A stretch of DNA of 64,000 bases from Prochlorococcus marinus str. MIT 9215 (GTDB lineage Bacteria > Cyanobacteriota > Cyanobacteriia > PCC-6307 > Cyanobiaceae), in contig NC_009840.1 of the NCBI RefSeq assembly GCF_000018065.1, forward strand, positions 1,364,001 through 1,428,000, read 5' to 3'. Below the pieces are notes generated by a model. The model saw nothing but the letters and a program-made list of their open reading frames with translations. It was not told the DNA's origin and made no database searches. This document shows, piece by piece, positions 1 to 64,000 of this stretch (the first letter of the stretch is position 1; every line of letters begins with the position of its first letter). A program made the translations under genes and the position numbers.

Positions 1-863
1 TTCAAGATTTAACTAGAGAAGTTGAACTTAACGCGGCACAAAATAGATTTATTAGTAATGTTTCGCACGAATTAAGAACACCACTTTTTAATATCAAAAG
101 CTACGTAGAGACCTTACATGATTTAAAAGATCAGCTTTCTGATGAAGAACAAATAGAATTTTTGGGCATTGCAAATTCAGAGACTGATAGGTTAACAAGA
201 CTTGTAAATGATGTATTAGATTTATCAAGATTAGAATCTGGGAAAATTGTTCAGCTTGATCAAATGGATATAAAACCTGCAATAGAACAGACTCTCAGAA
301 ACTATAGACTTAATGCTACAGAAAAAAATGTTACATTAGCTCATGATATAGAGGAAACTATTCCTCTAATTCTTGGAAATTTTGATTTACTTTTGCAGGT
401 TTTTGATAATTTGCTTGGTAATGGATTGAAATTTAGTCCAAAAAATAGCTCCCTTATTATAAGAGCTTACACTTGGCCAGATTCCTGCCCAGCTTTCCCT
501 CCAAGTATTAAAAATGATGGAGCCCCTCAATGTGAATTAGTTTCACCACTGCCTAAAGTAAGAATTGAGATTGCTGATACAGGGTCAGGAATATCACAGG
601 CCGATCAAGAAAAGATTTTTGATCGTTTTTATAGAGTAGAGAATTCTGTTCATACTGAGCAAGGTACTGGTTTAGGTTTATCTATAGTGAGAGGAATAAT
701 TGAAAAACACGGTGGAGAGATTCGTATGGCTAGTGAATTAGGAGTAGGAACAACTTTCTGGTTTGATTTGGCTTTAGCACAATCTGATAAAGATGAATTA
801 TTGACAAATGCTATTAACAATTCAGATTCTTTTTCAAGTTCTGAAATCAAAGAAATAATCTAA
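1..863 (+). CDS. nblS: Sensor histidine kinase, NblS/Hik33 (DspA, Ycf26) type, 3' part
   Basis: The gene runs in from the left edge, reading in frame from base 3, so only the last ~286 residues are present; membrane, HAMP and PAS parts lie outside. The H box SHELRTP has its phospho-accepting His at 66-68, followed by an N box (NLLGNGLKFSP), a G1 box (DTGSGIS) and a G2 box (GTGLGLSIV). An insert rich in Pro and Ser separates the N and G1 boxes. The stretch after the H box (NETDRL/RLVNDVLDLSRLESG style) matches NblS, the conserved cyanobacterial kinase for high-light and nutrient stress, which controls hli genes in other cyanobacteria. The stop overlaps the kaiC stop by a few bases, so the two genes converge. 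The kinase class is certain; the NblS assignment is likely, from recall of the family and of its position beside kaiBC in Prochlorococcus. Confidence 0.85.
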   Translation, partial: QDLTREVELNAAQNRFISNVSHELRTPLFNIKSYVETLHDLKDQLSDEEQIEFLGIANSETDRLTRLVNDVLDLSRLESGKIVQLDQMDIKPAIEQTLRNYRLNATEKNVTLAHDIEETIPLILGNFDLLLQVFDNLLGNGLKFSPKNSSLIIRAYTWPDSCPAFPPSIKNDGAPQCELVSPLPKVRIEIADTGSGISQADQEKIFDRFYRVENSVHTEQGTGLGLSIVRGIIEKHGGEIRMASELGVGTTFWFDLALAQSDKDELLTNAINNSDSFSSSEIKEII

Positions 864-2398
864 TTATCATCTATGCCTTTAAAAACATTTTTAACATTTT
901 GAACATTTTGATCAGGCACAACTCTGTGAGGCGCACCACTAAATATTTGTTCAAAATTAGAAAAAGAATCTTTTATTTCTGGACCACTATTCGTAATGAT
1001 AAATTCTCTTATTCGTTTATCATGCCATGATCCCCGCATTTTAAAGACATTTAAAGCTCGTGCCATCTCACCTTTTATTTCTACATATTGAAGCAACAAT
1101 ATGGTATCTGTAATTGTTGAGATATGAGAATCAGTTATAGAATGACTTCCCATAAATTCTTCTGCAGTATTAGTAAAAAAGCCTGCAATCTCCTCTTGTT
1201 TTGTATAACCCGTTACGGCTATTACGAACTGTCTAAATGCATTCAAGCTCACACCTCTGGCTAACGCAGAGAGAGAATCAATTGCCATCCTCTTTGGTTT
1301 AAATTGAGTAATTTGCGTTTTTATAATTTGTAAGTGATCTTCTAAACCAGTTGATTCAGGATATGCACATATAATTTTCAACAACCCATCACTTTCCATT
1401 TTTTCAAAATCTATACCCCAACTAGTAGCATTCCGAAGCAATTGAGCCCTAGATTCTTCATATGCAAAAAGTATTGCTCTCTCATTGTTGTTATAAGCAT
1501 CTTCAACAAATTTTGATACAAGCATTGTTTTGCCTGTACCAGTAGCTCCAGTAGCGAGAATGATGGAATCTTGAAAATATCCCCCACCACACATATCATC
1601 AAGATCTTTAACTCCAGAACTAATTCTAATATTTGAGGATCTCTGAGTTAATCTCATTGCCCCGAGGGCAAACACGCTTATTCCATTCATTCCCATAGTG
1701 AATGGATATTCACCTTTCATATGTACAGTACCTCTTAACTTCAAAACTTCTAGAGTTCTTCTTCTCTTTTCTGACTCAAGAACATTTCTCAATAAGACAA
1801 CATTATCAGATACAAATTCTTCTACTCCATATCTAGCAATTGGACCGTAATCATCAACCCTTTCAGTAGTCATAACAGTTGTCACACCTATTTCTTTTAA
1901 TCTTGCTATTAGTCTAAATATTTCTCTTCTAACTACGTAAATAGCATCATACTGTTGAAAGACCGCAGTTATTGAATCTATTGCAACTCTTTTAGCTTTA
2001 TATTTTCTAATTGCATAACTAATTCTTTCAATAAGACCAGACAAGTCAAAATTACCCGCAACGTCCTGACCATCAGGATCAGGAGAAGCATCCAAAATAA
2101 ACAGCTTATTTTGGTCAATTAATTCTTGTAAATCCCAACCAAAACTTGCAGCATTTCTAATAATATCCAAAGGCGATTCTTCAAATGTTACAAAGATTCC
2201 AGGCTCATCAAAATTACAAATTCCATGGTGTAAATATTGCAGTGAAAAAACAGTTTTACCCGTTCCGGACGTACCACTAACAAGTGTACTTCGAGATACT
2301 GGCAAACCACCCCTGCAAACATCATCAAATCCTTCTATTCCAGTTGGTAATTTCTGTACTTGCATTTTATTCGATTTGCCAAATTTCTTATCATTCAT
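860..2398 (-). CDS. kaiC: Circadian clock ATPase/kinase KaiC
   Basis: This 512-residue double RecA-type ATPase is the core of the cyanobacterial clock. CI has Walker A GTSGTGKT (residues 42-49) and catalytic Glu pair 73-74; CII has GATGTGKT (284-291) and Glu pair 314-315. The phosphorylation segment ITDSHISTITD is intact: Thr422, Ser427 and Thr428 correspond to T426, S431 and T432 of the Synechococcus protein. Autokinase sites are therefore retained although kaiA is absent nearby. ATG at 2398 is used; Met12 is an alternative that would remove a short charged N-terminus. It lies 71 bp downstream of kaiB on the same strand and is presumably cotranscribed. Prochlorococcus KaiBC is thought to run as a damped, hourglass-like timer. 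Confidence 0.98.
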   Translation of the reverse strand: MNDKKFGKSNKMQVQKLPTGIEGFDDVCRGGLPVSRSTLVSGTSGTGKTVFSLQYLHHGICNFDEPGIFVTFEESPLDIIRNAASFGWDLQELIDQNKLFILDASPDPDGQDVAGNFDLSGLIERISYAIRKYKAKRVAIDSITAVFQQYDAIYVVRREIFRLIARLKEIGVTTVMTTERVDDYGPIARYGVEEFVSDNVVLLRNVLESEKRRRTLEVLKLRGTVHMKGEYPFTMGMNGISVFALGAMRLTQRSSNIRISSGVKDLDDMCGGGYFQDSIILATGATGTGKTMLVSKFVEDAYNNNERAILFAYEESRAQLLRNATSWGIDFEKMESDGLLKIICAYPESTGLEDHLQIIKTQITQFKPKRMAIDSLSALARGVSLNAFRQFVIAVTGYTKQEEIAGFFTNTAEEFMGSHSITDSHISTITDTILLLQYVEIKGEMARALNVFKMRGSWHDKRIREFIITNSGPEIKDSFSNFEQIFSGAPHRVVPDQNVQNVKNVFKGIDDN

Positions 2399-2469
2399 AG
2401 TTTTGTGCTAGTAAATAAAAGCAAAATAAATTTTGATTTATCTTTAATAATAAAAAAGTTTTAAATATA

Positions 2470-2787
2470 TTATTTATCTCCACTATATTCAGTTTCAGTT
2501 AATTCATCAAAAAGTAGATCTAAACCAATTAAAACTTTCTCTCTATCTGAGAGATCACCAATTATTTTTCTCACTGGTGGCGGTAAAATTTTGGCTAAAG
2601 TTGGTGTTGCTAAAATCTTATCTTCTTCTGCAAGTTGTGGCTGCTTAAGTACATCAATAACCTTCAAAGCATAAACTCCTTTGAATTCATTTTCTAAAAT
2701 TTCTCTTAAAGTATTTAAAGCTCGCATTGAATTAGGAGTATTTCCAGCAACATAGAGTTTTAAAATATATGTTTTTCTTGCTGCCAT
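2470..2787 (-). CDS. kaiB: Circadian clock protein KaiB
   Basis: At 105 residues this is close to the usual ~102. The N-terminal half ([16 protein letters not shown]) begins a thioredoxin-like fold, followed by [23 protein letters not shown], with the conserved cis-proline region ATPTL and the [14 protein letters not shown] segment that rearranges in the fold-switched, KaiC-bound form. KaiB binds the CI ring of KaiC. The 146 bp between kaiB and divergent rplU, where kaiA sits in Synechococcus, contains no readable KaiA remnant. Confidence 0.98.
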
Positions 2788-2933
2788 AATTAAAAATCCT
2801 TACTTAATTGATATAAAAGATTTAAACAACCCTTGACTTATTACACTACAAAATAAGAAAATATACAAACTATTATGATTGCTTATTTGGCTTAATCAAA
2901 TTATCAATTTGAGCCTGATAGCGTCTTTAAAAT

Positions 2934-3377
2934 ATGACAAATTCTAAAAAATCCTCAAACAATTCTTTAAAAAATCATGAATTGTACGCGATAGCAGAAA
3001 CTTCAGGTCAACAATTTTGGTTCGAAGTGAACAGATACTATGACATAGATAGGTTAAAAGCAAAAGAGAAGGATAAGATAACACTAGATAAAGTTTTACT
3101 TTTAAAAGATAAAGACTCTATCACTGTTGGAAAACCATACGTTAAGGATGCGAAAATTGAATTAGAAGTAGTCTCCCATAAAAGAGATAAGAAAATTCTT
3201 GTATACAAAATGCGTCCCAAAAAAAAGACAAGAAGGAAAATGGGCCATAGACAAGAACTCACAAGAGTTATGGTAAAATCAATTAAAGTTGGGAAACCCA
3301 CTCCTAAGTCTTCTTCTAAAAAAGAAGAAACTGTTAAAAAGGAAACTAAACCAAAATCCGAAAAATCTACAAATTAA
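2934..3377 (+). CDS. rplU: 50S ribosomal protein L21
   Basis: bL21 of the large subunit. It begins after a Ser/Asn/Lys-rich N-terminus with YAIAETSGQQFWFEVNRYYDID, contains the KPYVKDAKIELEV segment, then the basic KMRPKKKTRRKMGHRQ motif typical of L21. At 147 residues it has a C-terminal Lys/Ser/Thr-rich extension of about 35 residues, common in marine picocyanobacteria. It is 9 bp upstream of rpmA, the universal L21-L27 pair, and divergent from kaiB. Confidence 0.97.
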   Translation: MTNSKKSSNNSLKNHELYAIAETSGQQFWFEVNRYYDIDRLKAKEKDKITLDKVLLLKDKDSITVGKPYVKDAKIELEVVSHKRDKKILVYKMRPKKKTRRKMGHRQELTRVMVKSIKVGKPTPKSSSKKEETVKKETKPKSEKSTN

Positions 3378-3386
3378 AAACTTCTT

Positions 3387-3647
3387 ATGGCGCATAAAAA
3401 AGGAACAGGTTCTACTAGAAACGGTAGAGATTCAAATTCAAAAAGATTGGGAGTGAAAGCTTATGGAGGCGAGAAGGTAACTGCTGGATCAATTTTAATT
3501 CGCCAAAGAGGTACATCCTTTTTACCTGGGATCAATGTCGGAAAAGGTAAAGATGATACACTTTTTGCACTCAAAGAAGGAACAGTAAGTTTCGAAAGCA
3601 TTAAAAGAAATCTAAGAAATAGAAAAAGAGTTAATATAGTTATTTAA
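3387..3647 (+). CDS. rpmA: 50S ribosomal protein L27
   Basis: bL27, 86 residues. The N-terminus [20 protein letters not shown] reaches towards the peptidyl-transferase centre; [22 protein letters not shown] is the family core. It starts directly at the mature-type MAHKKG, with no processed leader. The last 8 bp overlap the convergent methyltransferase gene at 3640-4380. Confidence 0.98.
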
Positions 3648-4380
3648 TTTTCTTATAAGCCCTTGTTGTTATAAGAATAGGATGAAATACTTCTAAAAAA
3701 TTTGATTGAAGAGTCTCAAAAAACTTTTCAACAATTTGGCTATCATCGATATGAAAAGGATATTCATTCTTATCTCCTTTGTAAAAATACCAATTGAATA
3801 GAGCAATAGAATTATTATCCATAATCTCACTGAAAATATTAATTTGAGAAGCTGGATCTGCCAAATGTTCCAAAACATCAAGACAAACTATCGTATCAAA
3901 TTTCAACATTTGTGTATCTTGAATTGTCTTGCAAAAAGTAAGTTTTTTTTCGACTCCTAATTTCTTAGCCCTGTATTCAACAAAATTTCTATTTGTTTGA
4001 TTAATATCTACAAAAAAAACATGCTCAACTTTTGAAGACATAGCGTTAGCTAAGGCGTGCGTACCAATACCTCCTCCAAAATCCAGAACTAAATCTTTAG
4101 AAAATCTCTGCTGAAGTTTTAAAGTATCAGCGATATAGTCTCTACTTGTGATATGCCAAGCAGCTAAATCAGCAACATGCCTATCTCCCACAATCTCAGT
4201 ATAAAAATCTGAAACATCATTCAAAGCATCCCCAGGATGTGAATTGGCCAGATTGATCTTTGCATTTGCAAGAAATCCATCTAAATCACATTCTCTAATA
4301 GATAAGTATTCCATTAAATGTGATTTCAAATTAAAAGCATTGTCTAAAAACTCTTTTAAAATAAAATTATTATTTTTCAA
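3640..4380 (-). CDS. Class I SAM-dependent methyltransferase, substrate unknown
   Basis: This 246-residue protein has the SAM-binding motif [14 protein letters not shown] at about residues 98-110, an acidic residue ending strand 2 (VDINQTNR), and a motif-IV-like segment [14 protein letters not shown] typical of UbiE/COQ5-like (methyltransf_11/12) enzymes. About 90 residues precede the Rossmann domain and could recognise a substrate. Nothing in the sequence identifies the acceptor. It converges on rpmA (8 bp overlap) and diverges from truB with 76 bp between starts. Confidence 0.85.
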
Positions 4381-4456
4381 TTTCTTGCTCTAAATTTCTT
4401 ATACCAAAATCATAGAATGGTAATAAATCTTTCTCAAAGTATTCTTAATATTAAAA

Positions 4457-5374
4457 ATGGAAACTAATGATGGATTCTTAGTAATTAATAAAGATAAGGG
4501 TTGCACCTCTCATGATTGTGTTAAACAAATAAGAAAGTTACTAAATACAAAAAAGGTCGGTCACACAGGAACTCTTGACCCGGAAGTTATAGGAACATTA
4601 CCAATCGCGATAGGCAGTGCAACAAGATTTATTCAATATCTTCCTCAAAGTAAAACTTACATAGGAAAAATTAAATTAGGGATAAGAACTAACACTGATG
4701 ATATTCATGGGGAAATAATTAATCAAAAAAGTTGGCCTAAAATCAGTGAAGAAAAATTAGATCAATACTTAAAAAGATTTAGAGGAATTATTAAACAAGT
4801 TCCGCCGAAAGTTTCTAGTGTTCACGTCAATGGTGAAAGAGCTTATAAAAAATCTTTCAGGAATGAAATTTTTGAATTAGCACCTAGAGAAGTAAAAATA
4901 AAGGAACTTACTTTAATGAAATGGGACCAAATAAACGGAATCATAACAATAAAAATTAAATGTTCATCTGGCACATATATAAGAGCAATTGCAAGAGATT
5001 TAGGAGGAATTCTTAATTCCGAAGGCTGCCTTCTGCAACTAAAAAGAATTTCAGCATGTGGCTTTGATGAACAAAGCTCTATTAAAATCTCTGATATAGA
5101 AAAAGCAAAGAAAAACGCGCCAAAATTTATTATTCCAACAATTTCTGCTCTTGATCACATTTCAACATATTCTTTAAATAAAGATGAAGAAATAAATTAT
5201 TGGCAGACTGGTAGAGCAATTAAAATTGATATTAATTTCTTATATGAATGCAAAGCTTTTGATTACAAACAACCTTTAAAGGTAGTTGATAGTAGAAAAA
5301 TGCTTCTTGGAATAGGCTTCTTAGATGATGATCATACTAAAATAAATCCAAAATTAGTTCTTAATGCAAAATGA
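4457..5374 (+). CDS. truB: tRNA pseudouridine(55) synthase TruB
   Basis: TruB makes Psi55 in the T-loop of tRNAs. The 305-residue protein starts [15 protein letters not shown] and has the catalytic segment GHTGTLDP (Asp nucleophile), then RAYK and the [16 protein letters not shown] motif of the fold. The C-terminal ~70 residues are divergent and no recognisable PUA domain is seen. In many cyanobacteria it lies near the L21/L27 genes, as here. It converges with the SpoIID gene, whose stop lies 5 bp downstream. Confidence 0.96.
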
Positions 5375-5378
5375 CTTT

Positions 5379-6746
5379 TTATAAAAAATACCTTTTAAAA
5401 GGTTTTATTTTAACCCCTTTATAGAAATGTTTTAATATTTCCTCCGCTTTTGCTCCTTTAGAAGCCATGTATTTTGCTCCCCATTGACTCATTCCTACAC
5501 CATGACCAGAACCATATCCTAAAACTACTAAAGTCTTATCAATAGAGGAGAAATTTTCAATTTGGTTTCTTGGAATTAATAAAATTTGATTTATGTTTAT
5601 TAATGTTGGATCTTTAATACTATTAAAAGTTACTAATTCATAAAGACTTACGTTATATCGATTAGCAATATCAGATAAGTTATCACCGGCTTTGACAATA
5701 TAAGTTATGGGTTTATCTTCCAATAGTTTAGTTGATGTTGTTTTAGCGTTATCATTTTCTTTAATTAATTTGAACCTTACTAAGGTACTTTTAAGATTCA
5801 TCTTTTTACGAATATCTAATCCTGAGATTTGAGCCGATCCATAATCACCTTGAATTTTTACATTTTTTACTCTCCCTGTATTAGTAATACTTAAAATCTC
5901 AATTTGTTTAATACCTCCAATTCTTGGAAATAATTTTTGTAATTCTTCATTTGAAAATCTTTTCTGCCACTTAAGTTTAGGATTGTTTTTATCGAAGTCT
6001 TTAACGCTCGATAAATATGGAAATTCATTTTTCCATACATCTTGACTATTTTCGGTCATACCAGCTGAACTACTATGAAATAAAGCATTAATTAATTTAT
6101 TTTTGTATACCAAAACCAAAGATCTTGTAGCTCTAACGGCTTTTCTAGTTTTAAAAGTTCTTGATTCCAAGCCATTGTAGACTTGGTTCTTATTTGTAGA
6201 ATCTATATCAAATAGGCTATTACCCTTTTGTTTTAGGGCATAGGTTCTCGATGCAATAGCCTGTGCTTCCAATGCTTCCATAGGCCATTTTGTTGGCATC
6301 TCTGAGCCAACTACACTACTCAAATAATTCTCAACTCCGATAGTATTAACTACCGATATATTTTCATCGCCTATGAAAATATTCAATTTACCTGCATATC
6401 TTTTCTGACCCACCCATATACCTCTAGAATCTGAAGTTCTAACTAAAAATTTATCTTTATCCTTAAGATCATAAATTTTGTGTTTGTTTTTATCAAAAAA
6501 CATAAATTTTCTATTATTTTCTATTTTTATAGTTAAACCTTTAAATTTTTTATTTAAAAATCTTTGCCCTTCAACTGTTAATGGAATTGATCTATCAGCT
6601 CTTATTCTAATTTTGTTATCTTTTAAAATCAAAACCTTTATAGTTGGTATTTGGGAGGCTCGTAAAGGCCTTACCTGAAAAACGCAAAAATTTACAAAAA
6701 ATATTAAAAAGAAATTTTGACTTATTTTTATGAATTTAAATGTCAC
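5379..6746 (-). CDS. SpoIID/LytB-domain protein with an internal LysM domain
   Basis: This 455-residue exported cell-wall protein has a hydrophobic N-terminus (residues ~8-25). The SpoIID/LytB core includes NYLSSVVGSEMPTKWPMEAL (~140-159) and AQAIASRTYAL; a LysM domain (YIVKAGDNLSDIANRYNVS through ILLIP, ~349-392) follows; then GYGSGHGVGMSQWGA (~410-424), the terminal SpoIID signature, completes the domain. The LysM module thus seems inserted within the SpoIID fold. SpoIID proteins are lytic transglycosylases in Bacillus; here binding and trimming of peptidoglycan is inference. The start is GTG, 88 bp from the divergent rnz start. Confidence 0.88.
   Translation of the reverse strand: MTFKFIKISQNFFLIFFVNFCVFQVRPLRASQIPTIKVLILKDNKIRIRADRSIPLTVEGQRFLNKKFKGLTIKIENNRKFMFFDKNKHKIYDLKDKDKFLVRTSDSRGIWVGQKRYAGKLNIFIGDENISVVNTIGVENYLSSVVGSEMPTKWPMEALEAQAIASRTYALKQKGNSLFDIDSTNKNQVYNGLESRTFKTRKAVRATRSLVLVYKNKLINALFHSSSAGMTENSQDVWKNEFPYLSSVKDFDKNNPKLKWQKRFSNEELQKLFPRIGGIKQIEILSITNTGRVKNVKIQGDYGSAQISGLDIRKKMNLKSTLVRFKLIKENDNAKTTSTKLLEDKPITYIVKAGDNLSDIANRYNVSLYELVTFNSIKDPTLININQILLIPRNQIENFSSIDKTLVVLGYGSGHGVGMSQWGAKYMASKGAKAEEILKHFYKGVKIKPFKRYFL
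5391..5402. terminator. Possible bidirectional terminator between truB and the SpoIID gene
   Basis: Palindrome CCTTTTAAAAGG (14 bp with its flanking A and T) is followed on the plus strand by TTTTATTTT and on the minus strand by a T-rich run. It lies in the last codons of the minus-strand gene. The hairpin has a short stem and is AT-rich, so the call is weak. Confidence 0.35.
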
Positions 6747-6834
6747 TATGTTTAAAAACGAAATTCTTAATTTGCCTAAGTTTGACTAAAAGTCTAGATT
6801 TAATCTAGATATCAAAATAAAAATATCATAATAA

Positions 6835-7773
6835 GTGAATGTCACCTTTTTAGGAACGAGCTCTGGAGTCCCCTCCTTAACGAGAAATGTTTCTTCCTTA
6901 GCTCTTAAATTATCACAGTCATCAGAAGTTTGGCTTTTTGATTGTGGCGAGGGTACACAACATCAAATAATGAAAAGCAATATTAAATCTTCACAAATAA
7001 AGAAAATATTTATCACACACATGCATGGAGATCATATTTATGGTTTGCCTGGACTTTTGGCTACCTTAGGTCTATCAGGAAATAGTAAGGGTATTGAAAT
7101 TTACGGTCCTTCAGAGTTGCGAAGTTATATAAATTCCGCACTTAAAAGCAGTTTTTGCAAATTGTCGTACCCATTACATTTTGTGGAAGTTGAAAATTAT
7201 GCTTCAAAAAATAAAATTCTATTTGAAAACAACAAAATAAAAGTAAATTGCGCCTGCCTTAAGCATAAAATACCTGCTTATGGTTATCGAGTAAGTGAAA
7301 AAGATAAGCCAGGTATATTTGATATCAAAAAAGCACAGTCCCTAAAAATAGCACCTGGACCAATTTATTCAGAACTGCAACAAGGTAAAAAAGTTGTACT
7401 TGCAGATGGCAGGACATTTGATGGAAAAGAATTCTGTGGACCTCCTAGAGTGGGTGAAAGTTTTGTTTATTGCACAGATACAGTCTTTAGCCAATCCGCT
7501 GTTTCACTTTCGAAAAATGCCAATTTACTCGTACATGAATCGACCTTTTCAGAGGAGGATGAGAACATGGCTTATGAAAAATTACATTCCACAACAATCA
7601 TGGCTGCCAAAACAGCATTATTATCTAATACAAAAAAATTAATTATTACTCATTTAAGTCCAAGATATACCAATAAAAATGCAATTACGCCAAGCGATTT
7701 GCTTAAAGAGGCTCAAAAAGTTTTTCCAAATACTCAGCTTGCAAAAGATTTTCTAACGACTGAAATAAAATAA
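6835..7773 (+). CDS. rnz: Ribonuclease Z (tRNA 3' endonuclease)
   Basis: The 312-residue metallo-beta-lactamase-fold nuclease removes 3' trailers from pre-tRNAs. It starts with GTG: MNVTFLGTSSGVPS is the standard N-terminus. The Zn ligands are in ITHMHGDHIYGLPG (HxHxDH), with further ligands CTDT (Asp) and ITHLSPRY (His). The exosite region GPPRVGESF is present. Length matches ElaC-type RNase Z. Confidence 0.97.
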   Translation: MNVTFLGTSSGVPSLTRNVSSLALKLSQSSEVWLFDCGEGTQHQIMKSNIKSSQIKKIFITHMHGDHIYGLPGLLATLGLSGNSKGIEIYGPSELRSYINSALKSSFCKLSYPLHFVEVENYASKNKILFENNKIKVNCACLKHKIPAYGYRVSEKDKPGIFDIKKAQSLKIAPGPIYSELQQGKKVVLADGRTFDGKEFCGPPRVGESFVYCTDTVFSQSAVSLSKNANLLVHESTFSEEDENMAYEKLHSTTIMAAKTALLSNTKKLIITHLSPRYTNKNAITPSDLLKEAQKVFPNTQLAKDFLTTEIK

Positions 7774-7805
7774 ACTGCAACAGTTCGTTAGAAGAAGAGT
7801 CGTAA

Positions 7806-8408
7806 ATGACCAACCCATGGAATAATAGTCTTAGGTTTTCTATATTGATGTTGATCGAAATGGTTTCTATGCTTTCATCACTACATAAGTCTTTTAAAAG
7901 ACTATTTATTTTTCTTCCGTTAATTATTGGTTTACTTATTAGTCCAGTCTCTGCAAACGCGCTTTATCCTAGTGATCCTTCATCAGTTGACGTACTAAAA
8001 GATGATCTTCACGGCGCCGACCTCCATAATACTGAATATGTTAAATATGATTTATCTAATCAAGATTTAGGAGAAGCTAATCTTCAAGGCGCATATATGA
8101 GCGTAACAACTGCAAAAAACTCTAGTTTTAAAGGAGCCAATATGAAGGACCTTATTGCATATGCGACACGTTTTGATAATGCTGATTTTACAGATGCGAA
8201 TCTTACTAATGGTGAGCTAATGAAAAGTGTTTTTGATGGTGCAATTATTGATGGAGCAGACTTTACTGACGCAAATCTTGATTTAAAGACAAGAAAATCA
8301 CTTTGCGAGAGAGCAACAGGTACTAATTCACAGACAGGAGTAAATACAGCAGATAGCTTAGAATGTTCTGGCCTAAAAGGTTACACACCTCCTAAACCAA
8401 AAGCCTAA
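7806..8408 (+). CDS. Exported pentapeptide-repeat protein
   Basis: The 200-residue ORF has a signal peptide (SFKRLFIFLPLIIGLLISPVSANA) followed by about 100 residues of pentapeptide repeats of the A(D/N)LXX type (GADLHNTEY, GEANLQGAY, KGANMKDL, NADFTDANLTNG, DGADFTDANL), folding as a right-handed quadrilateral helix. A Cys pair (LCERATG and LECSG) follows. Such lumenal proteins are common in cyanobacteria (thylakoid lumen is inferred). The annotated ATG gives 22-26 extra residues before the signal peptide; Met19 (7860) or Met22 (7869) are more natural starts. A strong terminator follows at 8444-8470. Confidence 0.85.
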   Translation: MTNPWNNSLRFSILMLIEMVSMLSSLHKSFKRLFIFLPLIIGLLISPVSANALYPSDPSSVDVLKDDLHGADLHNTEYVKYDLSNQDLGEANLQGAYMSVTTAKNSSFKGANMKDLIAYATRFDNADFTDANLTNGELMKSVFDGAIIDGADFTDANLDLKTRKSLCERATGTNSQTGVNTADSLECSGLKGYTPPKPKA

Positions 8409-8416
8409 TATTAAAT

Positions 8417-8785
8417 CTAATTAACTTCAGTTGGGTAAATATTGCCAGGCTTCCTTGAGCCTGGCTTTTTGCTGTACCACCATTCTTGTATATCAGAAGA
8501 AAATTTCTTTGAAAAAAGAGTTATAACAGTCTCAACAGGTTTTGATCCAGGCTCTAAAATCTGTACTGAGTAAGATGGGCATTTTCTTGAAGCCATATCA
8601 GCAACGAACCTAGAACCTATTCTTCTCCAACTAGGCTCCTTACTTCTCCAAGCAAGCCTTGAACACGGCCAAGGTAACTCTTCTCTATCATAAAGTCTGC
8701 AGCATGGCCCTATAACCTTATAACTGTATTGACCTCCATAACTCGATTGAACACTACCAGTCTTGAAAAATTCAAATTTATTCAT
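8417..8785 (-). CDS. Conserved cyanobacterial protein of unknown function
   Basis: The 122-residue soluble protein has no recognised domain. It carries a CCRLYDREELPWPCSRLAWRS segment with three Cys and many Trp/Arg, then WRRIGSRFVADMASRKCPSYSVQIL. Codon use and length suggest a real gene and the composition resembles a short protein conserved in Prochlorococcus and marine Synechococcus. It lies 75 bp upstream (minus-strand sense: downstream) of petF and is separated from it by a terminator. Function is not inferred. Confidence 0.75.
   Translation of the reverse strand: MNKFEFFKTGSVQSSYGGQYSYKVIGPCCRLYDREELPWPCSRLAWRSKEPSWRRIGSRFVADMASRKCPSYSVQILEPGSKPVETVITLFSKKFSSDIQEWWYSKKPGSRKPGNIYPTEVN
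8444..8470 (+). terminator. Rho-independent terminator of the pentapeptide-repeat gene
   Basis: Perfect 8-bp stem GCCAGGCT/AGCCTGGC with a 6-nt loop followed by TTTTT. It lies inside the last 15 codons of the opposite-strand gene 8417-8785, so DNA there serves both as terminator and code. Confidence 0.85.
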
Positions 8786-8790
8786 TTACG

Positions 8791-8816
8791 AAAAAGCCAC
8801 CTTCATTAAGGGTGGC
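8791..8816 (-). terminator. Rho-independent terminator of petF
   Basis: On the minus strand GCCACC-9 nt-GGTGGC is followed by TTTTT. It is placed between the ferredoxin gene and the following gene, so petF is probably monocistronic. Confidence 0.8.
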
Positions 8817-8860
8817 AGAGAAATAATGAATAATCAACTTAGAAAAGTAAATTTTTATAT

Positions 8861-9160
8861 TTAATACAATTCTTCCTCAGCATGAGTTGTAATTGTTACA
8901 TCGGATGTTGGATAAGCAACACATGTAAGAACGAAACCTGCTTCAAGTTGGTCATCATCCAAGAAACTTTGATCTGATTGATCAACACTACCTGAAGTAA
9001 CTTTTCCAGCACATGTTGAACATGCTCCAGCCCTGCAAGAATAAGGAAGATCGATACCTTGCTCTTCAGCAGCGTCTAGGATGTATTGATCATCAGGTAC
9101 TTCAATAGTTGAATTGAGACCTTCACCTTCGCTGATGAGCGTAACGTTGTAAGAAGCCAT
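8861..9160 (-). CDS. petF: [2Fe-2S] ferredoxin (plant type), PetF
   Basis: This 99-residue acidic ferredoxin accepts electrons from photosystem I and feeds FNR, nitrogen assimilation and thioredoxin reductase. Cluster ligands are Cys42, Cys47, Cys50 ([10 protein letters not shown]) and Cys80 (LTCVAYP). The C-terminus EEELY is the usual partner-docking tail. It is probably a single-gene unit with its own terminator downstream. Confidence 0.97.
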
Positions 9161-9275
9161 TTAAATAAAAAATTGTCGGTAATTAATACCTATCAATTAC
9201 ATTTTTAACATCGAATAGGACGATATGTGAGATTTTGAAGTAAAAAATGACACAATAAAATGTATTCGAGAGTAT

Positions 9276-10205
9276 CTATAAGTAAATCTTATGTTTAGGG
9301 TTACTTGCTGGCTTTTGCGCAGAAATACATGCCCAATTCTTTCTAGATGATACGTCCAATAATTTCAAGTTATTTTGAATTAATATTTTTATAATTTCAT
9401 CTTTTTGTGAATTCAGAATTCCACTGAAAATGACTTCCCCATTATTTCTTAAACACTTATAAATATTTGGAATCATTCCTTTTATTACTTCAGCAAGGAT
9501 ATTGCATAAGACAAAATCAAATTGTTTGAGTTGATTTTTTAAAATTACTTCATTAAAAGATCCCAAATATGTATTTAGGTTATTTAAATTGCCGAAATTT
9601 AGTTGAAAATTAGAGTTAGTAGAATTTATAGCTAGGTAATCATTATCTACTGCACAAACTTCTTTTGCTCCGCCTAATCTTGCAGCAATGCTCAAAATTC
9701 CGCTACCACTCCCAATATCTAAAACCTTTTTATCAGAAAATAAAATATTCTCCATTTTTTCTAAACAAAGATAGGTTGAAGGGTGACTGCCAGTACCAAA
9801 AGCTGCACCGGGGTCGATTTTTATAATTTGCTTATCCTTAAATTTTTCATTCAGATTTATCCAACAAGGCAATATTAAAAAATGATTTCCTACTAATTCA
9901 GGAGCCCAAAATTTCTTCCAACTTGTTAACCAATCCTCTTCTTTAATAATACTCCAGTTAAAAAATTTATTTTTAGAGTCGTTAATCTTTAGAATTTTGC
10001 TAATGATTTTTTCAAAATCACTTCTAGAATTATTGTCCCATGAATCAAATGGAAGCCATATATTTACCTCTTTTTTATTTTGATTTTTAATTAAGTATTC
10101 AAATGAAAAACTAAATATCCCAAGCTCATTTAATTTCCAAATAATAATATCTTCTGAATCACTTTCTATCTGAAAAGTTAGTTTATACCAGTCTTTAATT
10201 TCCAT
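9276..10205 (-). CDS. prmA: Ribosomal protein L11 methyltransferase
   Basis: PrmA trimethylates L11. The 309-residue protein has an N-terminal substrate-recognition part, then [20 protein letters not shown] and the SAM motif [15 protein letters not shown], with CNILAEVI (NI/PPY-equivalent) near residue 230. It is immediately downstream of serA on the same strand (17 bp), a pairing usual in picocyanobacteria. Confidence 0.95.
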
Positions 10206-10222
10206 TAATAGAACAAGCCTCT

Positions 10223-11809
10223 TTATAAAGTAACTGGATTAGCATTGGTAATTCCCTCTACTTCAATAATGGTATCAAGCAATTTATTTGGTATTGGATC
10301 ATCAATACTGAGAACCATAACAGCTTCACCCCTAACAATTTTGCGACCAACTTGCATTGAGGCAATATTTACATTGTTGCTACCCAATAAAGACCCCAGC
10401 TTGCCAATAATACCGGGCATATCTCTATGCCTTGTAACCAACATATATCTGCTTGGCGATACGTTAACTGGGTATTGATCAATACTCATAATTTTTAATT
10501 CTCCATCAGCGAAAATGCTTCCTGCTACACTATGGTCTCCATTATCTCCATAAGTAGTTAACTGAAGCGATCCACTTGCAAATTCAGGTCTTGCCTCATC
10601 TTTACTTTCGACAACTGTAATACCCCTCGAATCTGCTTCTAGAGAGGCATTCACATAATTGATCCTATCTCCTAAAGCTTTACTTAGAAGGCCTTTTAGA
10701 CTAGCTATTATTAATGGCTGGGAAGGATGTTGAACAAATTCACCTTGAAGCTTCACCTCTAGTTTTTGAATCTGTCCACCTGAAAGCTGACTTATAAGCA
10801 GACCCATTGTTTCAGCCAACTGCAAATGAGGTTTTAGGCTATCCATAATATCAGGGCTCAAACCTGGTATATTTACTGCAGTTCTAGCAGATAAACCAAG
10901 CAAGACATCTCTAATTTGTTCTGCAACATCAACGGCTACATTTTCTTGTGCCTCCCGAGTAGATGCTCCTAAGTGAGGGGTGAGAATAAGATTTTTTTCA
11001 ACCTCCAAAAGTGGTGAATTAGATTCCAAGGGTTCTTTAGAAAATACATCTATTGCCGCTCCTCCAATCAATGATTTATTTAAAGCTTCTGCTAATGCTC
11101 CTTCGTCAATTAAGCCTCCTCGAGCACAATTAATTAATTTTGCGCTACTTTTCATACTTTTAAGCACATCCATATTTACTAAATTCTCTGTTTCTGGTGT
11201 GCGAGGCAAATGCAAAGTGACATAATCAGATTGTTGGAATAAATCACTTAGTTCAGATAGTTTAACTTGTATTTGTTGAGCTCTTTCATTTGAAACAAAG
11301 GGATCATATCCGTAAACTTCCATTCCCAATGCATTAGCAACTTTCGCTACATGAGCACCAATTTTCCCTAAACCTACAACACCTAATTTTTTATTATAAA
11401 GCTCATTCCCAACAAATTTCTTTCTTTCCCATTTACCTAACAATGTACTATTGTTAGCAACTGGAATATGTCTAGATAAGGCCAACATCATAGCTATAGT
11501 ATGCTCAGCAGCAGCTATCGTGTTACCTCCCGGAGAATTAACTACAAGAACTCCTTTTTGCGTAGCAGCCTTAACGTCTACATTGTCGACTCCAACTCCT
11601 GCTCTTCCGATAATTCTCAGTTTACTTGAAGAGTTAATAATTTCTTCAGTCACTTGAGTACCAGAGCGAATCATTAAAGCATCATAATCTCCAATAATGG
11701 AAGCCAACTCAGATTCTGAGATTCCTATTTTCTGATCAACCTGAGCAACTTGAGAAAGAATATCGATTCCTGTTTGATCAATTGGATCTGTAATGAGAAC
11801 TTTTGTCAT
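10223..11809 (-). CDS. serA: D-3-phosphoglycerate dehydrogenase
   Basis: First step of phosphorylated serine biosynthesis (3-phosphoglycerate to 3-phosphohydroxypyruvate, NAD+). The 528-residue long form has a nucleotide-binding domain [19 protein letters not shown] (~143-161), catalytic [13 protein letters not shown] (Arg), and [10 protein letters not shown] (His), then the intervening ASB domain (~310-450) and a C-terminal ACT domain ([18 protein letters not shown]) expected to bind serine. Start [11 protein letters not shown] is clear. It precedes prmA. Confidence 0.97.
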
Positions 11810-11908
11810 TTAAGATTGATTCTTTAATCTTTTACTTTAACTTAATCTATAGTGAATGTATCTTATTTTATTAATTTGAATAACACACAAACACTTGAGG
11901 ATTGAAAT

Positions 11909-12475
11909 TTGACAAAAAGTATTGTGATATTTGAAGACATCGATAAATGTATCAAGCTATTTGATGTTTTCAAAGAAAAATCAGTAATGCTATCTGAAGC
12001 TATTTTGATCCCACCAATAAGTGAAAAAATAACATCAGAAGAAACTGAATTGCTAAATGCGAATGCAAATATCTTACTCAAATCTCAAAATTTTGAAGAT
12101 ATAAGAATTTTAAATCCTAAACTTGATAGAAAGATTAGACAAAAAGAAATGAGTAGATGGCTTATGCCATTTGGTTTTATAGCTGGAATAGCTTTTTCTA
12201 ATATGACAAATTTATCTACCTTCAGCTTTCTTGGTTTAAATAACATCGGGGAATCATTAATTGGAGGTTTCTTAGGAATGGGTTCAGGTTATTTAGGAAG
12301 CATTGTTTCTTCTGCAAGTATCAATATCAATAGAAATAAAGAATTGAGATCAATTATTAATTCCAACAAAGAGGGCAAATGGCTTGTTTTACTTGAAAAT
12401 CAAATTGGAACTGAATTACCTTGGGCTTTGATAAAACAATCAGAAGCAAAAGATATAATTTTCTTAGAAGGTTAA
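11909..12475 (+). CDS. Conserved cyanobacterial membrane protein
   Basis: 188 residues from a TTG start. The N-terminal ~85 residues are soluble, then two hydrophobic segments with glycine-rich motif (FGFIAGIAFSNMTNL; GGFLGMGSGYLGSIVSSA), then a soluble C-terminus with GKWLVLLENQIGTELPW. Its stop abuts the ATG of the S4-domain gene, so the two are translationally linked. The N-terminal start choice is uncertain. No function is recognised. Confidence 0.75.
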   Translation: MTKSIVIFEDIDKCIKLFDVFKEKSVMLSEAILIPPISEKITSEETELLNANANILLKSQNFEDIRILNPKLDRKIRQKEMSRWLMPFGFIAGIAFSNMTNLSTFSFLGLNNIGESLIGGFLGMGSGYLGSIVSSASININRNKELRSIINSNKEGKWLVLLENQIGTELPWALIKQSEAKDIIFLEG

Positions 12476-13267
12476 ATGATTGACTTAAAAGGAATCTTAA
12501 TAAATTCAAACTACAAAAAAGAAACTGAGGAATTAATAAATATTGCTAACTTAGCTTACAAACACTGGGAAACTTATTGGACTGGATTTAATTCAACTTA
12601 TGTTTGCGAAGAGATTTTAAAAGATTTTGAAAATTTAAATGATTTCAAATTTTTTATTCATGGAGGATTCTCCTCTTCTCAAAGATCAAAAATAGCTTGC
12701 TTTAGAGGAGATAATATTCCTGAAGAGGATGTGCTAAAAAATAATTTTCCTGCTCAAGGGATAAAATTTTATGGCAATTTTTTATTCGATAATGCAACAC
12801 AAGACGACTTTAGATCCCTCCTAATTGAAAATGGGGTAAACAAAGTAAAAGTAGGAGATATATGGACAATTGGTGATAGGGGGGCACAAGGAATAATTGA
12901 CAATTTAGATATTGAGCATCTAGATGAAAAGATTTTTTATTTGAGAGACGTAGAAGTAAAAATTAATTTAGTTGGTATAGATGAATTACTAATACCTGCT
13001 GGAAGAACAAAAAAACTTGTTAATACAGTAGAAGCTTCAACAAGATTAGACGCTATAGCTTCAGCAGGTTTTAGGATATCAAGAAAAAAAATTATTGAAA
13101 GGATAGAAAATGGAATGCTTAAGTTAAATGGAAGCAAAGTTAATAAGCCAACTATTAATCTAAAAATTGGCGACAAACTAGAACTAGAAAATAAAGGATT
13201 TATTGAAATTATAAATTTAGAAATCACCAAAAGAGAAAGATGGAAAGTTAAATTACTTAGAAAATGA
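12476..13267 (+). CDS. Photosystem II S4-domain protein (YlmH-like RNA-binding protein)
   Basis: 263 residues. The C-terminal third is an S4 RNA-binding domain (STRLDAIASAGFRISRKKIIERI...GMLKLNGSKVNKP, ~188-230). The preceding part (VNKVKVGDIWTIGDRGAQG) corresponds to the family described as photosystem II S4-domain proteins in cyanobacteria, related to firmicute YlmH. A role in PSII assembly or translation is known only by family name. The ATG directly follows the stop of the upstream membrane gene. Confidence 0.88.
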   Translation: MIDLKGILINSNYKKETEELINIANLAYKHWETYWTGFNSTYVCEEILKDFENLNDFKFFIHGGFSSSQRSKIACFRGDNIPEEDVLKNNFPAQGIKFYGNFLFDNATQDDFRSLLIENGVNKVKVGDIWTIGDRGAQGIIDNLDIEHLDEKIFYLRDVEVKINLVGIDELLIPAGRTKKLVNTVEASTRLDAIASAGFRISRKKIIERIENGMLKLNGSKVNKPTINLKIGDKLELENKGFIEIINLEITKRERWKVKLLRK

Positions 13268-13316
13268 AACTTTACCTGCTATTTTCTTATAAGGGGGGTC
13301 TAAAATTCTTCAATTT

Positions 13317-13388
13317 GGGCGATTAGCTCAGTGGTAGAGCACTACCTCGACACGGTAGTGGCCACTGGTTCGAATCCAGTATCGCCCA
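13317..13388 (+). tRNA. trnV: tRNA-Val (anticodon GAC)
   Basis: Cloverleaf built by eye: acceptor GGGCGAT/ATCGCCC, D arm GCTC...GAGC, anticodon stem CTACC/GGTAG with loop TCGACAC, variable TGGCC, T arm ACTGG-TTCGAAT-CCAGT, discriminator A. CCA is not encoded. 72 nt. The anticodon GAC reads GUC/GUU Val codons. Confidence 0.97.
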
Positions 13389-13455
13389 TTAAAACTTTTG
13401 ACGAACTAGCTTATATCCACAGAAAATAATTTCATTTTTTAGATTGTTAGAAAAG

Positions 13456-14073
13456 ATGAAACTCAATCAAATAATTAATCTTCATAAGGGTCTCACAGCA
13501 TTTGTAGTGGTAGCCCTTATGATCTTTTTTGATAATTTTACAATCGCTCCCTACATTTATTTAGCTTTACACGGTACTTATGGATTGCTTTGGCTACTCA
13601 AAGAAAAGATATTCCCTGATCCTTATTTTAAAGAAAAAATCAATTTTTTAACTTCAGTTACTGGTTTTATTTTCCTTGGAAGTTACTGGGTAGCCCCCTA
13701 CATTCTTATCTCATCTCAAAAATCTGTTCCAAATATCGTAATAGCTGCATCTGTATCTATAAATATAATTGGTGTGTTTTTACACTTTGCTAGTGATGCC
13801 CAAAAATATTTTTCTCTTAAATTAAAAAAAGATCTAATTAAAGAAGGATTTTTCAAAAATATAAGGAATACAAATTATCTAGGAGAAATACTAATTTATC
13901 TATCATTCGCAATCCTTTCAATGAGTTTCGTTCCATTAGTAATTCTTGCAATATTTTTCTCTATAGTTTTTCTGCCAAGAATGATAAAAAAAGATAAATC
14001 ACTCTCAAAGTATGATTCATTCGAAGAATACAAAAAGAAAAGTGGTCTTATTTTTCCTAAATTAAATGCTTAA
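13456..14073 (+). CDS. DUF1295-like membrane protein (steroid reductase/ICMT-type fold)
   Basis: About 205 residues from ATG 13456 (an upstream TTG at 13444 is possible). Five to six hydrophobic helices; the C-terminal part (GFFKNIRNTNYLGEILIYLSFAI ... FLPRMIKKDKSLSKY) resembles the C-terminal domain shared by DUF1295, 5-alpha-reductase-like and isoprenylcysteine methyltransferase proteins (N-YLGE and later R..KD motifs). Substrate unknown. It overlaps the next gene by 8 bp. Confidence 0.75.
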   Translation: MKLNQIINLHKGLTAFVVVALMIFFDNFTIAPYIYLALHGTYGLLWLLKEKIFPDPYFKEKINFLTSVTGFIFLGSYWVAPYILISSQKSVPNIVIAASVSINIIGVFLHFASDAQKYFSLKLKKDLIKEGFFKNIRNTNYLGEILIYLSFAILSMSFVPLVILAIFFSIVFLPRMIKKDKSLSKYDSFEEYKKKSGLIFPKLNA

Positions 14074-14617
14074 TAACAACTTACCAAGTTGGAGACAAGA
14101 TTTAAAATCTTCAAGAAAAAAAGAGGGTAAATCACCTTCTAATAGATGGATTCAGCTTGCAACAGTTAGTCAAGAAAATGAGCCAAGATTAAGAACAGTT
14201 GTTTTCAGAGGATGGCATAAAAATAGTTCAATGATTATTTATACAGATAGAAGAAGTGAAAAAATTGGGCATTTAAAATCTAACCCTAGTGCAGAAATAT
14301 TATGGTTTTTTTTGAAAACCAAGTCACAATATAGATTCAAAGGAAAATTACAAGAATTAACTGATAACAAAAATTATTGGGATACATTATCAGAAAAATC
14401 AAAATCTTCTTGGTTTTGGGAATCTCCTGGAGAGAAAATTAACCCAAAATTGCAATCTACTTTTGAAACATTATCCAATCTACCTAAGCCAGAAAATTTT
14501 GCAGTTCTAAATTTTGAAATCGATTCAGTAGATCTTCTTAAATTAGAACAGCCTATTCATAAAAGATATCTTTGGGAAAAGATTAAAAAATGGGAAAAGG
14601 TTGAAATCAATCCTTAA
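14066..14617 (+). CDS. Pyridoxamine 5'-phosphate oxidase-like FMN-binding protein (Alr4036 type)
   Basis: 183 residues with a split-barrel FMN domain: NRWIQLATVSQENEPRLRTVVFRGWH at the N-terminus, then IIYTDRRSEKIGHLKSNPSAEILWFF. C-terminal WEKIKKWEKVEINP is PNPOx-like (RW/W...P). Similar cyanobacterial proteins are annotated Alr4036 family; true PNPOx activity is not shown. It overlaps the upstream membrane gene, so the pair is cotranscribed. Confidence 0.82.
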   Translation: MLNNNLPSWRQDLKSSRKKEGKSPSNRWIQLATVSQENEPRLRTVVFRGWHKNSSMIIYTDRRSEKIGHLKSNPSAEILWFFLKTKSQYRFKGKLQELTDNKNYWDTLSEKSKSSWFWESPGEKINPKLQSTFETLSNLPKPENFAVLNFEIDSVDLLKLEQPIHKRYLWEKIKKWEKVEINP

Positions 14618-14690
14618 ATATTTCTAATTTGTATATTTAGGTTGAAAAAGATCTAGTGATAAGTAAGTTTTAAAAAGAAGTAATATTCAT

Positions 14691-14864
14691 ATGAATTTCT
14701 CTGAAATTCCAGAAAACCCTTTTATTTTTTTATCTTGGGTAACTGCTATAGGACTGTTTATAAGTCTTTCAGAAGCAACTATTAAAATAAAACTCGAGAA
14801 AAGGAATAATTATCGTAAGAGGCTTGAATTAATAAATAGCCTTTATCCTAAAGAGTTAGTTTGA
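14691..14864 (+). CDS. Small membrane protein, 57 aa
   Basis: One helix (FIFLSWVTAIGLFISLSEA) followed by a basic tail KIKLEKRNNYRKRLELINSLYPKELV. The tail layout (helix, charged coiled segment, then -SLYP) resembles the 78-residue protein at 25408-25644, which ends ESLYPSNKK. Its stop overlaps the convergent DoxX gene by 9 bp. No function recognised. Confidence 0.6.
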   Translation: MNFSEIPENPFIFLSWVTAIGLFISLSEATIKIKLEKRNNYRKRLELINSLYPKELV

Positions 14865-15410
14865 GGTATCCGAAAGTATGTTCGCTTGAAGGAATTGAAA
14901 TAACCCGCCTTTACTTGTTTCTTCTTTTATTTCAACTTTCTTGGACGATTTAGATTTTGTTGAAGAAATAATCTCATCTTCATCCTCTGATTTCAAGATT
15001 CTAATGATAACTTCATCTAAGGAAAAATTACCAGGTCCTGTTAAAGCAATTGAAGTTGCTGAAGCAAAATATAAAAGTAGAAGCTCTAGTAAAAAGATAT
15101 TAAATCCCGCAGTTACAAGTGCGTGATATATAGCGACAGAAATTGTTCCAACAATTGCTAAAGCTCCGAACCTTGTAGCTAACCCGATAATTAGTAACCA
15201 ACTACCACCTATCTCTGAGAATGCAGCTATGTAAGATAACAATATTGGGAACGGAAGATGTAGTGGTCTAACGAAAGCATCAGCAAAATTTTCTATATTT
15301 GCTAATTTTTCATAACCGTGGTGAATAAGAACAGTTCCAGTTATAACTCTAAGTATTAATAAAGCAGTATCTTTGCTAAACGATTTTGTAAGAATTGTTG
15401 AAAGCACCAT
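14856..15410 (-). CDS. DoxX family membrane protein
   Basis: 184 residues: four hydrophobic helices with the DoxX signatures LRVITGTVLIHHGYEKL and FAAFSEIGGSWLLIIGLATRFGA, then a cytoplasmic acidic/Ser/Lys tail EDEDEIISSTKSKSSKKVEI. DoxX proteins are poorly defined, sometimes linked to respiration or sulfur metabolism. A second, shorter DoxX is at 40786-41172. Confidence 0.85.
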   Translation of the reverse strand: MVLSTILTKSFSKDTALLILRVITGTVLIHHGYEKLANIENFADAFVRPLHLPFPILLSYIAAFSEIGGSWLLIIGLATRFGALAIVGTISVAIYHALVTAGFNIFLLELLLLYFASATSIALTGPGNFSLDEVIIRILKSEDEDEIISSTKSKSSKKVEIKEETSKGGLFQFLQANILSDTSN

Positions 15411-15543
15411 AAAAAAGTTATCCTTAAGTAAAAATAACTAGCCACAGTATCCATCGTGGATTAAACAGCAAAAGTCGCGCCTAATTAAGTATTTATACTT
15501 ACTTATCTAAAGGATTCTTTTTCTGATTAAGAACTCAACTATA

Positions 15544-16698
15544 TTAAAAATTATTTTTTGAATAATTTTCGAATACTCTCTGATTGATTTTCGGAATATT
15601 TTCTTTAAATTTGAAGAAACCTTTTTTGGCGAATTTCCACGCAAATAAATCTTCATCTCTCACGAGATTAAAAATTCTTTTATTGTGTAATTTTTTAAAC
15701 TCAGTTATGAAATCATAATTATCTCCAACTCCAGGATAAATAAGGTCTATTCTGTTATTATTTTTAAAAGTAATTTCCAATGAAGATGGGTCAATCTGTA
15801 TAACATTATCAAATTGCTTTTCAAATTCAGAGACCAAATCTTGTTTAAATTTCAAAACAGATTCAGACAATTTAACTTGTCTGTGGTCGTTCTTTAGAAG
15901 AATAATAAATACTTTTTTATAGCTTGGTAGTAAATTTTGAAAGGTTGAAAGGTGTAGATCATTTTCAAACATAATCAGATCATCTGATTTAGGTTCCATA
16001 TTATTATTATAAATCTCATCTTCTAATGGTATTTGATTAGATTCTTCAAGATAAATTTGTTTATTAATTATTTTTTCTACATTAAATCTATTATTTGAAA
16101 ATTTTCTGAGATTCGACGATGAAAAAAGATATTGCTTTCCCTTCGTTTGCAATCCTCCGACCCATCTCCAGCTAAGGAGATTAGATGCAGCATCACCATC
16201 AAAAAGGTATTTAAAGAAAAACTTTGCTCCCAATTGCCATGGAAGGCCTAGATTAAATATCCATGTACTCGCAAACCACATTCTTGTATGATTATGCAAA
16301 TAGTTATGCTGCTTTAATTCAAGAACCCAGGAATTAAAAAAATCTATTTCTGTATTACCATTAATTGCTTTTTTATATAGCTCATAATCAAAATCAAGAT
16401 TTTTTTCTGAAATAAAATTTTCCCAAACTTTAGGTCTATTTTCCATCCACCCTTTCCAGTAAACTCTCCAAAATATTTCTTCAACAAATTTAGTTGAGTT
16501 TTTGCTTTTATATTTACTTTTAATATCATTAATCAGGTCATATTCCGATAATATTCTATGAGTAATGAAAGGCGATAATTTTGAAACTGAACTTTCATTA
16601 TTTGGCCCAAAATCAAAATTTCTTAATTTTGCATAATCATTAATTTTGTATTTCGCAAAATTTTCCCAGGTATTTTGAGCTTTTAATAAAAATGACAT
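15544..16698 (-). CDS. Photolyase/cryptochrome-like FAD-binding protein, atypical domain order
   Basis: 384 residues. The N-terminal ~210 residues are the photolyase FAD-binding helical domain: KFVEEIFWRVYWKGWMENRP, then HNYLHNHTRMWFASTWIFNLG and the FAD-pocket motif FDGDAASNLLSWRWVGGLQTKGKQYL, then NLRKFSNNRF. The usual N-terminal alpha/beta antenna domain is missing; instead residues ~240-365 (DDLIMFENDLHLSTF, KVFIILLKNDHR) look like that alpha/beta domain placed C-terminally. FAD binding is well supported; the permutation is inferred by eye. DNA repair activity is unproven. Confidence 0.82.
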   Translation of the reverse strand: MSFLLKAQNTWENFAKYKINDYAKLRNFDFGPNNESSVSKLSPFITHRILSEYDLINDIKSKYKSKNSTKFVEEIFWRVYWKGWMENRPKVWENFISEKNLDFDYELYKKAINGNTEIDFFNSWVLELKQHNYLHNHTRMWFASTWIFNLGLPWQLGAKFFFKYLFDGDAASNLLSWRWVGGLQTKGKQYLFSSSNLRKFSNNRFNVEKIINKQIYLEESNQIPLEDEIYNNNMEPKSDDLIMFENDLHLSTFQNLLPSYKKVFIILLKNDHRQVKLSESVLKFKQDLVSEFEKQFDNVIQIDPSSLEITFKNNNRIDLIYPGVGDNYDFITEFKKLHNKRIFNLVRDEDLFAWKFAKKGFFKFKENIPKINQRVFENYSKNNF

Positions 16699-16969
16699 TT
16701 TTGATAACTCTAAAAAATTTTTTTTTGTATTGATATATATTTCAAAAATTTGCCTGCAAATTAATCTTTAAAATTTCTATTTCACTTTTAGTAAATATGT
16801 TTGATTAAAGTATTTAATTTAAGCTCATAATATGTACATTTTATACTCTTAAATCACTCTCTGCGTAGGAGGATACTTAGTTGTCAATTACTTTTTAAAT
16901 CAAGTTTTAATTTTCAAATCTTTATTTACTGATTTCTTCTAAAAGTTTTAAATATTTATCAAAATTATT

Positions 16970-17719
16970 ATGAATAATTTATTAGTGAGAGATGTTAAGT
17001 ATATAGATGAACAATACAGAATAGGTGAAGGCATAATTTCAGACGATGCATTTAAGCAACTTGAGAAGCTCTTTATGCATGTTGATCCAGAATCTGACTA
17101 CTTTAATCAAAAAAATAGCAGAGTTTTACCACGATTAGCTAAAGAAAACTATAAAGAATTTTTGGGAAGTTTGTTAACAAAAACGAGATTAAGCATTCAA
17201 CCAAAAATTGATGGCTGTGCTATTGCAATTAGATATATAAATGGCAAGTTTAATAAAGCTATTACAAAAACAGGATTTGATGTCTCAAGCAAAATTAAAC
17301 AAATTAAAAATGTCCCCGATTGTATTCCTATCAAACGAGATTTTCAAATTAGAGGTGAACTATACGCTACAAACCAAGTTGCCGGAATTTCCAAAAGAAT
17401 TACAAGAAAATACCTCAATGATAAGAAAGGGTTTAGAGAAAGTCTCAGCTTTTGCTGTTTCCAAATACTTAATGGAAGACTTAATCAATATGAAACCCTT
17501 AACTATCTTAAAAAATGTGGCTTCAGCACCCCTGACAGTTACTTCACAAATCATACAAGCGAAATCCAAATATATAAAAAAAATTGGTTAGAGAGAAAAA
17601 TATTTACGAAATATCCAACTAATGGGATAGTTATCAAAATAAATAGTAGGAAACTACAATTACTTAGAGAGAAAAGTTTAACTAAAAATAAAGAATGGCA
17701 ATATGCAATTGAAAAATAA
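16970..17719 (+). CDS. Stand-alone NAD+-dependent DNA ligase adenylation-domain protein
   Basis: 249 residues. The start (YIDEQYRIGEGIISDDAFKQLEKL) matches domain Ia of LigA, which binds NAD+. Nucleotidyltransferase motifs: I, KIDG with Lys79 as AMP acceptor; III, IRGELY (~127-132); IV, GIVIKIN (~219-225); V, W-x-x-A-I-E-K at the very end. It stops there, so OB, Zn-finger, HhH and BRCT domains of LigA (~670 residues) are all missing. No frameshift is seen. It may be a minimal ligase, a LigB-like enzyme, or a protein/nucleic-acid AMP transferase. Confidence 0.82.
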   Translation: MNNLLVRDVKYIDEQYRIGEGIISDDAFKQLEKLFMHVDPESDYFNQKNSRVLPRLAKENYKEFLGSLLTKTRLSIQPKIDGCAIAIRYINGKFNKAITKTGFDVSSKIKQIKNVPDCIPIKRDFQIRGELYATNQVAGISKRITRKYLNDKKGFRESLSFCCFQILNGRLNQYETLNYLKKCGFSTPDSYFTNHTSEIQIYKKNWLERKIFTKYPTNGIVIKINSRKLQLLREKSLTKNKEWQYAIEK

Positions 17720-17827
17720 TACTAATTAGCAACTTCAAAAAGATCTCACGAAACTGGCTTCCAATACTTACAGTAAGAATACTAATAAATTTTGGTTATA
17801 TTCCAAAGCAATTTGCAGAATTACTAA

Positions 17828-18757
17828 ATGACTGCCACTATTTCCAGACCTAAAATCTCCAAATGGGAAACATCTAATATTCCAAACCTTACAGGCAAAA
17901 TAGCGCTAATTACTGGTGCAAATAGTGGTCTTGGGTACTACACTGCAAAGGCTTTAGCCGAAAAAAATGCTCACGTTGTTATAGCTTGTAGATCAATTGA
18001 AAAAGCTAATCAAACTATCAAAAAACTTAAATCTCTTAATCCTGAAGGAATATTTACACCTTTAGAATTAGATTTGTCAGATTTAAAAAATGTTGTTGGA
18101 GTTCAGTCTAAAATTTTTGATGGTTTTGAAAATTTAGATTTACTAATCAATAATGCAGGCATTATGCATCCGCCTAAAACACTTAGTGCCCAGGGATATG
18201 AAATACAATTTGCAGTTAATCATCTAGCTCATATGCTTTTGACCCTAAAGTTACTTCCAATTATTGAAAAAAAAGAAAAATCAAGAATAGTGACTGTTAC
18301 TTCTGGAGCACAATTTTTTGGCAAAGTTGGTTGGGAAAATCTTAAAGCCGAGAACTATTACAACAAATGGGAATCCTACTCCAATAGTAAATTGGCAAAT
18401 GTCATGTTTGCTTTGGAACTAAATGAGAACTTAAAACACAAAAATATACTTTCTTTAGCTGCGCACCCAGGAATTGCAAAAACTAATCTCTTTACTGCCC
18501 AAAAACCTAAACCTAGTCCAATAGAAACATTCTCCTTGGAATTATTTAGTCCTATTTTTCAATCTGCCGAGATGGGGGCTTTACCTCAACTTTTTGCAGC
18601 TACTTCACCAGATGCAAGAGGCGGTGATCATTATGGTCCTAAATTTAATTTCAGAGGCCATCCAAAACTATCCCCTACTTCTCCTTTCGCCATTAATAAA
18701 AAAGAAAGAAAAAAATTATGGGAAAAAAGCCTTGAAATACTTAGCAAGTTCTTATAA
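17828..18757 (+). CDS. Short-chain dehydrogenase/reductase
   Basis: 309 residues. Rossmann motif KIALITGANSGLGYYTAKAL (TGxxxGxG), NNAG at the end of strand 4, catalytic Ser in TVTSGAQ and YSNSK as YxxxK. The length and the GYEIQFAVNHLAHMLLTLKLLP segment are like the retinol dehydrogenase/protochlorophyllide reductase-like branch of SDRs. Substrate unknown; it is not the canonical Por. Its last 6 bp overlap a small convergent gene. Confidence 0.88.
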   Translation: MTATISRPKISKWETSNIPNLTGKIALITGANSGLGYYTAKALAEKNAHVVIACRSIEKANQTIKKLKSLNPEGIFTPLELDLSDLKNVVGVQSKIFDGFENLDLLINNAGIMHPPKTLSAQGYEIQFAVNHLAHMLLTLKLLPIIEKKEKSRIVTVTSGAQFFGKVGWENLKAENYYNKWESYSNSKLANVMFALELNENLKHKNILSLAAHPGIAKTNLFTAQKPKPSPIETFSLELFSPIFQSAEMGALPQLFAATSPDARGGDHYGPKFNFRGHPKLSPTSPFAINKKERKKLWEKSLEILSKFL

Positions 18758-19018
18758 TTTTTTCATTTTTACTAACTTTAAAAAATACTTCAAGATGTGT
18801 AACTCACTCTCTGAGAGTATCATGAATTCTGTTAAGGCATCATAATTTTTTTCATCAATTTTTTTTGACAATTCAATAAATTTTTCATGGTTTTCATTAA
18901 CAAAGCGCTCAGCAATCTGAGACGGAGTTAAACCCTGCTCAATTAATTCACCTGGAGCATTTTTCTCCCACTTTTCATAAAACCAAGAGAACCAATATTT
19001 TGCAGTATTATCTTCCAT
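18752..19018 (-). CDS. Small conserved protein, family with 29485-29838
   Basis: 88 residues, helical, no membrane segment. The pattern YWFSWFYEKW ... GLTPSQIAERFVNENHEKFIELS ... ALTEFMILSESELHILKYF recurs in the protein at 29485-29838 (PWFKWL ... GKNPRDVAEDFISRNSIAISEV ... LDQFLKLTECEMHVFRIL), so the two form a family. Function unknown. Confidence 0.7.
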   Translation of the reverse strand: MEDNTAKYWFSWFYEKWEKNAPGELIEQGLTPSQIAERFVNENHEKFIELSKKIDEKNYDALTEFMILSESELHILKYFLKLVKMKKL

Positions 19019-19118
19019 TAATTAACTTTTCTTTGGCGAATTATATTAATACTGAAGAAAGATCTCATTATTGAATTAACCCTTAAACACAATTAATATA
19101 GATGCAATTATAAATTTA

Positions 19119-20555
19119 ATGATAAATAATAATCATTCAAGTAAAAGAAAAAATATTAATCTTGTAATTGGATTAGGTAAATCTGGATTTTGGGCTGCCA
19201 AGTATTTGAAAAGCATCAATAAAAGAGTAATTGTTTGGGAAAGTAAAGATGGGATAGAATTATTAGAAAGAAAAACAGAATTGGAGAAACTTAATATACT
19301 AGTTTCTCTGAATAAAGAATTTGTATTTGAAGAAATTCAACCTTTGGTGAAAGAGATTGAATCTGTTGTTGTAAGTCCATCAATACCCTATGACCATACA
19401 ACTATTATGGAATTAAAAAAAAAGGGACTTAAAGTAATTGGAGAAATTAATGTTGCTTGGGAAATTTTAAAAGACACAAATTGGATAGGTATTACTGGCA
19501 CTAATGGCAAGACTACTGTTACTCATTTACTAAGTCATATACTCTGCGATACTGGATTATATGCGCCTTTTGCTGGAAACATTGGTACACCTTTATGTAA
19601 ATATGCTTACTCCAAAAAAACCGAAAAAATTGACTGGGTTGTAGCTGAATTAAGCAGTTATCAAATAGAAATATCTCCAGAAGTAAAACCTAATATTGGA
19701 ATCTGGACAACATTCACAGAAGATCACCTTGAAAGACATAAAACACTTGAAAACTATTTCAACATAAAAAAAAGCTTGCTAGAAAAATCTGATTTTAGAA
19801 TTTATAATTATGACGATAAAAACCTTAGAAATCACTACAGTTCACTATCAAGAGGGGTTTGGATAACAACTAGTTTCGATAAATCAAATTTTATTCAATG
19901 CGATTATTGGATAGATGATCAAGCATTCATTGTTGAGAGAGGAAAGAAATTATTCAAACTTGAACATTTTTCTTTAAAAGGAATGCATAATCTGCAAAAT
20001 CTTTTATTGGTAATTGCAGCAGCAAGAAAAGTTGGATTATCTGGGAAGGAGATTAAAGATTCTTTATCAAATTACAAACAATTACCCCATAGGATGGAAA
20101 CAATTTATAAAAATGATGATCTGGAAATAATTAATGATAGTAAAGCTACAAATTTTGACTCTTCTATTGCAGGAATAAGTTCAATTGAAGGTCAAATAAT
20201 AATCATTGCTGGGGGTAGATTAAAAGGGAATGAATATAGTGAGTGGATAAAAGTTTTAAAGAAAAAAGTTAAATGTGTTTTCCTTTTTGGAGAAAGCTCA
20301 AAAGTCCTAAAAATGGCTCTTATTAATGAAGGATTTAAAAAAAATATTTTTGAATTTTCAGAACTAAAAGAGCTTTTAAATTTTGTTTTTCATTATTTAC
20401 AAAATAATAAGGTTGGAACATTATTATTCTCACCTTCATGCTCTAGTTTTGATCAATTTAAAAATTATGAAGAGCGTGGAGATTATTTCAAGAAACTAAT
20501 AAGTGAAAAATTAAAGGTTAATAAATCCATTTTTTGTTCAAGTATCATTTCGTGA
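19119..20555 (+). CDS. murD: UDP-N-acetylmuramoyl-L-alanine--D-glutamate ligase MurD
   Basis: 478 residues; adds D-Glu to UDP-MurNAc-L-Ala in peptidoglycan synthesis. N-terminal Rossmann ([17 protein letters not shown]), ATP motif [15 protein letters not shown] (~128-142), central [16 protein letters not shown] (Mur-type D..D.H), and C-terminal [15 protein letters not shown] with GGRLKG. Standard MurD architecture. Confidence 0.96.
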
Positions 20556-20641
20556 TTTTCAGGTCGGTCATCACAACCGTCTCCCCTCTAGCAAATATTC
20601 ACTTAGTTAGTTAGATTTTGATTATAAATTAACCACTAGTA

Positions 20642-20956
20642 ATGAGTGAATCTAACAATTTACCTCAAGCAATAAGTCATAAAAAATTAAGTTACTTGAT
20701 GCTTAAGGCACAAAAGGATTCTCATTTTTCTGATGAATTAGCAGAAATAGAAAGTCCCGAAAAAAGAGAATTTGAAGAGTTAATAAACACTTGGGAAGCT
20801 TCAACTAAGAAAGTAGTTAATGAGTTATCAAAAAGAAAAGAGAATTTACTAAAAGATAAATCACCGAATTCTTTAATTGCTCTTGGTGCTATGGAAGTTC
20901 ACCTTAATATGGCTTTGCAAGCCTTAAATGCATTTAATAAAGGAGTTGATGGGTAA
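20642..20956 (+). CDS. Conserved hypothetical protein, 104 aa
   Basis: Soluble, mostly helical and acidic (DELAEIESPEKREFEELINTWE), with a C-terminal IALGAMEVHLNMALQALNAFN helix. No known domain. The well-placed ATG and regular coding pattern between murD and the convergent pirin gene support it. Confidence 0.7.
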   Translation: MSESNNLPQAISHKKLSYLMLKAQKDSHFSDELAEIESPEKREFEELINTWEASTKKVVNELSKRKENLLKDKSPNSLIALGAMEVHLNMALQALNAFNKGVDG

Positions 20957-20970
20957 TTTTAACAGATAAA

Positions 20971-21702
20971 CTATAGGGAAGGCATTGAAAATAAAAGAAA
21001 ATCTAGCTCTTTTTCAGTATCTATAGAGACATCATCATCATAATTAACTTCAAAACCCAAGCCATCTCCAGATTCGAGACATATATTTGAATTAGAGCCT
21101 TTACTTTTTAATAAAAGATTACCTTCTATTATTTGTATCCAATTATATTTATCGATTTTTAATGGCAATTTTTTTTCTTTAATTGGCTTATATTTACAAC
21201 GCCATAAAGAGATACTTTGATTTAGAAAAAGCTTATTATTTTTTACGTCTTTGTAATTAAAAATAAGATTATCCCACAACTTTTCATTTAATGAAATTTG
21301 ATCATATCGGGGTTTGATATTTTCTTTTTGAGGGTATATCCAAATCTGGAACAACTTACAGGTCTCATTTTCTTCATTCTTCTCACTATGAGAGATTCCA
21401 GTACCTGCAGACATAACTTGAACTTCATCTTTGTGAATTTTTCCAAGATTATCTAAAGAGTCTCTATGCGTTATAGCTCCTTTTGTTACAACAGTAATTA
21501 TTTCCATATTTGCATGAAAATGTGAATTAAATCCTGCATTAGGAGAAATAATATCTTCGTTTATAACTCTAATTTTCCCAAAATTATCCCATTTTGGATC
21601 TCTATGCTCAGCGAAAGAAAATGAATGCATCGAATTTAGCCAACCTCTAGTCGATCTAAATCTTTCGTGAGATTTCCTTATTTTAATTATTTTCAAAGAC
21701 AT
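20971..21702 (-). CDS. Pirin family protein (bicupin)
   Basis: 243 residues. Start and core FRSTRGWLNSMHSFSFAEHRDPKWDNFG plus FNSHFHANMEIITVVTKGAITHRDS give the metal site (HxH...E...H). QVMSAGTGISHSE is the second pirin motif. Resembles YhhW-type quercetinase pirins; physiological role unknown. Confidence 0.92.
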   Translation of the reverse strand: MSLKIIKIRKSHERFRSTRGWLNSMHSFSFAEHRDPKWDNFGKIRVINEDIISPNAGFNSHFHANMEIITVVTKGAITHRDSLDNLGKIHKDEVQVMSAGTGISHSEKNEENETCKLFQIWIYPQKENIKPRYDQISLNEKLWDNLIFNYKDVKNNKLFLNQSISLWRCKYKPIKEKKLPLKIDKYNWIQIIEGNLLLKSKGSNSNICLESGDGLGFEVNYDDDVSIDTEKELDFLLFSMPSL

Positions 21703-21788
21703 AAATACTAAAAAATAAATATTGTGTATCTGTATAAATTAAATATTTTGAAAATTATAAATTATGAATAAGTGAAATTACTTTTTAT

Positions 21789-21917
21789 TTATTTATTAAT
21801 TTTACTTTGTGCTTTATTTGCTTTGTTAATTATTTTTTTTGCTTCTTCTCTTGTCGAGCATTTTTCTGCCTCAACATTCAAGTTTTTTAGTTTATTTAGT
21901 TGCTTTGAAATTTTCAT
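21789..21917 (-). CDS. Small basic helical protein, 42 aa
   Basis: ORF encoding 42 residues: MKISKQLNKLKNLN then AEKCSTREEAKKIINKANKAQ, a charged helix with one Cys. Little else fills the 297 bp between the pirin gene and 22000. Coding likelihood rests on composition only. Confidence 0.4.
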   Translation of the reverse strand: MKISKQLNKLKNLNVEAEKCSTREEAKKIINKANKAQSKINK

Positions 21918-21999
21918 ATAAGGTTATCTTAACAAATAGAAATTAACACATATTTAATAGAATAGCTAAAAATACTAGTTTGCATTTGAGCCTTACTAC

Positions 22000-22536
22000 C
22001 TAAAAATAAGATTGGAGGATGGAATTATCAGAGCAGTATAGAGGATGTATTGGATTATCTTTGATTGTTTTCTTAATTAAAAGCGGTCCAAGAGGATTAT
22101 CAAAATTATTTTTCCTAATTGAGTTATATTGCATTATCTTTTTTGATATTTTTTGATTTCTATTTAGAAATTTCCCTTTGTTACCCCAACCTAACCATAA
22201 ATCACAATTTTCATTTTCAGACCAGTGTTTTAAGTTTTTATTAATATAGTTATTGTTTAGATGACCCACAGGATTTTTGTGATTAAAAAGTTTTTCTGGT
22301 TTGATTGAAATAAGAGCAAATAGATTGATTAATTTTACTTTGCCATAATTATTGTTTTTCGAAATTTTTATTATCTTTTTTGTTGTATTATCTAAAAAAA
22401 CTTCATCCGATAATGAGGGATTTAAACCAATAAAAATAATTTCCTTTGTAGATTTTGAAATCTTATAACTTAAACTCCATCTATATAGTTTGTTAGCACT
22501 TATTAAACAATTTCTTTGTACAAATAGATTTTTCAA
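22000..22536 (-). CDS. DUF1643 family protein
   Basis: 178 residues. FIGLNPSLSDEVFLDNTTKKI and YGKVKLINLFALISIKPEKL are the DUF1643 hallmarks; LWLGWGNKGKFLNRNQKI follows. Function unknown. Its start overlaps the stop of the upstream DUF2214 gene by 4 bp (ATGA type), so they are one operon. Confidence 0.85.
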   Translation of the reverse strand: MKNLFVQRNCLISANKLYRWSLSYKISKSTKEIIFIGLNPSLSDEVFLDNTTKKIIKISKNNNYGKVKLINLFALISIKPEKLFNHKNPVGHLNNNYINKNLKHWSENENCDLWLGWGNKGKFLNRNQKISKKIMQYNSIRKNNFDNPLGPLLIKKTIKDNPIHPLYCSDNSILQSYF

Positions 22537-23024
22537 CCTAAACCTACACCTCTAGCCATAAGAGTGGCAAACAACGGTATTGTTGCAAACCCTACTAATT
22601 CAGAAGTAATGATGAGTCTGAACCTCTTAACTAGATTCTCAGATATTTCAGGTAATTTATTCTTACTTAATGGAATAGCCCATAAGATATATGTTGTTGT
22701 TGGGTATAAAGAAAGTAACCCTACAAGAATGTAAAGAGAAACCTTTATCCAAAACACAGGGTTGCCTGTATAGAAATCACCTCCTTGACCAAAATACTTA
22801 ACACGCAAAATCCCAGTAACTAATATTGCGACTCCTGCTAAACCATAAACCACATCTGCAATTATCATTGAGATCGTCTCATTTCTATTAAGACCTACTT
22901 TGAGAGTCAATCTTTCAAACAAAAGTGAACCGAAACACAAAATAATTCCTAAATAATGAACATATGCTACTAATGCACTTTTAGCAATTTCGCCTGTTAA
23001 TAAAGTTCCTAATAACATGTTCAA
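22533..23024 (-). CDS. DUF2214 family membrane protein
   Basis: 163 residues with four membrane helices, beginning ALVAYVHYLGIILCFGSLLFERLTL with a His in helix 1, then GVAILVTGILRVKYFGQGGDFY. This matches DUF2214, found mainly in cyanobacteria and proteobacteria. Coupled to the DUF1643 gene by a 4-bp overlap. No function known. Confidence 0.82.
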   Translation of the reverse strand: MNMLLGTLLTGEIAKSALVAYVHYLGIILCFGSLLFERLTLKVGLNRNETISMIIADVVYGLAGVAILVTGILRVKYFGQGGDFYTGNPVFWIKVSLYILVGLLSLYPTTTYILWAIPLSKNKLPEISENLVKRFRLIITSELVGFATIPLFATLMARGVGLG

Positions 23025-23106
23025 GTCAAAATTTTTACAATCCTAACCACCAAATGAAGAATTTGTTTAGAAATAAATTAATAACTTATAAAGCAAGGTA
23101 TTAAAT

Positions 23107-23856
23107 CTAAGACTCTAAATACCTTTTCTGGCCATCTTCAAAAAAATCCTTTTTATTCCATACTTCGATTACATCTGGGAAATGTTTTTCCATACAATTA
23201 TCACAAACCCCATGACTGAATCTAATATCACTAATTTTCGAAAGATATTTTTCTAAATGCATCCAATCGCCCTCCTTATTTTTCACTTCTCTGCAATATG
23301 AACAGACAGATAAAATACCTTCCTGTTTGTGCAAGTTAGACAATGCATCTAGCAAGTTCAATGACTTTTTTCTAAGCTCTAAAAATGAAACTATTTGCTT
23401 GGATAATAATTCCATAATATTGAATTGTTGTGTAGTTAGATTTCCTGGCTTTCTATCTATTACACAAAGAGTTCCTAGTTTATTCCCATCACTATTTCTA
23501 AGGGGAAAACCTGCATAAAAACGAATCTTGGGGTCTCCTGTTACCAATGGATTATTTATAAATCTTTCATCTTGGAAAGCATCATGAATAATTAATGGAC
23601 TATTTTCTTTTATGGCATGGGTACAAAAAGACCAATCCCTTCTAGTTTCCGATATTTGAAGTCCTATTTTGGATTTAAACCATTGTTTATCTTTGTCTAC
23701 CAAAGTCATTAAAGAAATAGGCACATTACAGGTAGTAGCTGCAATTTTTGTAATATCGTCATAACATGATTCTGGCTTGGTTCCCAAAATCCTATATTCT
23801 GCTAAAGCTTTTAATCTTCTTTCCTCTTCTTCTTTTTTTGATACAAGATTCTGCAT
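23107..23856 (-). CDS. GAF-domain signalling protein with C-terminal Cys-rich module
   Basis: 249 residues. The N-terminal ~165 residues are a GAF domain (NVPISLMTLVDKDKQWFKSK, RDWSFCTHAI, VTGDPKIRFYAGFPL, LGTLCVIDRKPG). The C-terminus has CSYCREVKNKEGDWMHLEKYL...SHGVCDNC, a probable zinc-binding CxxC...CxxC module also seen at the end of some response-regulator proteins. No kinase or cyclase domain follows. Ligand unknown. Confidence 0.87.
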   Translation of the reverse strand: MQNLVSKKEEEERRLKALAEYRILGTKPESCYDDITKIAATTCNVPISLMTLVDKDKQWFKSKIGLQISETRRDWSFCTHAIKENSPLIIHDAFQDERFINNPLVTGDPKIRFYAGFPLRNSDGNKLGTLCVIDRKPGNLTTQQFNIMELLSKQIVSFLELRKKSLNLLDALSNLHKQEGILSVCSYCREVKNKEGDWMHLEKYLSKISDIRFSHGVCDNCMEKHFPDVIEVWNKKDFFEDGQKRYLES

Positions 23857-23987
23857 TAATCTTCACCAATAATTAAAACTTTAAAATTAAAGTTTCTTCA
23901 AAAAACTTTTTCCGTCTAATACTTAATAAAAAAAAGATAAACTTATTGATTTGTTACTTACTGATTTATGACTTTTTAATTTATTAT

Positions 23988-25220
23988 TTAATGATTTAAC
24001 TTTGAGACTGCCATCCCAGCGATCCATCCACTTGTCCAACAATGTTGAAAATTAAATCCACCTGTAATCCCATCAACATCTAAAACTTCTCCAGAAAAAA
24101 ATAATCCTGGACAAATTAAGCTCTCCATACTTTTAAAATTGACTTCATTAATTTTTACGCCTCCAGAAGTAACAAATTCCTCTCCAAATGGTCCTTTTCC
24201 CGAAACTATATATTTGTCCTTCATTAGAATATTTATCATTCTCTCTCTTTCATCCGCTAGTAAATCAGCCCATTTTTTCTCTTTATCAATACCTATTTTA
24301 TTTAATAAAAAAATCCATAATCTTTTTGTCAATAGTGGAACAGGTCTACTGTTAATTAGATTAACCTTGCCTTTATTTAATCTTAAATATTTAACTTTTT
24401 CATTTAACTCCTCATAACTTAAAGCAGACCATTTAATGATTAGATTAAATTTATATTTTTGGCTATAAAGTTCCCTTGCTGCAATTGATGAAAGTTTTAA
24501 TACTGCTGGTCCACTAAAACCCCAATGAGTTATAAGTAAATCGCCTCTATTATGAAATTTCTTATTGTTTAATTCAATTTCTATATCTATGCTCTTTATC
24601 GATACCCCACTACATTCATCCAAATTTGGTTCTTTTGTAGAAAAAGTAAAAAGCGATGGCACAGGTTTAACAATATTGTGTCCAAGAGTTTGAGCTAATT
24701 TATATCCGCTTGGATTACCTCCAGTTGAAAGAATAATATTTTTTGAAGTTACCTTTGCTTTTTTAACACTAAAAATATTGAATATATTATCTGGAGTTTT
24801 TGAAATTTCTTTTACAAAAAATTTTGTTAATATCTCTACGTTTTTTGATAAAGCACTTTTTCTCAAACAATCTATAACATCTGAAGAAGAATTAGATACT
24901 GGGAATACTCTAAGATCTTCCTCAATTTTTAATTTTAACCCTTTTTTCTCAAACCAATCATATACATCTCCAGCGGCAAAACGATTAAATGATTCCAAGA
25001 GCTGAATTCCACCTCTGGGGTAATTCTCAACTAGTTCATTCGGTATCCATGTCGCATTAGTAACGTTACATCTTCCCCCTCCACTAATCCTTACTTTCTC
25101 CATAAGTTTTGAAGTGCCTTCAAGAATTATTATTCTTTTTACTCCATTTTCAGCAGCAGTTATTGCTGTCATAAAACCGGCTGCACCGCCTCCTACAACT
25201 GCTAAATCAAAAGGTTCCAA
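23988..25220 (-). CDS. NAD(P)/FAD-dependent oxidoreductase, HI0933 (YhiN/BaiN) family
   Basis: 410 residues. GGGAAGFMTAITAAENG (dinucleotide motif) at the start, RISGGGRCNVTN, ILSTGGNPSGYKLAQTLGHNI, and the C-terminal FFSGEVLDVDGITGGFNFQHCWTSG that binds FAD. These define the HI0933 flavoprotein family, whose substrate is unsettled. Confidence 0.93.
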   Translation of the reverse strand: MEPFDLAVVGGGAAGFMTAITAAENGVKRIIILEGTSKLMEKVRISGGGRCNVTNATWIPNELVENYPRGGIQLLESFNRFAAGDVYDWFEKKGLKLKIEEDLRVFPVSNSSSDVIDCLRKSALSKNVEILTKFFVKEISKTPDNIFNIFSVKKAKVTSKNIILSTGGNPSGYKLAQTLGHNIVKPVPSLFTFSTKEPNLDECSGVSIKSIDIEIELNNKKFHNRGDLLITHWGFSGPAVLKLSSIAARELYSQKYKFNLIIKWSALSYEELNEKVKYLRLNKGKVNLINSRPVPLLTKRLWIFLLNKIGIDKEKKWADLLADERERMINILMKDKYIVSGKGPFGEEFVTSGGVKINEVNFKSMESLICPGLFFSGEVLDVDGITGGFNFQHCWTSGWIAGMAVSKLNH

Positions 25221-25407
25221 AAACTTATTATTTAATATGCTTTAATCTCATAATAGCAAGGAGTTACAAAGAAAAATTACTCCAAAAACCATAAAAAAAA
25301 TTAATAAAAAACTTTAAAACTAAATAATAAATAGCTGAAATTCACTAATTTTTAAATTTCTAAAAAAAATCAACGCAGTCGTTATTTTTATGCTTTAACT
25401 TAATTAA

Positions 25408-25644
25408 ATGAGTCTAATATTTTCTTACGTTAAATATTCTGAGGCCAGTTTTCCTATGACTGGTCAATACACTGCTCTTCTTTTAATAACTTCTGTTATT
25501 TGGGTTCTACTTTGGTTTGGATATAGACAAAATAAGATAAATGATGAGATCAAGAAAAAAGAAAAAGAAGAAAGAATTAATGCGAAAGTTAAAAGAAGAA
25601 AGAAGTTAGAGAGTTTGTACCCTAGTAATAAAAAAACTGTTTAA
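25408..25644 (+). CDS. Small membrane protein with long basic tail, 78 aa
   Basis: One helix (YTALLLITSVIWVLLWFGY) and a Lys/Glu coiled tail ending RRKKLESLYPSNKK. Layout resembles the protein at 14691-14864 (-NSLYPKEL). A CcmD-like role was considered but no diagnostic residue is seen. Followed by another tiny membrane ORF at 25666. Confidence 0.65.
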   Translation: MSLIFSYVKYSEASFPMTGQYTALLLITSVIWVLLWFGYRQNKINDEIKKKEKEERINAKVKRRKKLESLYPSNKKTV

Positions 25645-25665
25645 ACTGATTATATCTAAGTAAAT

Positions 25666-25764
25666 ATGAAAAAAAATCATTTCAAATCACTAATTCAGTA
25701 TTTACCGGGGATTTTGATTCTTATTTATGTATTCTTTTTAGCATTTACTCAATTTATAAAATAA
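25666..25764 (+). CDS. Tiny membrane protein, 32 aa
   Basis: MKKNHFKSLIQYLPGILILI then a hydrophobic stretch ending FIK: a positively charged start and one helix. It lies between the 78-residue protein and the EamA transporter, on the same strand. Only composition supports it. Confidence 0.45.
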   Translation: MKKNHFKSLIQYLPGILILIYVFFLAFTQFIK

Positions 25765-25785
25765 AATTTATAAAAATTATTTGTT

Positions 25786-26658
25786 TTGATTGGAATCCTT
25801 TCTGCTTTTGGAGCTGCTACATCTTGGACTTATGCGTGCTTTATTTGGCGCTCGCAAACTCAAAAATATAAATCAATAGATATTAATTTAATAAAAAATA
25901 TAATTGCTTTTTTAGTTTTTATACCTGCTTTTATTAATCTAAGTTCTACAACAGAATTTAAAAACATATTTATCCTAATAATAAGTGGGATAATAGGTAT
26001 TGGTTTAGGTGATACTTTCTACCTAAAGTCATTACAAACAATTGGCACAAGAAAAACTTTATCTATAGAAACCCTTTCTCCGTTAATGGCAGCTTTGTCA
26101 GGAGAAATTTTTATTAATGAAAATTTAACAACTAAATCATGGGTTGGAATAATCATAGTATCGATTTCACTTTTCATTATTCTCAAAAAAGGTAAAGAAT
26201 CTAAAGGGGAAAACTCCCCTTTCTCAGAAAAAAATAACTTTAAGATTTTTGCTTTTCCTTTTTTATCAGTATTATGTGCTGTTCTTGGAGGTCTTTTTTC
26301 AAGGATGGTTTTCCTTCAAAGCAATTTATCTCCTTTCCTTACAACTGAGATAAGATTATTAGGTGCAATAATTTTTTTGGTTAGTCTAAAAGGATTTAAG
26401 ATTAATTTTTTCTTAAAAAACATAGAAAAAAGACAACAAAAAAGATTTCTGCTTTCAATACTTCTTGGAACAAATATAGGAATATTACTACAACAAGTTG
26501 TTTTTAAAACCCTTCCCATAGGAGTAGGATGGACTTTATTAAGTACATCTCCAGTCATTTCTCTTTTTTTTGCTAAGAATGAGGAAAGGGATATTACCAA
26601 AAAAATAATATTTTTTACTTGTTTTTTATTTTTTGGCTTGACATTAATAATTCTTTAA
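25786..26658 (+). CDS. EamA/DMT-family transporter
   Basis: 290 residues from a TTG start, ten hydrophobic helices in two EamA repeats: GAATSWTYACFIWRSQ, GIIGIGLGDTFYLKSLQTIG and a first-repeat end LMAALSGEIFINENLTTKSWVG, then the second repeat VLGGLFSRMVFLQSN... GTNIGILLQQVVFKTLPIG. Substrate of the export carrier unknown. Confidence 0.88.
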   Translation: MIGILSAFGAATSWTYACFIWRSQTQKYKSIDINLIKNIIAFLVFIPAFINLSSTTEFKNIFILIISGIIGIGLGDTFYLKSLQTIGTRKTLSIETLSPLMAALSGEIFINENLTTKSWVGIIIVSISLFIILKKGKESKGENSPFSEKNNFKIFAFPFLSVLCAVLGGLFSRMVFLQSNLSPFLTTEIRLLGAIIFLVSLKGFKINFFLKNIEKRQQKRFLLSILLGTNIGILLQQVVFKTLPIGVGWTLLSTSPVISLFFAKNEERDITKKIIFFTCFLFFGLTLIIL

Positions 26659-26735
26659 TCTCTGATTTAATGTAAAAAATACTCATGTTAATAGAAATCA
26701 GATTAAATAAAATTATCCTATAAACACACAAAAAG

Positions 26736-26852
26736 ATGAAAATTTTAAAGAAAAAAAGACTTGGCACATTGGAAGTTTATATTATTTTTCTAAGCTGCAT
26801 TTATGCAGGAATTATAGGTTATAAATCTCTATTAAATGTTTTAATTACTTGA
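26736..26852 (+). CDS. Tiny membrane protein, 38 aa
   Basis: MKILKKKRLGTLEVYIIFLS followed by the rest of one helix and a short end LNVLIT. First of many 30-60 residue one-helix ORFs in this half of the window. Its stop lies 3 bp from the end of the convergent 26855-26989 ORF. Confidence 0.45.
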   Translation: MKILKKKRLGTLEVYIIFLSCIYAGIIGYKSLLNVLIT

Positions 26853-26854
26853 AA

Positions 26855-26989
26855 TTAATTAATTCTTTCTAATGATTTAATCAACTTACCTCCATCTTGG
26901 TCGTCATCATCATTTGAAGCAAAAAATAAAAAAAATATCCCTAAAGAAGCTATAGATAGCGAAATTGACAATACAGAAAGCTCATCCAT
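26855..26989 (-). CDS. Small membrane protein with acidic DDDD-DGG tail, 44 aa
   Basis: MDELSVLSISLSIASLGIFF gives one helix, then ASNDDDDQDGGKLIKSLERI. The Asp-rich run followed by DGG and L-I recurs at 28122-28304 and in the broken gene at 57358-57573, which is the main reason to accept it. Confidence 0.6.
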   Translation of the reverse strand: MDELSVLSISLSIASLGIFFLFFASNDDDDQDGGKLIKSLERIN

Positions 26990-27106
26990 AAATTAAAAAT
27001 TTTTTTTTATGATAGACAAAAAAAAATAAAAGACAGTAAAGAAATGCACATTCTCGAAAAAAAATTTTTTTATTTGTAAAATAAAAAAACATATCTAAGA
27101 TATTTC

Positions 27107-27382
27107 GTGAAAGTTCTAATATCTTCCCCCTGTAGTGCAAGCGTAATAATTCAGTATGGAATAAAATCTTGGCCTATTTGGGAATGTGAGCCAAGCAAAT
27201 TTCATTGGAATTATGATGATAAGGAAATTTGCTTAATTATTAAAGGCCAAGCGAAAATAAGTACCCAAAACGGTGACATTTTCGTGATTAAAGCTGGAGA
27301 TCTAGTTGAGTTTCCTGCTGGACTTTACTGCGAATGGGAAGTAACCAAAACTATTAAAAAACATTATCGATTGGGTAACTAA
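27107..27382 (+). CDS. Cupin protein, DUF861-like
   Basis: 91 residues from a GTG start. WPIWECEPSKFHWNYDDKEICLIIKGQAKI and FVIKAGDLVEFPAGLYCEWEV fit the short (S)-ureidoglycine aminohydrolase-like cupins (DUF861), a single beta barrel. Metal ligands are poorly conserved. Function unknown. Confidence 0.82.
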   Translation: MKVLISSPCSASVIIQYGIKSWPIWECEPSKFHWNYDDKEICLIIKGQAKISTQNGDIFVIKAGDLVEFPAGLYCEWEVTKTIKKHYRLGN

Positions 27383-27474
27383 ATTTAAGAAAAAAGATTT
27401 TTTGTTTCTTTACTCTTTAGTCAATGCAGATAAAATATGGTTAATAAATAATTTTCAAAAAGGAAACTAATATT

Positions 27475-27645
27475 ATGCCTTTTACTGATCAAGAATATTT
27501 TGAAGTTATCGACAAAAACGAAATAGTAAAAAAGGCCTTTGAAAATATTAAGCAGATCTGCATTGATTTACAAAAACAAACAAATTGCCCAGAAGAGGAT
27601 ATAAAAGATTTTCTTGAATTTATATCTAAACAATGGAATAAGTAA
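27475..27645 (+). CDS. Small acidic protein, 56 aa
   Basis: MPFTDQEYFEVIDKNEIVKK continues as a helical, Lys/Glu-rich chain with Cys29 and Cys38 (ICIDL, NCPEED) ending FISKQWNK. A good ribosome site (AAGGAAAC) precedes the ATG. No domain recognised. Confidence 0.6.
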   Translation: MPFTDQEYFEVIDKNEIVKKAFENIKQICIDLQKQTNCPEEDIKDFLEFISKQWNK

Positions 27646-27710
27646 TAATTAACAAACCTTTTAAAATACTAAATTTAAAATTTTAATTTAGTTTTCTGAC
27701 AGAATCAGTT

Positions 27711-27842
27711 TTATTCTAATTCCTTTGTTGGTTTTGTATTGATACTGGAAGTTCCCTTAGCAGCAGAAACGAAGAAAAAGAAGCCTACAATTCCTGATAT
27801 ACCAAATATCGCAGCCAAAGGATCAAAAGTGAAAGAAAACAT
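27711..27842 (-). CDS. Tiny membrane protein, 43 aa
   Basis: MFSFTFDPLAAIFGISGIVG and onwards is one helix with a Thr/Ser/Lys tail ending TKPTKELE. A longer reading from 27893 exists, but the inner ATG removes a charged, non-conserved start. Function unknown. Confidence 0.5.
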   Translation of the reverse strand: MFSFTFDPLAAIFGISGIVGFFFFVSAAKGTSSINTKPTKELE

Positions 27843-28121
27843 AGAATTTATAAAATCATGATAAATAATAGTTTTTGAATCAAAATTGTACAATTATTGT
27901 TAAGTATAAAAAATAACAATTGCGTGATTCATTATGTCATTATAAGTTTCTCAGTATGTTTAATAAATTATTGTTCAAATTGATATTGAAGAATAAAAAT
28001 GTCAATACATACCAAAGATCTATTCGTGCGAAAGAGAAAAGTTTTTAAATATAAATAGACATATTGAATAACACTACCCAGAGGATCCACAATTAACGTT
28101 TGTTTAGATTAATATCAATAG

Positions 28122-28304
28122 ATGACAGAATTGTACTCAGCATCATCCTCAGTAAGTCCTTTTACAGCAATATTATGGTGTCTTTATCCCATAGCTGTAC
28201 TTGTAATCATCGAGTTACTTCTTGGAGGTGGGTTTGATGATGATAATAATGACGATCAAGATGGCGGAATGCTTATACCTGCCTACTCTAGATCTAATAT
28301 TTGA
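28122..28304 (+). CDS. Small membrane protein with acidic DDQDGGMLIP tail, 60 aa
   Basis: One helix (FTAILWCLYPIAVLVIIELL) followed by GGGFDDDNNDDQDGGMLIPA. The acidic run plus DGG-LIP is shared with 26855-26989 and 57358-57573. Its TGA overlaps the TTG of the next gene, so the pair looks coupled. Confidence 0.65.
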   Translation: MTELYSASSSVSPFTAILWCLYPIAVLVIIELLLGGGFDDDNNDDQDGGMLIPAYSRSNI

Positions 28305-28492
28305 GATTTTTTTTAATTTTAAATTACAAACTCAAAAGTATTTTCAGTAAATTGAATAACAATATTGATACGACATTTATTTCCCTAATCACACTAACTA
28401 TTCTTATCATCTCATCACTCTCTTGGCTGGTCTTAAGAACTATTAGGGAAGGTAGAAAAGCTTTAACAGAAATAAATAAAGATAGATCGTAA
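28301..28492 (+). CDS. Small membrane protein, 63 aa
   Basis: Starts with TTG overlapping the upstream stop (TTGA). Basic N-terminus, one helix (FISLITLTILIISSLSWLVL) and a charged tail RTIREGRKALTEINKDRS, which is typical of a bitopic protein with a cytoplasmic end. Coupled to 28122-28304. Confidence 0.55.
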   Translation: MRFFLILNYKLKSIFSKLNNNIDTTFISLITLTILIISSLSWLVLRTIREGRKALTEINKDRS

Positions 28493-28737
28493 AAATATCA
28501 AAGATCATTTAAAAATATAGAATTTTCTTTAAATTTAAAAAATCTTAGAATTATAAGCTTTACTAACTAAAAAGTTATATTCCTAAATTTTCAAACTTTT
28601 CCTTCTTAAAGTTTGGGGAAAACATAAAAAACTTTAATAAATACTATAATTAAAGGATTGCTAAATTAACCAATTACCAATCCATTGATATTCCTTTTTT
28701 TGTGTAAGACCCTTTTTTTGTAATTACTTTAATAAAT

Positions 28738-28833
28738 ATGCATCTAAATTCTTTACTTTATATTTGTTCTATATCTTTATTCATTTATATAATGGCGCTA
28801 TTTTGGAGAGACTTGCCAAATCAAAAAAAGTAA
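28738..28833 (+). CDS. Tiny membrane protein, 31 aa
   Basis: MHLNSLLYICSISLFIYIMA then LFWRDLPNQKK. One helix, similar in size to photosystem low-molecular-weight subunits, but no known subunit motif is present. Confidence 0.4.
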   Translation: MHLNSLLYICSISLFIYIMALFWRDLPNQKK

Positions 28834-28914
28834 ATAAATAATTAATATTAATTTTGTTGCTTATAAAAATAAATTGAGTTATTAATTTAATATTAGATTT
28901 AATTTTTTTTATAA

Positions 28915-29079
28915 ATGCTGAAAGAATCTTCAAATAACAATAATAAAAATATGTTCTCAGAGACTTCAAGTATTGCAAAAGAAAAAATGATTTGCAAAGA
29001 CGGATTCTGTTCATTACCAAATCAAGATGATATCCCAAAACAAGATTCAAATGATATGAATTTATTTGATCCTATTTAG
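28915..29079 (+). CDS. Small soluble protein with CKDGFCSLP motif, 54 aa
   Basis: Asn/Ser-rich start, then MICKDGFCSLPNQDDIPKQD and an acidic end. The C-x4-C-x-LP element followed by acidic residues looks like a conserved short motif of picocyanobacterial small proteins (recall, not verified). An opposite-strand ORF overlaps it and is rejected. Confidence 0.55.
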   Translation: MLKESSNNNNKNMFSETSSIAKEKMICKDGFCSLPNQDDIPKQDSNDMNLFDPI

Positions 29080-29145
29080 TAAATAAATAATATTTTGATA
29101 AATTGAAGATTAAATTGATAATATTAAATCTTTACATTTTAATTT

Positions 29146-29481
29146 ATGCTTAATGACTTTTTAAACGCCTATAAAGAGTTTTGGATTAAAGCTACAGATA
29201 TTAAAGGATTCACATCTCGGTCAGACTGGTGGTTAGTTCAACTAGCCAATCTTATAATTTCTTTACTAACTATACCAATATTTTTAAAAACTTTTGGTTT
29301 CAATGCTTATGGAATAGTTTGTATTATTCCTCAAATAGCAATTGATATAAGAAGAATCAAAGATTATGGAAAAGATTGGAAATGGATCTTTATTAATTTA
29401 ATTCCTATCTTCGGATGGATCATGTGGTTCATCTGGTTAGGATTTGGTAAGAAAGGTAATGGGAAAAATAAACTTATATAG
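29146..29481 (+). CDS. DUF805 family membrane protein
   Basis: 111 residues, three hydrophobic helices. FWIKATDIKGFTSRSDWWLV matches the family start (F-G-R--YW), IDIRRIKDYGKDWKWIFINL is the R-HD-G/K motif, then FGWIMWFIWLGFGKKGNGKN is the terminal motif. Slightly shorter than usual. Function unknown. Confidence 0.85.
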   Translation: MLNDFLNAYKEFWIKATDIKGFTSRSDWWLVQLANLIISLLTIPIFLKTFGFNAYGIVCIIPQIAIDIRRIKDYGKDWKWIFINLIPIFGWIMWFIWLGFGKKGNGKNKLI

Positions 29482-29484
29482 AAA

Positions 29485-29838
29485 TTAACTCTTTATTTTT
29501 TTTCTTTTTTTAAAATCTACAAATCTTATTTTGTTTCTTAACTCTATTTGTTTTTCAAGAATCCTAAACACATGCATCTCGCACTCGGTTAATTTAAGAA
29601 ACTGATCAAGTGTATCTTTATCTTCCTCATCAAAATCTTCGAAAACTTCTGAAATAGCTATGCTATTTCTTGAAATAAAATCCTCTGCAACATCTCGTGG
29701 ATTCTTTCCAGATTCGAAATCGTGAAAAGCTTCATATGAATTAAGTTCTCTCGTTAACCATTTAAACCATGGTTCATTGTTATTATGTTTTTTGTTTATG
29801 ATTTCCTTCATAAAAAAATTTTTTACTAGTTTAATCAT
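29485..29838 (-). CDS. Small conserved protein, family with 18752-19018
   Basis: 117 residues with a basic C-terminus RFVDFKKRKKIKS. Shares the order PWFKWL-x-GKNPRDVAEDFI-x-LTECEMHVFRIL with the 88-residue protein at 18752-19018. ATG 29838 is used, Met10 is possible. It converges on the DUF805 gene, 3 bp apart. Confidence 0.65.
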   Translation of the reverse strand: MIKLVKNFFMKEIINKKHNNNEPWFKWLTRELNSYEAFHDFESGKNPRDVAEDFISRNSIAISEVFEDFDEEDKDTLDQFLKLTECEMHVFRILEKQIELRNKIRFVDFKKRKKIKS

Positions 29839-30323
29839 TATTAGTGATCCATTATTTGACAGCTGTACAATTACTTATTTTTAAAATTTAATTAAAGATA
29901 AACCTTATTTATTTTTTACAAAACAACTAGCATAATTACCCATAAAACTTAGTAAAAAACAAGTATTTATAAATCATTTTTTTTGTTTATGAGATAACTA
30001 GGATTTGTTTTTTTAAAATACATTATCAATTCCATTTTATAACTTTCCTTTATGTCCAATTTTAATAATTGGTACTCATTTTATTGAAGAAGCAATAGTA
30101 GTTTTGTGTCTCTTAACAAAAACATTTCAATTCTCCATTGAACAAAGAGCTTACAGAAAAGAAAAAAGAATTACTTAAGGAACAAAAAGAATCTAATAAA
30201 AGATTATAAAAAAATAGCAAAGTTTTAAAGAATTTATAAAAAATTACTCTTATAGAAATGTGTTAAAGATCTCGAATTCAAGACCTTTATTTTTTTTACA
30301 TGAATTATGGTCTATAAGAAGTT
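29839..30323. other. Intergenic region with one terminator-like hairpin
   Basis: AT-rich. A plus-strand hairpin near 30263-30290 (AAAG-A-TCT / AGA-C-CTTT, then TTTTTTTT) could end a small transcript. A Lys/Glu-rich reading frame ending at about 30210 lacks a convincing start. Nothing else is seen. Confidence 0.3.
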
Positions 30324-30479
30324 ATGGATAAAGATCATCTTATTGATTTAATTTCTAATAGTATTCTTTTCGAGAGTAAAAATTCTGATTCCATTAAGAA
30401 TCTTAGTGACTTTAAAAATTATCTAGAAAAATTAAATCTAGACCAATTGAGAACTATGTCTAAAGAATTTATTCTTTAG
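30324..30479 (+). CDS. Small soluble protein, 51 aa
   Basis: MDKDHLIDLISNSILFESKN and a second helix DFKNYLEKLNLDQLRTMSKE ending FIL. Regular amphipathic helices suggest a real gene; no family recognised. Confidence 0.55.
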   Translation: MDKDHLIDLISNSILFESKNSDSIKNLSDFKNYLEKLNLDQLRTMSKEFIL

Positions 30480-30560
30480 TATGATTTTTAAAATATTTTT
30501 TTGTTTATTTATTGATCAATACTTTTTAAAAATTGTTACTATCAAAATAATAAGGATAAT

Positions 30561-31667
30561 ATGTTGAAAATAAAAAGAAGTGATTTTTTATTAAAGCCAT
30601 TTCTAAAAAGAAATAATATTAGAGCTTCCTATCAAATTATTTCTACCATTTTCCCAATAATCTCTATTTGGTTAATCATTTACCAAATAATAAATCAACC
30701 TCTCTCATTATTCATAAAAGGATTGCTATTAATACCATTTATACTTCTTCTAACTCTGTTCTCTTCTCGAACATTCTCATTAATGCATGATTGTGGTCAT
30801 AATTCTCTTTTTACAAAACGGAAATTAAACCGCTTTTTTGGATTTTTACTTGGCCTGGTAAATGGTATTCCCCAGAAATCATGGTCAATTGATCATGCAT
30901 TTCATCATAGAAATAATGGAAATTGGGAAATTTACAAAGGGCCGATAGATGTTTTAAGTCTTGAAGAATATAATTCCCTTACAAAAAGAGAGCAAATATT
31001 TTATAAAGTAACTCGAAACTGGATGATGCTTTTCCCTGGCGGTTTTTTTTACTTAGTTTTAAAACCTAGATTAGGAATGGTTATTATTATTTTTAATTAC
31101 ACTAAAGATATATTGGAAGAGACTTTTATCAAAATAAAAAACAGAAAAATTTCTCAACTTCTAGTTATTAATTCAAGAGTCAAACCACCTTTTTCTGATT
31201 ATGGAAATAATTTCAGTGAACTATGTGAATTAATAATCAATAACGTAGTAGTAATAATTGGTTGGATTTTTATGTGCAAATGGTTGGGGATAGTTTTTTT
31301 CTTATCATTTTATTCCTTGGTACTAACCTTATCAGCATCAATTTTAATATGTGTTTTTTTCGTACAGCATAACTATGAAAATTCATATGCTAAAAATACA
31401 AAAAATTGGGATATAATCGATGGCGCAATTTTAGGTAGTAGCAATTTAGATATCCCAAATTGGCTAAATTGGTTTTTAGCAGACATATCTTTCCACAGCA
31501 TTCATCATTTATCTGAGAGAATACCAAATTACAACTTAAGAGCTTGTCATAAAGCAAACATTCATTTGCTCCAACAATCAAAGTTCTTAAAATTAAGCGA
31601 TTTTTCAAAATGCTTTAAATATATTATTTGGGATAATAAAAATGAAAAATTAATCCCACTAAGTTAA
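30561..31667 (+). CDS. Fatty acid desaturase family protein
   Basis: 368 residues, integral membrane. The three di-iron His boxes are HDCGH, HAFHHRNNGN (HxxHH) and FHSIHHLSERIPNY (HxxHH). Box 1 HDCGH and box 3 H-S-I-H-H are of the DesA/acyl-lipid desaturase superfamily, though the protein is diverged from 33396-34562. Introduces or modifies a C-H bond in an acyl or carotenoid chain; substrate not inferable. It lies in the small-gene region. Confidence 0.88.
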   Translation: MLKIKRSDFLLKPFLKRNNIRASYQIISTIFPIISIWLIIYQIINQPLSLFIKGLLLIPFILLLTLFSSRTFSLMHDCGHNSLFTKRKLNRFFGFLLGLVNGIPQKSWSIDHAFHHRNNGNWEIYKGPIDVLSLEEYNSLTKREQIFYKVTRNWMMLFPGGFFYLVLKPRLGMVIIIFNYTKDILEETFIKIKNRKISQLLVINSRVKPPFSDYGNNFSELCELIINNVVVIIGWIFMCKWLGIVFFLSFYSLVLTLSASILICVFFVQHNYENSYAKNTKNWDIIDGAILGSSNLDIPNWLNWFLADISFHSIHHLSERIPNYNLRACHKANIHLLQQSKFLKLSDFSKCFKYIIWDNKNEKLIPLS

Positions 31668-31670
31668 CAA

Positions 31671-31823
31671 CTAATTAAACCTTCTCCTTAATTTTCTTTT
31701 AAGAGGAATACTGCTATATGAATGAGTACCAATAGATGGAGGTAAGTCATTCTTTAGAGGATGCATAAAAGCATTGGCCATACTCTCTAACATTTTCGAA
31801 AGCCAATTAATTACTGATTTCAT
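31671..31823 (-). CDS. Small basic protein, 50 aa
   Basis: MKSVINWLSKMLESMANAFM then HPLKNDLPPSIGTHSYSSIP and a very basic end LKRKLRRRFN. An amphipathic N-terminal helix and PP-I-G-T-YS-IPLKR suggest a conserved protein. Function unknown. Confidence 0.55.
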   Translation of the reverse strand: MKSVINWLSKMLESMANAFMHPLKNDLPPSIGTHSYSSIPLKRKLRRRFN

Positions 31824-32111
31824 TTGAAAATCTAAAAGTGTACTATTTAATCATCTAACTTAATTACTTAAAAGTAAATCAGTCTTTATGCTGATTTTTT
31901 GAAAGATTGCCTTATGTAAGTAAAATTAAATAATCAAAATCATTGTTTCCTTTTCTCTTTGAAAAGAAGAAAATTACTACCTTTTTAACAGTAAAACAGG
32001 TGCAAAGTAAATTTAGTAAATAATACTTATTTTTTCCAATTCACTTAATAAATTAGATAATTGAACATAATTTCGTGCTATATCTCTATTCCAAATAAAT
32101 CTAACAATACT

Positions 32112-32270
32112 ATGAATGATTCATTTGTTTCTACCAACCAGAATACAGAAATAGATTCTATTAATTCATATTTTGAGTGTATTACTGAATGCAATATTGT
32201 GGATGGTCATCAAGAATGTATTAGTCGTTGTATAGAAATTCATTTAAAGGGAGGTGATCAAAATGAATAA
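32112..32270 (+). CDS. Small twin-CX3C protein, 52 aa
   Basis: Starting at the inner ATG (an upstream in-frame ATG at 32061 adds 17 unlikely residues). SYFECITECNIVDGHQECIS then RCIEIHLKGG: two CX3C pairs (C-ITE-C and C-ISR-C), the arrangement of helical hairpins closed by disulfides or binding metal. A second such protein is at 52765-52929. Its stop overlaps the next gene by 8 bp. Confidence 0.65.
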   Translation: MNDSFVSTNQNTEIDSINSYFECITECNIVDGHQECISRCIEIHLKGGDQNE

Positions 32271-32415
32271 AAAACATTCACCACAAAGGAAAACAACTCT
32301 AAAATGGAATTCGAATGGAGAGCTTTCGGAAATTGATATGTTAAGAATTTTAGAAAAGATATCATCAAATGAACTTAATAAATGTGAATTGACATGCGAT
32401 TCAGATCAAGTTTAA
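32263..32415 (+). CDS. Small protein, 50 aa
   Basis: Preceded by a strong ribosome site GGGAGGTGAT and overlapping the twin-CX3C gene. Basic start MNKKHSPQRKTTLKWNSNGE, then ELSEIDMLRILEKISSNELN and a CELTC end. No family recognised; probably co-translated with its neighbour. Confidence 0.6.
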   Translation: MNKKHSPQRKTTLKWNSNGELSEIDMLRILEKISSNELNKCELTCDSDQV

Positions 32416-32693
32416 AACTTATTATTTCTAGAATTTTTTAAATTATTAATTACGATTTAAATTTAATCCTAGTATTTAAATAAAAATATTTCTGGTGATT
32501 ACTTTAAAAATTAAAAAATTTCTATTAAGCCACACTTTCAGTAATCTGAACTGTGAAAAGATTATAAAATTTCTTTTTTAATATTTTGATCCATGCTGCT
32601 AAAAAAAAGAAGATGGGCTTTTTTGTAAGACATTAACCTATAGTTAACTAGCCTTTAAAGCTAATTAAGATATCATAAATCTTATTCCCAAAA

Positions 32694-32849
32694 TTAATTT
32701 TTATAAATCGTTCTTTTTTTTAAGAATGTTTTACTAATTTCTTTTTTTGTTAGTTGGATAGGTTTTACTAAACCTGAATCTCCATGAGTTGGACAATAAT
32801 ATGTCATGAGCATCCAATTTTCTTTTTCGTACATAAAGAATTGATCCAT
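32694..32849 (-). CDS. Small protein, 51 aa
   Basis: MDQFFMYEKENWMLMTYYCP then THGDSGLVKPIQLTKKEISK and a basic tail. The YYCPTHGDSG core looks like a structured site. It stands alone in an AT-rich stretch. Confidence 0.5.
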   Translation of the reverse strand: MDQFFMYEKENWMLMTYYCPTHGDSGLVKPIQLTKKEISKTFLKKRTIYKN

Positions 32850-33025
32850 TTGAGTAATTGATAATCAAATAGGACGAAATATGAAAAAATTGATTTTTTT
32901 TAATATTTTTTTCTTTTTTGCTTAATAATTTATAAAAATTATTAATCTATTCTCTCTAAATAGATATAAATACGCATGACTTTAAAAAAAAATCCTGCTA
33001 TTTATTAATAAATTCAAAATTTTTT

Positions 33026-33157
33026 ATGTCTCTAGAATCTATATTGATGGTGGTTGCTCCAATATGTCTTTTTACAGTGGGAGTTATCGTCTTACCTATT
33101 TTAGTAAAACCACGTAAACAATCTGGTCTTGCCAAGAGGTACATACGCGGTCTTTAA
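33026..33157 (+). CDS. Small membrane protein, 43 aa
   Basis: MSLESILMVVAPICLFTVGV continues a single helix, ending PILVKPRKQSGLAKRYIRGL. The strongly basic end after the helix predicts a stromal/cytoplasmic C-terminus. No known PSI/PSII subunit motif. Confidence 0.55.
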   Translation: MSLESILMVVAPICLFTVGVIVLPILVKPRKQSGLAKRYIRGL

Positions 33158-33395
33158 ATTAAATAAGCTTTAAAGAAAAGCAAAGACAAGCAATAGAAAA
33201 AATAAAGAAGAGATAAATAAAGTTGAAGAATAAACAAAAAAGTTCGTCTCACATTAATTTATTCGATGATTAAATTTTATTCAGTAATAATTTTTATCGA
33301 ATAAACTTTTAAAGTATTTTCATTATGAGATCCTGTGATGGATAATAGATTATATAAATTCAATTTTATCCAACAAAATTCTTAACCAAAAAAAT

Positions 33396-34562
33396 TTGAG
33401 TAATATAAAGTTTTCAGGTCTTAAAGGCCAAGCGCTTGTAATAGAGGATAAAGATATTCCAAGCAAAAAAGAATTTCAGGATGTTATTCCAGAACACTAC
33501 TTTAAGTGCAATACCAAAACTTCTTTGAGGTATCTTTTTCAATCAGCTTTAATCCAATCATTAGTATTTGCAATAGGGTTGTCTATTCCATATGCCCCCC
33601 TAATGATCCCAATTTGGATTATTTACGCATTACTATCAGGTACCACTGCAATGGGATTTTGGGTAATTGCCCATGAATGTGGGCATGGAGCATTCTCTAA
33701 AAACAAGACATTGGAAACCATTACCGGTTATTTACTTCATTCATTACTTCTAGTTCCTTATTTTTCATGGCAGCGTTCTCATTCCGTTCATCATCGATTC
33801 ACAAATAACATAACCAATGGAGAAACTCACGTCCCTTTAGTCATTAGAGGGAATGGAGTTACAGAAAAAGTTGGTGGAGAAAGAGAATTACATTTTTCAA
33901 ATTCTTTGGGTAAGAAAAATTACGGAATTCTTCAACTCGTTTTACATCTATTATTTGGCTGGCCTGCTTATTTACTTACGGGAAGTACCGGGGGTATTAA
34001 ATATGGAACTTCAAATCATTTTTGGCCAATCAAACCATTTTCTAAAGCATTATGGCCATCAATATGGCCTAAGAAAGTCTGGCTATCAGATATTGGGGTA
34101 GGTTTGACATTATTGGCCATTTTTTATTTAGTTTTAAAGTACGGATTATTTCCAGTAATTACTCTATATTTTGGTCCCTTATTAGTGGTTAATAGTTGGT
34201 TAGTAGTTTATACATGGCTTCATCATACAGATTCAGATGTGCCTCATCTTTCCAATACTGAATTTTCTTTTATGAGAGGAGCATTTCTATCTATTGACAG
34301 GCCTTACGGTAGAGTCCTAAATTTCCTCCACCATAATATTGGTTCTAGCCATGTCGTTCATCATGTATGTCCAACTATTCCTCATTATCATGCAAAAAAG
34401 GCAACCGTCTTAATTAAGAAAGCCTTTAAAAAAGCATATCTTTTTAATCCTGATCCAATACACAAAGCTCTCTGGAATATTGCTTGCAATTGCATTGCTG
34501 TTAAGTCAGAAATCAAAAAAGGAAGATATGTATGGCAATCTTCTTACAAAAAAGGAGATTAA
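33396..34562 (+). CDS. Fatty acid desaturase, DesA (delta-12) type
   Basis: 388 residues from a TTG start. His boxes: HECGH in WVIAHECGHGAFS, HSVHHRFTNN, and SSHVVHHVCPTIPHYHA. Length, box spacing and the N-terminal LKGQALVIEDKDIPSKKEFQ agree with plant/cyanobacterial delta-12 acyl-lipid desaturases that make linoleoyl lipids for membrane fluidity. The exact position specificity is not established here. It is 1.7 kb downstream of another desaturase. Confidence 0.9.
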   Translation: MSNIKFSGLKGQALVIEDKDIPSKKEFQDVIPEHYFKCNTKTSLRYLFQSALIQSLVFAIGLSIPYAPLMIPIWIIYALLSGTTAMGFWVIAHECGHGAFSKNKTLETITGYLLHSLLLVPYFSWQRSHSVHHRFTNNITNGETHVPLVIRGNGVTEKVGGERELHFSNSLGKKNYGILQLVLHLLFGWPAYLLTGSTGGIKYGTSNHFWPIKPFSKALWPSIWPKKVWLSDIGVGLTLLAIFYLVLKYGLFPVITLYFGPLLVVNSWLVVYTWLHHTDSDVPHLSNTEFSFMRGAFLSIDRPYGRVLNFLHHNIGSSHVVHHVCPTIPHYHAKKATVLIKKAFKKAYLFNPDPIHKALWNIACNCIAVKSEIKKGRYVWQSSYKKGD

Positions 34563-34678
34563 AAGCACAATTAGTTTTAATCTATATCACAATAATTTAC
34601 ACAAATCCGAAAAAAATATAAAAGAAATCGCAATAACAAAATTTTCATCCTAAAAGTAAATCGGATTTATCGATTTCT

Positions 34679-34840
34679 ATGAGTGGCGACAATTTGCATG
34701 GTAAGCAGCCTATCAAATTTTATTCGGAAAAAATAACACTTACAAAAGTTGAATTATTAGAAAGACAGCTGAGTTTAGGCGATAAAGTTTCAGATTTAGA
34801 TCAGAAACATAAAGAATGGAGCAAAAAACTATCAGGTTGA
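34679..34840 (+). CDS. Small soluble protein, 53 aa
   Basis: MSGDNLHGKQPIKFYSEKIT then LTKVELLERQLSLGDKVSDL and a Lys-rich end. Charged helical second half. The terminator that follows (34836-34864) begins at its stop codon and supports a real transcript. Confidence 0.65.
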   Translation: MSGDNLHGKQPIKFYSEKITLTKVELLERQLSLGDKVSDLDQKHKEWSKKLSG

Positions 34841-34864
34841 TCATCTAATATGATCAACTTTTAT
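34836..34864 (+). terminator. Rho-independent terminator of the 53-aa gene
   Basis: Perfect 8-bp stem GTTGATCA/TGATCAAC with a 7-nt loop then TTTTATA. The stem overlaps the stop codon. Confidence 0.75.
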
Positions 34865-34983
34865 AAATTATTGGTATTTAAATTTGATTTATCAACAAAC
34901 TTTTCTTTCTCTGATCACAAACTTTTCAAGATTTTTAATCCTTTAAAGATCATTTGCATTTTCAAAGAATAATTTTAAATCCT

Positions 34984-35097
34984 TTATGATTTAATCTTTC
35001 TCAATTTAGGAGACTTAAAAAACATTATCTTAATACTTAAGAATAATATTGTAATTGTAAGAGCAGGCAAGATATAAAGTATCAAATCAGAACTCAT
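34984..35097 (-). CDS. Tiny membrane protein, 37 aa
   Basis: MSSDLILYILPALTITILFL plus SIKIMFFKSPKLRKIKS: one helix and a basic tail. Only composition supports it. Confidence 0.5.
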   Translation of the reverse strand: MSSDLILYILPALTITILFLSIKIMFFKSPKLRKIKS

Positions 35098-35234
35098 TAG
35101 AGAGGGAATTCTTCCAAAAATTAAATGCATGTAATAAGTCGAGAATGACATAAATTCAAATATATTTCTAATTTATTAATAGCAACTTTTTTAAATTCCA
35201 AGAACTACTTTTAGTAAAAACTAAAAATTTTTCA

Positions 35235-35279
35235 TAAAAAAGAGTCAGCCTGTATCCCTACTAGCTGACTCTAGGGATA
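35235..35279 (-). ncRNA. Candidate small RNA 3' end: hairpin with GGGATACA loop
   Basis: On the minus strand GAGTCAGC/GCTGACTC (8 bp, genomic 35242-35249 and 35264-35271) encloses TAGTAGGGATACAG and is followed by TTTTTT. A second inverted repeat TATCCCTA/TAGGGATA (35253-35260 and 35272-35279) interleaves with it, so a pseudoknot or switch is possible. No minus-strand gene ends here, so the RNA would be non-coding and start within 35280-35500, divergent from the hli pair at 35515. The loop motif recurs at 36966-36994. Confidence 0.5.
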
Positions 35280-35514
35280 TATTAATTTAAATCGCCATTA
35301 AATGAGGATTTAACCCTAAAAAAGGTGTAAGTTTTATATTTTTTTTTGTTTAAATTTAAAAATAACAGAACAAAAATAAAAACTAACAAGATAATTTTTA
35401 GATACAATAATGCAACAGTTTTGAGAATAACTCACTAAATAATCTAATTTACCACCTTTTTCTTTACATTAATAAATAAATATGTTATATTTATTAACAA
35501 ATTAAATTAACAAA

Positions 35515-35622
35515 ATGACTCCTGAAGCAGAACGTTTTAATGGTTGGGCAGCTATGTTAGGTTTTGTAGCTGCAGTTGGCGCCTACGTCACTACTGGCCA
35601 AATCATTCCAGGCTGGTTCTAA
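35515..35622 (+). CDS. hli: High-light-inducible protein (Hli), 35 aa
   Basis: MTPEAERFNGWAAMLGFVAA then VGAYVTTGQIIPGWF. The ERFNG-xAM-GF-A core is a single chlorophyll-binding LHC-type helix (E..N.R.AM, here Trp replaces Arg). Hli proteins protect photosystems and store or quench pigment under light stress. The stop and the ATG of the next hli overlap (TAATG). Confidence 0.92.
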   Translation: MTPEAERFNGWAAMLGFVAAVGAYVTTGQIIPGWF

Positions 35623-35762
35623 TGGAAAATAACCAACCAAAAATAGTAGAAAAAGAAAAAATCATTGCCGAAAGGCTCAACGGAAGATTTGCCATGTTAG
35701 GTTTTATTGCTCTAGTAGGAGCATATTTAACAACAGGTCAAATCATTCCTGGTTTTATCTAA
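35622..35762 (+). CDS. hli: High-light-inducible protein (Hli), 46 aa
   Basis: MENNQPKIVEKEKIIAERLN then GRFAMLGFIALVGAYLTTGQ and a short IIPGFI end. The canonical AERLNGRFAMLGF binds chlorophyll through Glu, Asn and Arg. Translationally coupled to the preceding hli gene (TAATG) and followed by a terminator. The same two-gene arrangement occurs on the other strand at 47404-47663. Confidence 0.94.
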   Translation: MENNQPKIVEKEKIIAERLNGRFAMLGFIALVGAYLTTGQIIPGFI

Positions 35763-35782
35763 TATTAATTTTTCATAAATTT

Positions 35783-35819
35783 AAGAGTCGAATTTAAAAT
35801 TAAATTTGACTCTTTTTTT
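35783..35819 (+). terminator. Rho-independent terminator of the hli pair
   Basis: Stem AAGAGTC-AATTT / AAATT-GACTCTT with a G/T internal mismatch, then TTTTT. Ends the bicistronic hli unit. Confidence 0.8.
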
Positions 35820-36212
35820 AATTGAATTTTTATAATTGTAAATAAATTTATTTTATTCATCGAGGTTTAATAATCCAAAATCATGCTCAAAATAAGTATT
35901 ACAACTCCTTCGCGATTAAAATAATACTATTCATAGTAATTTTATTATTATGAGATATATCGAATAGTTGACCTTATTTTAAAAAATTATTTTTGACTAT
36001 TCAGACTAAGTTTCACCGGCATAAGACTTAAACTAAGAAAGTCTAAAAATAATAATATAAAAAATTAATTTCCCAACTAGAAAAATGATGATACAAAAAG
36101 ACTAAATTTAAAAAACTACACAAAAACATTAATTTGGTTAATTTTTTGTCTTTAAGGATAAAATTTTATTTATTAAATAATGATATTTTAATTAAGTTAA
36201 TACAATGATTTT
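35820..36212. other. Intergenic region, no gene seen
   Basis: AT-rich with an imperfect inverted repeat around 36003-36043 (AGACTAAGTTT versus AAACTAAGAAAGTCT). No reading frame with a plausible start was found. Confidence 0.3.
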
Positions 36213-36344
36213 ATGAGAGTGAAGCTTGAGCCTGAGACAGCATTTATTGGTAAAAAATTTTCATTCATATTTTTAGGAATAATATTTTGTCTTAATGTCA
36301 TAGTGTTTATTTGGTTTATTTTATTCTCAAATTTAAATACATAA
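36213..36344 (+). CDS. Small membrane protein, 43 aa
   Basis: MRVKLEPETAFIGKKFSFIF then a long helix ending NLNT. Charged N-terminus (KLEPETAFIG) and one membrane span. Function unknown. Confidence 0.5.
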   Translation: MRVKLEPETAFIGKKFSFIFLGIIFCLNVIVFIWFILFSNLNT

Positions 36345-36458
36345 ATTCTGTATGAGCAGAAAATTAATTTATTTGAAATTAATTTTTAAAATAATAATTC
36401 AATAACCTAAATAATTCAATAAACTAATTTAAATGCTTTGGCCAAAGAATTTAAAAAT

Positions 36459-36474
36459 TAGCATTTAATTGCTA
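36459..36474 (-). terminator. Weak terminator at the end of the 68-aa hli gene
   Basis: TAGCA-6 nt-TGCTA on the minus strand, then ATTTTTAA. The stop codon is part of the stem. Confidence 0.35.
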
Positions 36475-36678
36475 AAAAATCCCAGGGATGATCTGGCCTG
36501 TTGTTACATAAGCTCCTAAAAGTGCAACAAAACCAACCATCGCCCATCTACCATTAACTTTTTCTGCATTTTGAGGATACCCGTCATAAGATACAGATTC
36601 ATCAATATAAGGCCTAGTTTCTGATGGAAACATATTTTGTCTACCACCTGATTCTGTTGTAACTTCTGTGTTTGTCAT
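36472..36678 (-). CDS. hli: High-light-inducible protein (Hli), 68 aa
   Basis: A longer N-terminus with Thr/Glu and a tyrosine-rich SYDGYPQNAEKVNGRWAMVG, then the helix ending TTGQIIPGIF. The AEKVNGRWAMVGF core is the Hli signature. It is a different subtype from the two-gene cassettes. A weak terminator hairpin overlaps the stop at 36459-36474. Confidence 0.93.
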   Translation of the reverse strand: MTNTEVTTESGGRQNMFPSETRPYIDESVSYDGYPQNAEKVNGRWAMVGFVALLGAYVTTGQIIPGIF

Positions 36679-36929
36679 ATATAGAGTGATAATTGTTAAC
36701 TAAAGTAACACAAATATTAACTTATGTAAACCAGATCCCTCTAATAACTCAGCTACTAGCATATTTAGATCAGAATGTGACATTTTTGCCTAAAAATTAG
36801 AAGCATGCATCTCCTTTGATTAATTTTTTGCCTAATTTTCAGGCATAATAAAAAATTGAGCATTTATACTCACAATAAGTAATTTTGCCTATTAAAATAT
36901 ATCTAGCATTTAGGAAGTGCTTAGCTGGT

Positions 36930-37004
36930 TATAGTAAGAAAACCTTAATTTAACCTGTTCGTCATGAGCTTGCCTGTGGGATACATGCAAGCTCTTTCAA
37001 TTTT
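36930..37004 (+). ncRNA. Candidate small RNA with GGGATACA-loop hairpin
   Basis: Plus-strand stem GAGCTTGC/GCAAGCTC (36966-36973 and 36987-36994) with loop CTGTGGGATACAT, followed by TTTCAATTTT. No gene lies upstream on this strand for 600 bp. It is divergent from the hli gene at 36472-36678, just as the similar hairpin at 35242 is divergent from the hli pair. 5' end unknown; the given start is approximate. Confidence 0.5.
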
Positions 37005-37122
37005 AAAAGATGGAAAATATACTAATCGAATAGATAATTCTAACTAATTTAACTTTTTAGTAATTATTGAAATGTCAATTAATAAATTTATTGCTAAATA
37101 AAAAATAGAATGAACACAAAGT

Positions 37123-37224
37123 ATGTCTTTAGATTTTTTTCTTATCCCTTTTTGCATTTTTATTATACTTTTTCTTTTAAATAGAGAAAATACTATCTAC
37201 AAGCAAAATCAAAAAGCTAAGTAA
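37123..37224 (+). CDS. Tiny membrane protein, 33 aa
   Basis: MSLDFFLIPFCIFIILFLLN plus a basic RENTIYKQNQKAK tail. One helix; similar size and layout to other tiny ORFs in this region. Confidence 0.45.
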   Translation: MSLDFFLIPFCIFIILFLLNRENTIYKQNQKAK

Positions 37225-37362
37225 TTGCATTTTTCAAGTGGAGAAAATCATCTAGGATTAACACTTTTGGATAATTAAATATTCCTTTTTTGCAAATTTT
37301 ATATTGGTTTACAAAACATTCATATTTTATAATGCGAGAAAAGACAGTACAAATTAAATAAA

Positions 37363-38574
37363 TTGCTTTTGAAACTTTCAAATCAATCACTAATTAAAAA
37401 AACTATTAATAAAATAATTACTCCCTGGTATTCAATACCTTTACTAGACAGATGGTTATTAGGTCAAATCATACCTCCTATGATATTTGCAATTTCTGCT
37501 TTTACTGTTATTTCATTATCTGTTGGGGTTATGTTCGATCTCATAAGAAAAGTTGTTGAATATGGTTTACCTCTATTTTTAGCTTTAAAAGTTCTTTTTT
37601 TTAGTTTACCTAGTTTTTTAGTTTTATCATTTCCAATGGCAGTTTTGCTTTCAACATTATTAGCCTATGGGAAATTATCAAGCAATTCAGAATTATTAGC
37701 TTTGAAATCTTTAGGAATAAAAACTTCAAGAATTATTGCTCCAGCTATTGCTCTTTCGATATTTATGACCGGATTAACATTCTATTTCAACGATAATTTA
37801 GTCCCGAAAAGTAATAAGTTAGCAGAGGCAACATTAAGAGCAGGGATAGGAAGCTCTTTCAGCGAAGAAGAGGGAAAAGAAAACATTATGTTTTCTAGAT
37901 ATGGTTCTAGGATAAACGCCTCAACTAAAAAGCCAACAAAAAATTATTCTCAGCTCACTCATATTTTTTATGCACAATGGTACAAAAACAAACTTATGGG
38001 AAACGTTACCTTATTGGATTTTTCCAGAGAAGATTTACAACAAATATTAAAGGCAGATTCCGCAAGATTTGATAAAAAAAACTCTTCATGGATATTTTCT
38101 AAAGGAAGCATAGTATCAATTACTCCAAGTGGACAAACTACAAATATTCAATTTAAAGAATATACATATCCATTTGTAGAAGGGCCTATGGAGCTAGCAA
38201 AAGTGCCTAAGGATGCAAATGAAATGACTCTAAAGCAGGCTATACAAGCAGAAAAAATTTATAAAAAAACTGGAAACATAAAGGAGGTTAGAAGAATTAA
38301 AGTCCGCATTCAAGAAAAATTTACTCTCCCTTTTGCATGCTTGGTCTTTGGTTTAATAGGCAGCAGTCTAGGATCTAAATCTAATTTAAGATCTTCAAAA
38401 AGTCAGGGATTTGGATTGAGCGTAATTCTTATATTAATTTATTATGTAATGTCATTTATATTTAGTTCTTTAGGAGTAAAAGGTTTATTACCTCCAATTT
38501 TTGCTGCATGGTTACCTGTCTTAATTTCTCTGGGGGGTGGAATTTATTTATTAAGAAAATCAAGTTCATTTTAA
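37363..38574 (+). CDS. LptF/LptG (YjgP/YjgQ) family permease
   Basis: 403 residues from a TTG start, six membrane helices, three at each end flanking a periplasmic beta-jellyroll. IPLLDRWLLGQIIPPMIFAI and SFLVLSFPMAVLLSTLLAYG are typical of the N-terminal half; FTLPFACLVFGLIGSSLG starts the C-terminal helices. LptFG with LptB extracts LPS/lipid to the outer membrane; single-copy cyanobacterial homologues are normal. Confidence 0.93.
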   Translation: MLLKLSNQSLIKKTINKIITPWYSIPLLDRWLLGQIIPPMIFAISAFTVISLSVGVMFDLIRKVVEYGLPLFLALKVLFFSLPSFLVLSFPMAVLLSTLLAYGKLSSNSELLALKSLGIKTSRIIAPAIALSIFMTGLTFYFNDNLVPKSNKLAEATLRAGIGSSFSEEEGKENIMFSRYGSRINASTKKPTKNYSQLTHIFYAQWYKNKLMGNVTLLDFSREDLQQILKADSARFDKKNSSWIFSKGSIVSITPSGQTTNIQFKEYTYPFVEGPMELAKVPKDANEMTLKQAIQAEKIYKKTGNIKEVRRIKVRIQEKFTLPFACLVFGLIGSSLGSKSNLRSSKSQGFGLSVILILIYYVMSFIFSSLGVKGLLPPIFAAWLPVLISLGGGIYLLRKSSSF

Positions 38575-38645
38575 ATATTTTAAAAGCACAACTAAGAATA
38601 TAAGTATTAAAAAAATTCTTTTGCAAGTAAAAGATTCTTAAGTCA

Positions 38646-38999
38646 TTATTTGCTATCTATCTTTTGATAATCATACAAATCAGGATAATTCTTTTCTTCA
38701 ATAAAGTTTTTATGTGGAGTTATTATTATTGGCTGATTATCTATCTTTTTTATTAGTTCATAATCATCGCAACTAATTAAAGTTTCTAAAGAGGAAATAT
38801 CATCTTTATGCTTTTTTTTCAACCAAAGAAGCCATTTTGATTTAGCAATATTTTTTGCTTCTAATTTATTTGAAGCTATAACTAATCCAAACGCATGTTT
38901 TTCTTGCATTGAACTGGAATAGTAGCCTCCAATATTGATGAACCATAAATTCTTATTGACATTACTTTTATGAGGAAATTTATTTTTTTTTAATTTCAA
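38646..38999 (-). CDS. DUF1543 family protein
   Basis: 117 residues. LWFINIGGYYSSSMQEKHAF then GLVIASNKLEAKNIAKSKWL is the DUF1543 signature (W-V-LGGY...E-H). Function unknown. Confidence 0.78.
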   Translation of the reverse strand: MKLKKNKFPHKSNVNKNLWFINIGGYYSSSMQEKHAFGLVIASNKLEAKNIAKSKWLLWLKKKHKDDISSLETLISCDDYELIKKIDNQPIIITPHKNFIEEKNYPDLYDYQKIDSK

Positions 39000-39026
39000 G
39001 TTTTCAACATTTCGAAGATTTATCTT

Positions 39027-39152
39027 TTAACCATCTAAATTTTTTATTTTTTTATAGCTATCGATATGCAAACCTTTTAAAAATCCAAAACAATCCATTC
39101 TAAATTTCATAAGTATCCTCAATTTTAGACCAGAATACTCGTCTAACATCAT
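39027..39152 (-). CDS. Possible small protein, 41 aa
   Basis: MMLDEYSGLKLRILMKFRMD then CFGFLKGLHIDSYKKIKNLD. Clean ORF but no supporting motif or clear ribosome site; a shorter start (Met15) is possible. Confidence 0.35.
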   Translation of the reverse strand: MMLDEYSGLKLRILMKFRMDCFGFLKGLHIDSYKKIKNLDG

Positions 39153-39312
39153 GTAGTTCAATATTGGGGTTTTTTGATCTCCCTCCGAGAAAAACTAACT
39201 AACGAAAATTTTTTTCTAATTTTTTACTTTTAATAAATAAACCAAACATAGACTTTAATTTAAATTATCAATATTTTCATTGCATATTATTTTTACTAGT
39301 TCAGAGATTACA

Positions 39313-39456
39313 TTAATTGAACCAACCTTTTTTCTTTGCTTGAACTTTTGGCGTAGTCTGAGCCTTAGGCACTTCGTCTACTCTACCTTTAATTATCATT
39401 AAGGGTACAATTGCCCATAAACCTAAAAATAATATCCAAAATAAGTAAACGTTCAT
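39313..39456 (-). CDS. Small membrane protein, 47 aa
   Basis: MNVYLFWILFLGLWAIVPLM, a helix, then KGRVDEVPKAQTTPKVQAKK and an aromatic end GWFN. Organised like a bitopic thylakoid protein with a Pro/Lys tail. Confidence 0.55.
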   Translation of the reverse strand: MNVYLFWILFLGLWAIVPLMIIKGRVDEVPKAQTTPKVQAKKKGWFN

Positions 39457-39599
39457 AGTATTCAAATAATTAAATACATACTAAAATTAATTAAATAATA
39501 TTCGTGAATTTCTTTTTAAAGTACTAATTTAGTTGTATAATTGAAAATTTTATTTTTAATAAAAGTCAAATAAAATTCTTCCTAAATTCCATATAAATA

Positions 39600-39706
39600 A
39601 CAATGATACTTTTAGGATAAAAATAATTTAGATGAGAAAATTATAAAAAAAATTTGCACTCAACAAAACCACTGCTTTGCTACAGGATGAAAAGAGTGCT
39701 TTTTTA
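39600..39706 (+). ncRNA. Weak small-RNA candidate ending in a hairpin and T-run
   Basis: GCACTC (39656-39661) can pair with GAGTGC (39694-39699), followed directly by TTTTTT. The loop is 32 nt. No plus-strand gene precedes it within 1 kb. The rest of 39457-39788 holds nothing recognised. Start coordinate approximate. Confidence 0.35.
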
Positions 39707-39788
39707 TAATGACACTAAAAATTCTTTTTCGTGAATCTTCTTAAATCAAACCTTTGCTTATCTAAAATAAATTAAAATTAACAAATTA

Positions 39789-39944
39789 ATGAAAAAATGT
39801 GATTTATGTCAAAAGCAAAATAAAATTCATTACAGAGTTAAATCAATAATTCATACAGACTGGATTTTTTGTTGTATTGAATGTTGGAATCTAATTCCTA
39901 AACAGAAAAATTATTCCTATGGAGGAACTAGAAAGTCACAATAA
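39789..39944 (+). CDS. Small zinc-ribbon-like protein, 51 aa
   Basis: MKKCDLCQKQNKIHYRVKSI followed by WIFCCIECWNLIPKQK and a basic Gly/Ser end. Cys in CDLC and CCIEC with a His in between fit a CxxC...CxxC zinc knuckle. No known family. Confidence 0.65.
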   Translation: MKKCDLCQKQNKIHYRVKSIIHTDWIFCCIECWNLIPKQKNYSYGGTRKSQ

Positions 39945-40118
39945 TTAATTTTCCAGTAAACAAAATCACAAAAATCTAATAATAAGAAACTTTTAAAATT
40001 ATCAATCTACTTTAAATAGGAGTTTGATAATTGATGATAATTTTAAGACATGGTAAATAAAATTTGACAACAAAAATTACAAATAAATCAATTTTTTTAG
40101 AAAAAGGATTTTAATTTT

Positions 40119-40595
40119 CTAAAAATAATCGTTAATTTCCTTTTTTATAGATTTATATTCGAGCTTAATGTCTTTAATAAATTCGTCCACTTCTTTTTTT
40201 ATATTTTTATACCCATTTATTTTTTGTTTGCTTTTATTATAGAAAATCGATTCAAATTTTCCTGGGTATCCCACCTCAATCCAATATCCCGCCAAACAAT
40301 AAATTTGGTTTGGAACAAAATTAACAATAAATATTTTCTTAGAATTTTTATATTGATTAATTTTCTTATTAGCAAAATTACCTTTAGTTTTATTAGTCCA
40401 AAATGGAGTCATATCTTTTGCTAGAAGCTTAAAATTATTCGATAGATTTTTACTTTTTTCTATTGTATTTCTAGAAATTATTTTTTCAAGAGAATAACAA
40501 TAATCGAAAAGATCAGTATTTTCTTTTTTTGAAGGATATATAGTTATTAGGGAACTTAAAAGAAAAAAAGAACTGTAAAGCAATTTTTTAAACAT
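40119..40595 (-). CDS. Exported protein of unknown function, 158 aa
   Basis: Signal-peptide-like start MFKKLLYSSFFLLSSLITIY, then a Lys-rich chain with Cys33 (FDYCYSLEK) and Cys at IYCLAGYWIEVGYPG. No domain recognised. Low-complexity Lys/Ile content reflects the AT-rich DNA. Confidence 0.65.
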   Translation of the reverse strand: MFKKLLYSSFFLLSSLITIYPSKKENTDLFDYCYSLEKIISRNTIEKSKNLSNNFKLLAKDMTPFWTNKTKGNFANKKINQYKNSKKIFIVNFVPNQIYCLAGYWIEVGYPGKFESIFYNKSKQKINGYKNIKKEVDEFIKDIKLEYKSIKKEINDYF

Positions 40596-40785
40596 TTTTT
40601 TTAATTTGATTTATCATTTCATAAATATAAAAAGACAATACATAAATCACTATTAATTACTTTTATGAGATTCACATTAATTAAAAAAATTTTTATTAAT
40701 TTACCTTAACCTCTTTGAGAAAAATTTAAAAGTATTTCGAACTAATTAAGTATTTTTCAAACCCATAAAATTTTTTTCTTATAAT

Positions 40786-41172
40786 ATGAATATGAAAAAT
40801 TCTTTTTTGAAAAGTAAAAGTCTCAAATCTTTTTTAGATTTTTTTTCTAGAGTAGCAATTTCTGCAATATTTATCTCAGCCATACCAGGTAAAATTAATG
40901 ATTTTGAAAGAACAGTTGAATATATTTCTACAAAAGGCATTCCCGAAGCAATTTCATCTATTCTTCTAGTGGGAGCTATTGTATGTCTTATTTTGGGTTC
41001 AGGATTTTTTATATTTGGAGAAAAACAAAAAATTGGTTCAGTCTTTTTATTATTATTTCTTATTCCAACAACAATAATTTTTCATGTATTCCCTTTCCAT
41101 CAAAGAGCAGTATTTATCAATCTCGGATTGATAGGTGGATTAATTATTTCTGCAATTAGGGAACCAAAATAA
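40786..41172 (+). CDS. DoxX family membrane protein, short
   Basis: 128 residues: four helices, SRVAISAIFISAIPGKINDF as the DoxX start (R--I--IFI--G--K), EAISSILLVGAIVCLILGSG and ends VFPFHQRAVFINLGLIGGLI. Second DoxX in the window (see 14856). Start at 40786 or the ATG two codons later. Confidence 0.82.
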   Translation: MNMKNSFLKSKSLKSFLDFFSRVAISAIFISAIPGKINDFERTVEYISTKGIPEAISSILLVGAIVCLILGSGFFIFGEKQKIGSVFLLLFLIPTTIIFHVFPFHQRAVFINLGLIGGLIISAIREPK

Positions 41173-41191
41173 ATAACTAAATTAAAGAAAT

Positions 41192-41395
41192 CTAAATATT
41201 ATTTTTTCCCTCTCTTAATTCTGGGAAGAAATTAGAAATATGAATTAATTCATAAACCTCTTTACTATCATATTTTTTATTAGGAATTCCACTTCCCACT
41301 TCTATACCTCTCTCTTTCATCTTCTTTAATATCAATTCTTGTCTTTGAATACTTGACATAGACTTAAATCTTTTAATTCGTTCTTCTTTGTTCAC
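41192..41395 (-). CDS. Small soluble protein, 67 aa
   Basis: MNKEERIKRFKSMSSIQRQE begins a charged helix, then KMKERGIEVGSGIPNKKYDS and an acidic helix. No family. Convergent with the DoxX gene. Confidence 0.55.
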   Translation of the reverse strand: MNKEERIKRFKSMSSIQRQELILKKMKERGIEVGSGIPNKKYDSKEVYELIHISNFFPELREGKNNI

Positions 41396-41438
41396 TAGAT
41401 CTTAATTTAATTAAACTTTATTGTTAAGGTTATATCAA

Positions 41439-41549
41439 TTAGCGATTCATTAAATAAGTAAGAAAGCCAGTAAATGTAAGTAATTTAAATCCAATAAAGA
41501 AAGGCAAATATTTTTTGACCTTTTTGCCAACGGGCAATAAATTGTTCAT
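41439..41549 (-). CDS. Tiny membrane protein, 36 aa
   Basis: MNNLLPVGKKVKKYLPFFIG then FKLLTFTGFLTYLMNR: basic start and one helix. Weakly supported. Confidence 0.45.
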   Translation of the reverse strand: MNNLLPVGKKVKKYLPFFIGFKLLTFTGFLTYLMNR

Positions 41550-41673
41550 GATTTATATTAAAAATCTAGTTCTTTGTATCATCCTAACGAATTTTTTTTA
41601 AAATTATCCTAGTTTTGATTTGTACATATTAAATAGTCGTTCTAAACTTGAAAAGATACCTATCCTATTTTAA

Positions 41674-42060
41674 GTGAATAATAAAGAAATAATAATTGAA
41701 TTATTAAATGAGTTTGCCAATCCCAAAAAAATGGCTTCATTTTTTATTGAAAATGCAACTACAGATTTTTTATTCATAAGACCTAGTGGTAATCCTATAG
41801 ATGCAAAAGGATTTGAACAAATGATTACTGGTGATATAGTTCAAGAAAAGGCAGAAATAACTAAAATTCACCGATTCGAATTTTTAAGCGAAAACATACT
41901 AATGTGCATTTTTACACTAGGTTCAAAATTTACTTACAAAGGGACCCCAAATGATGACTTACCAACAGTTACTTCTATTTTTAAAAAAGTAAATAATGTT
42001 TGGAAAATTCACTGGATGCAAAGATCTACAGGAAATTCAGATTTATCTTTATGGGATTAG
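41674..42060 (+). CDS. NTF2/SnoaL-like protein, DUF3804 type
   Basis: 128 residues from a GTG start. ELLNEFANPKKMASFFIENA, DFLFIRPSGNPIDAKGFEQM and a C-terminal WKIHWMQRSTGNS match the cystatin-like NTF2 fold of the picocyanobacterial DUF3804 proteins. The last 10 bp overlap the next small gene. Confidence 0.75.
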   Translation: MNNKEIIIELLNEFANPKKMASFFIENATTDFLFIRPSGNPIDAKGFEQMITGDIVQEKAEITKIHRFEFLSENILMCIFTLGSKFTYKGTPNDDLPTVTSIFKKVNNVWKIHWMQRSTGNSDLSLWD

Positions 42061-42161
42061 CAAAGTTAATAGCCATAGTAAGGGTACTTATATTTTTAGG
42101 TAGTTCTTCTGTTAGTTTAATTTATTATTTTATAAAAATACTTCAAATAAAGAATATCTAG
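42051..42161 (+). CDS. Tiny membrane protein, 36 aa
   Basis: MGLAKLIAIVRVLIFLGSSS continues as one helix ending KILQIKNI. Overlap with the NTF2-like gene suggests coupled translation. Confidence 0.5.
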   Translation: MGLAKLIAIVRVLIFLGSSSVSLIYYFIKILQIKNI

Positions 42162-42219
42162 TAACTATTCCTTTCTTTAAGAAAATAATTGCTTCTTTTT
42201 TTGCTAAGTAATTTGATTT

Positions 42220-42347
42220 TTAAGTAAAAATAAAAACTTTAGATAGACTAACGCCTATATCTAAAGCTAATAACGCAATTAGTAACTTACTCATTTTTTA
42301 GAACTCTCAACTATTTTTTTGTAAAGTTCTTCAGAAATATGTTGCAT
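42220..42347 (-). other. Two overlapping micro-ORFs (18 and 24 aa), doubtful
   Basis: On the minus strand an 18-residue ORF (42291-42347) overlaps by ATGA a 24-residue hydrophobic ORF (42220-42294). The overlap style matches real genes in this region, but both are too short to accept. Confidence 0.25.
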
Positions 42348-42643
42348 AACCTCTTAAAAATTTAAATATAAATTAGCTATTTTAAAATTAATTTCTAGTG
42401 ACTAAATATACAAATATATGAATTTTTAAATAGGAAAAAAATATCCTCATAATAAGTTTTTCTTATAACGTATTAATAAATACCTAATCCCAAAAACTTC
42501 AATAAAAATATAAACTTTTTAAAAAAGAAATTAAAAATCTTATTTCAAGTAAATAGATCCTCTATAGGTAAGCTTGATAAACTTTTCTTCTTGTTTTCTA
42601 CAATATACGAATGACTTTCCATTGAAATACATGTTTACCATGA

Positions 42644-42727
42644 TGCAGTTCCTGAACTTGCTCAAGTCCCCGTCCTATGGCTTGAGTCGTACTGCGGTCT
42701 ATCAGATGGTAGATCGGACGATTTTCT
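42644..42727 (+). ncRNA. Candidate structured RNA, GC-rich
   Basis: An abrupt rise in GC in the middle of a 600-bp AT-rich gap (42348-42955). Stem 1: CTCAAG (42661-42666) with CTTGAG (42681-42686). Stem 2: CGGTCTAT/GTAGATCG-type 8-bp helix with two G-U pairs, inside an outer TCGT/ACGA, followed by TTTTCTAG. This resembles a small RNA with a terminator-like 3' hairpin. It does not match tmRNA, SRP RNA or tRNA. Confidence 0.5.
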
Positions 42728-42955
42728 AGTATTTACTACAATCTATCTATAAAGTATTTACACTTAGATGTCAACAATTAATAGAACCTAAACTTCAATT
42801 TAAAATGAGATTCTGCTCTCACTAACTCCATAAAAAAGAAATAGACAGTATTATGCATTCAATCTAAACTTAGAGTGATAAACCTCCCTTTTTATTATGT
42901 TTAATAGATTAGTTGCTGAAAAGATATTGACGCTTCTTATTTCTCTTATCAGCTG
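42728..42955. other. Rest of the gap, nothing seen
   Basis: AT-rich; no ORF with a credible start, no hairpin with a T-run. The part left of the RNA candidate (42348-42640) is likewise empty. Confidence 0.3.
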
Positions 42956-43072
42956 ATGAACATCTCCCCACACTTATTAATTGATGCTGTAATATTAAGC
43001 GCTGCTCTTACAATAACTTTGGTATTAAGAGCAAAAGGTAATGCTGCCAGAAAAGAAAGAGGAAATAAATGA
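42956..43072 (+). CDS. Small membrane protein, 38 aa, first gene of a micro-operon
   Basis: MNISPHLLIDAVILSAALTI ends with the basic tail RAKGNAARKERGNK. One helix. Its TGA overlaps the ATG of the next ORF (ATGA). Confidence 0.6.
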   Translation: MNISPHLLIDAVILSAALTITLVLRAKGNAARKERGNK

Positions 43073-43208
43073 ATAGTAAAGAAGAAAAAAAGAATTTCAA
43101 AAGGCCAAATTATTTAGAATATGGAACTTTATTATTTATGGAATTTCTAATGCTATTGGAGTTTTCTTAGTTTATTTATACTCTACTTATTTTTTTATAA
43201 ATAAATGA
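43069..43208 (+). pseudogene. Small membrane protein gene with a -1 frameshift in an A7 tract
   Basis: Starts MNSKEEKK and goes out of frame at the A-run 43085-43091. Adding one A gives an uninterrupted 46-47 residue protein whose second half, IWNFIIYGISNAIGVFLVYL, is a clean helix ending FFINK and whose stop overlaps the next ATG (ATGA). Without the extra A the frame ends at about 43168. Either a real lesion, slippage-dependent expression or an assembly error. Confidence 0.6.
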
Positions 43209-43300
43209 CGCACATGTACAACATAGCTATTACTTATGGGGTTTTTAGTCTTTTATTGATTAGTGGGTTTGCATACTTTACTTTTAAAATGAAACGCTGA
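43205..43300 (+). CDS. Tiny membrane protein, 31 aa
   Basis: MTHMYNIAITYGVFSLLLIS then FAYFTFKMKR: one helix with a basic end. ATGA overlap with the preceding frameshifted gene links them in one operon. Confidence 0.5.
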   Translation: MTHMYNIAITYGVFSLLLISGFAYFTFKMKR

Positions 43301-43305
43301 TTTTT

Positions 43306-43431
43306 ATGTCCTCTTCAATTAAAGATTTCTTAGATAAATTTTTTGATTTATGTAGAGAATATCAACAGGAAATTCCACCTCAAAAGATGGCTGAAGTTTT
43401 AAGAGAATATGCGGATAGATTAGATGGATAA
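43306..43431 (+). CDS. Small acidic soluble protein, 41 aa
   Basis: MSSSIKDFLDKFFDLCREYQ and QEIPPQKMAEVLREYADRLD: two amphipathic helices, one Cys. Its TAA overlaps an ATG (TAATG) that opens a 15-residue ORF (43431-43478, with VLREY repeated as in this protein: KVLREYSN). Confidence 0.6.
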   Translation: MSSSIKDFLDKFFDLCREYQQEIPPQKMAEVLREYADRLDG

Positions 43432-43665
43432 TGAATGCTTGCGTATCTGAAAAAGTATTAAGGGAATATAGTAACTAAGCAAAATCTATCTAAATTTTTA
43501 AAATTAGAATAATTTTTTTTAAGATATTTTCCTTACAATTTTTTTAATTTAAGAAGTGTTTTGATCATTAATCCGTACAATTTTGTTCCTCTAACCGCAC
43601 ACATAAAACTTGAAATCAATTATGCAAACAAATTAGATTATAAGCGTAGTCAAGAGGTAAATCTT

Positions 43666-43818
43666 ATGGCACTAAACGACACATTTACTATCCAAGATAT
43701 TAATTTGGATAAAAAAGGTATTTCATATGATACTAAGCCAAAAGAAATTGAAGCTTATTGGAATCAGGAATGTGCAAAGCATCCGAGTAACAACCATTGC
43801 AAAATTTTTTGTGATTAA
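43666..43818 (+). CDS. Small protein with Cys-rich CX3C end, 50 aa
   Basis: ATG 43666 is preceded by GAGGT; upstream in-frame starts add an unlikely leader. MALNDTFTIQDINLDKKGIS then AYWNQECAKHPSNNHCKIFC-D. The C-x8-C-x3-C end with a Pro in the middle recalls the C-terminal loop of CP12, but the Calvin-cycle binding motif is not identified. The terminal pattern P-x4-C-x3-C-D/N is shared with 44021-44167. Confidence 0.65.
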   Translation: MALNDTFTIQDINLDKKGISYDTKPKEIEAYWNQECAKHPSNNHCKIFCD

Positions 43819-43903
43819 TAACTTAAGCTTTAGGTATTCTTACGCTTGATTTTTACATAATACCTGTACTAAAGAATAATTAGTTAGAGAGGATTTCAAG
43901 CAA

Positions 43904-44005
43904 ATGACTAATTTAGGCATAGAGATTTTATTTTGGACAATTTTAATTTCTTATCTAGGATTGAGGTTTTCTCAAACTTGGAATGGATTCAAAAAACAGT
44001 ATTAA
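43904..44005 (+). CDS. Tiny membrane protein, 33 aa
   Basis: MTNLGIEILFWTILISYLGL and RFSQTWNGFKKQY: one helix and an aromatic, basic tail. Same strand as the flanking genes. Confidence 0.5.
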   Translation: MTNLGIEILFWTILISYLGLRFSQTWNGFKKQY

Positions 44006-44020
44006 TTAGGAGAAAAGAAA

Positions 44021-44167
44021 ATGAAATTACAAACACAATTCACAGTTCTAAAAAAAGAATTAAAAAATCTTGACTATATTAAGAAAGTTGATTCTTTAGA
44101 AGAAACTTTAAAGAAAGAATTTGTAGATTATCCAAATAAAAAAGATTGCTTGGTTTGTTGTAATTAA
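44021..44167 (+). CDS. Small protein ending DCLVCCN, 48 aa
   Basis: Good ribosome site AGGAGAAAAG. MKLQTQFTVLKKELKNLDYI, a coiled helix KKVDSLEETLKKEF and the end DYPNKKDCLVCCN. The P-x4-C-x3-C-N end matches that of 43666-43818 (P-x4-C-x3-C-D). Confidence 0.65.
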   Translation: MKLQTQFTVLKKELKNLDYIKKVDSLEETLKKEFVDYPNKKDCLVCCN

Positions 44168-44248
44168 AAATCAAAAAATCGTTGTTTGTTAAAAGTAAAT
44201 AAAAATTTTTAATAGTATTTATAAATTTTCTAAAAGGGAGTTAGCACT

Positions 44249-44767
44249 ATGGAATTAAGATTCTTGCCAGTAAATATTTTTAGAGAGACGCCAAAAGTCA
44301 CATTCTTCAATACCTGCATAAATAAATCTAATGGTTCTGATGTAGTGATCCACTCTGGAGAAGCTATATCTCCTCCAGATGACTTTAAGGATGAGCAGTA
44401 TTACGTTCATAATCATCAAATTGATCATAACTTAGTTATCACGGGGGAAAGGAAATTTGTTTTAATAAATCCTCTATGGGATGAACCTCATCATGTGATT
44501 TATCTCAATAGAAAAATGGGAGCACTAGAAATTCCTATTGGTACTTATCACAGATCAATTTCGGGCAAAGATGGAAGTGTTGTTTTAAATCAACCTATCA
44601 GGGATAAATTTTTTGATCCAACTAAAGAATTCATACCTCAAAAGCTCAACAAATTAGATCTAATTAATGCAAGAAAAAGTCCACCTGTTTATTGGATTAT
44701 GGAAAATGATCAGATTAAAAGATTAAGGTTTAATCCTTTAGAAAATAAAGCTGCAATATTCAACTAA
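44249..44767 (+). CDS. RmlC-like cupin-fold protein, unknown function
   Basis: 172 residues, ribosome site GGGAG. VHNHQIDHNLVITGERKFVL, then DEPHHVIYLNRKMGALEIPI and GTYHRSISG look like a double-stranded beta-helix with His residues, as in RmlC/sugar isomerase-type cupins. No specific sugar enzyme is identified. Probably cotranscribed with the PhoH gene that follows 46 bp later. Confidence 0.6.
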   Translation: MELRFLPVNIFRETPKVTFFNTCINKSNGSDVVIHSGEAISPPDDFKDEQYYVHNHQIDHNLVITGERKFVLINPLWDEPHHVIYLNRKMGALEIPIGTYHRSISGKDGSVVLNQPIRDKFFDPTKEFIPQKLNKLDLINARKSPPVYWIMENDQIKRLRFNPLENKAAIFN

Positions 44768-44813
44768 AAAAAATTTAACTCATTTCACATTGAATTTAAC
44801 GAGGATTTTTACT

Positions 44814-46205
44814 ATGAAAAAAAGAGTTATTGTTCTTGACACAAATGTCTTATTACATGATCCAGAATCACCTCTTCATTTTGCTAATGAAAATGTTGTA
44901 ATCCCAATTCAAGTAGTTGAAGAGGTTGATAGATTCAAACGCGATCCTGGAGAGAAAGGTCGCAATGCCAGAAGATTTTCTAGACTACTAGATAGTCTTC
45001 GAGAAAAAGGTAATCTATCTTCAGGTGCAAAAATTAATAATAAATTTGAAGGGACAATAAAAGTTGCATTTTGCAGAAAAGAGACAACTGATAGATTGCC
45101 CTTAGAACTAAATGATAGTAGTGGAGATAATAAAATTTTAGCTGTCGCTCTTGAAGAAAAAAATACCAAAATCTTATCAGACTTTCCAGAAGTAGTACTT
45201 ATTTCAAAAGATACAAATATGCGAATCAAGGCTGATGCAGTTGGTCTCAAAGCGGAAGATTATTATAAAGACAAGATTTCTTTAGAAAATTTAGAAAAAG
45301 GTTTTAGGGAAATAAGTTCCAATTCAGATGAGATAAATAAGGTTCAAAAAGATGGGTTTATTTATTTAAGAGATATTAAATCAAAATTTGAACCATCTTT
45401 AGTAAGTAATGAGGGTGTAATCTTAAAAGATAATTTAAAAGAAAATCATACTTTTTTAACTAGATATAATCAATCTGAGAAAAAGTTAGTAGGTCTTAAT
45501 CACTTAAGAAGATCAAATTTAGGTAAAGTCAAACCTAAGAATCTTGAACAAAATTTTGCTTTAGATTTGCTACTTGATCCAAAAGTTCAATTAGTAAGTC
45601 TTGTCGGAAAAGCAGGAACAGGAAAAACTTTACTTGCTTTGGCCGTTGGACTACATCAAGTTGCAGATGAAAACATTTACGAAAGATTATTAGTATCTAG
45701 ACCACCAATACCTTTAGGAAAAGAATTAGGTTATCTGCCAGGTAGTCTTGATGAGAAATTAGCTCCTTGGATGAAACCAATTATTGATAATTTAGATTAT
45801 CTAACAAGTCCAAAAACGAACAAAAATGGAGAAAAAAATGATCGTAAAGAAAGAGATAATCACTCTAAAAACTCATGGGAAGATTTGAGAGGTATGGGTC
45901 TACTGGAAGTAGAAGCAATAAATTACATTAGAGGAAGATCAATTACTAATCAATTCATTCTTATTGATGAAGCACAAAATTTAACACCTTTAGAAGTTAA
46001 AACTATTGTTACCAGAGCAGGAGAAGGAACTAAGATTGTTTTTACGGGCGATCCAAATCAAATAGATCATCCTTATCTTGATTCTGATAGTAATGGTTTG
46101 ACTTGGTTAGCAAAAAAATTGCATGGACAAAAAATAATTGGACACATCACTTTATCTCAAGGAGAAAGAAGTGATTTAGCAGAATTAGCAGCGGATCTTT
46201 TATAG
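44814..46205 (+). CDS. PIN domain-PhoH ATPase fusion (PhoH2 type)
   Basis: 463 residues from ATG 44814, with GAGG just upstream; a TTG at 44790 is less likely. N-terminal PIN nuclease domain (VIVLDTNVLLHD; acidic D/E residues and VVLISKDTNMRIKA) residues 1-150, and C-terminal PhoH domain from ~235 with Walker A GKAGTGKTLLAL, Walker B LIDEAQNL and FTGDPNQIDHPYLD. PhoH2 proteins are RNA helicase-RNases in other bacteria. Not obviously phosphate regulated here. Confidence 0.92.
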   Translation: MKKRVIVLDTNVLLHDPESPLHFANENVVIPIQVVEEVDRFKRDPGEKGRNARRFSRLLDSLREKGNLSSGAKINNKFEGTIKVAFCRKETTDRLPLELNDSSGDNKILAVALEEKNTKILSDFPEVVLISKDTNMRIKADAVGLKAEDYYKDKISLENLEKGFREISSNSDEINKVQKDGFIYLRDIKSKFEPSLVSNEGVILKDNLKENHTFLTRYNQSEKKLVGLNHLRRSNLGKVKPKNLEQNFALDLLLDPKVQLVSLVGKAGTGKTLLALAVGLHQVADENIYERLLVSRPPIPLGKELGYLPGSLDEKLAPWMKPIIDNLDYLTSPKTNKNGEKNDRKERDNHSKNSWEDLRGMGLLEVEAINYIRGRSITNQFILIDEAQNLTPLEVKTIVTRAGEGTKIVFTGDPNQIDHPYLDSDSNGLTWLAKKLHGQKIIGHITLSQGERSDLAELAADLL

Positions 46206-46252
46206 AAAAGCATTGAATATTAACATGAAAAATTCAAACAATGGAGATAAAA

Positions 46253-47137
46253 ATGAAAGACAAATTTAAATGTAATTTTGCAAAAGAAAGAAGTAACGAG
46301 GTTGAATTAGTTGCTAGTAATTTAGAAGCAATTTTAAAATCTAGTACTTATAAACTTGCTCACGAAGATATAGATTTATTGAATACTGATGAAATGAGAG
46401 GGGTGAGGATGCTCCTTGAAATAACAAAGCCTGAGCAGGTACTCGAGAAAGAAAAGATAATTTCAACTGTAATTGTTTTTGGAGGTGTCCACATATCCGA
46501 AGAGATTGCATCCAAAAGAAGGGTCGATGATGCGGTCAAACTTCTTTCAAAAAATCCCAACTCTAAATCTTTAAAGATCACTATCGAGAAATTAAAAAAT
46601 TTGCACTCCCTCTCACATTATTATTCTTCAGCGAGAGAGTTATCTAAATTAATCTCGCTAGATAGCAAAACAAAAAGTTCCAATTCGCATGTAATAGTTA
46701 CTGGTGGAGGACCAGGGATTATGGAAGCAGCTAACAGAGGAGCATTTGATGCTGGCTGCAAGTCTATTGGATTAAACATAAGCCTACCAAATGAGCAACA
46801 CCCTAATTCTTTTATCACACCAGGATTATGTTTTAAATTTAATTATTTTGCCATGAGGAAATTTCATTTCGTTATGAGATCTACTTCTGCAGTTTTTTTT
46901 CCAGGAGGATTTGGAACTTTAGATGAATTATTTGAATTATTAACATTAAGACAGACCAACATGAAGGGGAAAATTCCAATAATCTTATTTGGCAGAAGCT
47001 ATTGGGAAAAGGTAATAAATTTTCAATTTTTATCTGATATGGGGTTAATTGGAGAGAATGATTTGTCTATTTTTCAATACGCTGATACAGCAAATGAAGC
47101 TTGGAATTTAATAAAACAAAGTAGCAAAAAGCTTTAG
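46253..47137 (+). CDS. LOG family (cytokinin riboside 5'-monophosphate phosphoribohydrolase-like) protein
   Basis: 294 residues from ATG 46253, with GGAGA as its ribosome site; ATG 46241 overlaps that site and is less likely. The family motifs are VTGGGPGIMEAANRGAFDAG and FFPGGFGTLDELFELLTLRQ (PGGxGTxxE). LOG proteins hydrolyse nucleoside monophosphates to base and ribose phosphate; older annotations call them lysine decarboxylase. The N-terminal ~110 residues are an extension beyond small LOGs. Confidence 0.9.
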   Translation: MKDKFKCNFAKERSNEVELVASNLEAILKSSTYKLAHEDIDLLNTDEMRGVRMLLEITKPEQVLEKEKIISTVIVFGGVHISEEIASKRRVDDAVKLLSKNPNSKSLKITIEKLKNLHSLSHYYSSARELSKLISLDSKTKSSNSHVIVTGGGPGIMEAANRGAFDAGCKSIGLNISLPNEQHPNSFITPGLCFKFNYFAMRKFHFVMRSTSAVFFPGGFGTLDELFELLTLRQTNMKGKIPIILFGRSYWEKVINFQFLSDMGLIGENDLSIFQYADTANEAWNLIKQSSKKL

Positions 47138-47187
47138 ATATACCGCTAACAAATACAATTCTTCACTAACTTTGCTAAGTAGAGATT

Positions 47188-47223
47188 TTGATGGATAAAA
47201 AATTTATATTTTAAGAAGTTATC
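47188..47223 (+). repeat. Dispersed 36-nt repeat, copy 1
   Basis: TTGATGGATAAAAAATTTAT and following bases share the core TT(G/A)A(T/C)GGATAA(T/A)AAAT(T/C)TATA with copies at 54980 and 56868. Lies in the spacer between the LOG gene and the convergent hli pair. Confidence 0.5.
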
Positions 47224-47345
47224 AAAACTTTTTTAAACCTTTTAGATATTTATATTCGCCTTAAGGTTTGAGGTCTAAATCCTCTTTTATTGACGCAGCC
47301 CTTTAGACATACTTATAGTTTGCAAATTTAAAAAAGGAGTTTTTA

Positions 47346-47384
47346 AATAAAAAAAGTCAACCTGCACAACAAGCTGACTTTTAG
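47346..47384 (-). terminator. Terminator of the minus-strand hli pair
   Basis: On the minus strand AAAGTCAGCTT...AGGTTGACTTTTTTT: stem AGTCAG(C)/(G)TTGACT with a loop GTTGTGCA, then T-run. Placed 20 bp after the second hli gene. Confidence 0.75.
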
Positions 47385-47403
47385 CAATTTATAATGATAA
47401 ATT

Positions 47404-47547
47404 TTAAATAACTCCAGGTACAATCTGACCAGTTGTTATATATGCTCCCACTAAAGCTATTAGGCCAACAAGAGCAAATCTGCCATTTAATTTCTCTGCT
47501 TTCGTTTTTTGAGGGTCGATGTTTCTTGATTGATTTTGATTTTCCAT
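47404..47547 (-). CDS. hli: High-light-inducible protein (Hli), 47 aa
   Basis: MENQNQSRNIDPQKTKAEKL then NGRFALVGLIALVGAYITTG and QIVPGVI. AEKLNGRFALVG is the Hli core (Leu at the usual Met). Second gene of a pair coupled by TAATG, like 35515-35762. Followed by a terminator. Confidence 0.93.
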   Translation of the reverse strand: MENQNQSRNIDPQKTKAEKLNGRFALVGLIALVGAYITTGQIVPGVI

Positions 47548-47663
47548 TAAAAAATACCTGGAATAAGTTGGCCAGTCGTTACATATGTTCCCACTAAGAG
47601 CATGAAAGCCATCATTGCTGGTCTTCCAATGGCTCTATCGAGAATGTCTTTATTTGAGTCCAT
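47547..47663 (-). CDS. hli: High-light-inducible protein (Hli), 38 aa
   Basis: MDSNKDILDRAIGRPAMMAF then MLLVGTYVTTGQLIPGIF. Diverged core DRAIGRPAMMAF (Glu and Asn of the usual E..N.R replaced). First gene of the pair; its TAA overlaps the next ATG. A perfect 9-bp hairpin with GAAA loop (47737-47758) lies upstream. Confidence 0.9.
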   Translation of the reverse strand: MDSNKDILDRAIGRPAMMAFMLLVGTYVTTGQLIPGIF

Positions 47664-47824
47664 TTAGTTTAAGAATTATTAATAAAATGTTACTTAATGT
47701 AAACAAAAATCGAGCAATCAGTGTATAAAATGATTCATTGCTACAGAAATGTAGCAATTTCTTGGGTTTAAAAGGCTTATTTAAAACTAAAAATTTTGTA
47801 TTTCTGAAATGTCTAAAAACTGCT

Positions 47825-47962
47825 CTACCCTTCTGTAAACATGGCATTTTGATTGGTCAACCAAAATAGAAGAAAAATAAGGAAGGATAATAATGCTCCT
47901 GAGAGAATTGAAATAAAAAAGAATTGAGTTGTTAATTCTGAATCAAAGAAATATAAATACAT
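47825..47962 (-). CDS. Small membrane protein, 45 aa
   Basis: MYLYFFDSELTTQFFFISIL continues a long helix, ending LTNQNAMFTEG. Same strand as and just downstream of the PsbN-like gene (9 bp), so perhaps one operon. Confidence 0.5.
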   Translation of the reverse strand: MYLYFFDSELTTQFFFISILSGALLSFLIFLLFWLTNQNAMFTEG

Positions 47963-47971
47963 TTATATATC

Positions 47972-48187
47972 TCAATGGATATGTTCTGAATCATTATGAT
48001 TGTGATCATTATGAACATGAACAATTCTTAATTCGCGCATTCTTGAATAATCTTTGATTGAGTCCCTTAATCTATAAGAAGAAGATCCAACTGTTGTATA
48101 AATCCCATAATCTATTGAGCTAAAAAGTAAAACTCCAAAACTAGCGAACAGCGAAAATAAAGTTGAAACTTTGATTGTTCCTAACAT
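47972..48187 (-). CDS. PsbN-like protein with His-rich tail, 71 aa
   Basis: One N-terminal helix then DYGIYTTVGSSSYRLRDSIK, the (G)YGIYTxxGP element found in PsbN, a PSII assembly factor. Unlike PsbN it continues for about 35 residues to a tail HVHNDHNHNDSEHIH, potentially metal binding. A paralogue is at 55521-55808 with the same YGIYTTVG and ...LRDTIKEHARMHELGIAHGH. PsbN identity is by motif only. Confidence 0.72.
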   Translation of the reverse strand: MLGTIKVSTLFSLFASFGVLLFSSIDYGIYTTVGSSSYRLRDSIKDYSRMRELRIVHVHNDHNHNDSEHIH

Positions 48188-48538
48188 TCTTTACAAATTA
48201 AATTAATCAAATAAACATAAAGATGTTTAGGATTTTATTCAAGTTCAAAGTTTATATATTCAAGAGAAAAAAAGCATCGCTAAACATAAACAATAAATTA
48301 CTAAGATGTAAAAAAAAATTAAATATCTAAATTAATAATCACAATGATTTTATTTTAAAAACATTTATCAAGGTAAGAAATTTAACAATTTAGAGTTTTT
48401 AAATATTAAGATTGATTGATATTAAAGAAGTTTATATTTTTATTTGATCTAACTAAATTTACTATGGTTTGTATTATTTGATGTTGATTAAAATTAAGTC
48501 TCTAAACTAGTTTGTATTTAATTAAATGGTATCAGCAA
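48188..48538. other. Intergenic region, nothing recognised
   Basis: AT-rich, long A and T runs, no credible ORF or hairpin. It separates the divergent PsbN-like gene and the repeat-containing gene. Confidence 0.3.
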
Positions 48539-48874
48539 ATGGAAGTTTTGCTTTTTGCACTTTTTTTTATTAGCGCGCTTATTTTCTTTATTGCAGGTAA
48601 AGATGATTTTGGAAGGACTGAAAGTAAATTAACAATAAAGGAGGAGGAATCGGTCAAAGATGAGAAAAAGGAAGAACTAAAGGTTGCAGAAAAGGGGGAT
48701 ATTGAACCCCAACAGGAAACGGTCAAAGAGGAGAAAAAGGAAGAACTAAAGGTTGCAGAAAAGGAGGATATTGAACCCCAACAGGAAACGGTCAAAGAGG
48801 AGAAAAAGGAAGAACTAAAGGTTGCAGAAAAGGAGGATATTGAACCCCAACAGGAAATCAAAAAAGATTCATAA
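48539..48874 (+). CDS. Single-helix protein with Gx(D/N)DFG motif and three 23-residue repeats
   Basis: 111 residues from ATG 48539 (a TTG at 48512 is also open). One helix (LLFALFFISALIFFI) followed by AGKDDFGRTESK, the motif shared with 56401 and 56522. Then three near-identical 23-residue units, V-K-x-E-K-K-E-E-L-K-V-A-E-K-x-D-I-E-P-Q-Q-E-T, 69 bp each. They are highly charged and probably coiled coil. Function unknown. Confidence 0.75.
   Translation: MEVLLFALFFISALIFFIAGKDDFGRTESKLTIKEEESVKDEKKEELKVAEKGDIEPQQETVKEEKKEELKVAEKEDIEPQQETVKEEKKEELKVAEKEDIEPQQEIKKDS
48653..48859 (+). repeat. Tandem repeat, 3 x 69 bp, coding
   Basis: Units start at 48653, 48722 and 48791. Units 2 and 3 are almost identical at DNA level; unit 1 differs at a few bases (GATGAG/GAGGAG, GGGGAT/GAGGAT) and unit 3 ends differently in its last bases. 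The in-frame length and near identity point to recent slippage or unequal exchange. Confidence 0.95.
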
Positions 48875-48900
48875 TTCAAAGTAAATTATTCAAAGTTTCT

Positions 48901-49056
48901 ATGATTTATGGTTTTGCTTATTTAGGAATGGTTCTTGCAATAAGTGCGGGCTGGGTTTTACTTGCAGTTTTAAAAAAACCCGATTTTATTGAAAAGCCAC
49001 TTAACGAACTGAAAAATAAAATAAGACCATTTTTAAATCCAAAAGACGATCAATGA
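48901..49056 (+). CDS. Small membrane protein, 51 aa
   Basis: MIYGFAYLGMVLAISAGWVL, one helix, then KKPDFIEKPLNELKNKIRPF and LNPKDDQ. Its TGA overlaps the next ATG (ATGA). Confidence 0.65.
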   Translation: MIYGFAYLGMVLAISAGWVLLAVLKKPDFIEKPLNELKNKIRPFLNPKDDQ

Positions 49057-49481
49057 AATTTGTTCTAATTTCATTTTTTTTAATTGGAGTAACCCTAAAA
49101 ATTAATCCTATAAATAGTTTCCATACATTTGGAAATATACATATAGAGAAAAAGATCGCAAATAATCAATTAGCTAAAAATTATTGCGATTCTTTAGAAA
49201 AAAATCTATTCAAAGGTCTTGATAAAGAATCTATATTGAAATATGAATATTTCTTCTCAGCTATGCCTGAAGATTTCATAAAAGATGAGAATAAATTTTT
49301 AGAAATCTTCAAATCTGATGTCAAATCAATCTGTTCATATGATATTTCACAATCCAATGAAAAAGAATTTAAATCTTTTTTAAAAAATTATCTTAAAACT
49401 AGAAGTAGTACCCCAAAAACTAAAGTTGAGGAGATAAATCCCACACCAATTAATCCTGCAATGATCCCAGTATTTAGATAA
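49053..49481 (+). CDS. Exported protein of unknown function, 142 aa
   Basis: Signal-like start MKFVLISFFLIGVTLKINPI, then a helical domain with two Cys (NYCDSLEKN and KSICSYDIS) and a Pro-rich end NPTPINPAMIPVF. Coupled to the 51-residue membrane protein. Confidence 0.65.
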   Translation: MKFVLISFFLIGVTLKINPINSFHTFGNIHIEKKIANNQLAKNYCDSLEKNLFKGLDKESILKYEYFFSAMPEDFIKDENKFLEIFKSDVKSICSYDISQSNEKEFKSFLKNYLKTRSSTPKTKVEEINPTPINPAMIPVFR

Positions 49482-49529
49482 ACCTTAACCGTAGCTAATT
49501 CTTTTCCTTCTTTTTTAGTCATAATTTCT

Positions 49530-49685
49530 TCATCTAAATAAGCACATCCACGCTACCAACGAGAACATCAAAATAGCAAGGCTAAAAATACTTTTACTAC
49601 TAGCTTTTCCTTTTTTGTCAGTTGATTTAAAAGGGATTAGCGCCATAACACTCAATAAAAGATAGATTATTTCACATTTTTTCAT
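49530..49685 (-). CDS. Small membrane protein, 51 aa
   Basis: MKKCEIIYLLLSVMALIPFK, then STDKKGKASSKSIFSLAILM and a last helix ending CLFR. Two helices with a charged turn. Weak but regular. Confidence 0.5.
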   Translation of the reverse strand: MKKCEIIYLLLSVMALIPFKSTDKKGKASSKSIFSLAILMFSLVAWMCLFR

Positions 49686-49816
49686 TTTTTGGTTTAATTC
49701 GTATCATCAGCGACTCTATGGATATTTCTTTACTACACCCTTTAATCTCGACCTATACAATCAGGTTGATTAAAATTCGATTTAAGTTAAGAGAAAAGTA
49801 ACAATCCTCTTTTTTT

Positions 49817-50068
49817 ATGGATAGATATTTAAAAAGTCCAGAGGCATCAAAGTTTTTGGGAATATCATCATCATCACTTTGGGAACTAAAAAGAACAAAA
49901 GTTTTAGAACCTGGTAAGCATTGGATATACGTTACGGGCAAAACTAGAAGTAATGTTTTATTTAATGTAGATAAAATAAGACAATGGCAGATAGATATGA
50001 CTAAATATATTGAAAGTCCTGAAAGAGATATAAAGGCAGCGACAAAGATAAAAACTTTTGAAGATTGA
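49817..50068 (+). CDS. Excisionase/MerR-like helix-turn-helix protein, 83 aa
   Basis: RYLKSPEASKFLGISSSSLW, then ELKRTKVLEPGKHWIY and VLFNVDKIRQWQIDM: the winged HTH of excisionases and AlpA-type regulators, with the site-recognition helix GISSSSLWELKR and wing GKHWIY. Prophage or island regulators usually bear it, but no integrase is within the window. It overlaps, in another frame, the start of the next ORF. Confidence 0.7.
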   Translation: MDRYLKSPEASKFLGISSSSLWELKRTKVLEPGKHWIYVTGKTRSNVLFNVDKIRQWQIDMTKYIESPERDIKAATKIKTFED

Positions 50069-50108
50069 CAGTAGATCTAGAATAGAGAGCGATAAAATTC
50101 TCTATCTT

Positions 50109-50267
50109 ATGAAACTTGAATCGATTTCAGTTGCGGGTAAAGATGCTGCTCAATCAGGCGTTGGAAAAAAGTTTTTAATAATCTCTATTTCTCTTACAGT
50201 GCTATTAAATCTTTCAGTTGCTATTTGGTTTTTTATGAATAATATGGGCAGATTTCTAGTCAAATGA
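50109..50267 (+). CDS. Small membrane protein, 52 aa
   Basis: From the inner ATG: MKLESISVAGKDAAQSGVGK, then a helix FLIISISLTVLLNLSVAIWF and MNNMGRFLVK. An upstream TTG (50058) gives 17 extra residues that overlap the HTH gene. ATGA overlap with the next ORF. Confidence 0.55.
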   Translation: MKLESISVAGKDAAQSGVGKKFLIISISLTVLLNLSVAIWFFMNNMGRFLVK

Positions 50268-50347
50268 AGTCCTTACTAATTTCAGCAATAGTATTAATAG
50301 GCATTATTTATGGCTGCGGATTATTTTGGGTGATTTGGCATTTTTAA
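50264..50347 (+). CDS. Tiny membrane protein, 27 aa
   Basis: MKSLLISAIVLIGIIYGCGL then FWVIWHF. One helix, coupled by ATGA overlap to the 52-residue protein. The size is in the range of PetN/PetL but no diagnostic motif. Confidence 0.45.
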   Translation: MKSLLISAIVLIGIIYGCGLFWVIWHF

Positions 50348-50444
50348 ATAAATAAATTACTATACTTCTATTAAAATTTTTAAAAACAGGACTTATTTGT
50401 TTTTGAAAATATTTTAAATAAAAATTCTATTATTTTTCATAATT

Positions 50445-50867
50445 TTGTACTTTTTTTTAGCGGAAATAAGCCGCCCTATACAATGCTTTTTGATTTCGGA
50501 AGAGGTTCCAAGTATTTCTATAATTTTAAATGAAAGAAGATCAAAATCATTAAAAGGATTCATCTCATCTAAGAAAAATATCAAAGGTTATTTTTACACT
50601 CATAGACCAACCAGAGAAAATCCTGCAAGCTGGAGCTTTGAAAACGGAGAGACCAAATTTAATGGTGAAGCGGTACTGCTTAAAGATGGAGAGATATGGC
50701 ACCCTTATCAAACCAAAATTAAATCACATGAAGTGAACATGGTTTTATTTTCAGGTTTATCTTCTAAATTATCAAAAATCACTAATAACACCTTTTTATT
50801 AAAGGCTTCTTCTGGTTTTTTTAAAATTGGAAGTGGTTGTTATGGTGGAAGAATAAATAAAGTATAG
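50445..50867 (+). CDS. Protein of unknown function, 140 aa
   Basis: TTG start. The core KGYFYTHRPTRENPASWSFE, NGEAVLLKDGEIWHPYQTKI and GFFKIGSGCYGGRINKV is soluble and looks folded (many Gly/aromatic), beginning after a hydrophobic MYFFLAEISRPI. Start uncertain. No domain recognised. Confidence 0.55.
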   Translation: MYFFLAEISRPIQCFLISEEVPSISIILNERRSKSLKGFISSKKNIKGYFYTHRPTRENPASWSFENGETKFNGEAVLLKDGEIWHPYQTKIKSHEVNMVLFSGLSSKLSKITNNTFLLKASSGFFKIGSGCYGGRINKV

Positions 50868-51070
50868 CTTTTTTAAACTTTTGAAAGTTTCTATTGCAAT
50901 AAATTCATTAATTACGTTGAGGGATATAAAATTTGTCTTTAAAAAGTTCATATTTTATTTCAATATCAAAAATTAAAAGTTTTAGTTAGTTTAGATTTTT
51001 ACTTGATTAAAATGTTTGAAGCAATTGTTTATCTATTGATTGGGAAAAAACAAAATTCTTAATATTCATA

Positions 51071-51172
51071 ATGGAATCATCTAAAGAGATTATCTTTATT
51101 GCTCTAGGATTACTTATTGTGATCTTTGCAGGGACATTAGCCTTAAGGCTTGGGATAAGCTTAAAGGATTAA
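51071..51172 (+). CDS. Tiny membrane protein, 33 aa
   Basis: MESSKEIIFIALGLLIVIFA then GTLALRLGISLKD. Acidic-to-helix layout resembles small cytochrome b6f/PSII subunits (PetM size) without their motifs. Its stop lies 4 bp before the next TTG. A 16-residue ORF precedes it (51011-51061). Confidence 0.5.
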   Translation: MESSKEIIFIALGLLIVIFAGTLALRLGISLKD

Positions 51173-51175
51173 ATT

Positions 51176-51514
51176 TTGATAAATTTCAAATCATTATTTC
51201 CTATAGTTATAGGATTTTCATTTTGGATATATGGAAACATCCTTTTAATAAAAAAACTACAAAATAAAACTCCCTATAAAAAAAAATCAAAAACATCAAT
51301 TGAATATTCTATGGATCAAGATTTAATAAACAATTTTAAAAATAAAGAGAGTTTTCATTTAAATTCACTTATCACAAAAAATATCTCTCTTTTTACAAAA
51401 AATCCGAATTATAAAATGTTAACTTGGCTTATTGTTCAGTTAACCATATTTTCATTATTTATCCTTTCGGTCAATATATTTAAAAATAATCTTATTCCTT
51501 ATTTTAATTCTTAA
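51176..51514 (+). CDS. Membrane protein, 112 aa
   Basis: TTG start. Helix SLFPIVIGFSFWIYGNILLI, a basic Lys/Asn loop with KKSKTSIEYSMDQDLINNF, then a second helix MLTWLIVQLTIFSLFILSV. Two-span hairpin. Unknown function. Confidence 0.55.
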   Translation: MINFKSLFPIVIGFSFWIYGNILLIKKLQNKTPYKKKSKTSIEYSMDQDLINNFKNKESFHLNSLITKNISLFTKNPNYKMLTWLIVQLTIFSLFILSVNIFKNNLIPYFNS

Positions 51515-51570
51515 AATTCTGAGAATTTATATCTCAAATATTCTTTTTATTTTAGAAATTAGGAAATATA

Positions 51571-51801
51571 TTAAGTTGATTTTTCAATTATCCAACGATA
51601 TCCACCACTTCTATTATTTTCCCTGTAACAAATCCCAATTAAATCTCCGTTTTTTCTTCGCAGGGAACACTCTATACCATCTTGCGTTTTGTAAAAACTT
51701 GATGAATTAGAACATACCTCTTCACCTTCTTTATTCATTTTTTTAACAATCATTGTCCATATTTCTTTTAAATCAATTTCATCAAAATTATCGTTTTGCA
51801 T
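51571..51801 (-). CDS. Small protein, 76 aa
   Basis: DEIDLKEIWTMIVKKMNKEG, then GIECSLRRKNGDLIGICYRE and GGYRWIIEKST: alternating strand/turn pattern with two Cys. No family. Confidence 0.55.
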   Translation of the reverse strand: MQNDNFDEIDLKEIWTMIVKKMNKEGEEVCSNSSSFYKTQDGIECSLRRKNGDLIGICYRENNRSGGYRWIIEKST

Positions 51802-52013
51802 TTTAAATCTTTTTAAATTATGTTATAGCCGCTAAAAAATTTTTAAAAAATAAATTTTACTAATCTTTAATACATTAACCACATAAAATAATTACACAAG
51901 TTACCAATCAAAAATAGAAATAGTGTTATTTCTATAAATCCAATTTAGTCTTCCTCTTAAGATAATTTAAAGGTAATCAACTGATCCGAATTTCATAGAA
52001 TAAGAAAGATTGA

Positions 52014-52130
52014 TTAATAAGTATTTGATATTTTGTTTTTCATAGTCTCAAGCTTATTGATTAATTCGTCTAACCATTCTGTATTATTTTGCTCTTTTCT
52101 TTTATGATCCTGATTTTTTTTATTAATCAT
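52014..52130 (-). CDS. Small helical protein with NT-WLD-LIN motif, 38 aa
   Basis: MINKKNQDHKRKEQNNTEWL then DELINKLETMKNKISNTY. The NTEWLDELINKLE element is shared with 52932-53039 (NTLWLDKLINQLE), which supports both. Confidence 0.55.
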   Translation of the reverse strand: MINKKNQDHKRKEQNNTEWLDELINKLETMKNKISNTY

Positions 52131-52354
52131 AAATTACTGCTATTTATAAAGTGTATTTAATATATCTTTGGTAATTAAATGAATCAATAAGCAATAATAC
52201 TAAATCTATTGATACAACTAGCTTTAGTAGCATTTCATACAAAATTAGTCGTCACAAACTAAAAAAGAAATTTTAAATATTTTCTTTTAAGTATTTTCTA
52301 CGATGTTTTTATTTGAAATTATGATTTGAATTAGGAAAGGTTATAAATGCTCCT

Positions 52355-52462
52355 ATGGAAAAATCATTTCTAAATTTCATTTATTGGATCTTAGTAAAGT
52401 CAGCTGAAAGTTACTATGGCGATTCAATGAAAACAGAAGTCCCATACACTCCTTATTTTTAG
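52355..52462 (+). CDS. Tiny protein, 35 aa
   Basis: MEKSFLNFIYWILVKSAESY and YGDSMKTEVPYTPYF with a preceding AGGAAAGG. Amphipathic start. Weak. Confidence 0.4.
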   Translation: MEKSFLNFIYWILVKSAESYYGDSMKTEVPYTPYF

Positions 52463-52582
52463 ATTTGATAGAACTTAAATTTTAATATTAGAATTCTTTT
52501 TTAGAGTTATTAGTTTGTAATTGATTGATTAAAAAATACAATATGGGTTACCTATAGATTCACTATAGAATAATCTTTTAGG

Positions 52583-52687
52583 TTAAGTTTCTTTTGCTGA
52601 GTGTAAATAAATTTTAGCTGTAAGAATCTCTCCAAAACTAACCAAAACTATAATTAACAGAAGTAGATCGATTGCGAGGTTATTCAT
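52583..52687 (-). CDS. Tiny membrane protein, 34 aa
   Basis: MNNLAIDLLLLIIVLVSFGE then ILTAKIYLHSAKET: one helix. Weakly supported. Confidence 0.45.
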   Translation of the reverse strand: MNNLAIDLLLLIIVLVSFGEILTAKIYLHSAKET

Positions 52688-52764
52688 AAGATTATCATCA
52701 TTAAATTTATATAAAAATTTATATCGTCAAAATGGCTATGCAATAGAGTTTAAATTCTTTTTTT

Positions 52765-52929
52765 TTAGCCATCGAGGTTCTTTTGTGATGATTTAATTTC
52801 ACAATTATCGACGCATTCTTCTAAAGACTTTTCAGAATTACTCTTAAGTTCGCAACTACGCTGACAATCATAAAAAGCATACTTAGGATCTAATTTATTC
52901 TTGAATTGTTTATTTCTAAATGTATTCAT
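52765..52929 (-). CDS. Small twin-CX3C protein, 54 aa
   Basis: MNTFRNKQFKNKLDPKYAFY, then DCQRSCELKSNSEKSLEECV and DNCEIKSSQKNLDG. CX3C pairs C-QRS-C and C-VDN-C, spaced as in 32112-32270. A GGAG ribosome site is within the end of the upstream 52932 gene; the two genes are 2 bp apart. Confidence 0.65.
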   Translation of the reverse strand: MNTFRNKQFKNKLDPKYAFYDCQRSCELKSNSEKSLEECVDNCEIKSSQKNLDG

Positions 52930-52931
52930 GT

Positions 52932-53039
52932 TCAAACTCCCTTTGATTTTTTTTCAAGTTGATTAATTAATTTATCTAACCAAAGAGTGTTGTTGATCTT
53001 TTTTATATTTTTAAAGTATTTCGTTTTGTATGTACTCAT
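52932..53039 (-). CDS. Small helical protein with NT-WLD-LIN motif, 35 aa
   Basis: MSTYKTKYFKNIKKINNTLW then LDKLINQLEKKSKGV. Shares NTLWLDKLINQLE with 52014-52130. First gene of a two-gene unit with the twin-CX3C gene. Confidence 0.55.
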   Translation of the reverse strand: MSTYKTKYFKNIKKINNTLWLDKLINQLEKKSKGV

Positions 53040-53235
53040 AGCCTTACCCCTTTATTAGTGGAACTAACTTATAGGTAATGATTGAACTTTCCTAGAGCAA
53101 AAATACTGATTATGAATATAATGTAATATTGAAAGCCGATTAAATAATTATTGACGTTTAAGTTTTAAGAATTAAAACACTTGATTCTTCTTTATAAGTG
53201 ATGCTAGATAACTTATTGAACAAAGGATGTTAATT

Positions 53236-53364
53236 ATGACTTGCGGAAATCCAATTAAACAAAAAATTAAAAATATATTCGGTAATTGGTTTGATATTTT
53301 ATCAATTAGGAGGAAACTAACTTATGATCAATTGGAATGTATACAATTCGGTATTTGTGACTAA
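53236..53364 (+). CDS. Small protein, 42 aa
   Basis: MTCGNPIKQKIKNIFGNWFD then ILSIRRKLTYDQLECIQFGI and CD. The strong terminator that starts at its stop codon supports it. No family. Confidence 0.55.
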   Translation: MTCGNPIKQKIKNIFGNWFDILSIRRKLTYDQLECIQFGICD

Positions 53365-53397
53365 TCTCCAAAACAAGTTGAGGAGGTTACTTTTTTT
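53362..53397 (+). terminator. Rho-independent terminator of the 42-aa gene
   Basis: TAATCTCC/GGAGGTTA, 8 bp with one G-U pair, 12-nt loop, then CTTTTTTT. The stem includes the stop codon. Confidence 0.75.
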
Positions 53398-53483
53398 CAT
53401 TATTAGTTAAAATTTATTTTATTAAGATATTTGCAAAGTTTTTAGTAAAAGATAAAGTCTATTCATTTTTAACTAAGGGACAA

Positions 53484-53798
53484 TTAGCTCCTCCTAACCC
53501 AATCAGGAGATCCACTAAACCAATCAGCAAGATCATCATTTTTGGGATCAAAATGATTTTCAGTTTCTAAACCATCAAGACCAAGATTCTGGATTAGTCC
53601 ATTTATTCCGTCCGATTGTTGTTTACCATATCTCCTCAAACTATTTGCTTTCTTTAGCCATGTCCAAATAGTTGAATTATGTTTTGAAAACTTTTCTACA
53701 AAAATTCTTTCCTCCAATGAAACAGGTTTATCAAGTGAAATCCTCTTAACAATATCCTTAATTTTCAAACGGGAATTGTTGGTTAAAAACATATTCAT
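53484..53798 (-). CDS. Conserved hypothetical protein, 104 aa
   Basis: Soluble. FLTNNSRLKIKDIVKRISLD, ERIFVEKFSKHNSTIWTWLK, then GLIQNLGLDGLETENHFDPK and the end DDLADWFSGSPDWVRRS. The Trp-rich ends look conserved; no domain recognised. Confidence 0.65.
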   Translation of the reverse strand: MNMFLTNNSRLKIKDIVKRISLDKPVSLEERIFVEKFSKHNSTIWTWLKKANSLRRYGKQQSDGINGLIQNLGLDGLETENHFDPKNDDLADWFSGSPDWVRRS

Positions 53799-53940
53799 AA
53801 AAGAAGCTAATGTTTTATAGAAGTTTTTTTTATAAATGTCTTGTCAATCTTTATTTCAAGAAAAAGTTCTTTTTAGGAGTTTTTCAAGGACAAAAATATT
53901 CATTTAAAAACAGGTATCTTTAATTTGTAATAAAGGCTAC

Positions 53941-53987
53941 ATAAGTTGATTTATATAACTTATATATAAATAACTCCTATATAAGTT
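53941..53987. repeat. Cluster of AACTTAT inverted repeats
   Basis: AACTTATATA (53957-53966) and TATATAAGTT (53978-53987) form a perfect 10-bp inverted repeat; ATAAGTT (53941-53947) pairs with AACTTAT (53957-53963) as well. Otherwise 53799-54141 holds no gene. Could be an operator or just a cruciform. Confidence 0.4.
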
Positions 53988-54182
53988 TCTCTAGCTAATT
54001 TAAGATTTAATTTATAAAAAAGAATAAGGGAAATATACATTTACAATAAATTAAAATAAGCCAAAAATTAAATCAAGTGCTGACATATATTTTAAAAATA
54101 AATATCATTTGTCTAAATAAATTTTATAGAAATTCAGTTTTATGATGAAAAAAATTTATTCATAGCCTTAGCTTTTGCATTA

Positions 54183-54569
54183 ATGCTTATTAACCCAAGT
54201 ATTTCTATAGCTGCAAAATCTCCTGTTGATGTGCAAGAAATCTTCACCTCTTCAGAAAACATTGATGGTGATAATTTTAAGTATCCAAAAGGAAAAGCTG
54301 AAATGCGTTTGATTAGAGTAGCAGTTGAAAATGGGGCGACCATACCAATGCATTCGCATCCTGTACCTTTATTAGGCCATATTGAAAGTGGGGAACTAAC
54401 GCTCGCAGAAAAGACAGGTATTAGTAAAAACTTTAAGGAAGGAGATTCATTTATTCTTTCAGCAAATACTCCTGCTCATACAATGGCTAATAGTGGTGAT
54501 TCTTCTGCAATTATGTGGTTAGCTGTGGCTTCAGCAGAGGGTATCCCTACTTTGAATCCTGAAGAATAA
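54183..54569 (+). CDS. Cupin protein with disrupted signal peptide
   Basis: As read, 128 residues from ATG 54183. Cupin motif 1: IPMHSHPVPLLGHIESGELTL; motif 2: GDSFILSANTPAHTMANSG. The region just upstream encodes the rest of a signal peptide (F-I-A-L-A-F-A-L) in this frame, but the ATG ATG AAA AAA start (54142) is in another frame. One more A in the A7 tract 54148-54154 would join them. Expression or export may be affected. Small exported cupin, function unknown. Confidence 0.75.
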   Translation: MLINPSISIAAKSPVDVQEIFTSSENIDGDNFKYPKGKAEMRLIRVAVENGATIPMHSHPVPLLGHIESGELTLAEKTGISKNFKEGDSFILSANTPAHTMANSGDSSAIMWLAVASAEGIPTLNPEE

Positions 54570-54592
54570 ATCAACGTGATGACAGTCGATCT

Positions 54593-54618
54593 AAAAAGAG
54601 GGTTTTGTCCCTCTTTTT
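54593..54618 (+). terminator. Rho-independent terminator of the cupin gene
   Basis: AAAAAGAGGG/CCCTCTTTTT, 10-bp stem with a 6-nt loop TTTTGT and T-run. Strong. Confidence 0.88.
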
Positions 54619-55173
54619 ACTTTTTATTCCTATTATTCTTATTCTTTTTTAACTTCACCTCCTTTTAACCCTTTTGCTTTTATTATTCTGCTTTAAATTT
54701 AACTACTTTTTTGGGCTATAGATTCAAACTTAGCTTTAATAAAATTTACTAAGAAGATTAAGATTAATATTGTGTGGTTGGTTAAACCACCTATTATCAC
54801 TTTGCTTTTGAATAATACTTTCGTAAGTTAATGAGAAATGAAATATTTAAGGTTAAATGTAATTTAATAATTACTTATTTGAATTTGATATTAAATCACA
54901 GTTAAATATTTTTTAAAGGCTTTAATTTATCAGATCTTTATGAAACACAATTACACCTATTACTTTTCAAAATAAAAACTTTGACGGATAATAAATTTAT
55001 ATTCAAAGAAGGTACCCAAACCCTATTTTATCCGCGAGAACTTTACCCAAAATTAGAAGATAGCTGCTTGCTAATGAAAAGGTAATAAGATTATTCTCGC
55101 AGTAATGGCATATCTTTTAATTTTATGAAAAATTCTATTCTAAATTAATTCAAACTTTTTAATCTTTTTTCAA
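54619..55173. other. Intergenic region, no gene seen
   Basis: Mostly AT-rich. It contains a GTGGTT-GGTTA-AACCAC hairpin near 54774-54792, the second copy of the 36-nt dispersed repeat (54980) and CGGATAA...TTATCCG inverted ends around 54984-55034. No acceptable ORF. Confidence 0.35.
54980..55015 (+). repeat. Dispersed 36-nt repeat, copy 2
   Basis: TTGACGGATAATAAATTTAT and following bases; closest to copy 1 (47188), 28 of 36 by eye. The 3' flank continues to a TTATCCG that inverts the CGGATAA. Confidence 0.5.
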
Positions 55174-55407
55174 ATGACTTTTGATCAAATAAAAAATTTT
55201 TTAATTGAACTCAAAACAAATAAAATTTTACTTGATGAAGTTTCAAGTGTAGCTACTGCTGATGAAATCGCCTTAATAGCTTCACATCATGGATTTGAAT
55301 TTACTGGTAAAGAATTAAAAGAAATTTCCAAGAGCAAAATCGAGGGGGTAAATATTAAAACTCAAGATACCACTCCATCTTATAATTTTGGTGAGGAAGG
55401 AAACTAA
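55174..55407 (+). CDS. Nif11-like leader-domain peptide, 77 aa
   Basis: MTFDQIKNFLIELKTNKILL and VATADEIALIASHHGFEFTG then KELKEISKSK: the Nif11 pattern (F..KL..D..L...L......E.-IA...G--FT..EL), which also serves as a leader in many RiPP precursors, including prochlorosins. The last ~22 residues (IKTQDTTPSYNFGEEGN) lack Cys and a GG cleavage site, and no LanM-type enzyme is in the window. Product status unknown. Confidence 0.78.
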   Translation: MTFDQIKNFLIELKTNKILLDEVSSVATADEIALIASHHGFEFTGKELKEISKSKIEGVNIKTQDTTPSYNFGEEGN

Positions 55408-55520
55408 AAAAATTGATTAAGGAAAAAAAATAAAAAGTTTCATAAGCTTCATAATTTAATCCTGCTTAAAAGAATAAGCATTCTAAATTTTTTGAATTAC
55501 TAAGCTTTTAATAATGATTT

Positions 55521-55808
55521 TCAGTTAATACTTTTGGACTGATTTTCATTTATAACGTTATTAACAGTAGAAGTTTTATCTTCCTTTTTTAGGACTTCTT
55601 TTAAATGAATATGATTTGCTTCACCTTTATTATGTCCATGAGCAATTCCAAGCTCATGCATCCTTGCATGTTCTTTAATAGTATCTCTTAATTCACCAGA
55701 TTTAGGACCTACAGTAGTGTAAATACCATAACCTATCGCACCAAATAATAATAAACCAATGCTTCCTAATACAAAAATGAGTGTAGGATCGTTATTAGCA
55801 GCAATCAT
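55521..55808 (-). CDS. PsbN-like protein with long His/charged tail, 95 aa
   Basis: LIFVLGSIGLLLFGAIGYGI then YTTVGPKSGELRDTIKEHAR: helix plus GYGIYT-x-GP of PsbN. Continues with MHELGIAHGHNKGEANHIHL and a Lys/Ser/Asn tail. Paralogue of 47972-48187, but a longer tail. PsbN itself is ~43 residues, so this is an extended relative, not the normal psbN. Confidence 0.75.
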   Translation of the reverse strand: MIAANNDPTLIFVLGSIGLLLFGAIGYGIYTTVGPKSGELRDTIKEHARMHELGIAHGHNKGEANHIHLKEVLKKEDKTSTVNNVINENQSKSIN

Positions 55809-55966
55809 ATTAAAAAAAAATAATTAAACTAGACTTTAATTATTTATGGAAGGATTTTAAAGTAAATAAGTTATGAGTTAGGTATTTAAAAATTATTATT
55901 GTCTGTAGCAGTTTAGACATAATAAATATACAAAAGATATAAAAAATTTTTTTTACCTGATGTAAT

Positions 55967-56084
55967 ATGTTTAAAAATACTTCTTACTATTTCAGACAGC
56001 TCAAACAAAATAGCATTTATTCTTCTTTTACTGGGAGTTCTCGTTTATTACGGGTTAGTTATTAGTGGTAATAATCCGCTTTAA
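55967..56084 (+). pseudogene. Small membrane protein gene, frame not joined to its start
   Basis: Frame starting ATA at 55977 reads LLTISDSSNKIAFILLLLGV LVYYGLVISGNNPL to a stop at 56084 but has no start. ATG at 55967 is one base out. Removing one A from A5 (55973-55977) or one T from the preceding T-run would give MFK- or MLK-ILLTISDSS. Similar to lesions at 43085 and 54148. Confidence 0.5.
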
Positions 56085-56193
56085 ACTGAGGAGAATTAAT
56101 TAATTATCTAAGAATTTAAGACTCTCTAAAATTTAAGCAATTAGAATAACATTGCTCCATGTTAAATAAAGATAAATAAGAGAATATAAGTTA

Positions 56194-56328
56194 TTAAATC
56201 CCAAAAAAGAATCCGTCTTTTTCATAAGAAAATATAACTACAGATATACCAATCGAGATAAGAATAAATTTAAAAATATTATTTTGTATTTTTTTTCTTA
56301 GTGAATTTGATGCTTCTGATGATTTCAT
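56194..56328 (-). CDS. Small membrane protein, 44 aa
   Basis: From the inner ATG: MKSSEASNSLRKKIQNNIFK then FILISIGISVVIFSYEKDGF and FFGI. Basic N-terminus then helix. An upstream ATG at 56394 adds a second hydrophobic region. Confidence 0.5.
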   Translation of the reverse strand: MKSSEASNSLRKKIQNNIFKFILISIGISVVIFSYEKDGFFFGI

Positions 56329-56400
56329 AAAAGAGATTAAAAAAATTAAATAAACATAATTTATATTTGGATACCTTGCTAAAAGATAGATCAAAATTAA

Positions 56401-56502
56401 TTAATCCTTTTTTGATTTAGGTTTTAGACCAAAATCATTTTTGCCTCTAACAAAGAAAGTAATTACCAATAAAAAAAAGCTTAAAATAGAAAGAGTTTCC
56501 AT
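56401..56502 (-). CDS. Single-helix protein with GKNDFG motif, 33 aa
   Basis: METLSILSFFLLVITFFVRG then KNDFGLKPKSKKD. Helix directly followed by (R)GKNDFG, as in 48539-48874 (AGKDDFG) and 56522-56644 (GSNDFG). 19 bp downstream of 56522 on the same strand. Confidence 0.6.
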   Translation of the reverse strand: METLSILSFFLLVITFFVRGKNDFGLKPKSKKD

Positions 56503-56521
56503 AATAGATTGATAAATTTTT

Positions 56522-56644
56522 TTACTTGGAAGATATTTGATCTTTTAATTGAGATTTACCTGATGAAATACCAAAATCATTTGATCCGAATTTCATAAAA
56601 GCAATAAAAGCAGCAAAAAAGCCCAAGACTGCAATGAGATGCAT
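56522..56644 (-). CDS. Single-helix protein with GSNDFG motif, 40 aa
   Basis: MHLIAVLGFFAAFIAFMKFG then SNDFGISSGKSQLKDQISSK. Same family as 56401 and 48539. Function unknown. Confidence 0.6.
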   Translation of the reverse strand: MHLIAVLGFFAAFIAFMKFGSNDFGISSGKSQLKDQISSK

Positions 56645-57020
56645 ATGTTTTAAATAAGGAATTTATACATGAGGACAATAAAAATATTTCTTAAAAGAGT
56701 CAAGGACAACTATTACATAATAAATAGCTAAAAATACATCCTTTACTTTTAAAAATTACTTATAAAAAATTATTTGATAATCCTTAATGAATAAAATTTT
56801 ATAACGTTAATAATTAGCTAAAGCTTATCCAATTCATTTCAATCCCTTATTTTCGTTATTATCAAACTTAATGGATAATAAATCTATAACCAAAAAAGTT
56901 TGGATAACATCTTATGGAAGCCTAAAAAATAATCCAAATCCCTTGATATTAAAATAGATAAGTTTTAACTAATAAAATATTTAAAAACTTGATTTGAATG
57001 AATTTTTTTTAATTTTTTAT
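56645..57020. other. Intergenic region with the third 36-nt repeat copy
   Basis: TTAATGGATAATAAATCTAT at 56868-56887 begins copy 3 of the dispersed repeat (56868-56903); it differs from copies 1 and 2 at 3' bases. No ORF was seen. Confidence 0.4.
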
Positions 57021-57197
57021 TTATAAAAATATTCCTTTACTTTGTATAAACATATGAAAAGCAGGATTATGAAGATATAGATCATAAGTAGCTTTAGCAA
57101 AGAAAATAATCAACCCTGAAACAACTAAAAAAATTATCTGATCTTTTGATGCATTATCAAAATTTAATGTTTTTGCATTAAGTTTTTTTGCTTTCAT
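57021..57197 (-). CDS. Small membrane protein, 58 aa
   Basis: MKAKKLNAKTLNFDNASKDQ then IIFLVVSGLIIFFAKATYDL and HNPAFHMFIQSKGIFL. Basic start, one helix, aromatic end. Good coding composition. Confidence 0.6.
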   Translation of the reverse strand: MKAKKLNAKTLNFDNASKDQIIFLVVSGLIIFFAKATYDLYLHNPAFHMFIQSKGIFL

Positions 57198-57357
57198 AAT
57201 TAAATTTGACTCTATTTATTTCATAGCAAAAATATTTAATAACATTTAAAAATAAATATTTTATTCAGATTTTAAAATTTTTAACTTACTACTTTTATAG
57301 CTTCTTTATTAGTGATATGAATTCTTGGTCATTTATTAAGTAGCCCCTCATCCAAAA

Positions 57358-57573
57358 TTATATTCCTTGAAGATCTGGGATTAAAATCCCTCCATCAAGA
57401 TCATCATCATCTTTATCTTTATCTTTATCTTTATCTGAGAGGATTATTTCTCCAACCTTTAATCCAACAAAAAGACAGAAAATCCATATAAAAATATCTT
57501 CTCATGCTAAATTCATAACCCAACTTAAGATCAAACCAATTAATAAACCAAGCCCAACAATAATAATTTCCAA
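57358..57573 (-). pseudogene. Broken small membrane protein with acidic DDDDLDGGILIP tail
   Basis: In one frame from TTG 57573: EIIIVGLGLLIGLILSWVMN-LA, TGA (57502-57504), then EDIFIWIFCLFVGLKVGEII and LSDKDKDKDKDDDDLDGG-ILIPDLQGI. TGA in place of TGG (Trp) would make it whole: two helices and an acidic tail ending DGG-LIP, like 28122-28304. The 63-residue ORF reported in another frame (57431-57622) is not the likely product. Confidence 0.6.
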
Positions 57574-57937
57574 TATTCCAAAGTATTTTTATTAAATTAA
57601 GTAATAATGGCGACGTAATCAAGTTATCAAAAAAATGTGATATTTAATTTATAAAAATTTTTATTTGTAGATGAAATTCCTTTTCTTTTTTAAATTATCA
57701 GTCTTTAAAGTAAGCATATTTTGTTTTATTAATAAAAAATTATTAGATTTATAAATGATCTATATATGAGAGCAAAAAAAATATTTTCAAATAAAGTTAT
57801 ATTTACTGCATGCAATTTAATACATAAAAAGGTTTCGAAAATTATTGCTTATCTAAAAATTTATATATAGATTTGAATAGGGAAGCTATTTTCTATAGAA
57901 AATAAATTTCAAATATGAGCCTTCAATATTAGATTTT
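57574..57937. other. Upstream region of the oxidase operon with a 16-bp palindrome
   Basis: AT-rich. A perfect palindrome ATTTTCTATAGAAAAT (57888-57903) lies 35 bp before the first ATG (57938), a position fit for an operator. The rest shows nothing. Confidence 0.4.
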
Positions 57938-58468
57938 ATGGGCAATATTTTGATCAATACAATTACATTATTTTCAAGTTTGCTTCCAGCATTGAACGAA
58001 AAAAATCTCCCTTGGATTGATGTTATTCATCCTATTGTAGTTCATTTTGTAATTGCGATGGCTTTAGGTGCTGTATTTTTTGATTTTGTTGGGATAATTT
58101 TCAAAAAACCTAATTTATTTGAAGTTAGTTTTTTAAATTTAACCGTTGCTACGATTGCTATTTTTATTGCTATTGTATTTGGTCAAATTGAAGCGGGGCT
58201 CAGTAATCCATATGGAATATCTAGAGATGTTTTGAACTACCACAGCACCATTGGATGGTCATTAGCAGGGGTACTTTCGGTTATCACAGGATGGCGATAT
58301 GTATCAAGACAAAGTAACCCTCAAGTTCTATCAAAAGGGTTTGTTTTTATAGATATTGTTTTAGCACTCTTAGTTTGTATGCAAGTTTATTTGGGCGATA
58401 TGTTGGTTTGGATTTATGGATTGCACACAGTGCCAGTAGTTCAAGCTGTTAGGGATGGATTATTATGA
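57938..58468 (+). CDS. DUF2231 family membrane protein, first gene of the ARTO operon
   Basis: 176 residues, four helices. IDVIHPIVVHFVIAMALGAV (HP-VVHF of DUF2231), then a C-terminal helical region with LNYHSTIGWSLAGVLSVITG and LGDMLVWIYGLHTVPV. DUF2231 proteins may bind heme through these His. Overlaps the next gene by ATGA. Confidence 0.85.
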   Translation: MGNILINTITLFSSLLPALNEKNLPWIDVIHPIVVHFVIAMALGAVFFDFVGIIFKKPNLFEVSFLNLTVATIAIFIAIVFGQIEAGLSNPYGISRDVLNYHSTIGWSLAGVLSVITGWRYVSRQSNPQVLSKGFVFIDIVLALLVCMQVYLGDMLVWIYGLHTVPVVQAVRDGLL

Positions 58469-59142
58469 TAATTTTTAATCATAATTTTTCTTCTGAATTA
58501 AGCAGTTTGAAATGTTTTAACTACCTTTTCTGTCTTTTAATAAAATCACCAATTAGCGAAATATCAGACAAATTAGGGCCGAATGATTTGCCTTATAAAA
58601 TTCCATTACATCCAAATCTTGTTCATTTAACTATAGGTTTATTTGCTATTGGAATATTCTTTGATATCGTAGGAGCTTTTTATCCTTTTGAAAAAAGAAT
58701 TCTAAGATTTTTTGCTTTTCCTGTAACAAGAGTGGGATTTCATGATGTTGGTTGGTATAACGTTCTTGCCGCCTCGTTTATAACTTTCTTTACGGTTGCA
58801 ACTGGTTTTTTTGAAATGTTACTTGCAGTTCCCATCCCAGAAGTTAAAAGTATTTTAGGACAAAGTGCTATTTCTACTATGCTTTGGCATGCTGTTGGCG
58901 GAGTAGCGATTTTATTTATAATGATTTCAATGACTATATGGAGAGGTTATCAACGATTTATTTTTAGAAAGGATTTCGGGAGACAAGTTTCTTGGTCTTA
59001 TATTTTTTTTGGATCCTTAATTTTAATTTTGATGGGGCTTCATGGCAGTTTAGGAGCATGGCTTGCAAGCGACTTTGGAGTTCATATTACAGCTGACCAA
59101 CTTCTTGTAAGAGGCGAAGATCTTAATCAAATATTCCAATGA
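58465..59142 (+). CDS. DUF2231 family membrane protein, second
   Basis: 225 residues. N-terminal extension, then KIPLHPNLVHLTIGLFAIGI FFDIVG (HPxxVHL), two further helices with TMLWHAVGGVAILFIMISMT and GLHGSLGAWLASDFGVH. Paralogue of the previous gene. ATGA overlap with ctaC. It may be an oxidase assembly or membrane-anchor heme protein by context. Confidence 0.85.
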   Translation: MIIFNHNFSSELSSLKCFNYLFCLLIKSPISEISDKLGPNDLPYKIPLHPNLVHLTIGLFAIGIFFDIVGAFYPFEKRILRFFAFPVTRVGFHDVGWYNVLAASFITFFTVATGFFEMLLAVPIPEVKSILGQSAISTMLWHAVGGVAILFIMISMTIWRGYQRFIFRKDFGRQVSWSYIFFGSLILILMGLHGSLGAWLASDFGVHITADQLLVRGEDLNQIFQ

Positions 59143-60074
59143 CAACCAAAATAAGAAGAATAAAGAAAAAGGGGTTTTCAAAAACTTTTATAATTATTAT
59201 TGCAGTTATACTAAACATCATATTTAGTCTCTTAATGGGATATTGGTCCTATAGTTGGTTGCCAATACAAGCTTCAGAAGCTGCTCATTATGTAGATAAT
59301 CTTTTTGCATTTGAAACTACTATTGGTACTTTTATCTTTCTAGGATGTTCAGGGACAATGGCTTGGATTTTAGTTTTCAATAGAGCTCCCAAGTATGATG
59401 AAAGTAATGGAGAACCTTTAGAGGGCAATCTAAAACTTGAAATTATTTGGACAATAGTTCCTCTTCTTTTAGTTTTGGGAATATCAACATACTCAACAAG
59501 GGTTAATTATAAACTTGAAAACTTAGGTTCAAAAATAAAATATGATTATGGCGCAGAAGTCCCTTTTGTTGAAGAGAAAAAAGTTTTTGATTATGGACCA
59601 ATTGACGTAATTTCGAGGCAATGGAACTGGGAGTTTGTTTATCCAAATGGAATACATAGTTCTGAATTACATTTGCCAGTTGATAAAAAATCAAACTTTA
59701 GATTAATAACAGAAGATGTTATTCATAGCTTTTATGTCCCAGCATTTAGATTAAAGCAAGATATTATTCCTGGAAGTGTAATTACATATTCTCTAACACC
59801 AACTAAAGAGGGAGTATTTAGATTAAGAGATGCAATGTTTAGTGGCGCATATTTCTCAGAAAACCAAACAAATGTAATAGTAGAGTCTGAAGAAATTTTT
59901 TACAAATGGATTAAAGAGACTGTAAAAAAAGAACTTCAAAATGGATTAAATCCTGCTGGCAGTTTGTACCAGAAAAGGCTAAGAAATGGTAATAGAGGTT
60001 GGGCAACAGTAAAACCCGCTCCTGATCCAAAAGTTAATGATGCCGGCATTGAATCACGACCTCATGATAGTTGA
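59139..60074 (+). CDS. ctaCII: Heme-copper oxidase subunit II without CuA ligands (ARTO type)
   Basis: 311 residues: two N-terminal helices (FIIIIAVILNIIFSLLMGYW; LEIIWTIVPLLLVLGIS), then the cupredoxin domain with QWNWEFVYPNG and VIHSFYVPAFRLKQDIIPG. In the loop that normally reads C-A-E-L-C-G-xx-H-xx-M, this has D231-AMF-S235-GAY-F239-SE-N242: both Cys, His and Met are replaced; His196 alone stays. CuA is therefore gone, as in quinol oxidases and cyanobacterial ARTO. Electrons are likely from plastoquinol. Overlaps its neighbours by 4 bp. Confidence 0.9.
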   Translation: MTTKIRRIKKKGFSKTFIIIIAVILNIIFSLLMGYWSYSWLPIQASEAAHYVDNLFAFETTIGTFIFLGCSGTMAWILVFNRAPKYDESNGEPLEGNLKLEIIWTIVPLLLVLGISTYSTRVNYKLENLGSKIKYDYGAEVPFVEEKKVFDYGPIDVISRQWNWEFVYPNGIHSSELHLPVDKKSNFRLITEDVIHSFYVPAFRLKQDIIPGSVITYSLTPTKEGVFRLRDAMFSGAYFSENQTNVIVESEEIFYKWIKETVKKELQNGLNPAGSLYQKRLRNGNRGWATVKPAPDPKVNDAGIESRPHDS

Positions 60075-61774
60075 AATCTGCAATGACAATCGTTAATTAT
60101 GATCCAAGATTAGTTAAGAGTAAAAATCCTTATCCAAAGGGGCCAAATGATTGGAAAAGGTTTTTTAGTTTTAATACAGATGCAAAAGTAATTGGAATTC
60201 AATATATTGTCACAGCTCTATTTTTTTTATTAATAGGTGGTCTTTTAGCGATGTTGATTAGAGGAGAGTTAATAACACCTCCATCAGATCTTTTTGATCC
60301 AACCGTTTACAACGGTCTTTATACAATGCACGGAACAATAATGCTTTTTTTGTTCCTTTTTCCCATTTTGAGTGGTTTAACAAATTTACTAGTACCCCCG
60401 ATGATAGGAGCGCCAGATATGGCTTTCCCAAAACTTAATGCTCTAGCTTTTTGGCTAGTACCAGTTTTCTCAATAATACTTCTTTTAAGTTTCTTTGTTC
60501 CTGGTGGGCCAGCTTCTTCAGGTTGGTGGTCTTATCCACCTATAAGTATTCAGAATCCTCTAGGGCAAATTATAAATGGTGAAATGTTATGGATAATAGC
60601 AATATCATTATCTGGGATTTCTTCCATCATTGGAGCTGTCAACTTTGTTACCACAATAATAAGAATGCGTGCACCAGGAATGGGTTTTTTCAAAATGCCT
60701 ATTTTTATTTGGACTGTCTTAGCTGCTCAATTATTGCAATTACTTGGATTACCTGCCTTAACTGGTGGTGCAATAATGTTATTTTTTGATCTAACTTTTG
60801 GAACAAGTTTTTTTAGGATTGAGGGAGGAGGAGACCCAGTTTTATTTCAGCATTTTTTCTGGTTTTATTCTCATCCTGCTGTTTATGTAATGGTTCTACC
60901 TGTCTTTGGAATATTTTCTGAACTTTTTCCTGTTTACTCAAGAAAACCTCTTTTTGGATATAAATTTGTTGCTGTAGCTTCTTTTGGGATAACTATTCTT
61001 TCTTTAGTTGTTTGGGTTCATCATATGTTTTATACAGGAACACCAATGTGGATGAGAAATTTATTTATGTTTACTACTATGCTCATTGCTGTTCCAACAG
61101 GTGTAAAAGTATTTGCATGGATAGCTACATTATGGGGCGGAAATATTAGATTAACTACGCCGATGCTTTTTTGTTTGGGAGGATTATTTAATTTTATCTT
61201 TGGAGGTATTACTGGAGTAATGCTTGCAACAGTGCCAGTAGATATACATGTTGGAAATACATATTTTGTGGTTGCCCATTTTCATTATATTATTTTTAAT
61301 ACCATTGCTTTTGGAATATTTGCAGCTATTTATCACTGGTTCCCAAAATTCACAGGAAAGATGTTTTATGAAGGTTTAGGGAAAGTTCATTTTGCTCTTA
61401 CTTTTATAGGAGCAACTTTAAATTGGTTACCGCTTCATTGGGCTGGTTTATTGGGAATGCCTAGAAGAGTTGCATCATATGATCCTGAATTTGCAATATG
61501 GAATGTACTAGCGAGTATTGGAGCTTTTATTCTTGGCGTTGCCTCTATCCCTTTTATCTTGAATATGGTAAGTTCATGGGTCAGAGGAAAATCAGCTCCA
61601 CCTAATCCTTGGAAAGCTATAGGTTTAGAATGGCTACTTCCCTCTCCACCTCCTCACGAAAATTTTGAAGAAGATATCCCAACTGTTTTAAATGAACCAT
61701 ATTGCTATGGCCTTGATAAACCATTTGTAGAGGATGAAAAATTTTATATAGAAAAGTCTCTCAAAAAACATTAA
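60071..61774 (+). CDS. ctaDII: Heme-copper oxidase subunit I (ARTO type)
   Basis: 567 residues from TTG overlapping the stop of subunit II (ATG 60083 also possible), 12 helices. Heme and CuB ligands: H87 (YTMHGT), H268 and Tyr272 (FYSHPAVYVM), H317-H318 (WVHHMFYTG), H403 and H405 (HFHYII). Helix VI reads YSHPAVY: the Glu of GHPEVY is missing and the YS pair is present, which is the A2 subtype. Reduces O2 to water and pumps protons. Confidence 0.96.
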   Translation: MKSAMTIVNYDPRLVKSKNPYPKGPNDWKRFFSFNTDAKVIGIQYIVTALFFLLIGGLLAMLIRGELITPPSDLFDPTVYNGLYTMHGTIMLFLFLFPILSGLTNLLVPPMIGAPDMAFPKLNALAFWLVPVFSIILLLSFFVPGGPASSGWWSYPPISIQNPLGQIINGEMLWIIAISLSGISSIIGAVNFVTTIIRMRAPGMGFFKMPIFIWTVLAAQLLQLLGLPALTGGAIMLFFDLTFGTSFFRIEGGGDPVLFQHFFWFYSHPAVYVMVLPVFGIFSELFPVYSRKPLFGYKFVAVASFGITILSLVVWVHHMFYTGTPMWMRNLFMFTTMLIAVPTGVKVFAWIATLWGGNIRLTTPMLFCLGGLFNFIFGGITGVMLATVPVDIHVGNTYFVVAHFHYIIFNTIAFGIFAAIYHWFPKFTGKMFYEGLGKVHFALTFIGATLNWLPLHWAGLLGMPRRVASYDPEFAIWNVLASIGAFILGVASIPFILNMVSSWVRGKSAPPNPWKAIGLEWLLPSPPPHENFEEDIPTVLNEPYCYGLDKPFVEDEKFYIEKSLKKH

Positions 61775-61777
61775 AGA

Positions 61778-62374
61778 ATGCGCACAGAAAATCAGAATTT
61801 AACTTTAAATCATAAGCCAGGTCACATTAAACATGACGGTCATAATATGACTGGATTTATTATTTTTTTATGTTCAGAAAGTATTATATTTTTTGCTTTT
61901 TTTGTAGGTTACAGCGTCCTTAAAATTAGTGCACCTGTCTGGTACCCCGAAGGAATCAATGGGATTGATGTGAAAATGCCGCTTATTAATACTGTTATTT
62001 TAGTTTCTTCAAGTTTCGTAATTTACTTTGCAGAAAAATATCTTCATAAGAAAAATCTTTGGGGTTTCAGAATTATTTGGTTCATAACCATGTTGATGGG
62101 AAGTTACTTTGTTTATGGTCAATACGTTGAGTGGTCTGAACTCTCTTTCAGCTTACAAAGTGGAGCATTTGGAGGAATGTTTTATTTACTTACTGGTTTC
62201 CATGGCCTACACGTAATTACAGGGATATTACTAATGGGGCTTATGTTATTAAGATCATTTCTCCCAGATAATTATAAAGGCGGAGAGATGGGTGTTGAAT
62301 CAGTAAGCCTTTTTTGGCATTTTGTTGATGTTATTTGGATTCTATTATTCGGTCTTATTTATTTGTGGCAATAA
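61778..62374 (+). CDS. ctaEII: Heme-copper oxidase subunit III (ARTO type)
   Basis: 198 residues, five helices. MTGFIIFLCSESIIFFAFFV starts the core (E in helix), then LLTGFHGLHVITGILLMGLM and SVSLFWHFVDVIWILLFGLI with WHFVD. Typical short subunit III. 3 bp from subunit I. Confidence 0.95.
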   Translation: MRTENQNLTLNHKPGHIKHDGHNMTGFIIFLCSESIIFFAFFVGYSVLKISAPVWYPEGINGIDVKMPLINTVILVSSSFVIYFAEKYLHKKNLWGFRIIWFITMLMGSYFVYGQYVEWSELSFSLQSGAFGGMFYLLTGFHGLHVITGILLMGLMLLRSFLPDNYKGGEMGVESVSLFWHFVDVIWILLFGLIYLWQ

Positions 62375-62420
62375 ATTTAGTATCATTATTCTTAAATGAA
62401 AATTATAAAATTTTCAATAT

Positions 62421-63989
62421 ATGATTATTGATGATCATCATTATGATTTCATAATAATTGGAAGCGGTGCTGGTGGAGCGACTTTGGCCCGTCAATTATC
62501 AAAAAACGGAAAATGGGTACTCGTCCTAGAGAGGGGAGGTCAACTTCCTTTAGAAGAACAAAATATCGTAGGCACTGATTTATTTAGAAAAACAAGGTAT
62601 CATCCCAAAGGGGAAAATTGGCTTGGCCCTGATGGAGATCCTTTTGCTCCTCAAACTGTATATGCGTTAGGAGGAAACACTAAAATCTGGGGTGCGGTTT
62701 TGGAGAGGATGAGGAGTGAAGATTTTCAAGAACTTTCATTACAAGATGGTACTTCGCCATCTTGGCCCATATCATATGATGAACTTGAACCGTTTTATGG
62801 AAAAGCAGAAGAAATTTATAATGTAAAAGGTAGTCAAGGCATAGATAAAACAGAGCCTTACAGATCCAAGGGATATAAGAATCCTCCAAAATCTATTGAA
62901 CCTCTTTTTAAGGAAATACAAAATATTTTATTAGAAGAAGGATTTAATCCTTATTATTTACCTATCAGCTGGCCTGAAAATCCTCAAGATATTGATTTTG
63001 ATAATTGTGCAATGTTTCAAAAAGGAGATTCTCAACTTTATGGTATTTATAATTCGAATCAAGATTTTCTTAAAATTAAAACTAACGCTAAAGTTGTAAA
63101 ACTAGATGTTAACTCATCCGGGAAATCAATTAAAGGCGTTGAGGCAGAGATAGATGGCGATAAATGGCTTTTCTCCTCAGATGTAGTTATTCTTGCAGCT
63201 GGAGCAATTAATACTCCAATAATTTTGTTGAATTCAAAATCGTCATCACATCCTAACGGTTTAGGTAATAGTTCAAATATGGTTGGCAAAAATTTAATGA
63301 ATATTCAAATGACTTGTATTCTTCAAAGAGCTAATAATCTTACAAGTGGATATTTTCCAAAATCTTTAGGATTGAATGATTTTTACTTTGGAGACAAAAA
63401 TGTTAATTTCCCATTAGGTCATATTCAAACTGGAGGAGGTGTACTCAGAGATGCTTTTTTTGCGGAATCTCCCCCAGTACTATCTTTAATTACAAGATTT
63501 ATTCCTGACTTTGGATTAAAGAATTTAGCAAAAAGATCAATATCATGGTGGGCCATGACAGAAGTCTTACCTGATCCCGAAAACGCAGTGACTATTCAAA
63601 ATAATAGGGTTAAAATTAATTACATACATAATAATCTTGAGGCACACGATCGACTAGTGTATAGGTGGCTAGATACTTTAAAAGTAATTGAGAATAATCC
63701 TCTTTCAGTTTCAATAACTCAAACACCTGCACATCCCAGAGGATTAGCGCCACTAAGCATAGTTGGCTATTCCTGTGGTACTTGTAAAATGGGAAATGAC
63801 CCAAAAACTTCAGTTGTTAATAAGAATGGGAAGTGTCATGACATTGATAATCTGTATATAGCTGATGCAAGTATTTTCCCAAGTTGCCCAAGCATTGGTC
63901 ATGGTTTAACTGTTATTGCTTTGTCCCTCAAATTAGGAGATTATCTTACATCTGGAAATCTTTATAAACCTTTAATATGTAGGGCTTAA
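62421..63989 (+). CDS. GMC-type FAD oxidoreductase
   Basis: 522 residues. FAD motif FIIIGSGAGGATLARQLSKN at the start, GGNTKIWGAVLERMR after it, VVILAAGAINTPIILLNS, and C-terminal active-site region GYSCGTCKMGNDPKTSVVNK plus NLYIADASIFPSCPSIGHGL. GMC oxidases/dehydrogenases oxidise alcohols or sugars; donor unknown. It is 46 bp downstream of ctaE on the same strand, so possibly the last gene of the oxidase operon. Confidence 0.9.
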   Translation: MIIDDHHYDFIIIGSGAGGATLARQLSKNGKWVLVLERGGQLPLEEQNIVGTDLFRKTRYHPKGENWLGPDGDPFAPQTVYALGGNTKIWGAVLERMRSEDFQELSLQDGTSPSWPISYDELEPFYGKAEEIYNVKGSQGIDKTEPYRSKGYKNPPKSIEPLFKEIQNILLEEGFNPYYLPISWPENPQDIDFDNCAMFQKGDSQLYGIYNSNQDFLKIKTNAKVVKLDVNSSGKSIKGVEAEIDGDKWLFSSDVVILAAGAINTPIILLNSKSSSHPNGLGNSSNMVGKNLMNIQMTCILQRANNLTSGYFPKSLGLNDFYFGDKNVNFPLGHIQTGGGVLRDAFFAESPPVLSLITRFIPDFGLKNLAKRSISWWAMTEVLPDPENAVTIQNNRVKINYIHNNLEAHDRLVYRWLDTLKVIENNPLSVSITQTPAHPRGLAPLSIVGYSCGTCKMGNDPKTSVVNKNGKCHDIDNLYIADASIFPSCPSIGHGLTVIALSLKLGDYLTSGNLYKPLICRA

Positions 63990-64000
63990 TAATCTTTTAA

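What the first reader, a model, noticed from the sequence alone, without database searches (positions are those of the whole stretch)
35235..37004. Two hairpins with the same GGGATACA loop, each divergent to an hli unit
Minus-strand hairpin 35242-35271 lies upstream of the plus hli pair, and plus-strand hairpin 36966-36994 upstream of the minus hli gene. Stems differ but loops share GGGATACA, a sign of a functional RNA family. The first also has an interleaved second stem (pseudoknot or switch).
Basis: partly seen in the sequence, partly recalled or inferred. Interest (0 to 1): 0.6.

Follow-up and report, generated by a model that had tools for sequence, protein, structure and literature searches.

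The report
Shared RNA hairpin at light-stress genes
In the ocean's most abundant photosynthetic bacterium, a small RNA hairpin with a fixed loop sits beside or at the end of many light-stress (hli) genes and, with its usual flanking sequence, matches in mirror image the start of the mRNA for a core photosystem protein, which suggests an unrecognised RNA link between photoprotection and photosystem building.

Summary
Hairpin 2 is the 3' hairpin of Yfr20, a known Prochlorococcus sRNA. Hairpin 1 is unannotated; its stem and loop are kept in relatives, the proposed interleaved stem is not. A covariance model of the hairpin found 65 distinct copies in 16 genomes of the genus; 61 lie within 700 nt of an hli gene, many at hli operon 3' ends. 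It hit 60 of 60 near-complete genomes of the genus, but only at chance level in 235 genomes of other genera and in 80 viral hli loci. Stems covary while the loop GGGAUAC stays. Most copies (not hairpin 1) also carry UCGUCAUGA just before the stem. Both segments are complementary, in the right order, to psbD (photosystem II D2) mRNA: GUAUCCC in the leader and CUCAUGACGA over the start codon, in 15 of 15 genomes of the genus; five cyanophage psbD genes lack both. Best reading: Yfr20 and hli mRNA 3' ends are one trans-acting RNA family controlling D2 translation. The family and its hli link are well supported; the psbD pairing is an untested prediction, strong in energy for one class, weak for Yfr20.

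The parts
35236..35272 (-). Hairpin 1 (class A element): terminator-like hairpin, loop UAGUAGGGAUACAG, U-tail
   Evidence: R1 hit 35271-35238, 55.1 bits (this copy is among those the model was built from); stem and loop kept in the 19 loci aligned; fold z -5.1
35252..35258 (-). GGGATAC loop core of hairpin 1
35279..35309 (-). Conserved block (ATCCTCATTTA...TTAATAT) ending 6 nt before hairpin 1; probably its promoter with a -10-like TTAATAT, so the RNA may be little more than the hairpin (inferred)
   Evidence: alignment of 19 loci: conserved block, then a variable spacer of nearly constant length
34984..35151 (-). Conserved 55-aa ORF, start 110-115 nt downstream of hairpin 1's loop in 12 of 12 loci with enough sequence; no Pfam or NCBIfam match
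35515..35762 (+). hli pair (35 aa and 46 aa), divergent from hairpin 1
   Evidence: weak Pfam PF00504 matches below cut-off
36213..36344 (+). 43-aa ORF like the ORF that in MED4 stands before Yfr20, reported there as cotranscribed with it
   Evidence: identity of the MED4 ORF with PMED4_15791 inferred from position
36472..36678 (-). hli gene (68 aa), divergent from Yfr20
36904..36998 (+). Yfr20 sRNA (RF02367; model match 36904-36993) with tail
   Evidence: 91.8 bits against gathering 44, model 1-89
36959..36968 (+). TCGTCATGAG, complementary to the psbD start-codon region CTCATGACGA
   Evidence: letters 2-7 unpaired in the predicted fold, the last three in the stem
36966..36994 (+). Hairpin 2: 3' hairpin of Yfr20, GGGATAC at 36978-36984
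   Evidence: R1 hit 36966-36998, 47.3 bits (this copy is among those the model was built from)
47350..47380 (-). Degenerate copy of the element directly after another hli pair (47404-47663 minus); stem kept, loop motif lost
   Evidence: R1 16.8 bits, E 0.027; sequence; hli at this place

Best explanation
The two hairpins belong to one family of 3'-terminal RNA elements of high-light-adapted Prochlorococcus. The full form is a largely unpaired UCGUCAUGA(G), then a terminator hairpin whose loop holds GGGAUAC. It ends the sRNA Yfr20 and the transcripts of several hli operons; hairpin 1 is a short form without the UCGUCAUGAG segment. Proposed mechanism: when light stress raises hli and Yfr20 transcription, these 3' ends (as the sRNA or as mRNA 3' UTRs) base-pair with the psbD mRNA at two places, GGGAUAC with GUAUCCC in the leader and UCGUCAUGAG with CUCAUGACGA over the AUG, and so control, most likely reduce, translation of photosystem II D2. 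Shown here by sequence: the family, its covarying stem and fixed loop, its link to hli genes, its restriction to one genus within what was searched, and the ordered two-part complementarity. From the literature: Yfr20 is transcribed and light-induced in MED4. Inferred: the pairing in the cell, its effect and sign, and any release of free RNA from hli 3' ends. For hairpin 1 only the 7-nt loop match to psbD applies, so its target is much less certain.
For: Stem covaries while the loop is fixed, on 21 representatives of classes A, Y and C: 99.4% of cells paired, 6 of 8 pairs with changes on both sides, 25 such cells against a shuffled mean of 5.0, 0 of 500 shuffles as high. R1: 3 strong hits in this genome, next E 3.3; hits in 60 of 60 genomes of the genus at least 95% complete. 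61 of 65 distinct hits in 16 genomes lie within 700 nt of an hli gene, although only 6.2% of this hli-rich window does. TCGTCATGA stands upstream in 71 of 80 distinct elements sorted into classes Y, C, D, E. Of the 12 intergenic GGGATAC/GTATCCC sites in the genome, one is the psbD leader; apart from the elements' own antisense strands it alone also holds the 10-nt complement, over the start codon and in the right order. Both target motifs in 15 of 15 genomes of the genus. The class C element pairs with psbD better (-14.4 kcal/mol) than with any of 1000 random windows or 238 other start windows, sites with GGGATAC or GTATCCC kept out of the random set. Four loop variants seen (GGGAUGC, GGGGUAC, GGGAUAU, GGGAUGU) still pair with GUAUCCC through G.U. 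Yfr20 was the only ncRNA raised in the dark to high-light shift, one asRNA apart (PMC2518516, passages).
Against: No experiment here. For Yfr20 predicted pairing with psbD is unremarkable: -8.7 kcal/mol, matched by 45 of 1000 random and 10 of 238 start windows (10 of 288). Access is only partial in the predicted folds: in Yfr20 the last letters of GGGAUAC and of UCGUCAUGAG are paired, and most of GUAUCCC is paired in the psbD leader. The psbD motifs are older than the elements: of 31 psbD leaders of other genera read, 11 have GTATCCC and 6 have both, yet no convincing element was found in those genera. The psbD transcription start is not known to me, so that GUAUCCC is in the mRNA is inferred. 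Class A and RNA-D lack UCGUCAUGAG, and class A keeps a longer loop than psbD pairing needs. Some copies break the pairing: loops GUGAUAC, GGCAUAC, GAGAUAC; Yfr20 of G215 has lost GGGAUAC; TCGTCATGA is missing in 4 of 6 class D copies. One covariation measure, further pair types, is not unusual (45 of 500 shuffles as high). psbD transcripts follow light (PMC2663038, passages), so repression is not obvious. Only about 280 kb of the genome was scanned for rival targets.
Confidence: 0.45

Rival explanations
1. The element is a protein-binding site: an RNA-binding protein (for instance an RRM protein) reads UCGUCAUGAG and the GGGAUAC loop and sets the stability of hli mRNAs, and Yfr20, made in quantity at high light, titrates that protein away.
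For: Fixed loop on a covarying stem at the 3' ends of hli mRNAs plus an abundant sRNA with the same module; two RRM matches over cut-off in this genome; variants that break psbD pairing exist.
Against: Does not explain why both conserved segments are the ordered complement of the psbD start region. CsrA, the classical GGA-loop binder (recalled), has no match over the cut-off in this genome.
Confidence: 0.27
2. Plain terminators: hli genes multiplied together with their 3' ends, and the loop is alike by common descent or gene conversion only.
For: hli are multi-copy paralogues; the element is a terminator-like hairpin after several of them.
Against: Stems have changed at most pairs while the loop has not; Yfr20, hairpin 1 and RNA-D carry the loop without being the 3' end of an hli gene. 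The copy in this window whose loop did decay (47350-47380) shows that a hairpin after hli can do without the loop motif.
Confidence: 0.13
3. Hairpin 1 acts in cis as an attenuator in the leader of the downstream 55-aa ORF.
For: Same strand, ORF start 110-115 nt downstream in 12 of 12 loci, conserved sequence between.
Against: No conserved alternative stem; the same loop occurs at loci without this ORF; a putative -10 lies directly before the hairpin, and the ORF may have its own promoter (both inferred).
Confidence: 0.1
4. The loop mainly serves loop-loop contact with another hairpin, RNA-D (genome position 439428), whose plus strand would show GUAUCCCUUA.
For: RNA-D loop letters identical in 29 of 29 matched relatives; 8-9 complementary letters.
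Against: In two relatives (L286, L288) RNA-D stem changes keep pairing, as G.U, only on the minus-strand RNA, whose loop reads GGGAUAC like the others (by eye), so it looks like a fourth same-sense member.
Confidence: 0.06

Closest known systems
Yfr20 (RF02367), Prochlorococcus MED4 sRNA
   Same: Hairpin 2 is its 3' hairpin; position 1336435-1336523 reported for MED4 equals the hit in G015.
   Different: The Rfam model and the passages I read treat Yfr20 alone; the shared 3' module at hli operons, hairpin 1 and the psbD complementarity are not in those passages.
ApcZ, the 3'-end-derived sRNA of the Synechocystis apc operon (PMC8136909, abstract and section list seen)
   Same: 3' end of a photosynthesis operon acting in trans on translation of a light-related gene.
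   Different: One operon and a different target (ocp); here 1-6 copies per genome share one module, joined by a stand-alone sRNA, and the link runs from photoprotection genes to a photosystem core gene. ApcZ is tested, this is not.
Yfr2 family sRNAs of Prochlorococcus (PMC6778093, passages read)
   Same: sRNA family with conserved motifs; pull-down in MED4 enriched psbA and psbD RNA.
   Different: Other motif and structure as I recall it; almost universal in cyanobacteria; no hli in that paper's text (0 occurrences).

Membership tests
Yfr20 (RF02367): hairpin 2 | Full-length match over the gathering score | tested here: met
   91.8 bits against 44, model 1-89
Yfr20 (RF02367): hairpin 2 | Transcript of about 89 nt, induced at high light | not testable with these tools
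   reported for MED4
Yfr20 (RF02367): hairpin 1 | 5' hairpin, central helix, UCGUCAUGAG and terminator hairpin | tested here: not met
   no RF02367 match at E up to 5 there; only the 3' hairpin is shared
Terminator hairpin family with GGGAUAC loop (model R1) | 8-bp covarying stem, GGGAUAC loop, U-tail | tested here: met
   both hairpins are among the sequences the model was built from; independent copies found in other genomes
3'-UTR-derived trans-acting sRNA | Lies at the 3' end of a coding transcript and ends in its terminator | tested here: inconclusive
   position fits for classes C, D, E; transcripts not seen; hairpins 1 and 2 are not at hli 3' ends
3'-UTR-derived trans-acting sRNA | Base-pairs with a target mRNA and changes its translation | not testable with these tools
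   ordered complementarity to psbD only
CsrB/RsmZ-type decoy | CsrA homologue in the same genome | tested here: not met
   best PF02599 match E 0.29, below cut-off

The most novel reading that the evidence does not exclude
High-light Prochlorococcus runs a distributed sRNA regulon: the 3' ends of several light-stress hli mRNAs and the sRNA Yfr20 carry one interchangeable antisense module that pairs across the psbD start codon, so that making photoprotection mRNAs by itself tunes D2 synthesis; cyanophage psbD genes, which in the five read lack the target, and cyanophage hli loci, which in the 80 searched lack the module, stand outside this control during infection.
Probability: 0.38. Interest if true: 0.87.

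Novelty: new variant of a known kind. Interest (0 to 1): 0.72.

Why it matters
Why high-light Prochlorococcus keeps 15-24 hli-like matches per genome (five genomes, weak matches included), how they are coordinated with so few regulators, and what Yfr20 does are open. A shared 3' RNA module aimed at psbD would make hli mRNAs regulators as well as messages and would couple photoprotection to photosystem II building in a dominant ocean phototroph. All Prochlorococcus genomes are said to have a single psbD where all Synechococcus sequenced by then had two (PMC3441193, passages), so control after transcription would be a natural replacement. It also gives a testable reason why cyanophages bring their own psbD with another leader.

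Tried and rejected
Pseudoknot or switch of hairpin 1: partner not conserved. CsrA decoy: no CsrA over cut-off. Phage origin or sharing: two pattern scans of viral contigs gave 9 hits, none of which scores with the model at E up to 1, and 0 hits; 80 viral hli loci, the best 80 of at least 593 for one 68-aa hli query, some cut short, gave nothing better than E 0.21; the shorter phage hli types were not searched (one search failed). Outside the genus 4 of 235 genomes gave marginal hits (E 0.013-0.045), which is chance level; that search used strict filters and can lose weak copies. Coding reading of AUGAG in Yfr20: frame and length not kept between clades (by eye). A plain duplex scan ranked psbD 14 of 6392 windows, self matches included, because the stem dominates; replaced by a two-segment scan, where psbD came second (Yfr20) and first (class C) after the elements' own antisense among 18532 windows; the better Yfr20 window lies inside a long ORF. 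Literature: searches for Yfr20 with Prochlorococcus, Yfr20/22/25/27, psbD with sRNA, hli or high-light-inducible with terminator, UTR and sRNA and HliR1 listed no paper whose title or abstract start tells of hli 3' ends or Yfr20 acting on psbD; only open-licence papers are held, and the ISME J 2014 transcriptome paper I asked for (DOI from memory) is not.

Full report
What is there. The window lies in a closed 1,738,790-base genome, whose size I recall as that of Prochlorococcus MIT9215. Both hairpins exist as described. Hairpin 2 is the 3' hairpin of a full-length Yfr20 (RF02367, 36904-36993 plus, 91.8 bits). Yfr20 is known from MED4: 89 nt, own promoter, abundant, in an island near hli11 and hli12, and the only ncRNA raised on a dark to high-light shift (PMC2518516, passages read); its listed decay rate is 2.0 min (PMC2897979, passages). 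In 99 genomes searched, Yfr20 was over the cut-off in 42, all of one genus. Hairpin 1 matches no Rfam family at E up to 5 on its strand (the overlapping STnc410 row, E 0.82, is on the other strand).

Conservation. Directly upstream is a conserved block ending in TTAATAT, then a variable spacer of nearly constant length, then the hairpin. I read this as a promoter giving an RNA of roughly 40 nt; that is inference. A conserved 55-aa ORF follows on the same strand (12 of 12 loci with enough sequence), so a leader reading stays open.

The family. Yfr20 loops of some relatives, MED4 among them, read CTAGTAGGGAT, as in hairpin 1, and weak Yfr20 hits in four genomes were a third class at the 3' end of an hli operon. 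On 21 representatives of the three classes the 8-bp stem covaries strongly while the loop is fixed; four of five measures beat all 500 shuffles, the fifth (further pair types) does not (45 of 500) (caveat: related sequences inflate such counts, and the classes need not be homologous). A model of this hairpin gives three strong hits in this genome and nothing more above chance. In 251 genomes of the family it hits 16 genomes of the same genus 3-6 times each, and 4 of the other 235 at chance level (strict filters). In the genus, 60 of 60 genomes at least 95% complete have 1-6 hits.

Link to hli. I took the 66 listed hits of the 16 genomes, dropped one that is the antisense of another, and looked at the neighbours of all 65: 61 have an hli gene within 700 nt (15 of 15; 45 of 50 plus one by ORF map). 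Exceptions: Yfr20 in two genomes (1071 and 1748 nt), the class A copy in MED4 (984 nt), and G275:C6:37980 (none near). Arrangements: A and Y divergent from hli; C, D, E and the degenerate F at the 3' end of hli transcripts, sometimes after a further small ORF. Not every hli unit has one: the census found 19 hli-like matches in this genome against three full elements and one decayed copy (47350-47380). Of 113 distinct elements collected (Y 48, A 26, C 20, D 6, E 6, unsorted 7, of which one is a chance hit from another genus), TCGTCATGA stands upstream in 46 of 48 Y, 18 of 20 C, 2 of 6 D, 5 of 6 E and 0 of 26 A.

A fourth hairpin. Of 68 GGGATAC sites in the genome one more sits in a strong hairpin, at 439428, away from hli (RNA-D). 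Its loop is identical in 29 of 29 relatives that matched out of 31 searched, and a pattern scan found the exact 26-mer in at least 119 contigs; of the 80 rows shown, 77 are named Prochlorococcus, two Synechococcaceae and one a Rhodobacteraceae MAG. Two relatives keep the stem by G.U pairs only on the strand with the GGGAUAC loop (by eye).

The target. Of the 68 sites, 12 are intergenic by a simple ORF test. One of them is GTATCCC in the leader of psbD, and 17 nt later comes CTCATGACGA, with the psbD start codon (Met-Thr-Ile-Ala-Val-Gly) inside. This is the ordered complement of UCGUCAUGAG and GGGAUAC. The psbD site was not sought; it came out of a listing of all sites. By my arithmetic a second 10-nt match within 45 nt of any of eight non-element sites has a chance of about 3 in 10,000 under equal base use. 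Both target motifs are in 15 of 15 genomes of the genus that were read. In 15 psbD leaders of other genera, 7 have GTATCCC and 5 have both; of 20 more fetched, 16 could be read, 4 have GTATCCC and 1 has both. So the target is older than the element. Energetically the class C element is outstanding (0 of 1000 random windows, 0 of 238 start windows as good) but Yfr20 is not (45 of 1000, 10 of 238), and in the predicted folds parts of both the element and the psbD site are already paired. Five cyanophage psbD leaders, of 425 phage records with a match, have neither motif, and 80 viral hli loci have no element.

Reading. I am confident of the RNA family, its constraint and its hli association. The psbD mechanism is the best single account of why just these letters are kept and makes sharp predictions, but it is untested, energetically weak for Yfr20, broken in some copies, and for hairpin 1 rests on seven letters; I give it 0.45. 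A protein-binding 3' element is the main rival.

Noticed in passing
window 42661-42723, minus strand: Glutamine-II riboswitch aptamer (RF01704), 58.4 bits against gathering 33.
   Followed up: no
window 47350-47380, minus strand: Decayed copy of the element right after a second hli pair; stem kept, GGGATAC loop lost.
   Followed up: partly
L067:1487-1520 (own genome about 439428): RNA-D, a hairpin with loop UAAGGGAUAC invariant in 29 of 29 relatives, not near hli; function unknown.
   Followed up: partly
L164 (G215, about 1057614): A class D element and its hli unit lie divergent next to what reads like a psbA gene (by eye).
   Followed up: no
L062 and L065 (own genome 370197-370219 and 391682-391704): Two places each with GGGATAC twice, 16 nt apart, in near-identical surroundings; look like duplicated sequence.
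   Followed up: no
L096:1527-1573 (psbD leader): The psbD leader is predicted to pair CUGCG.AUC with GAUCGCAG of the first codons, so the element site overlaps a possible leader stem; that fold is no better than shuffles (z 0.95).
   Followed up: no
window 36904-36920 plus: The 5' hairpin of Yfr20 (AGCAUUUAGGAAGUGCU) is also nearly invariant in relatives and unexplained.
   Followed up: no
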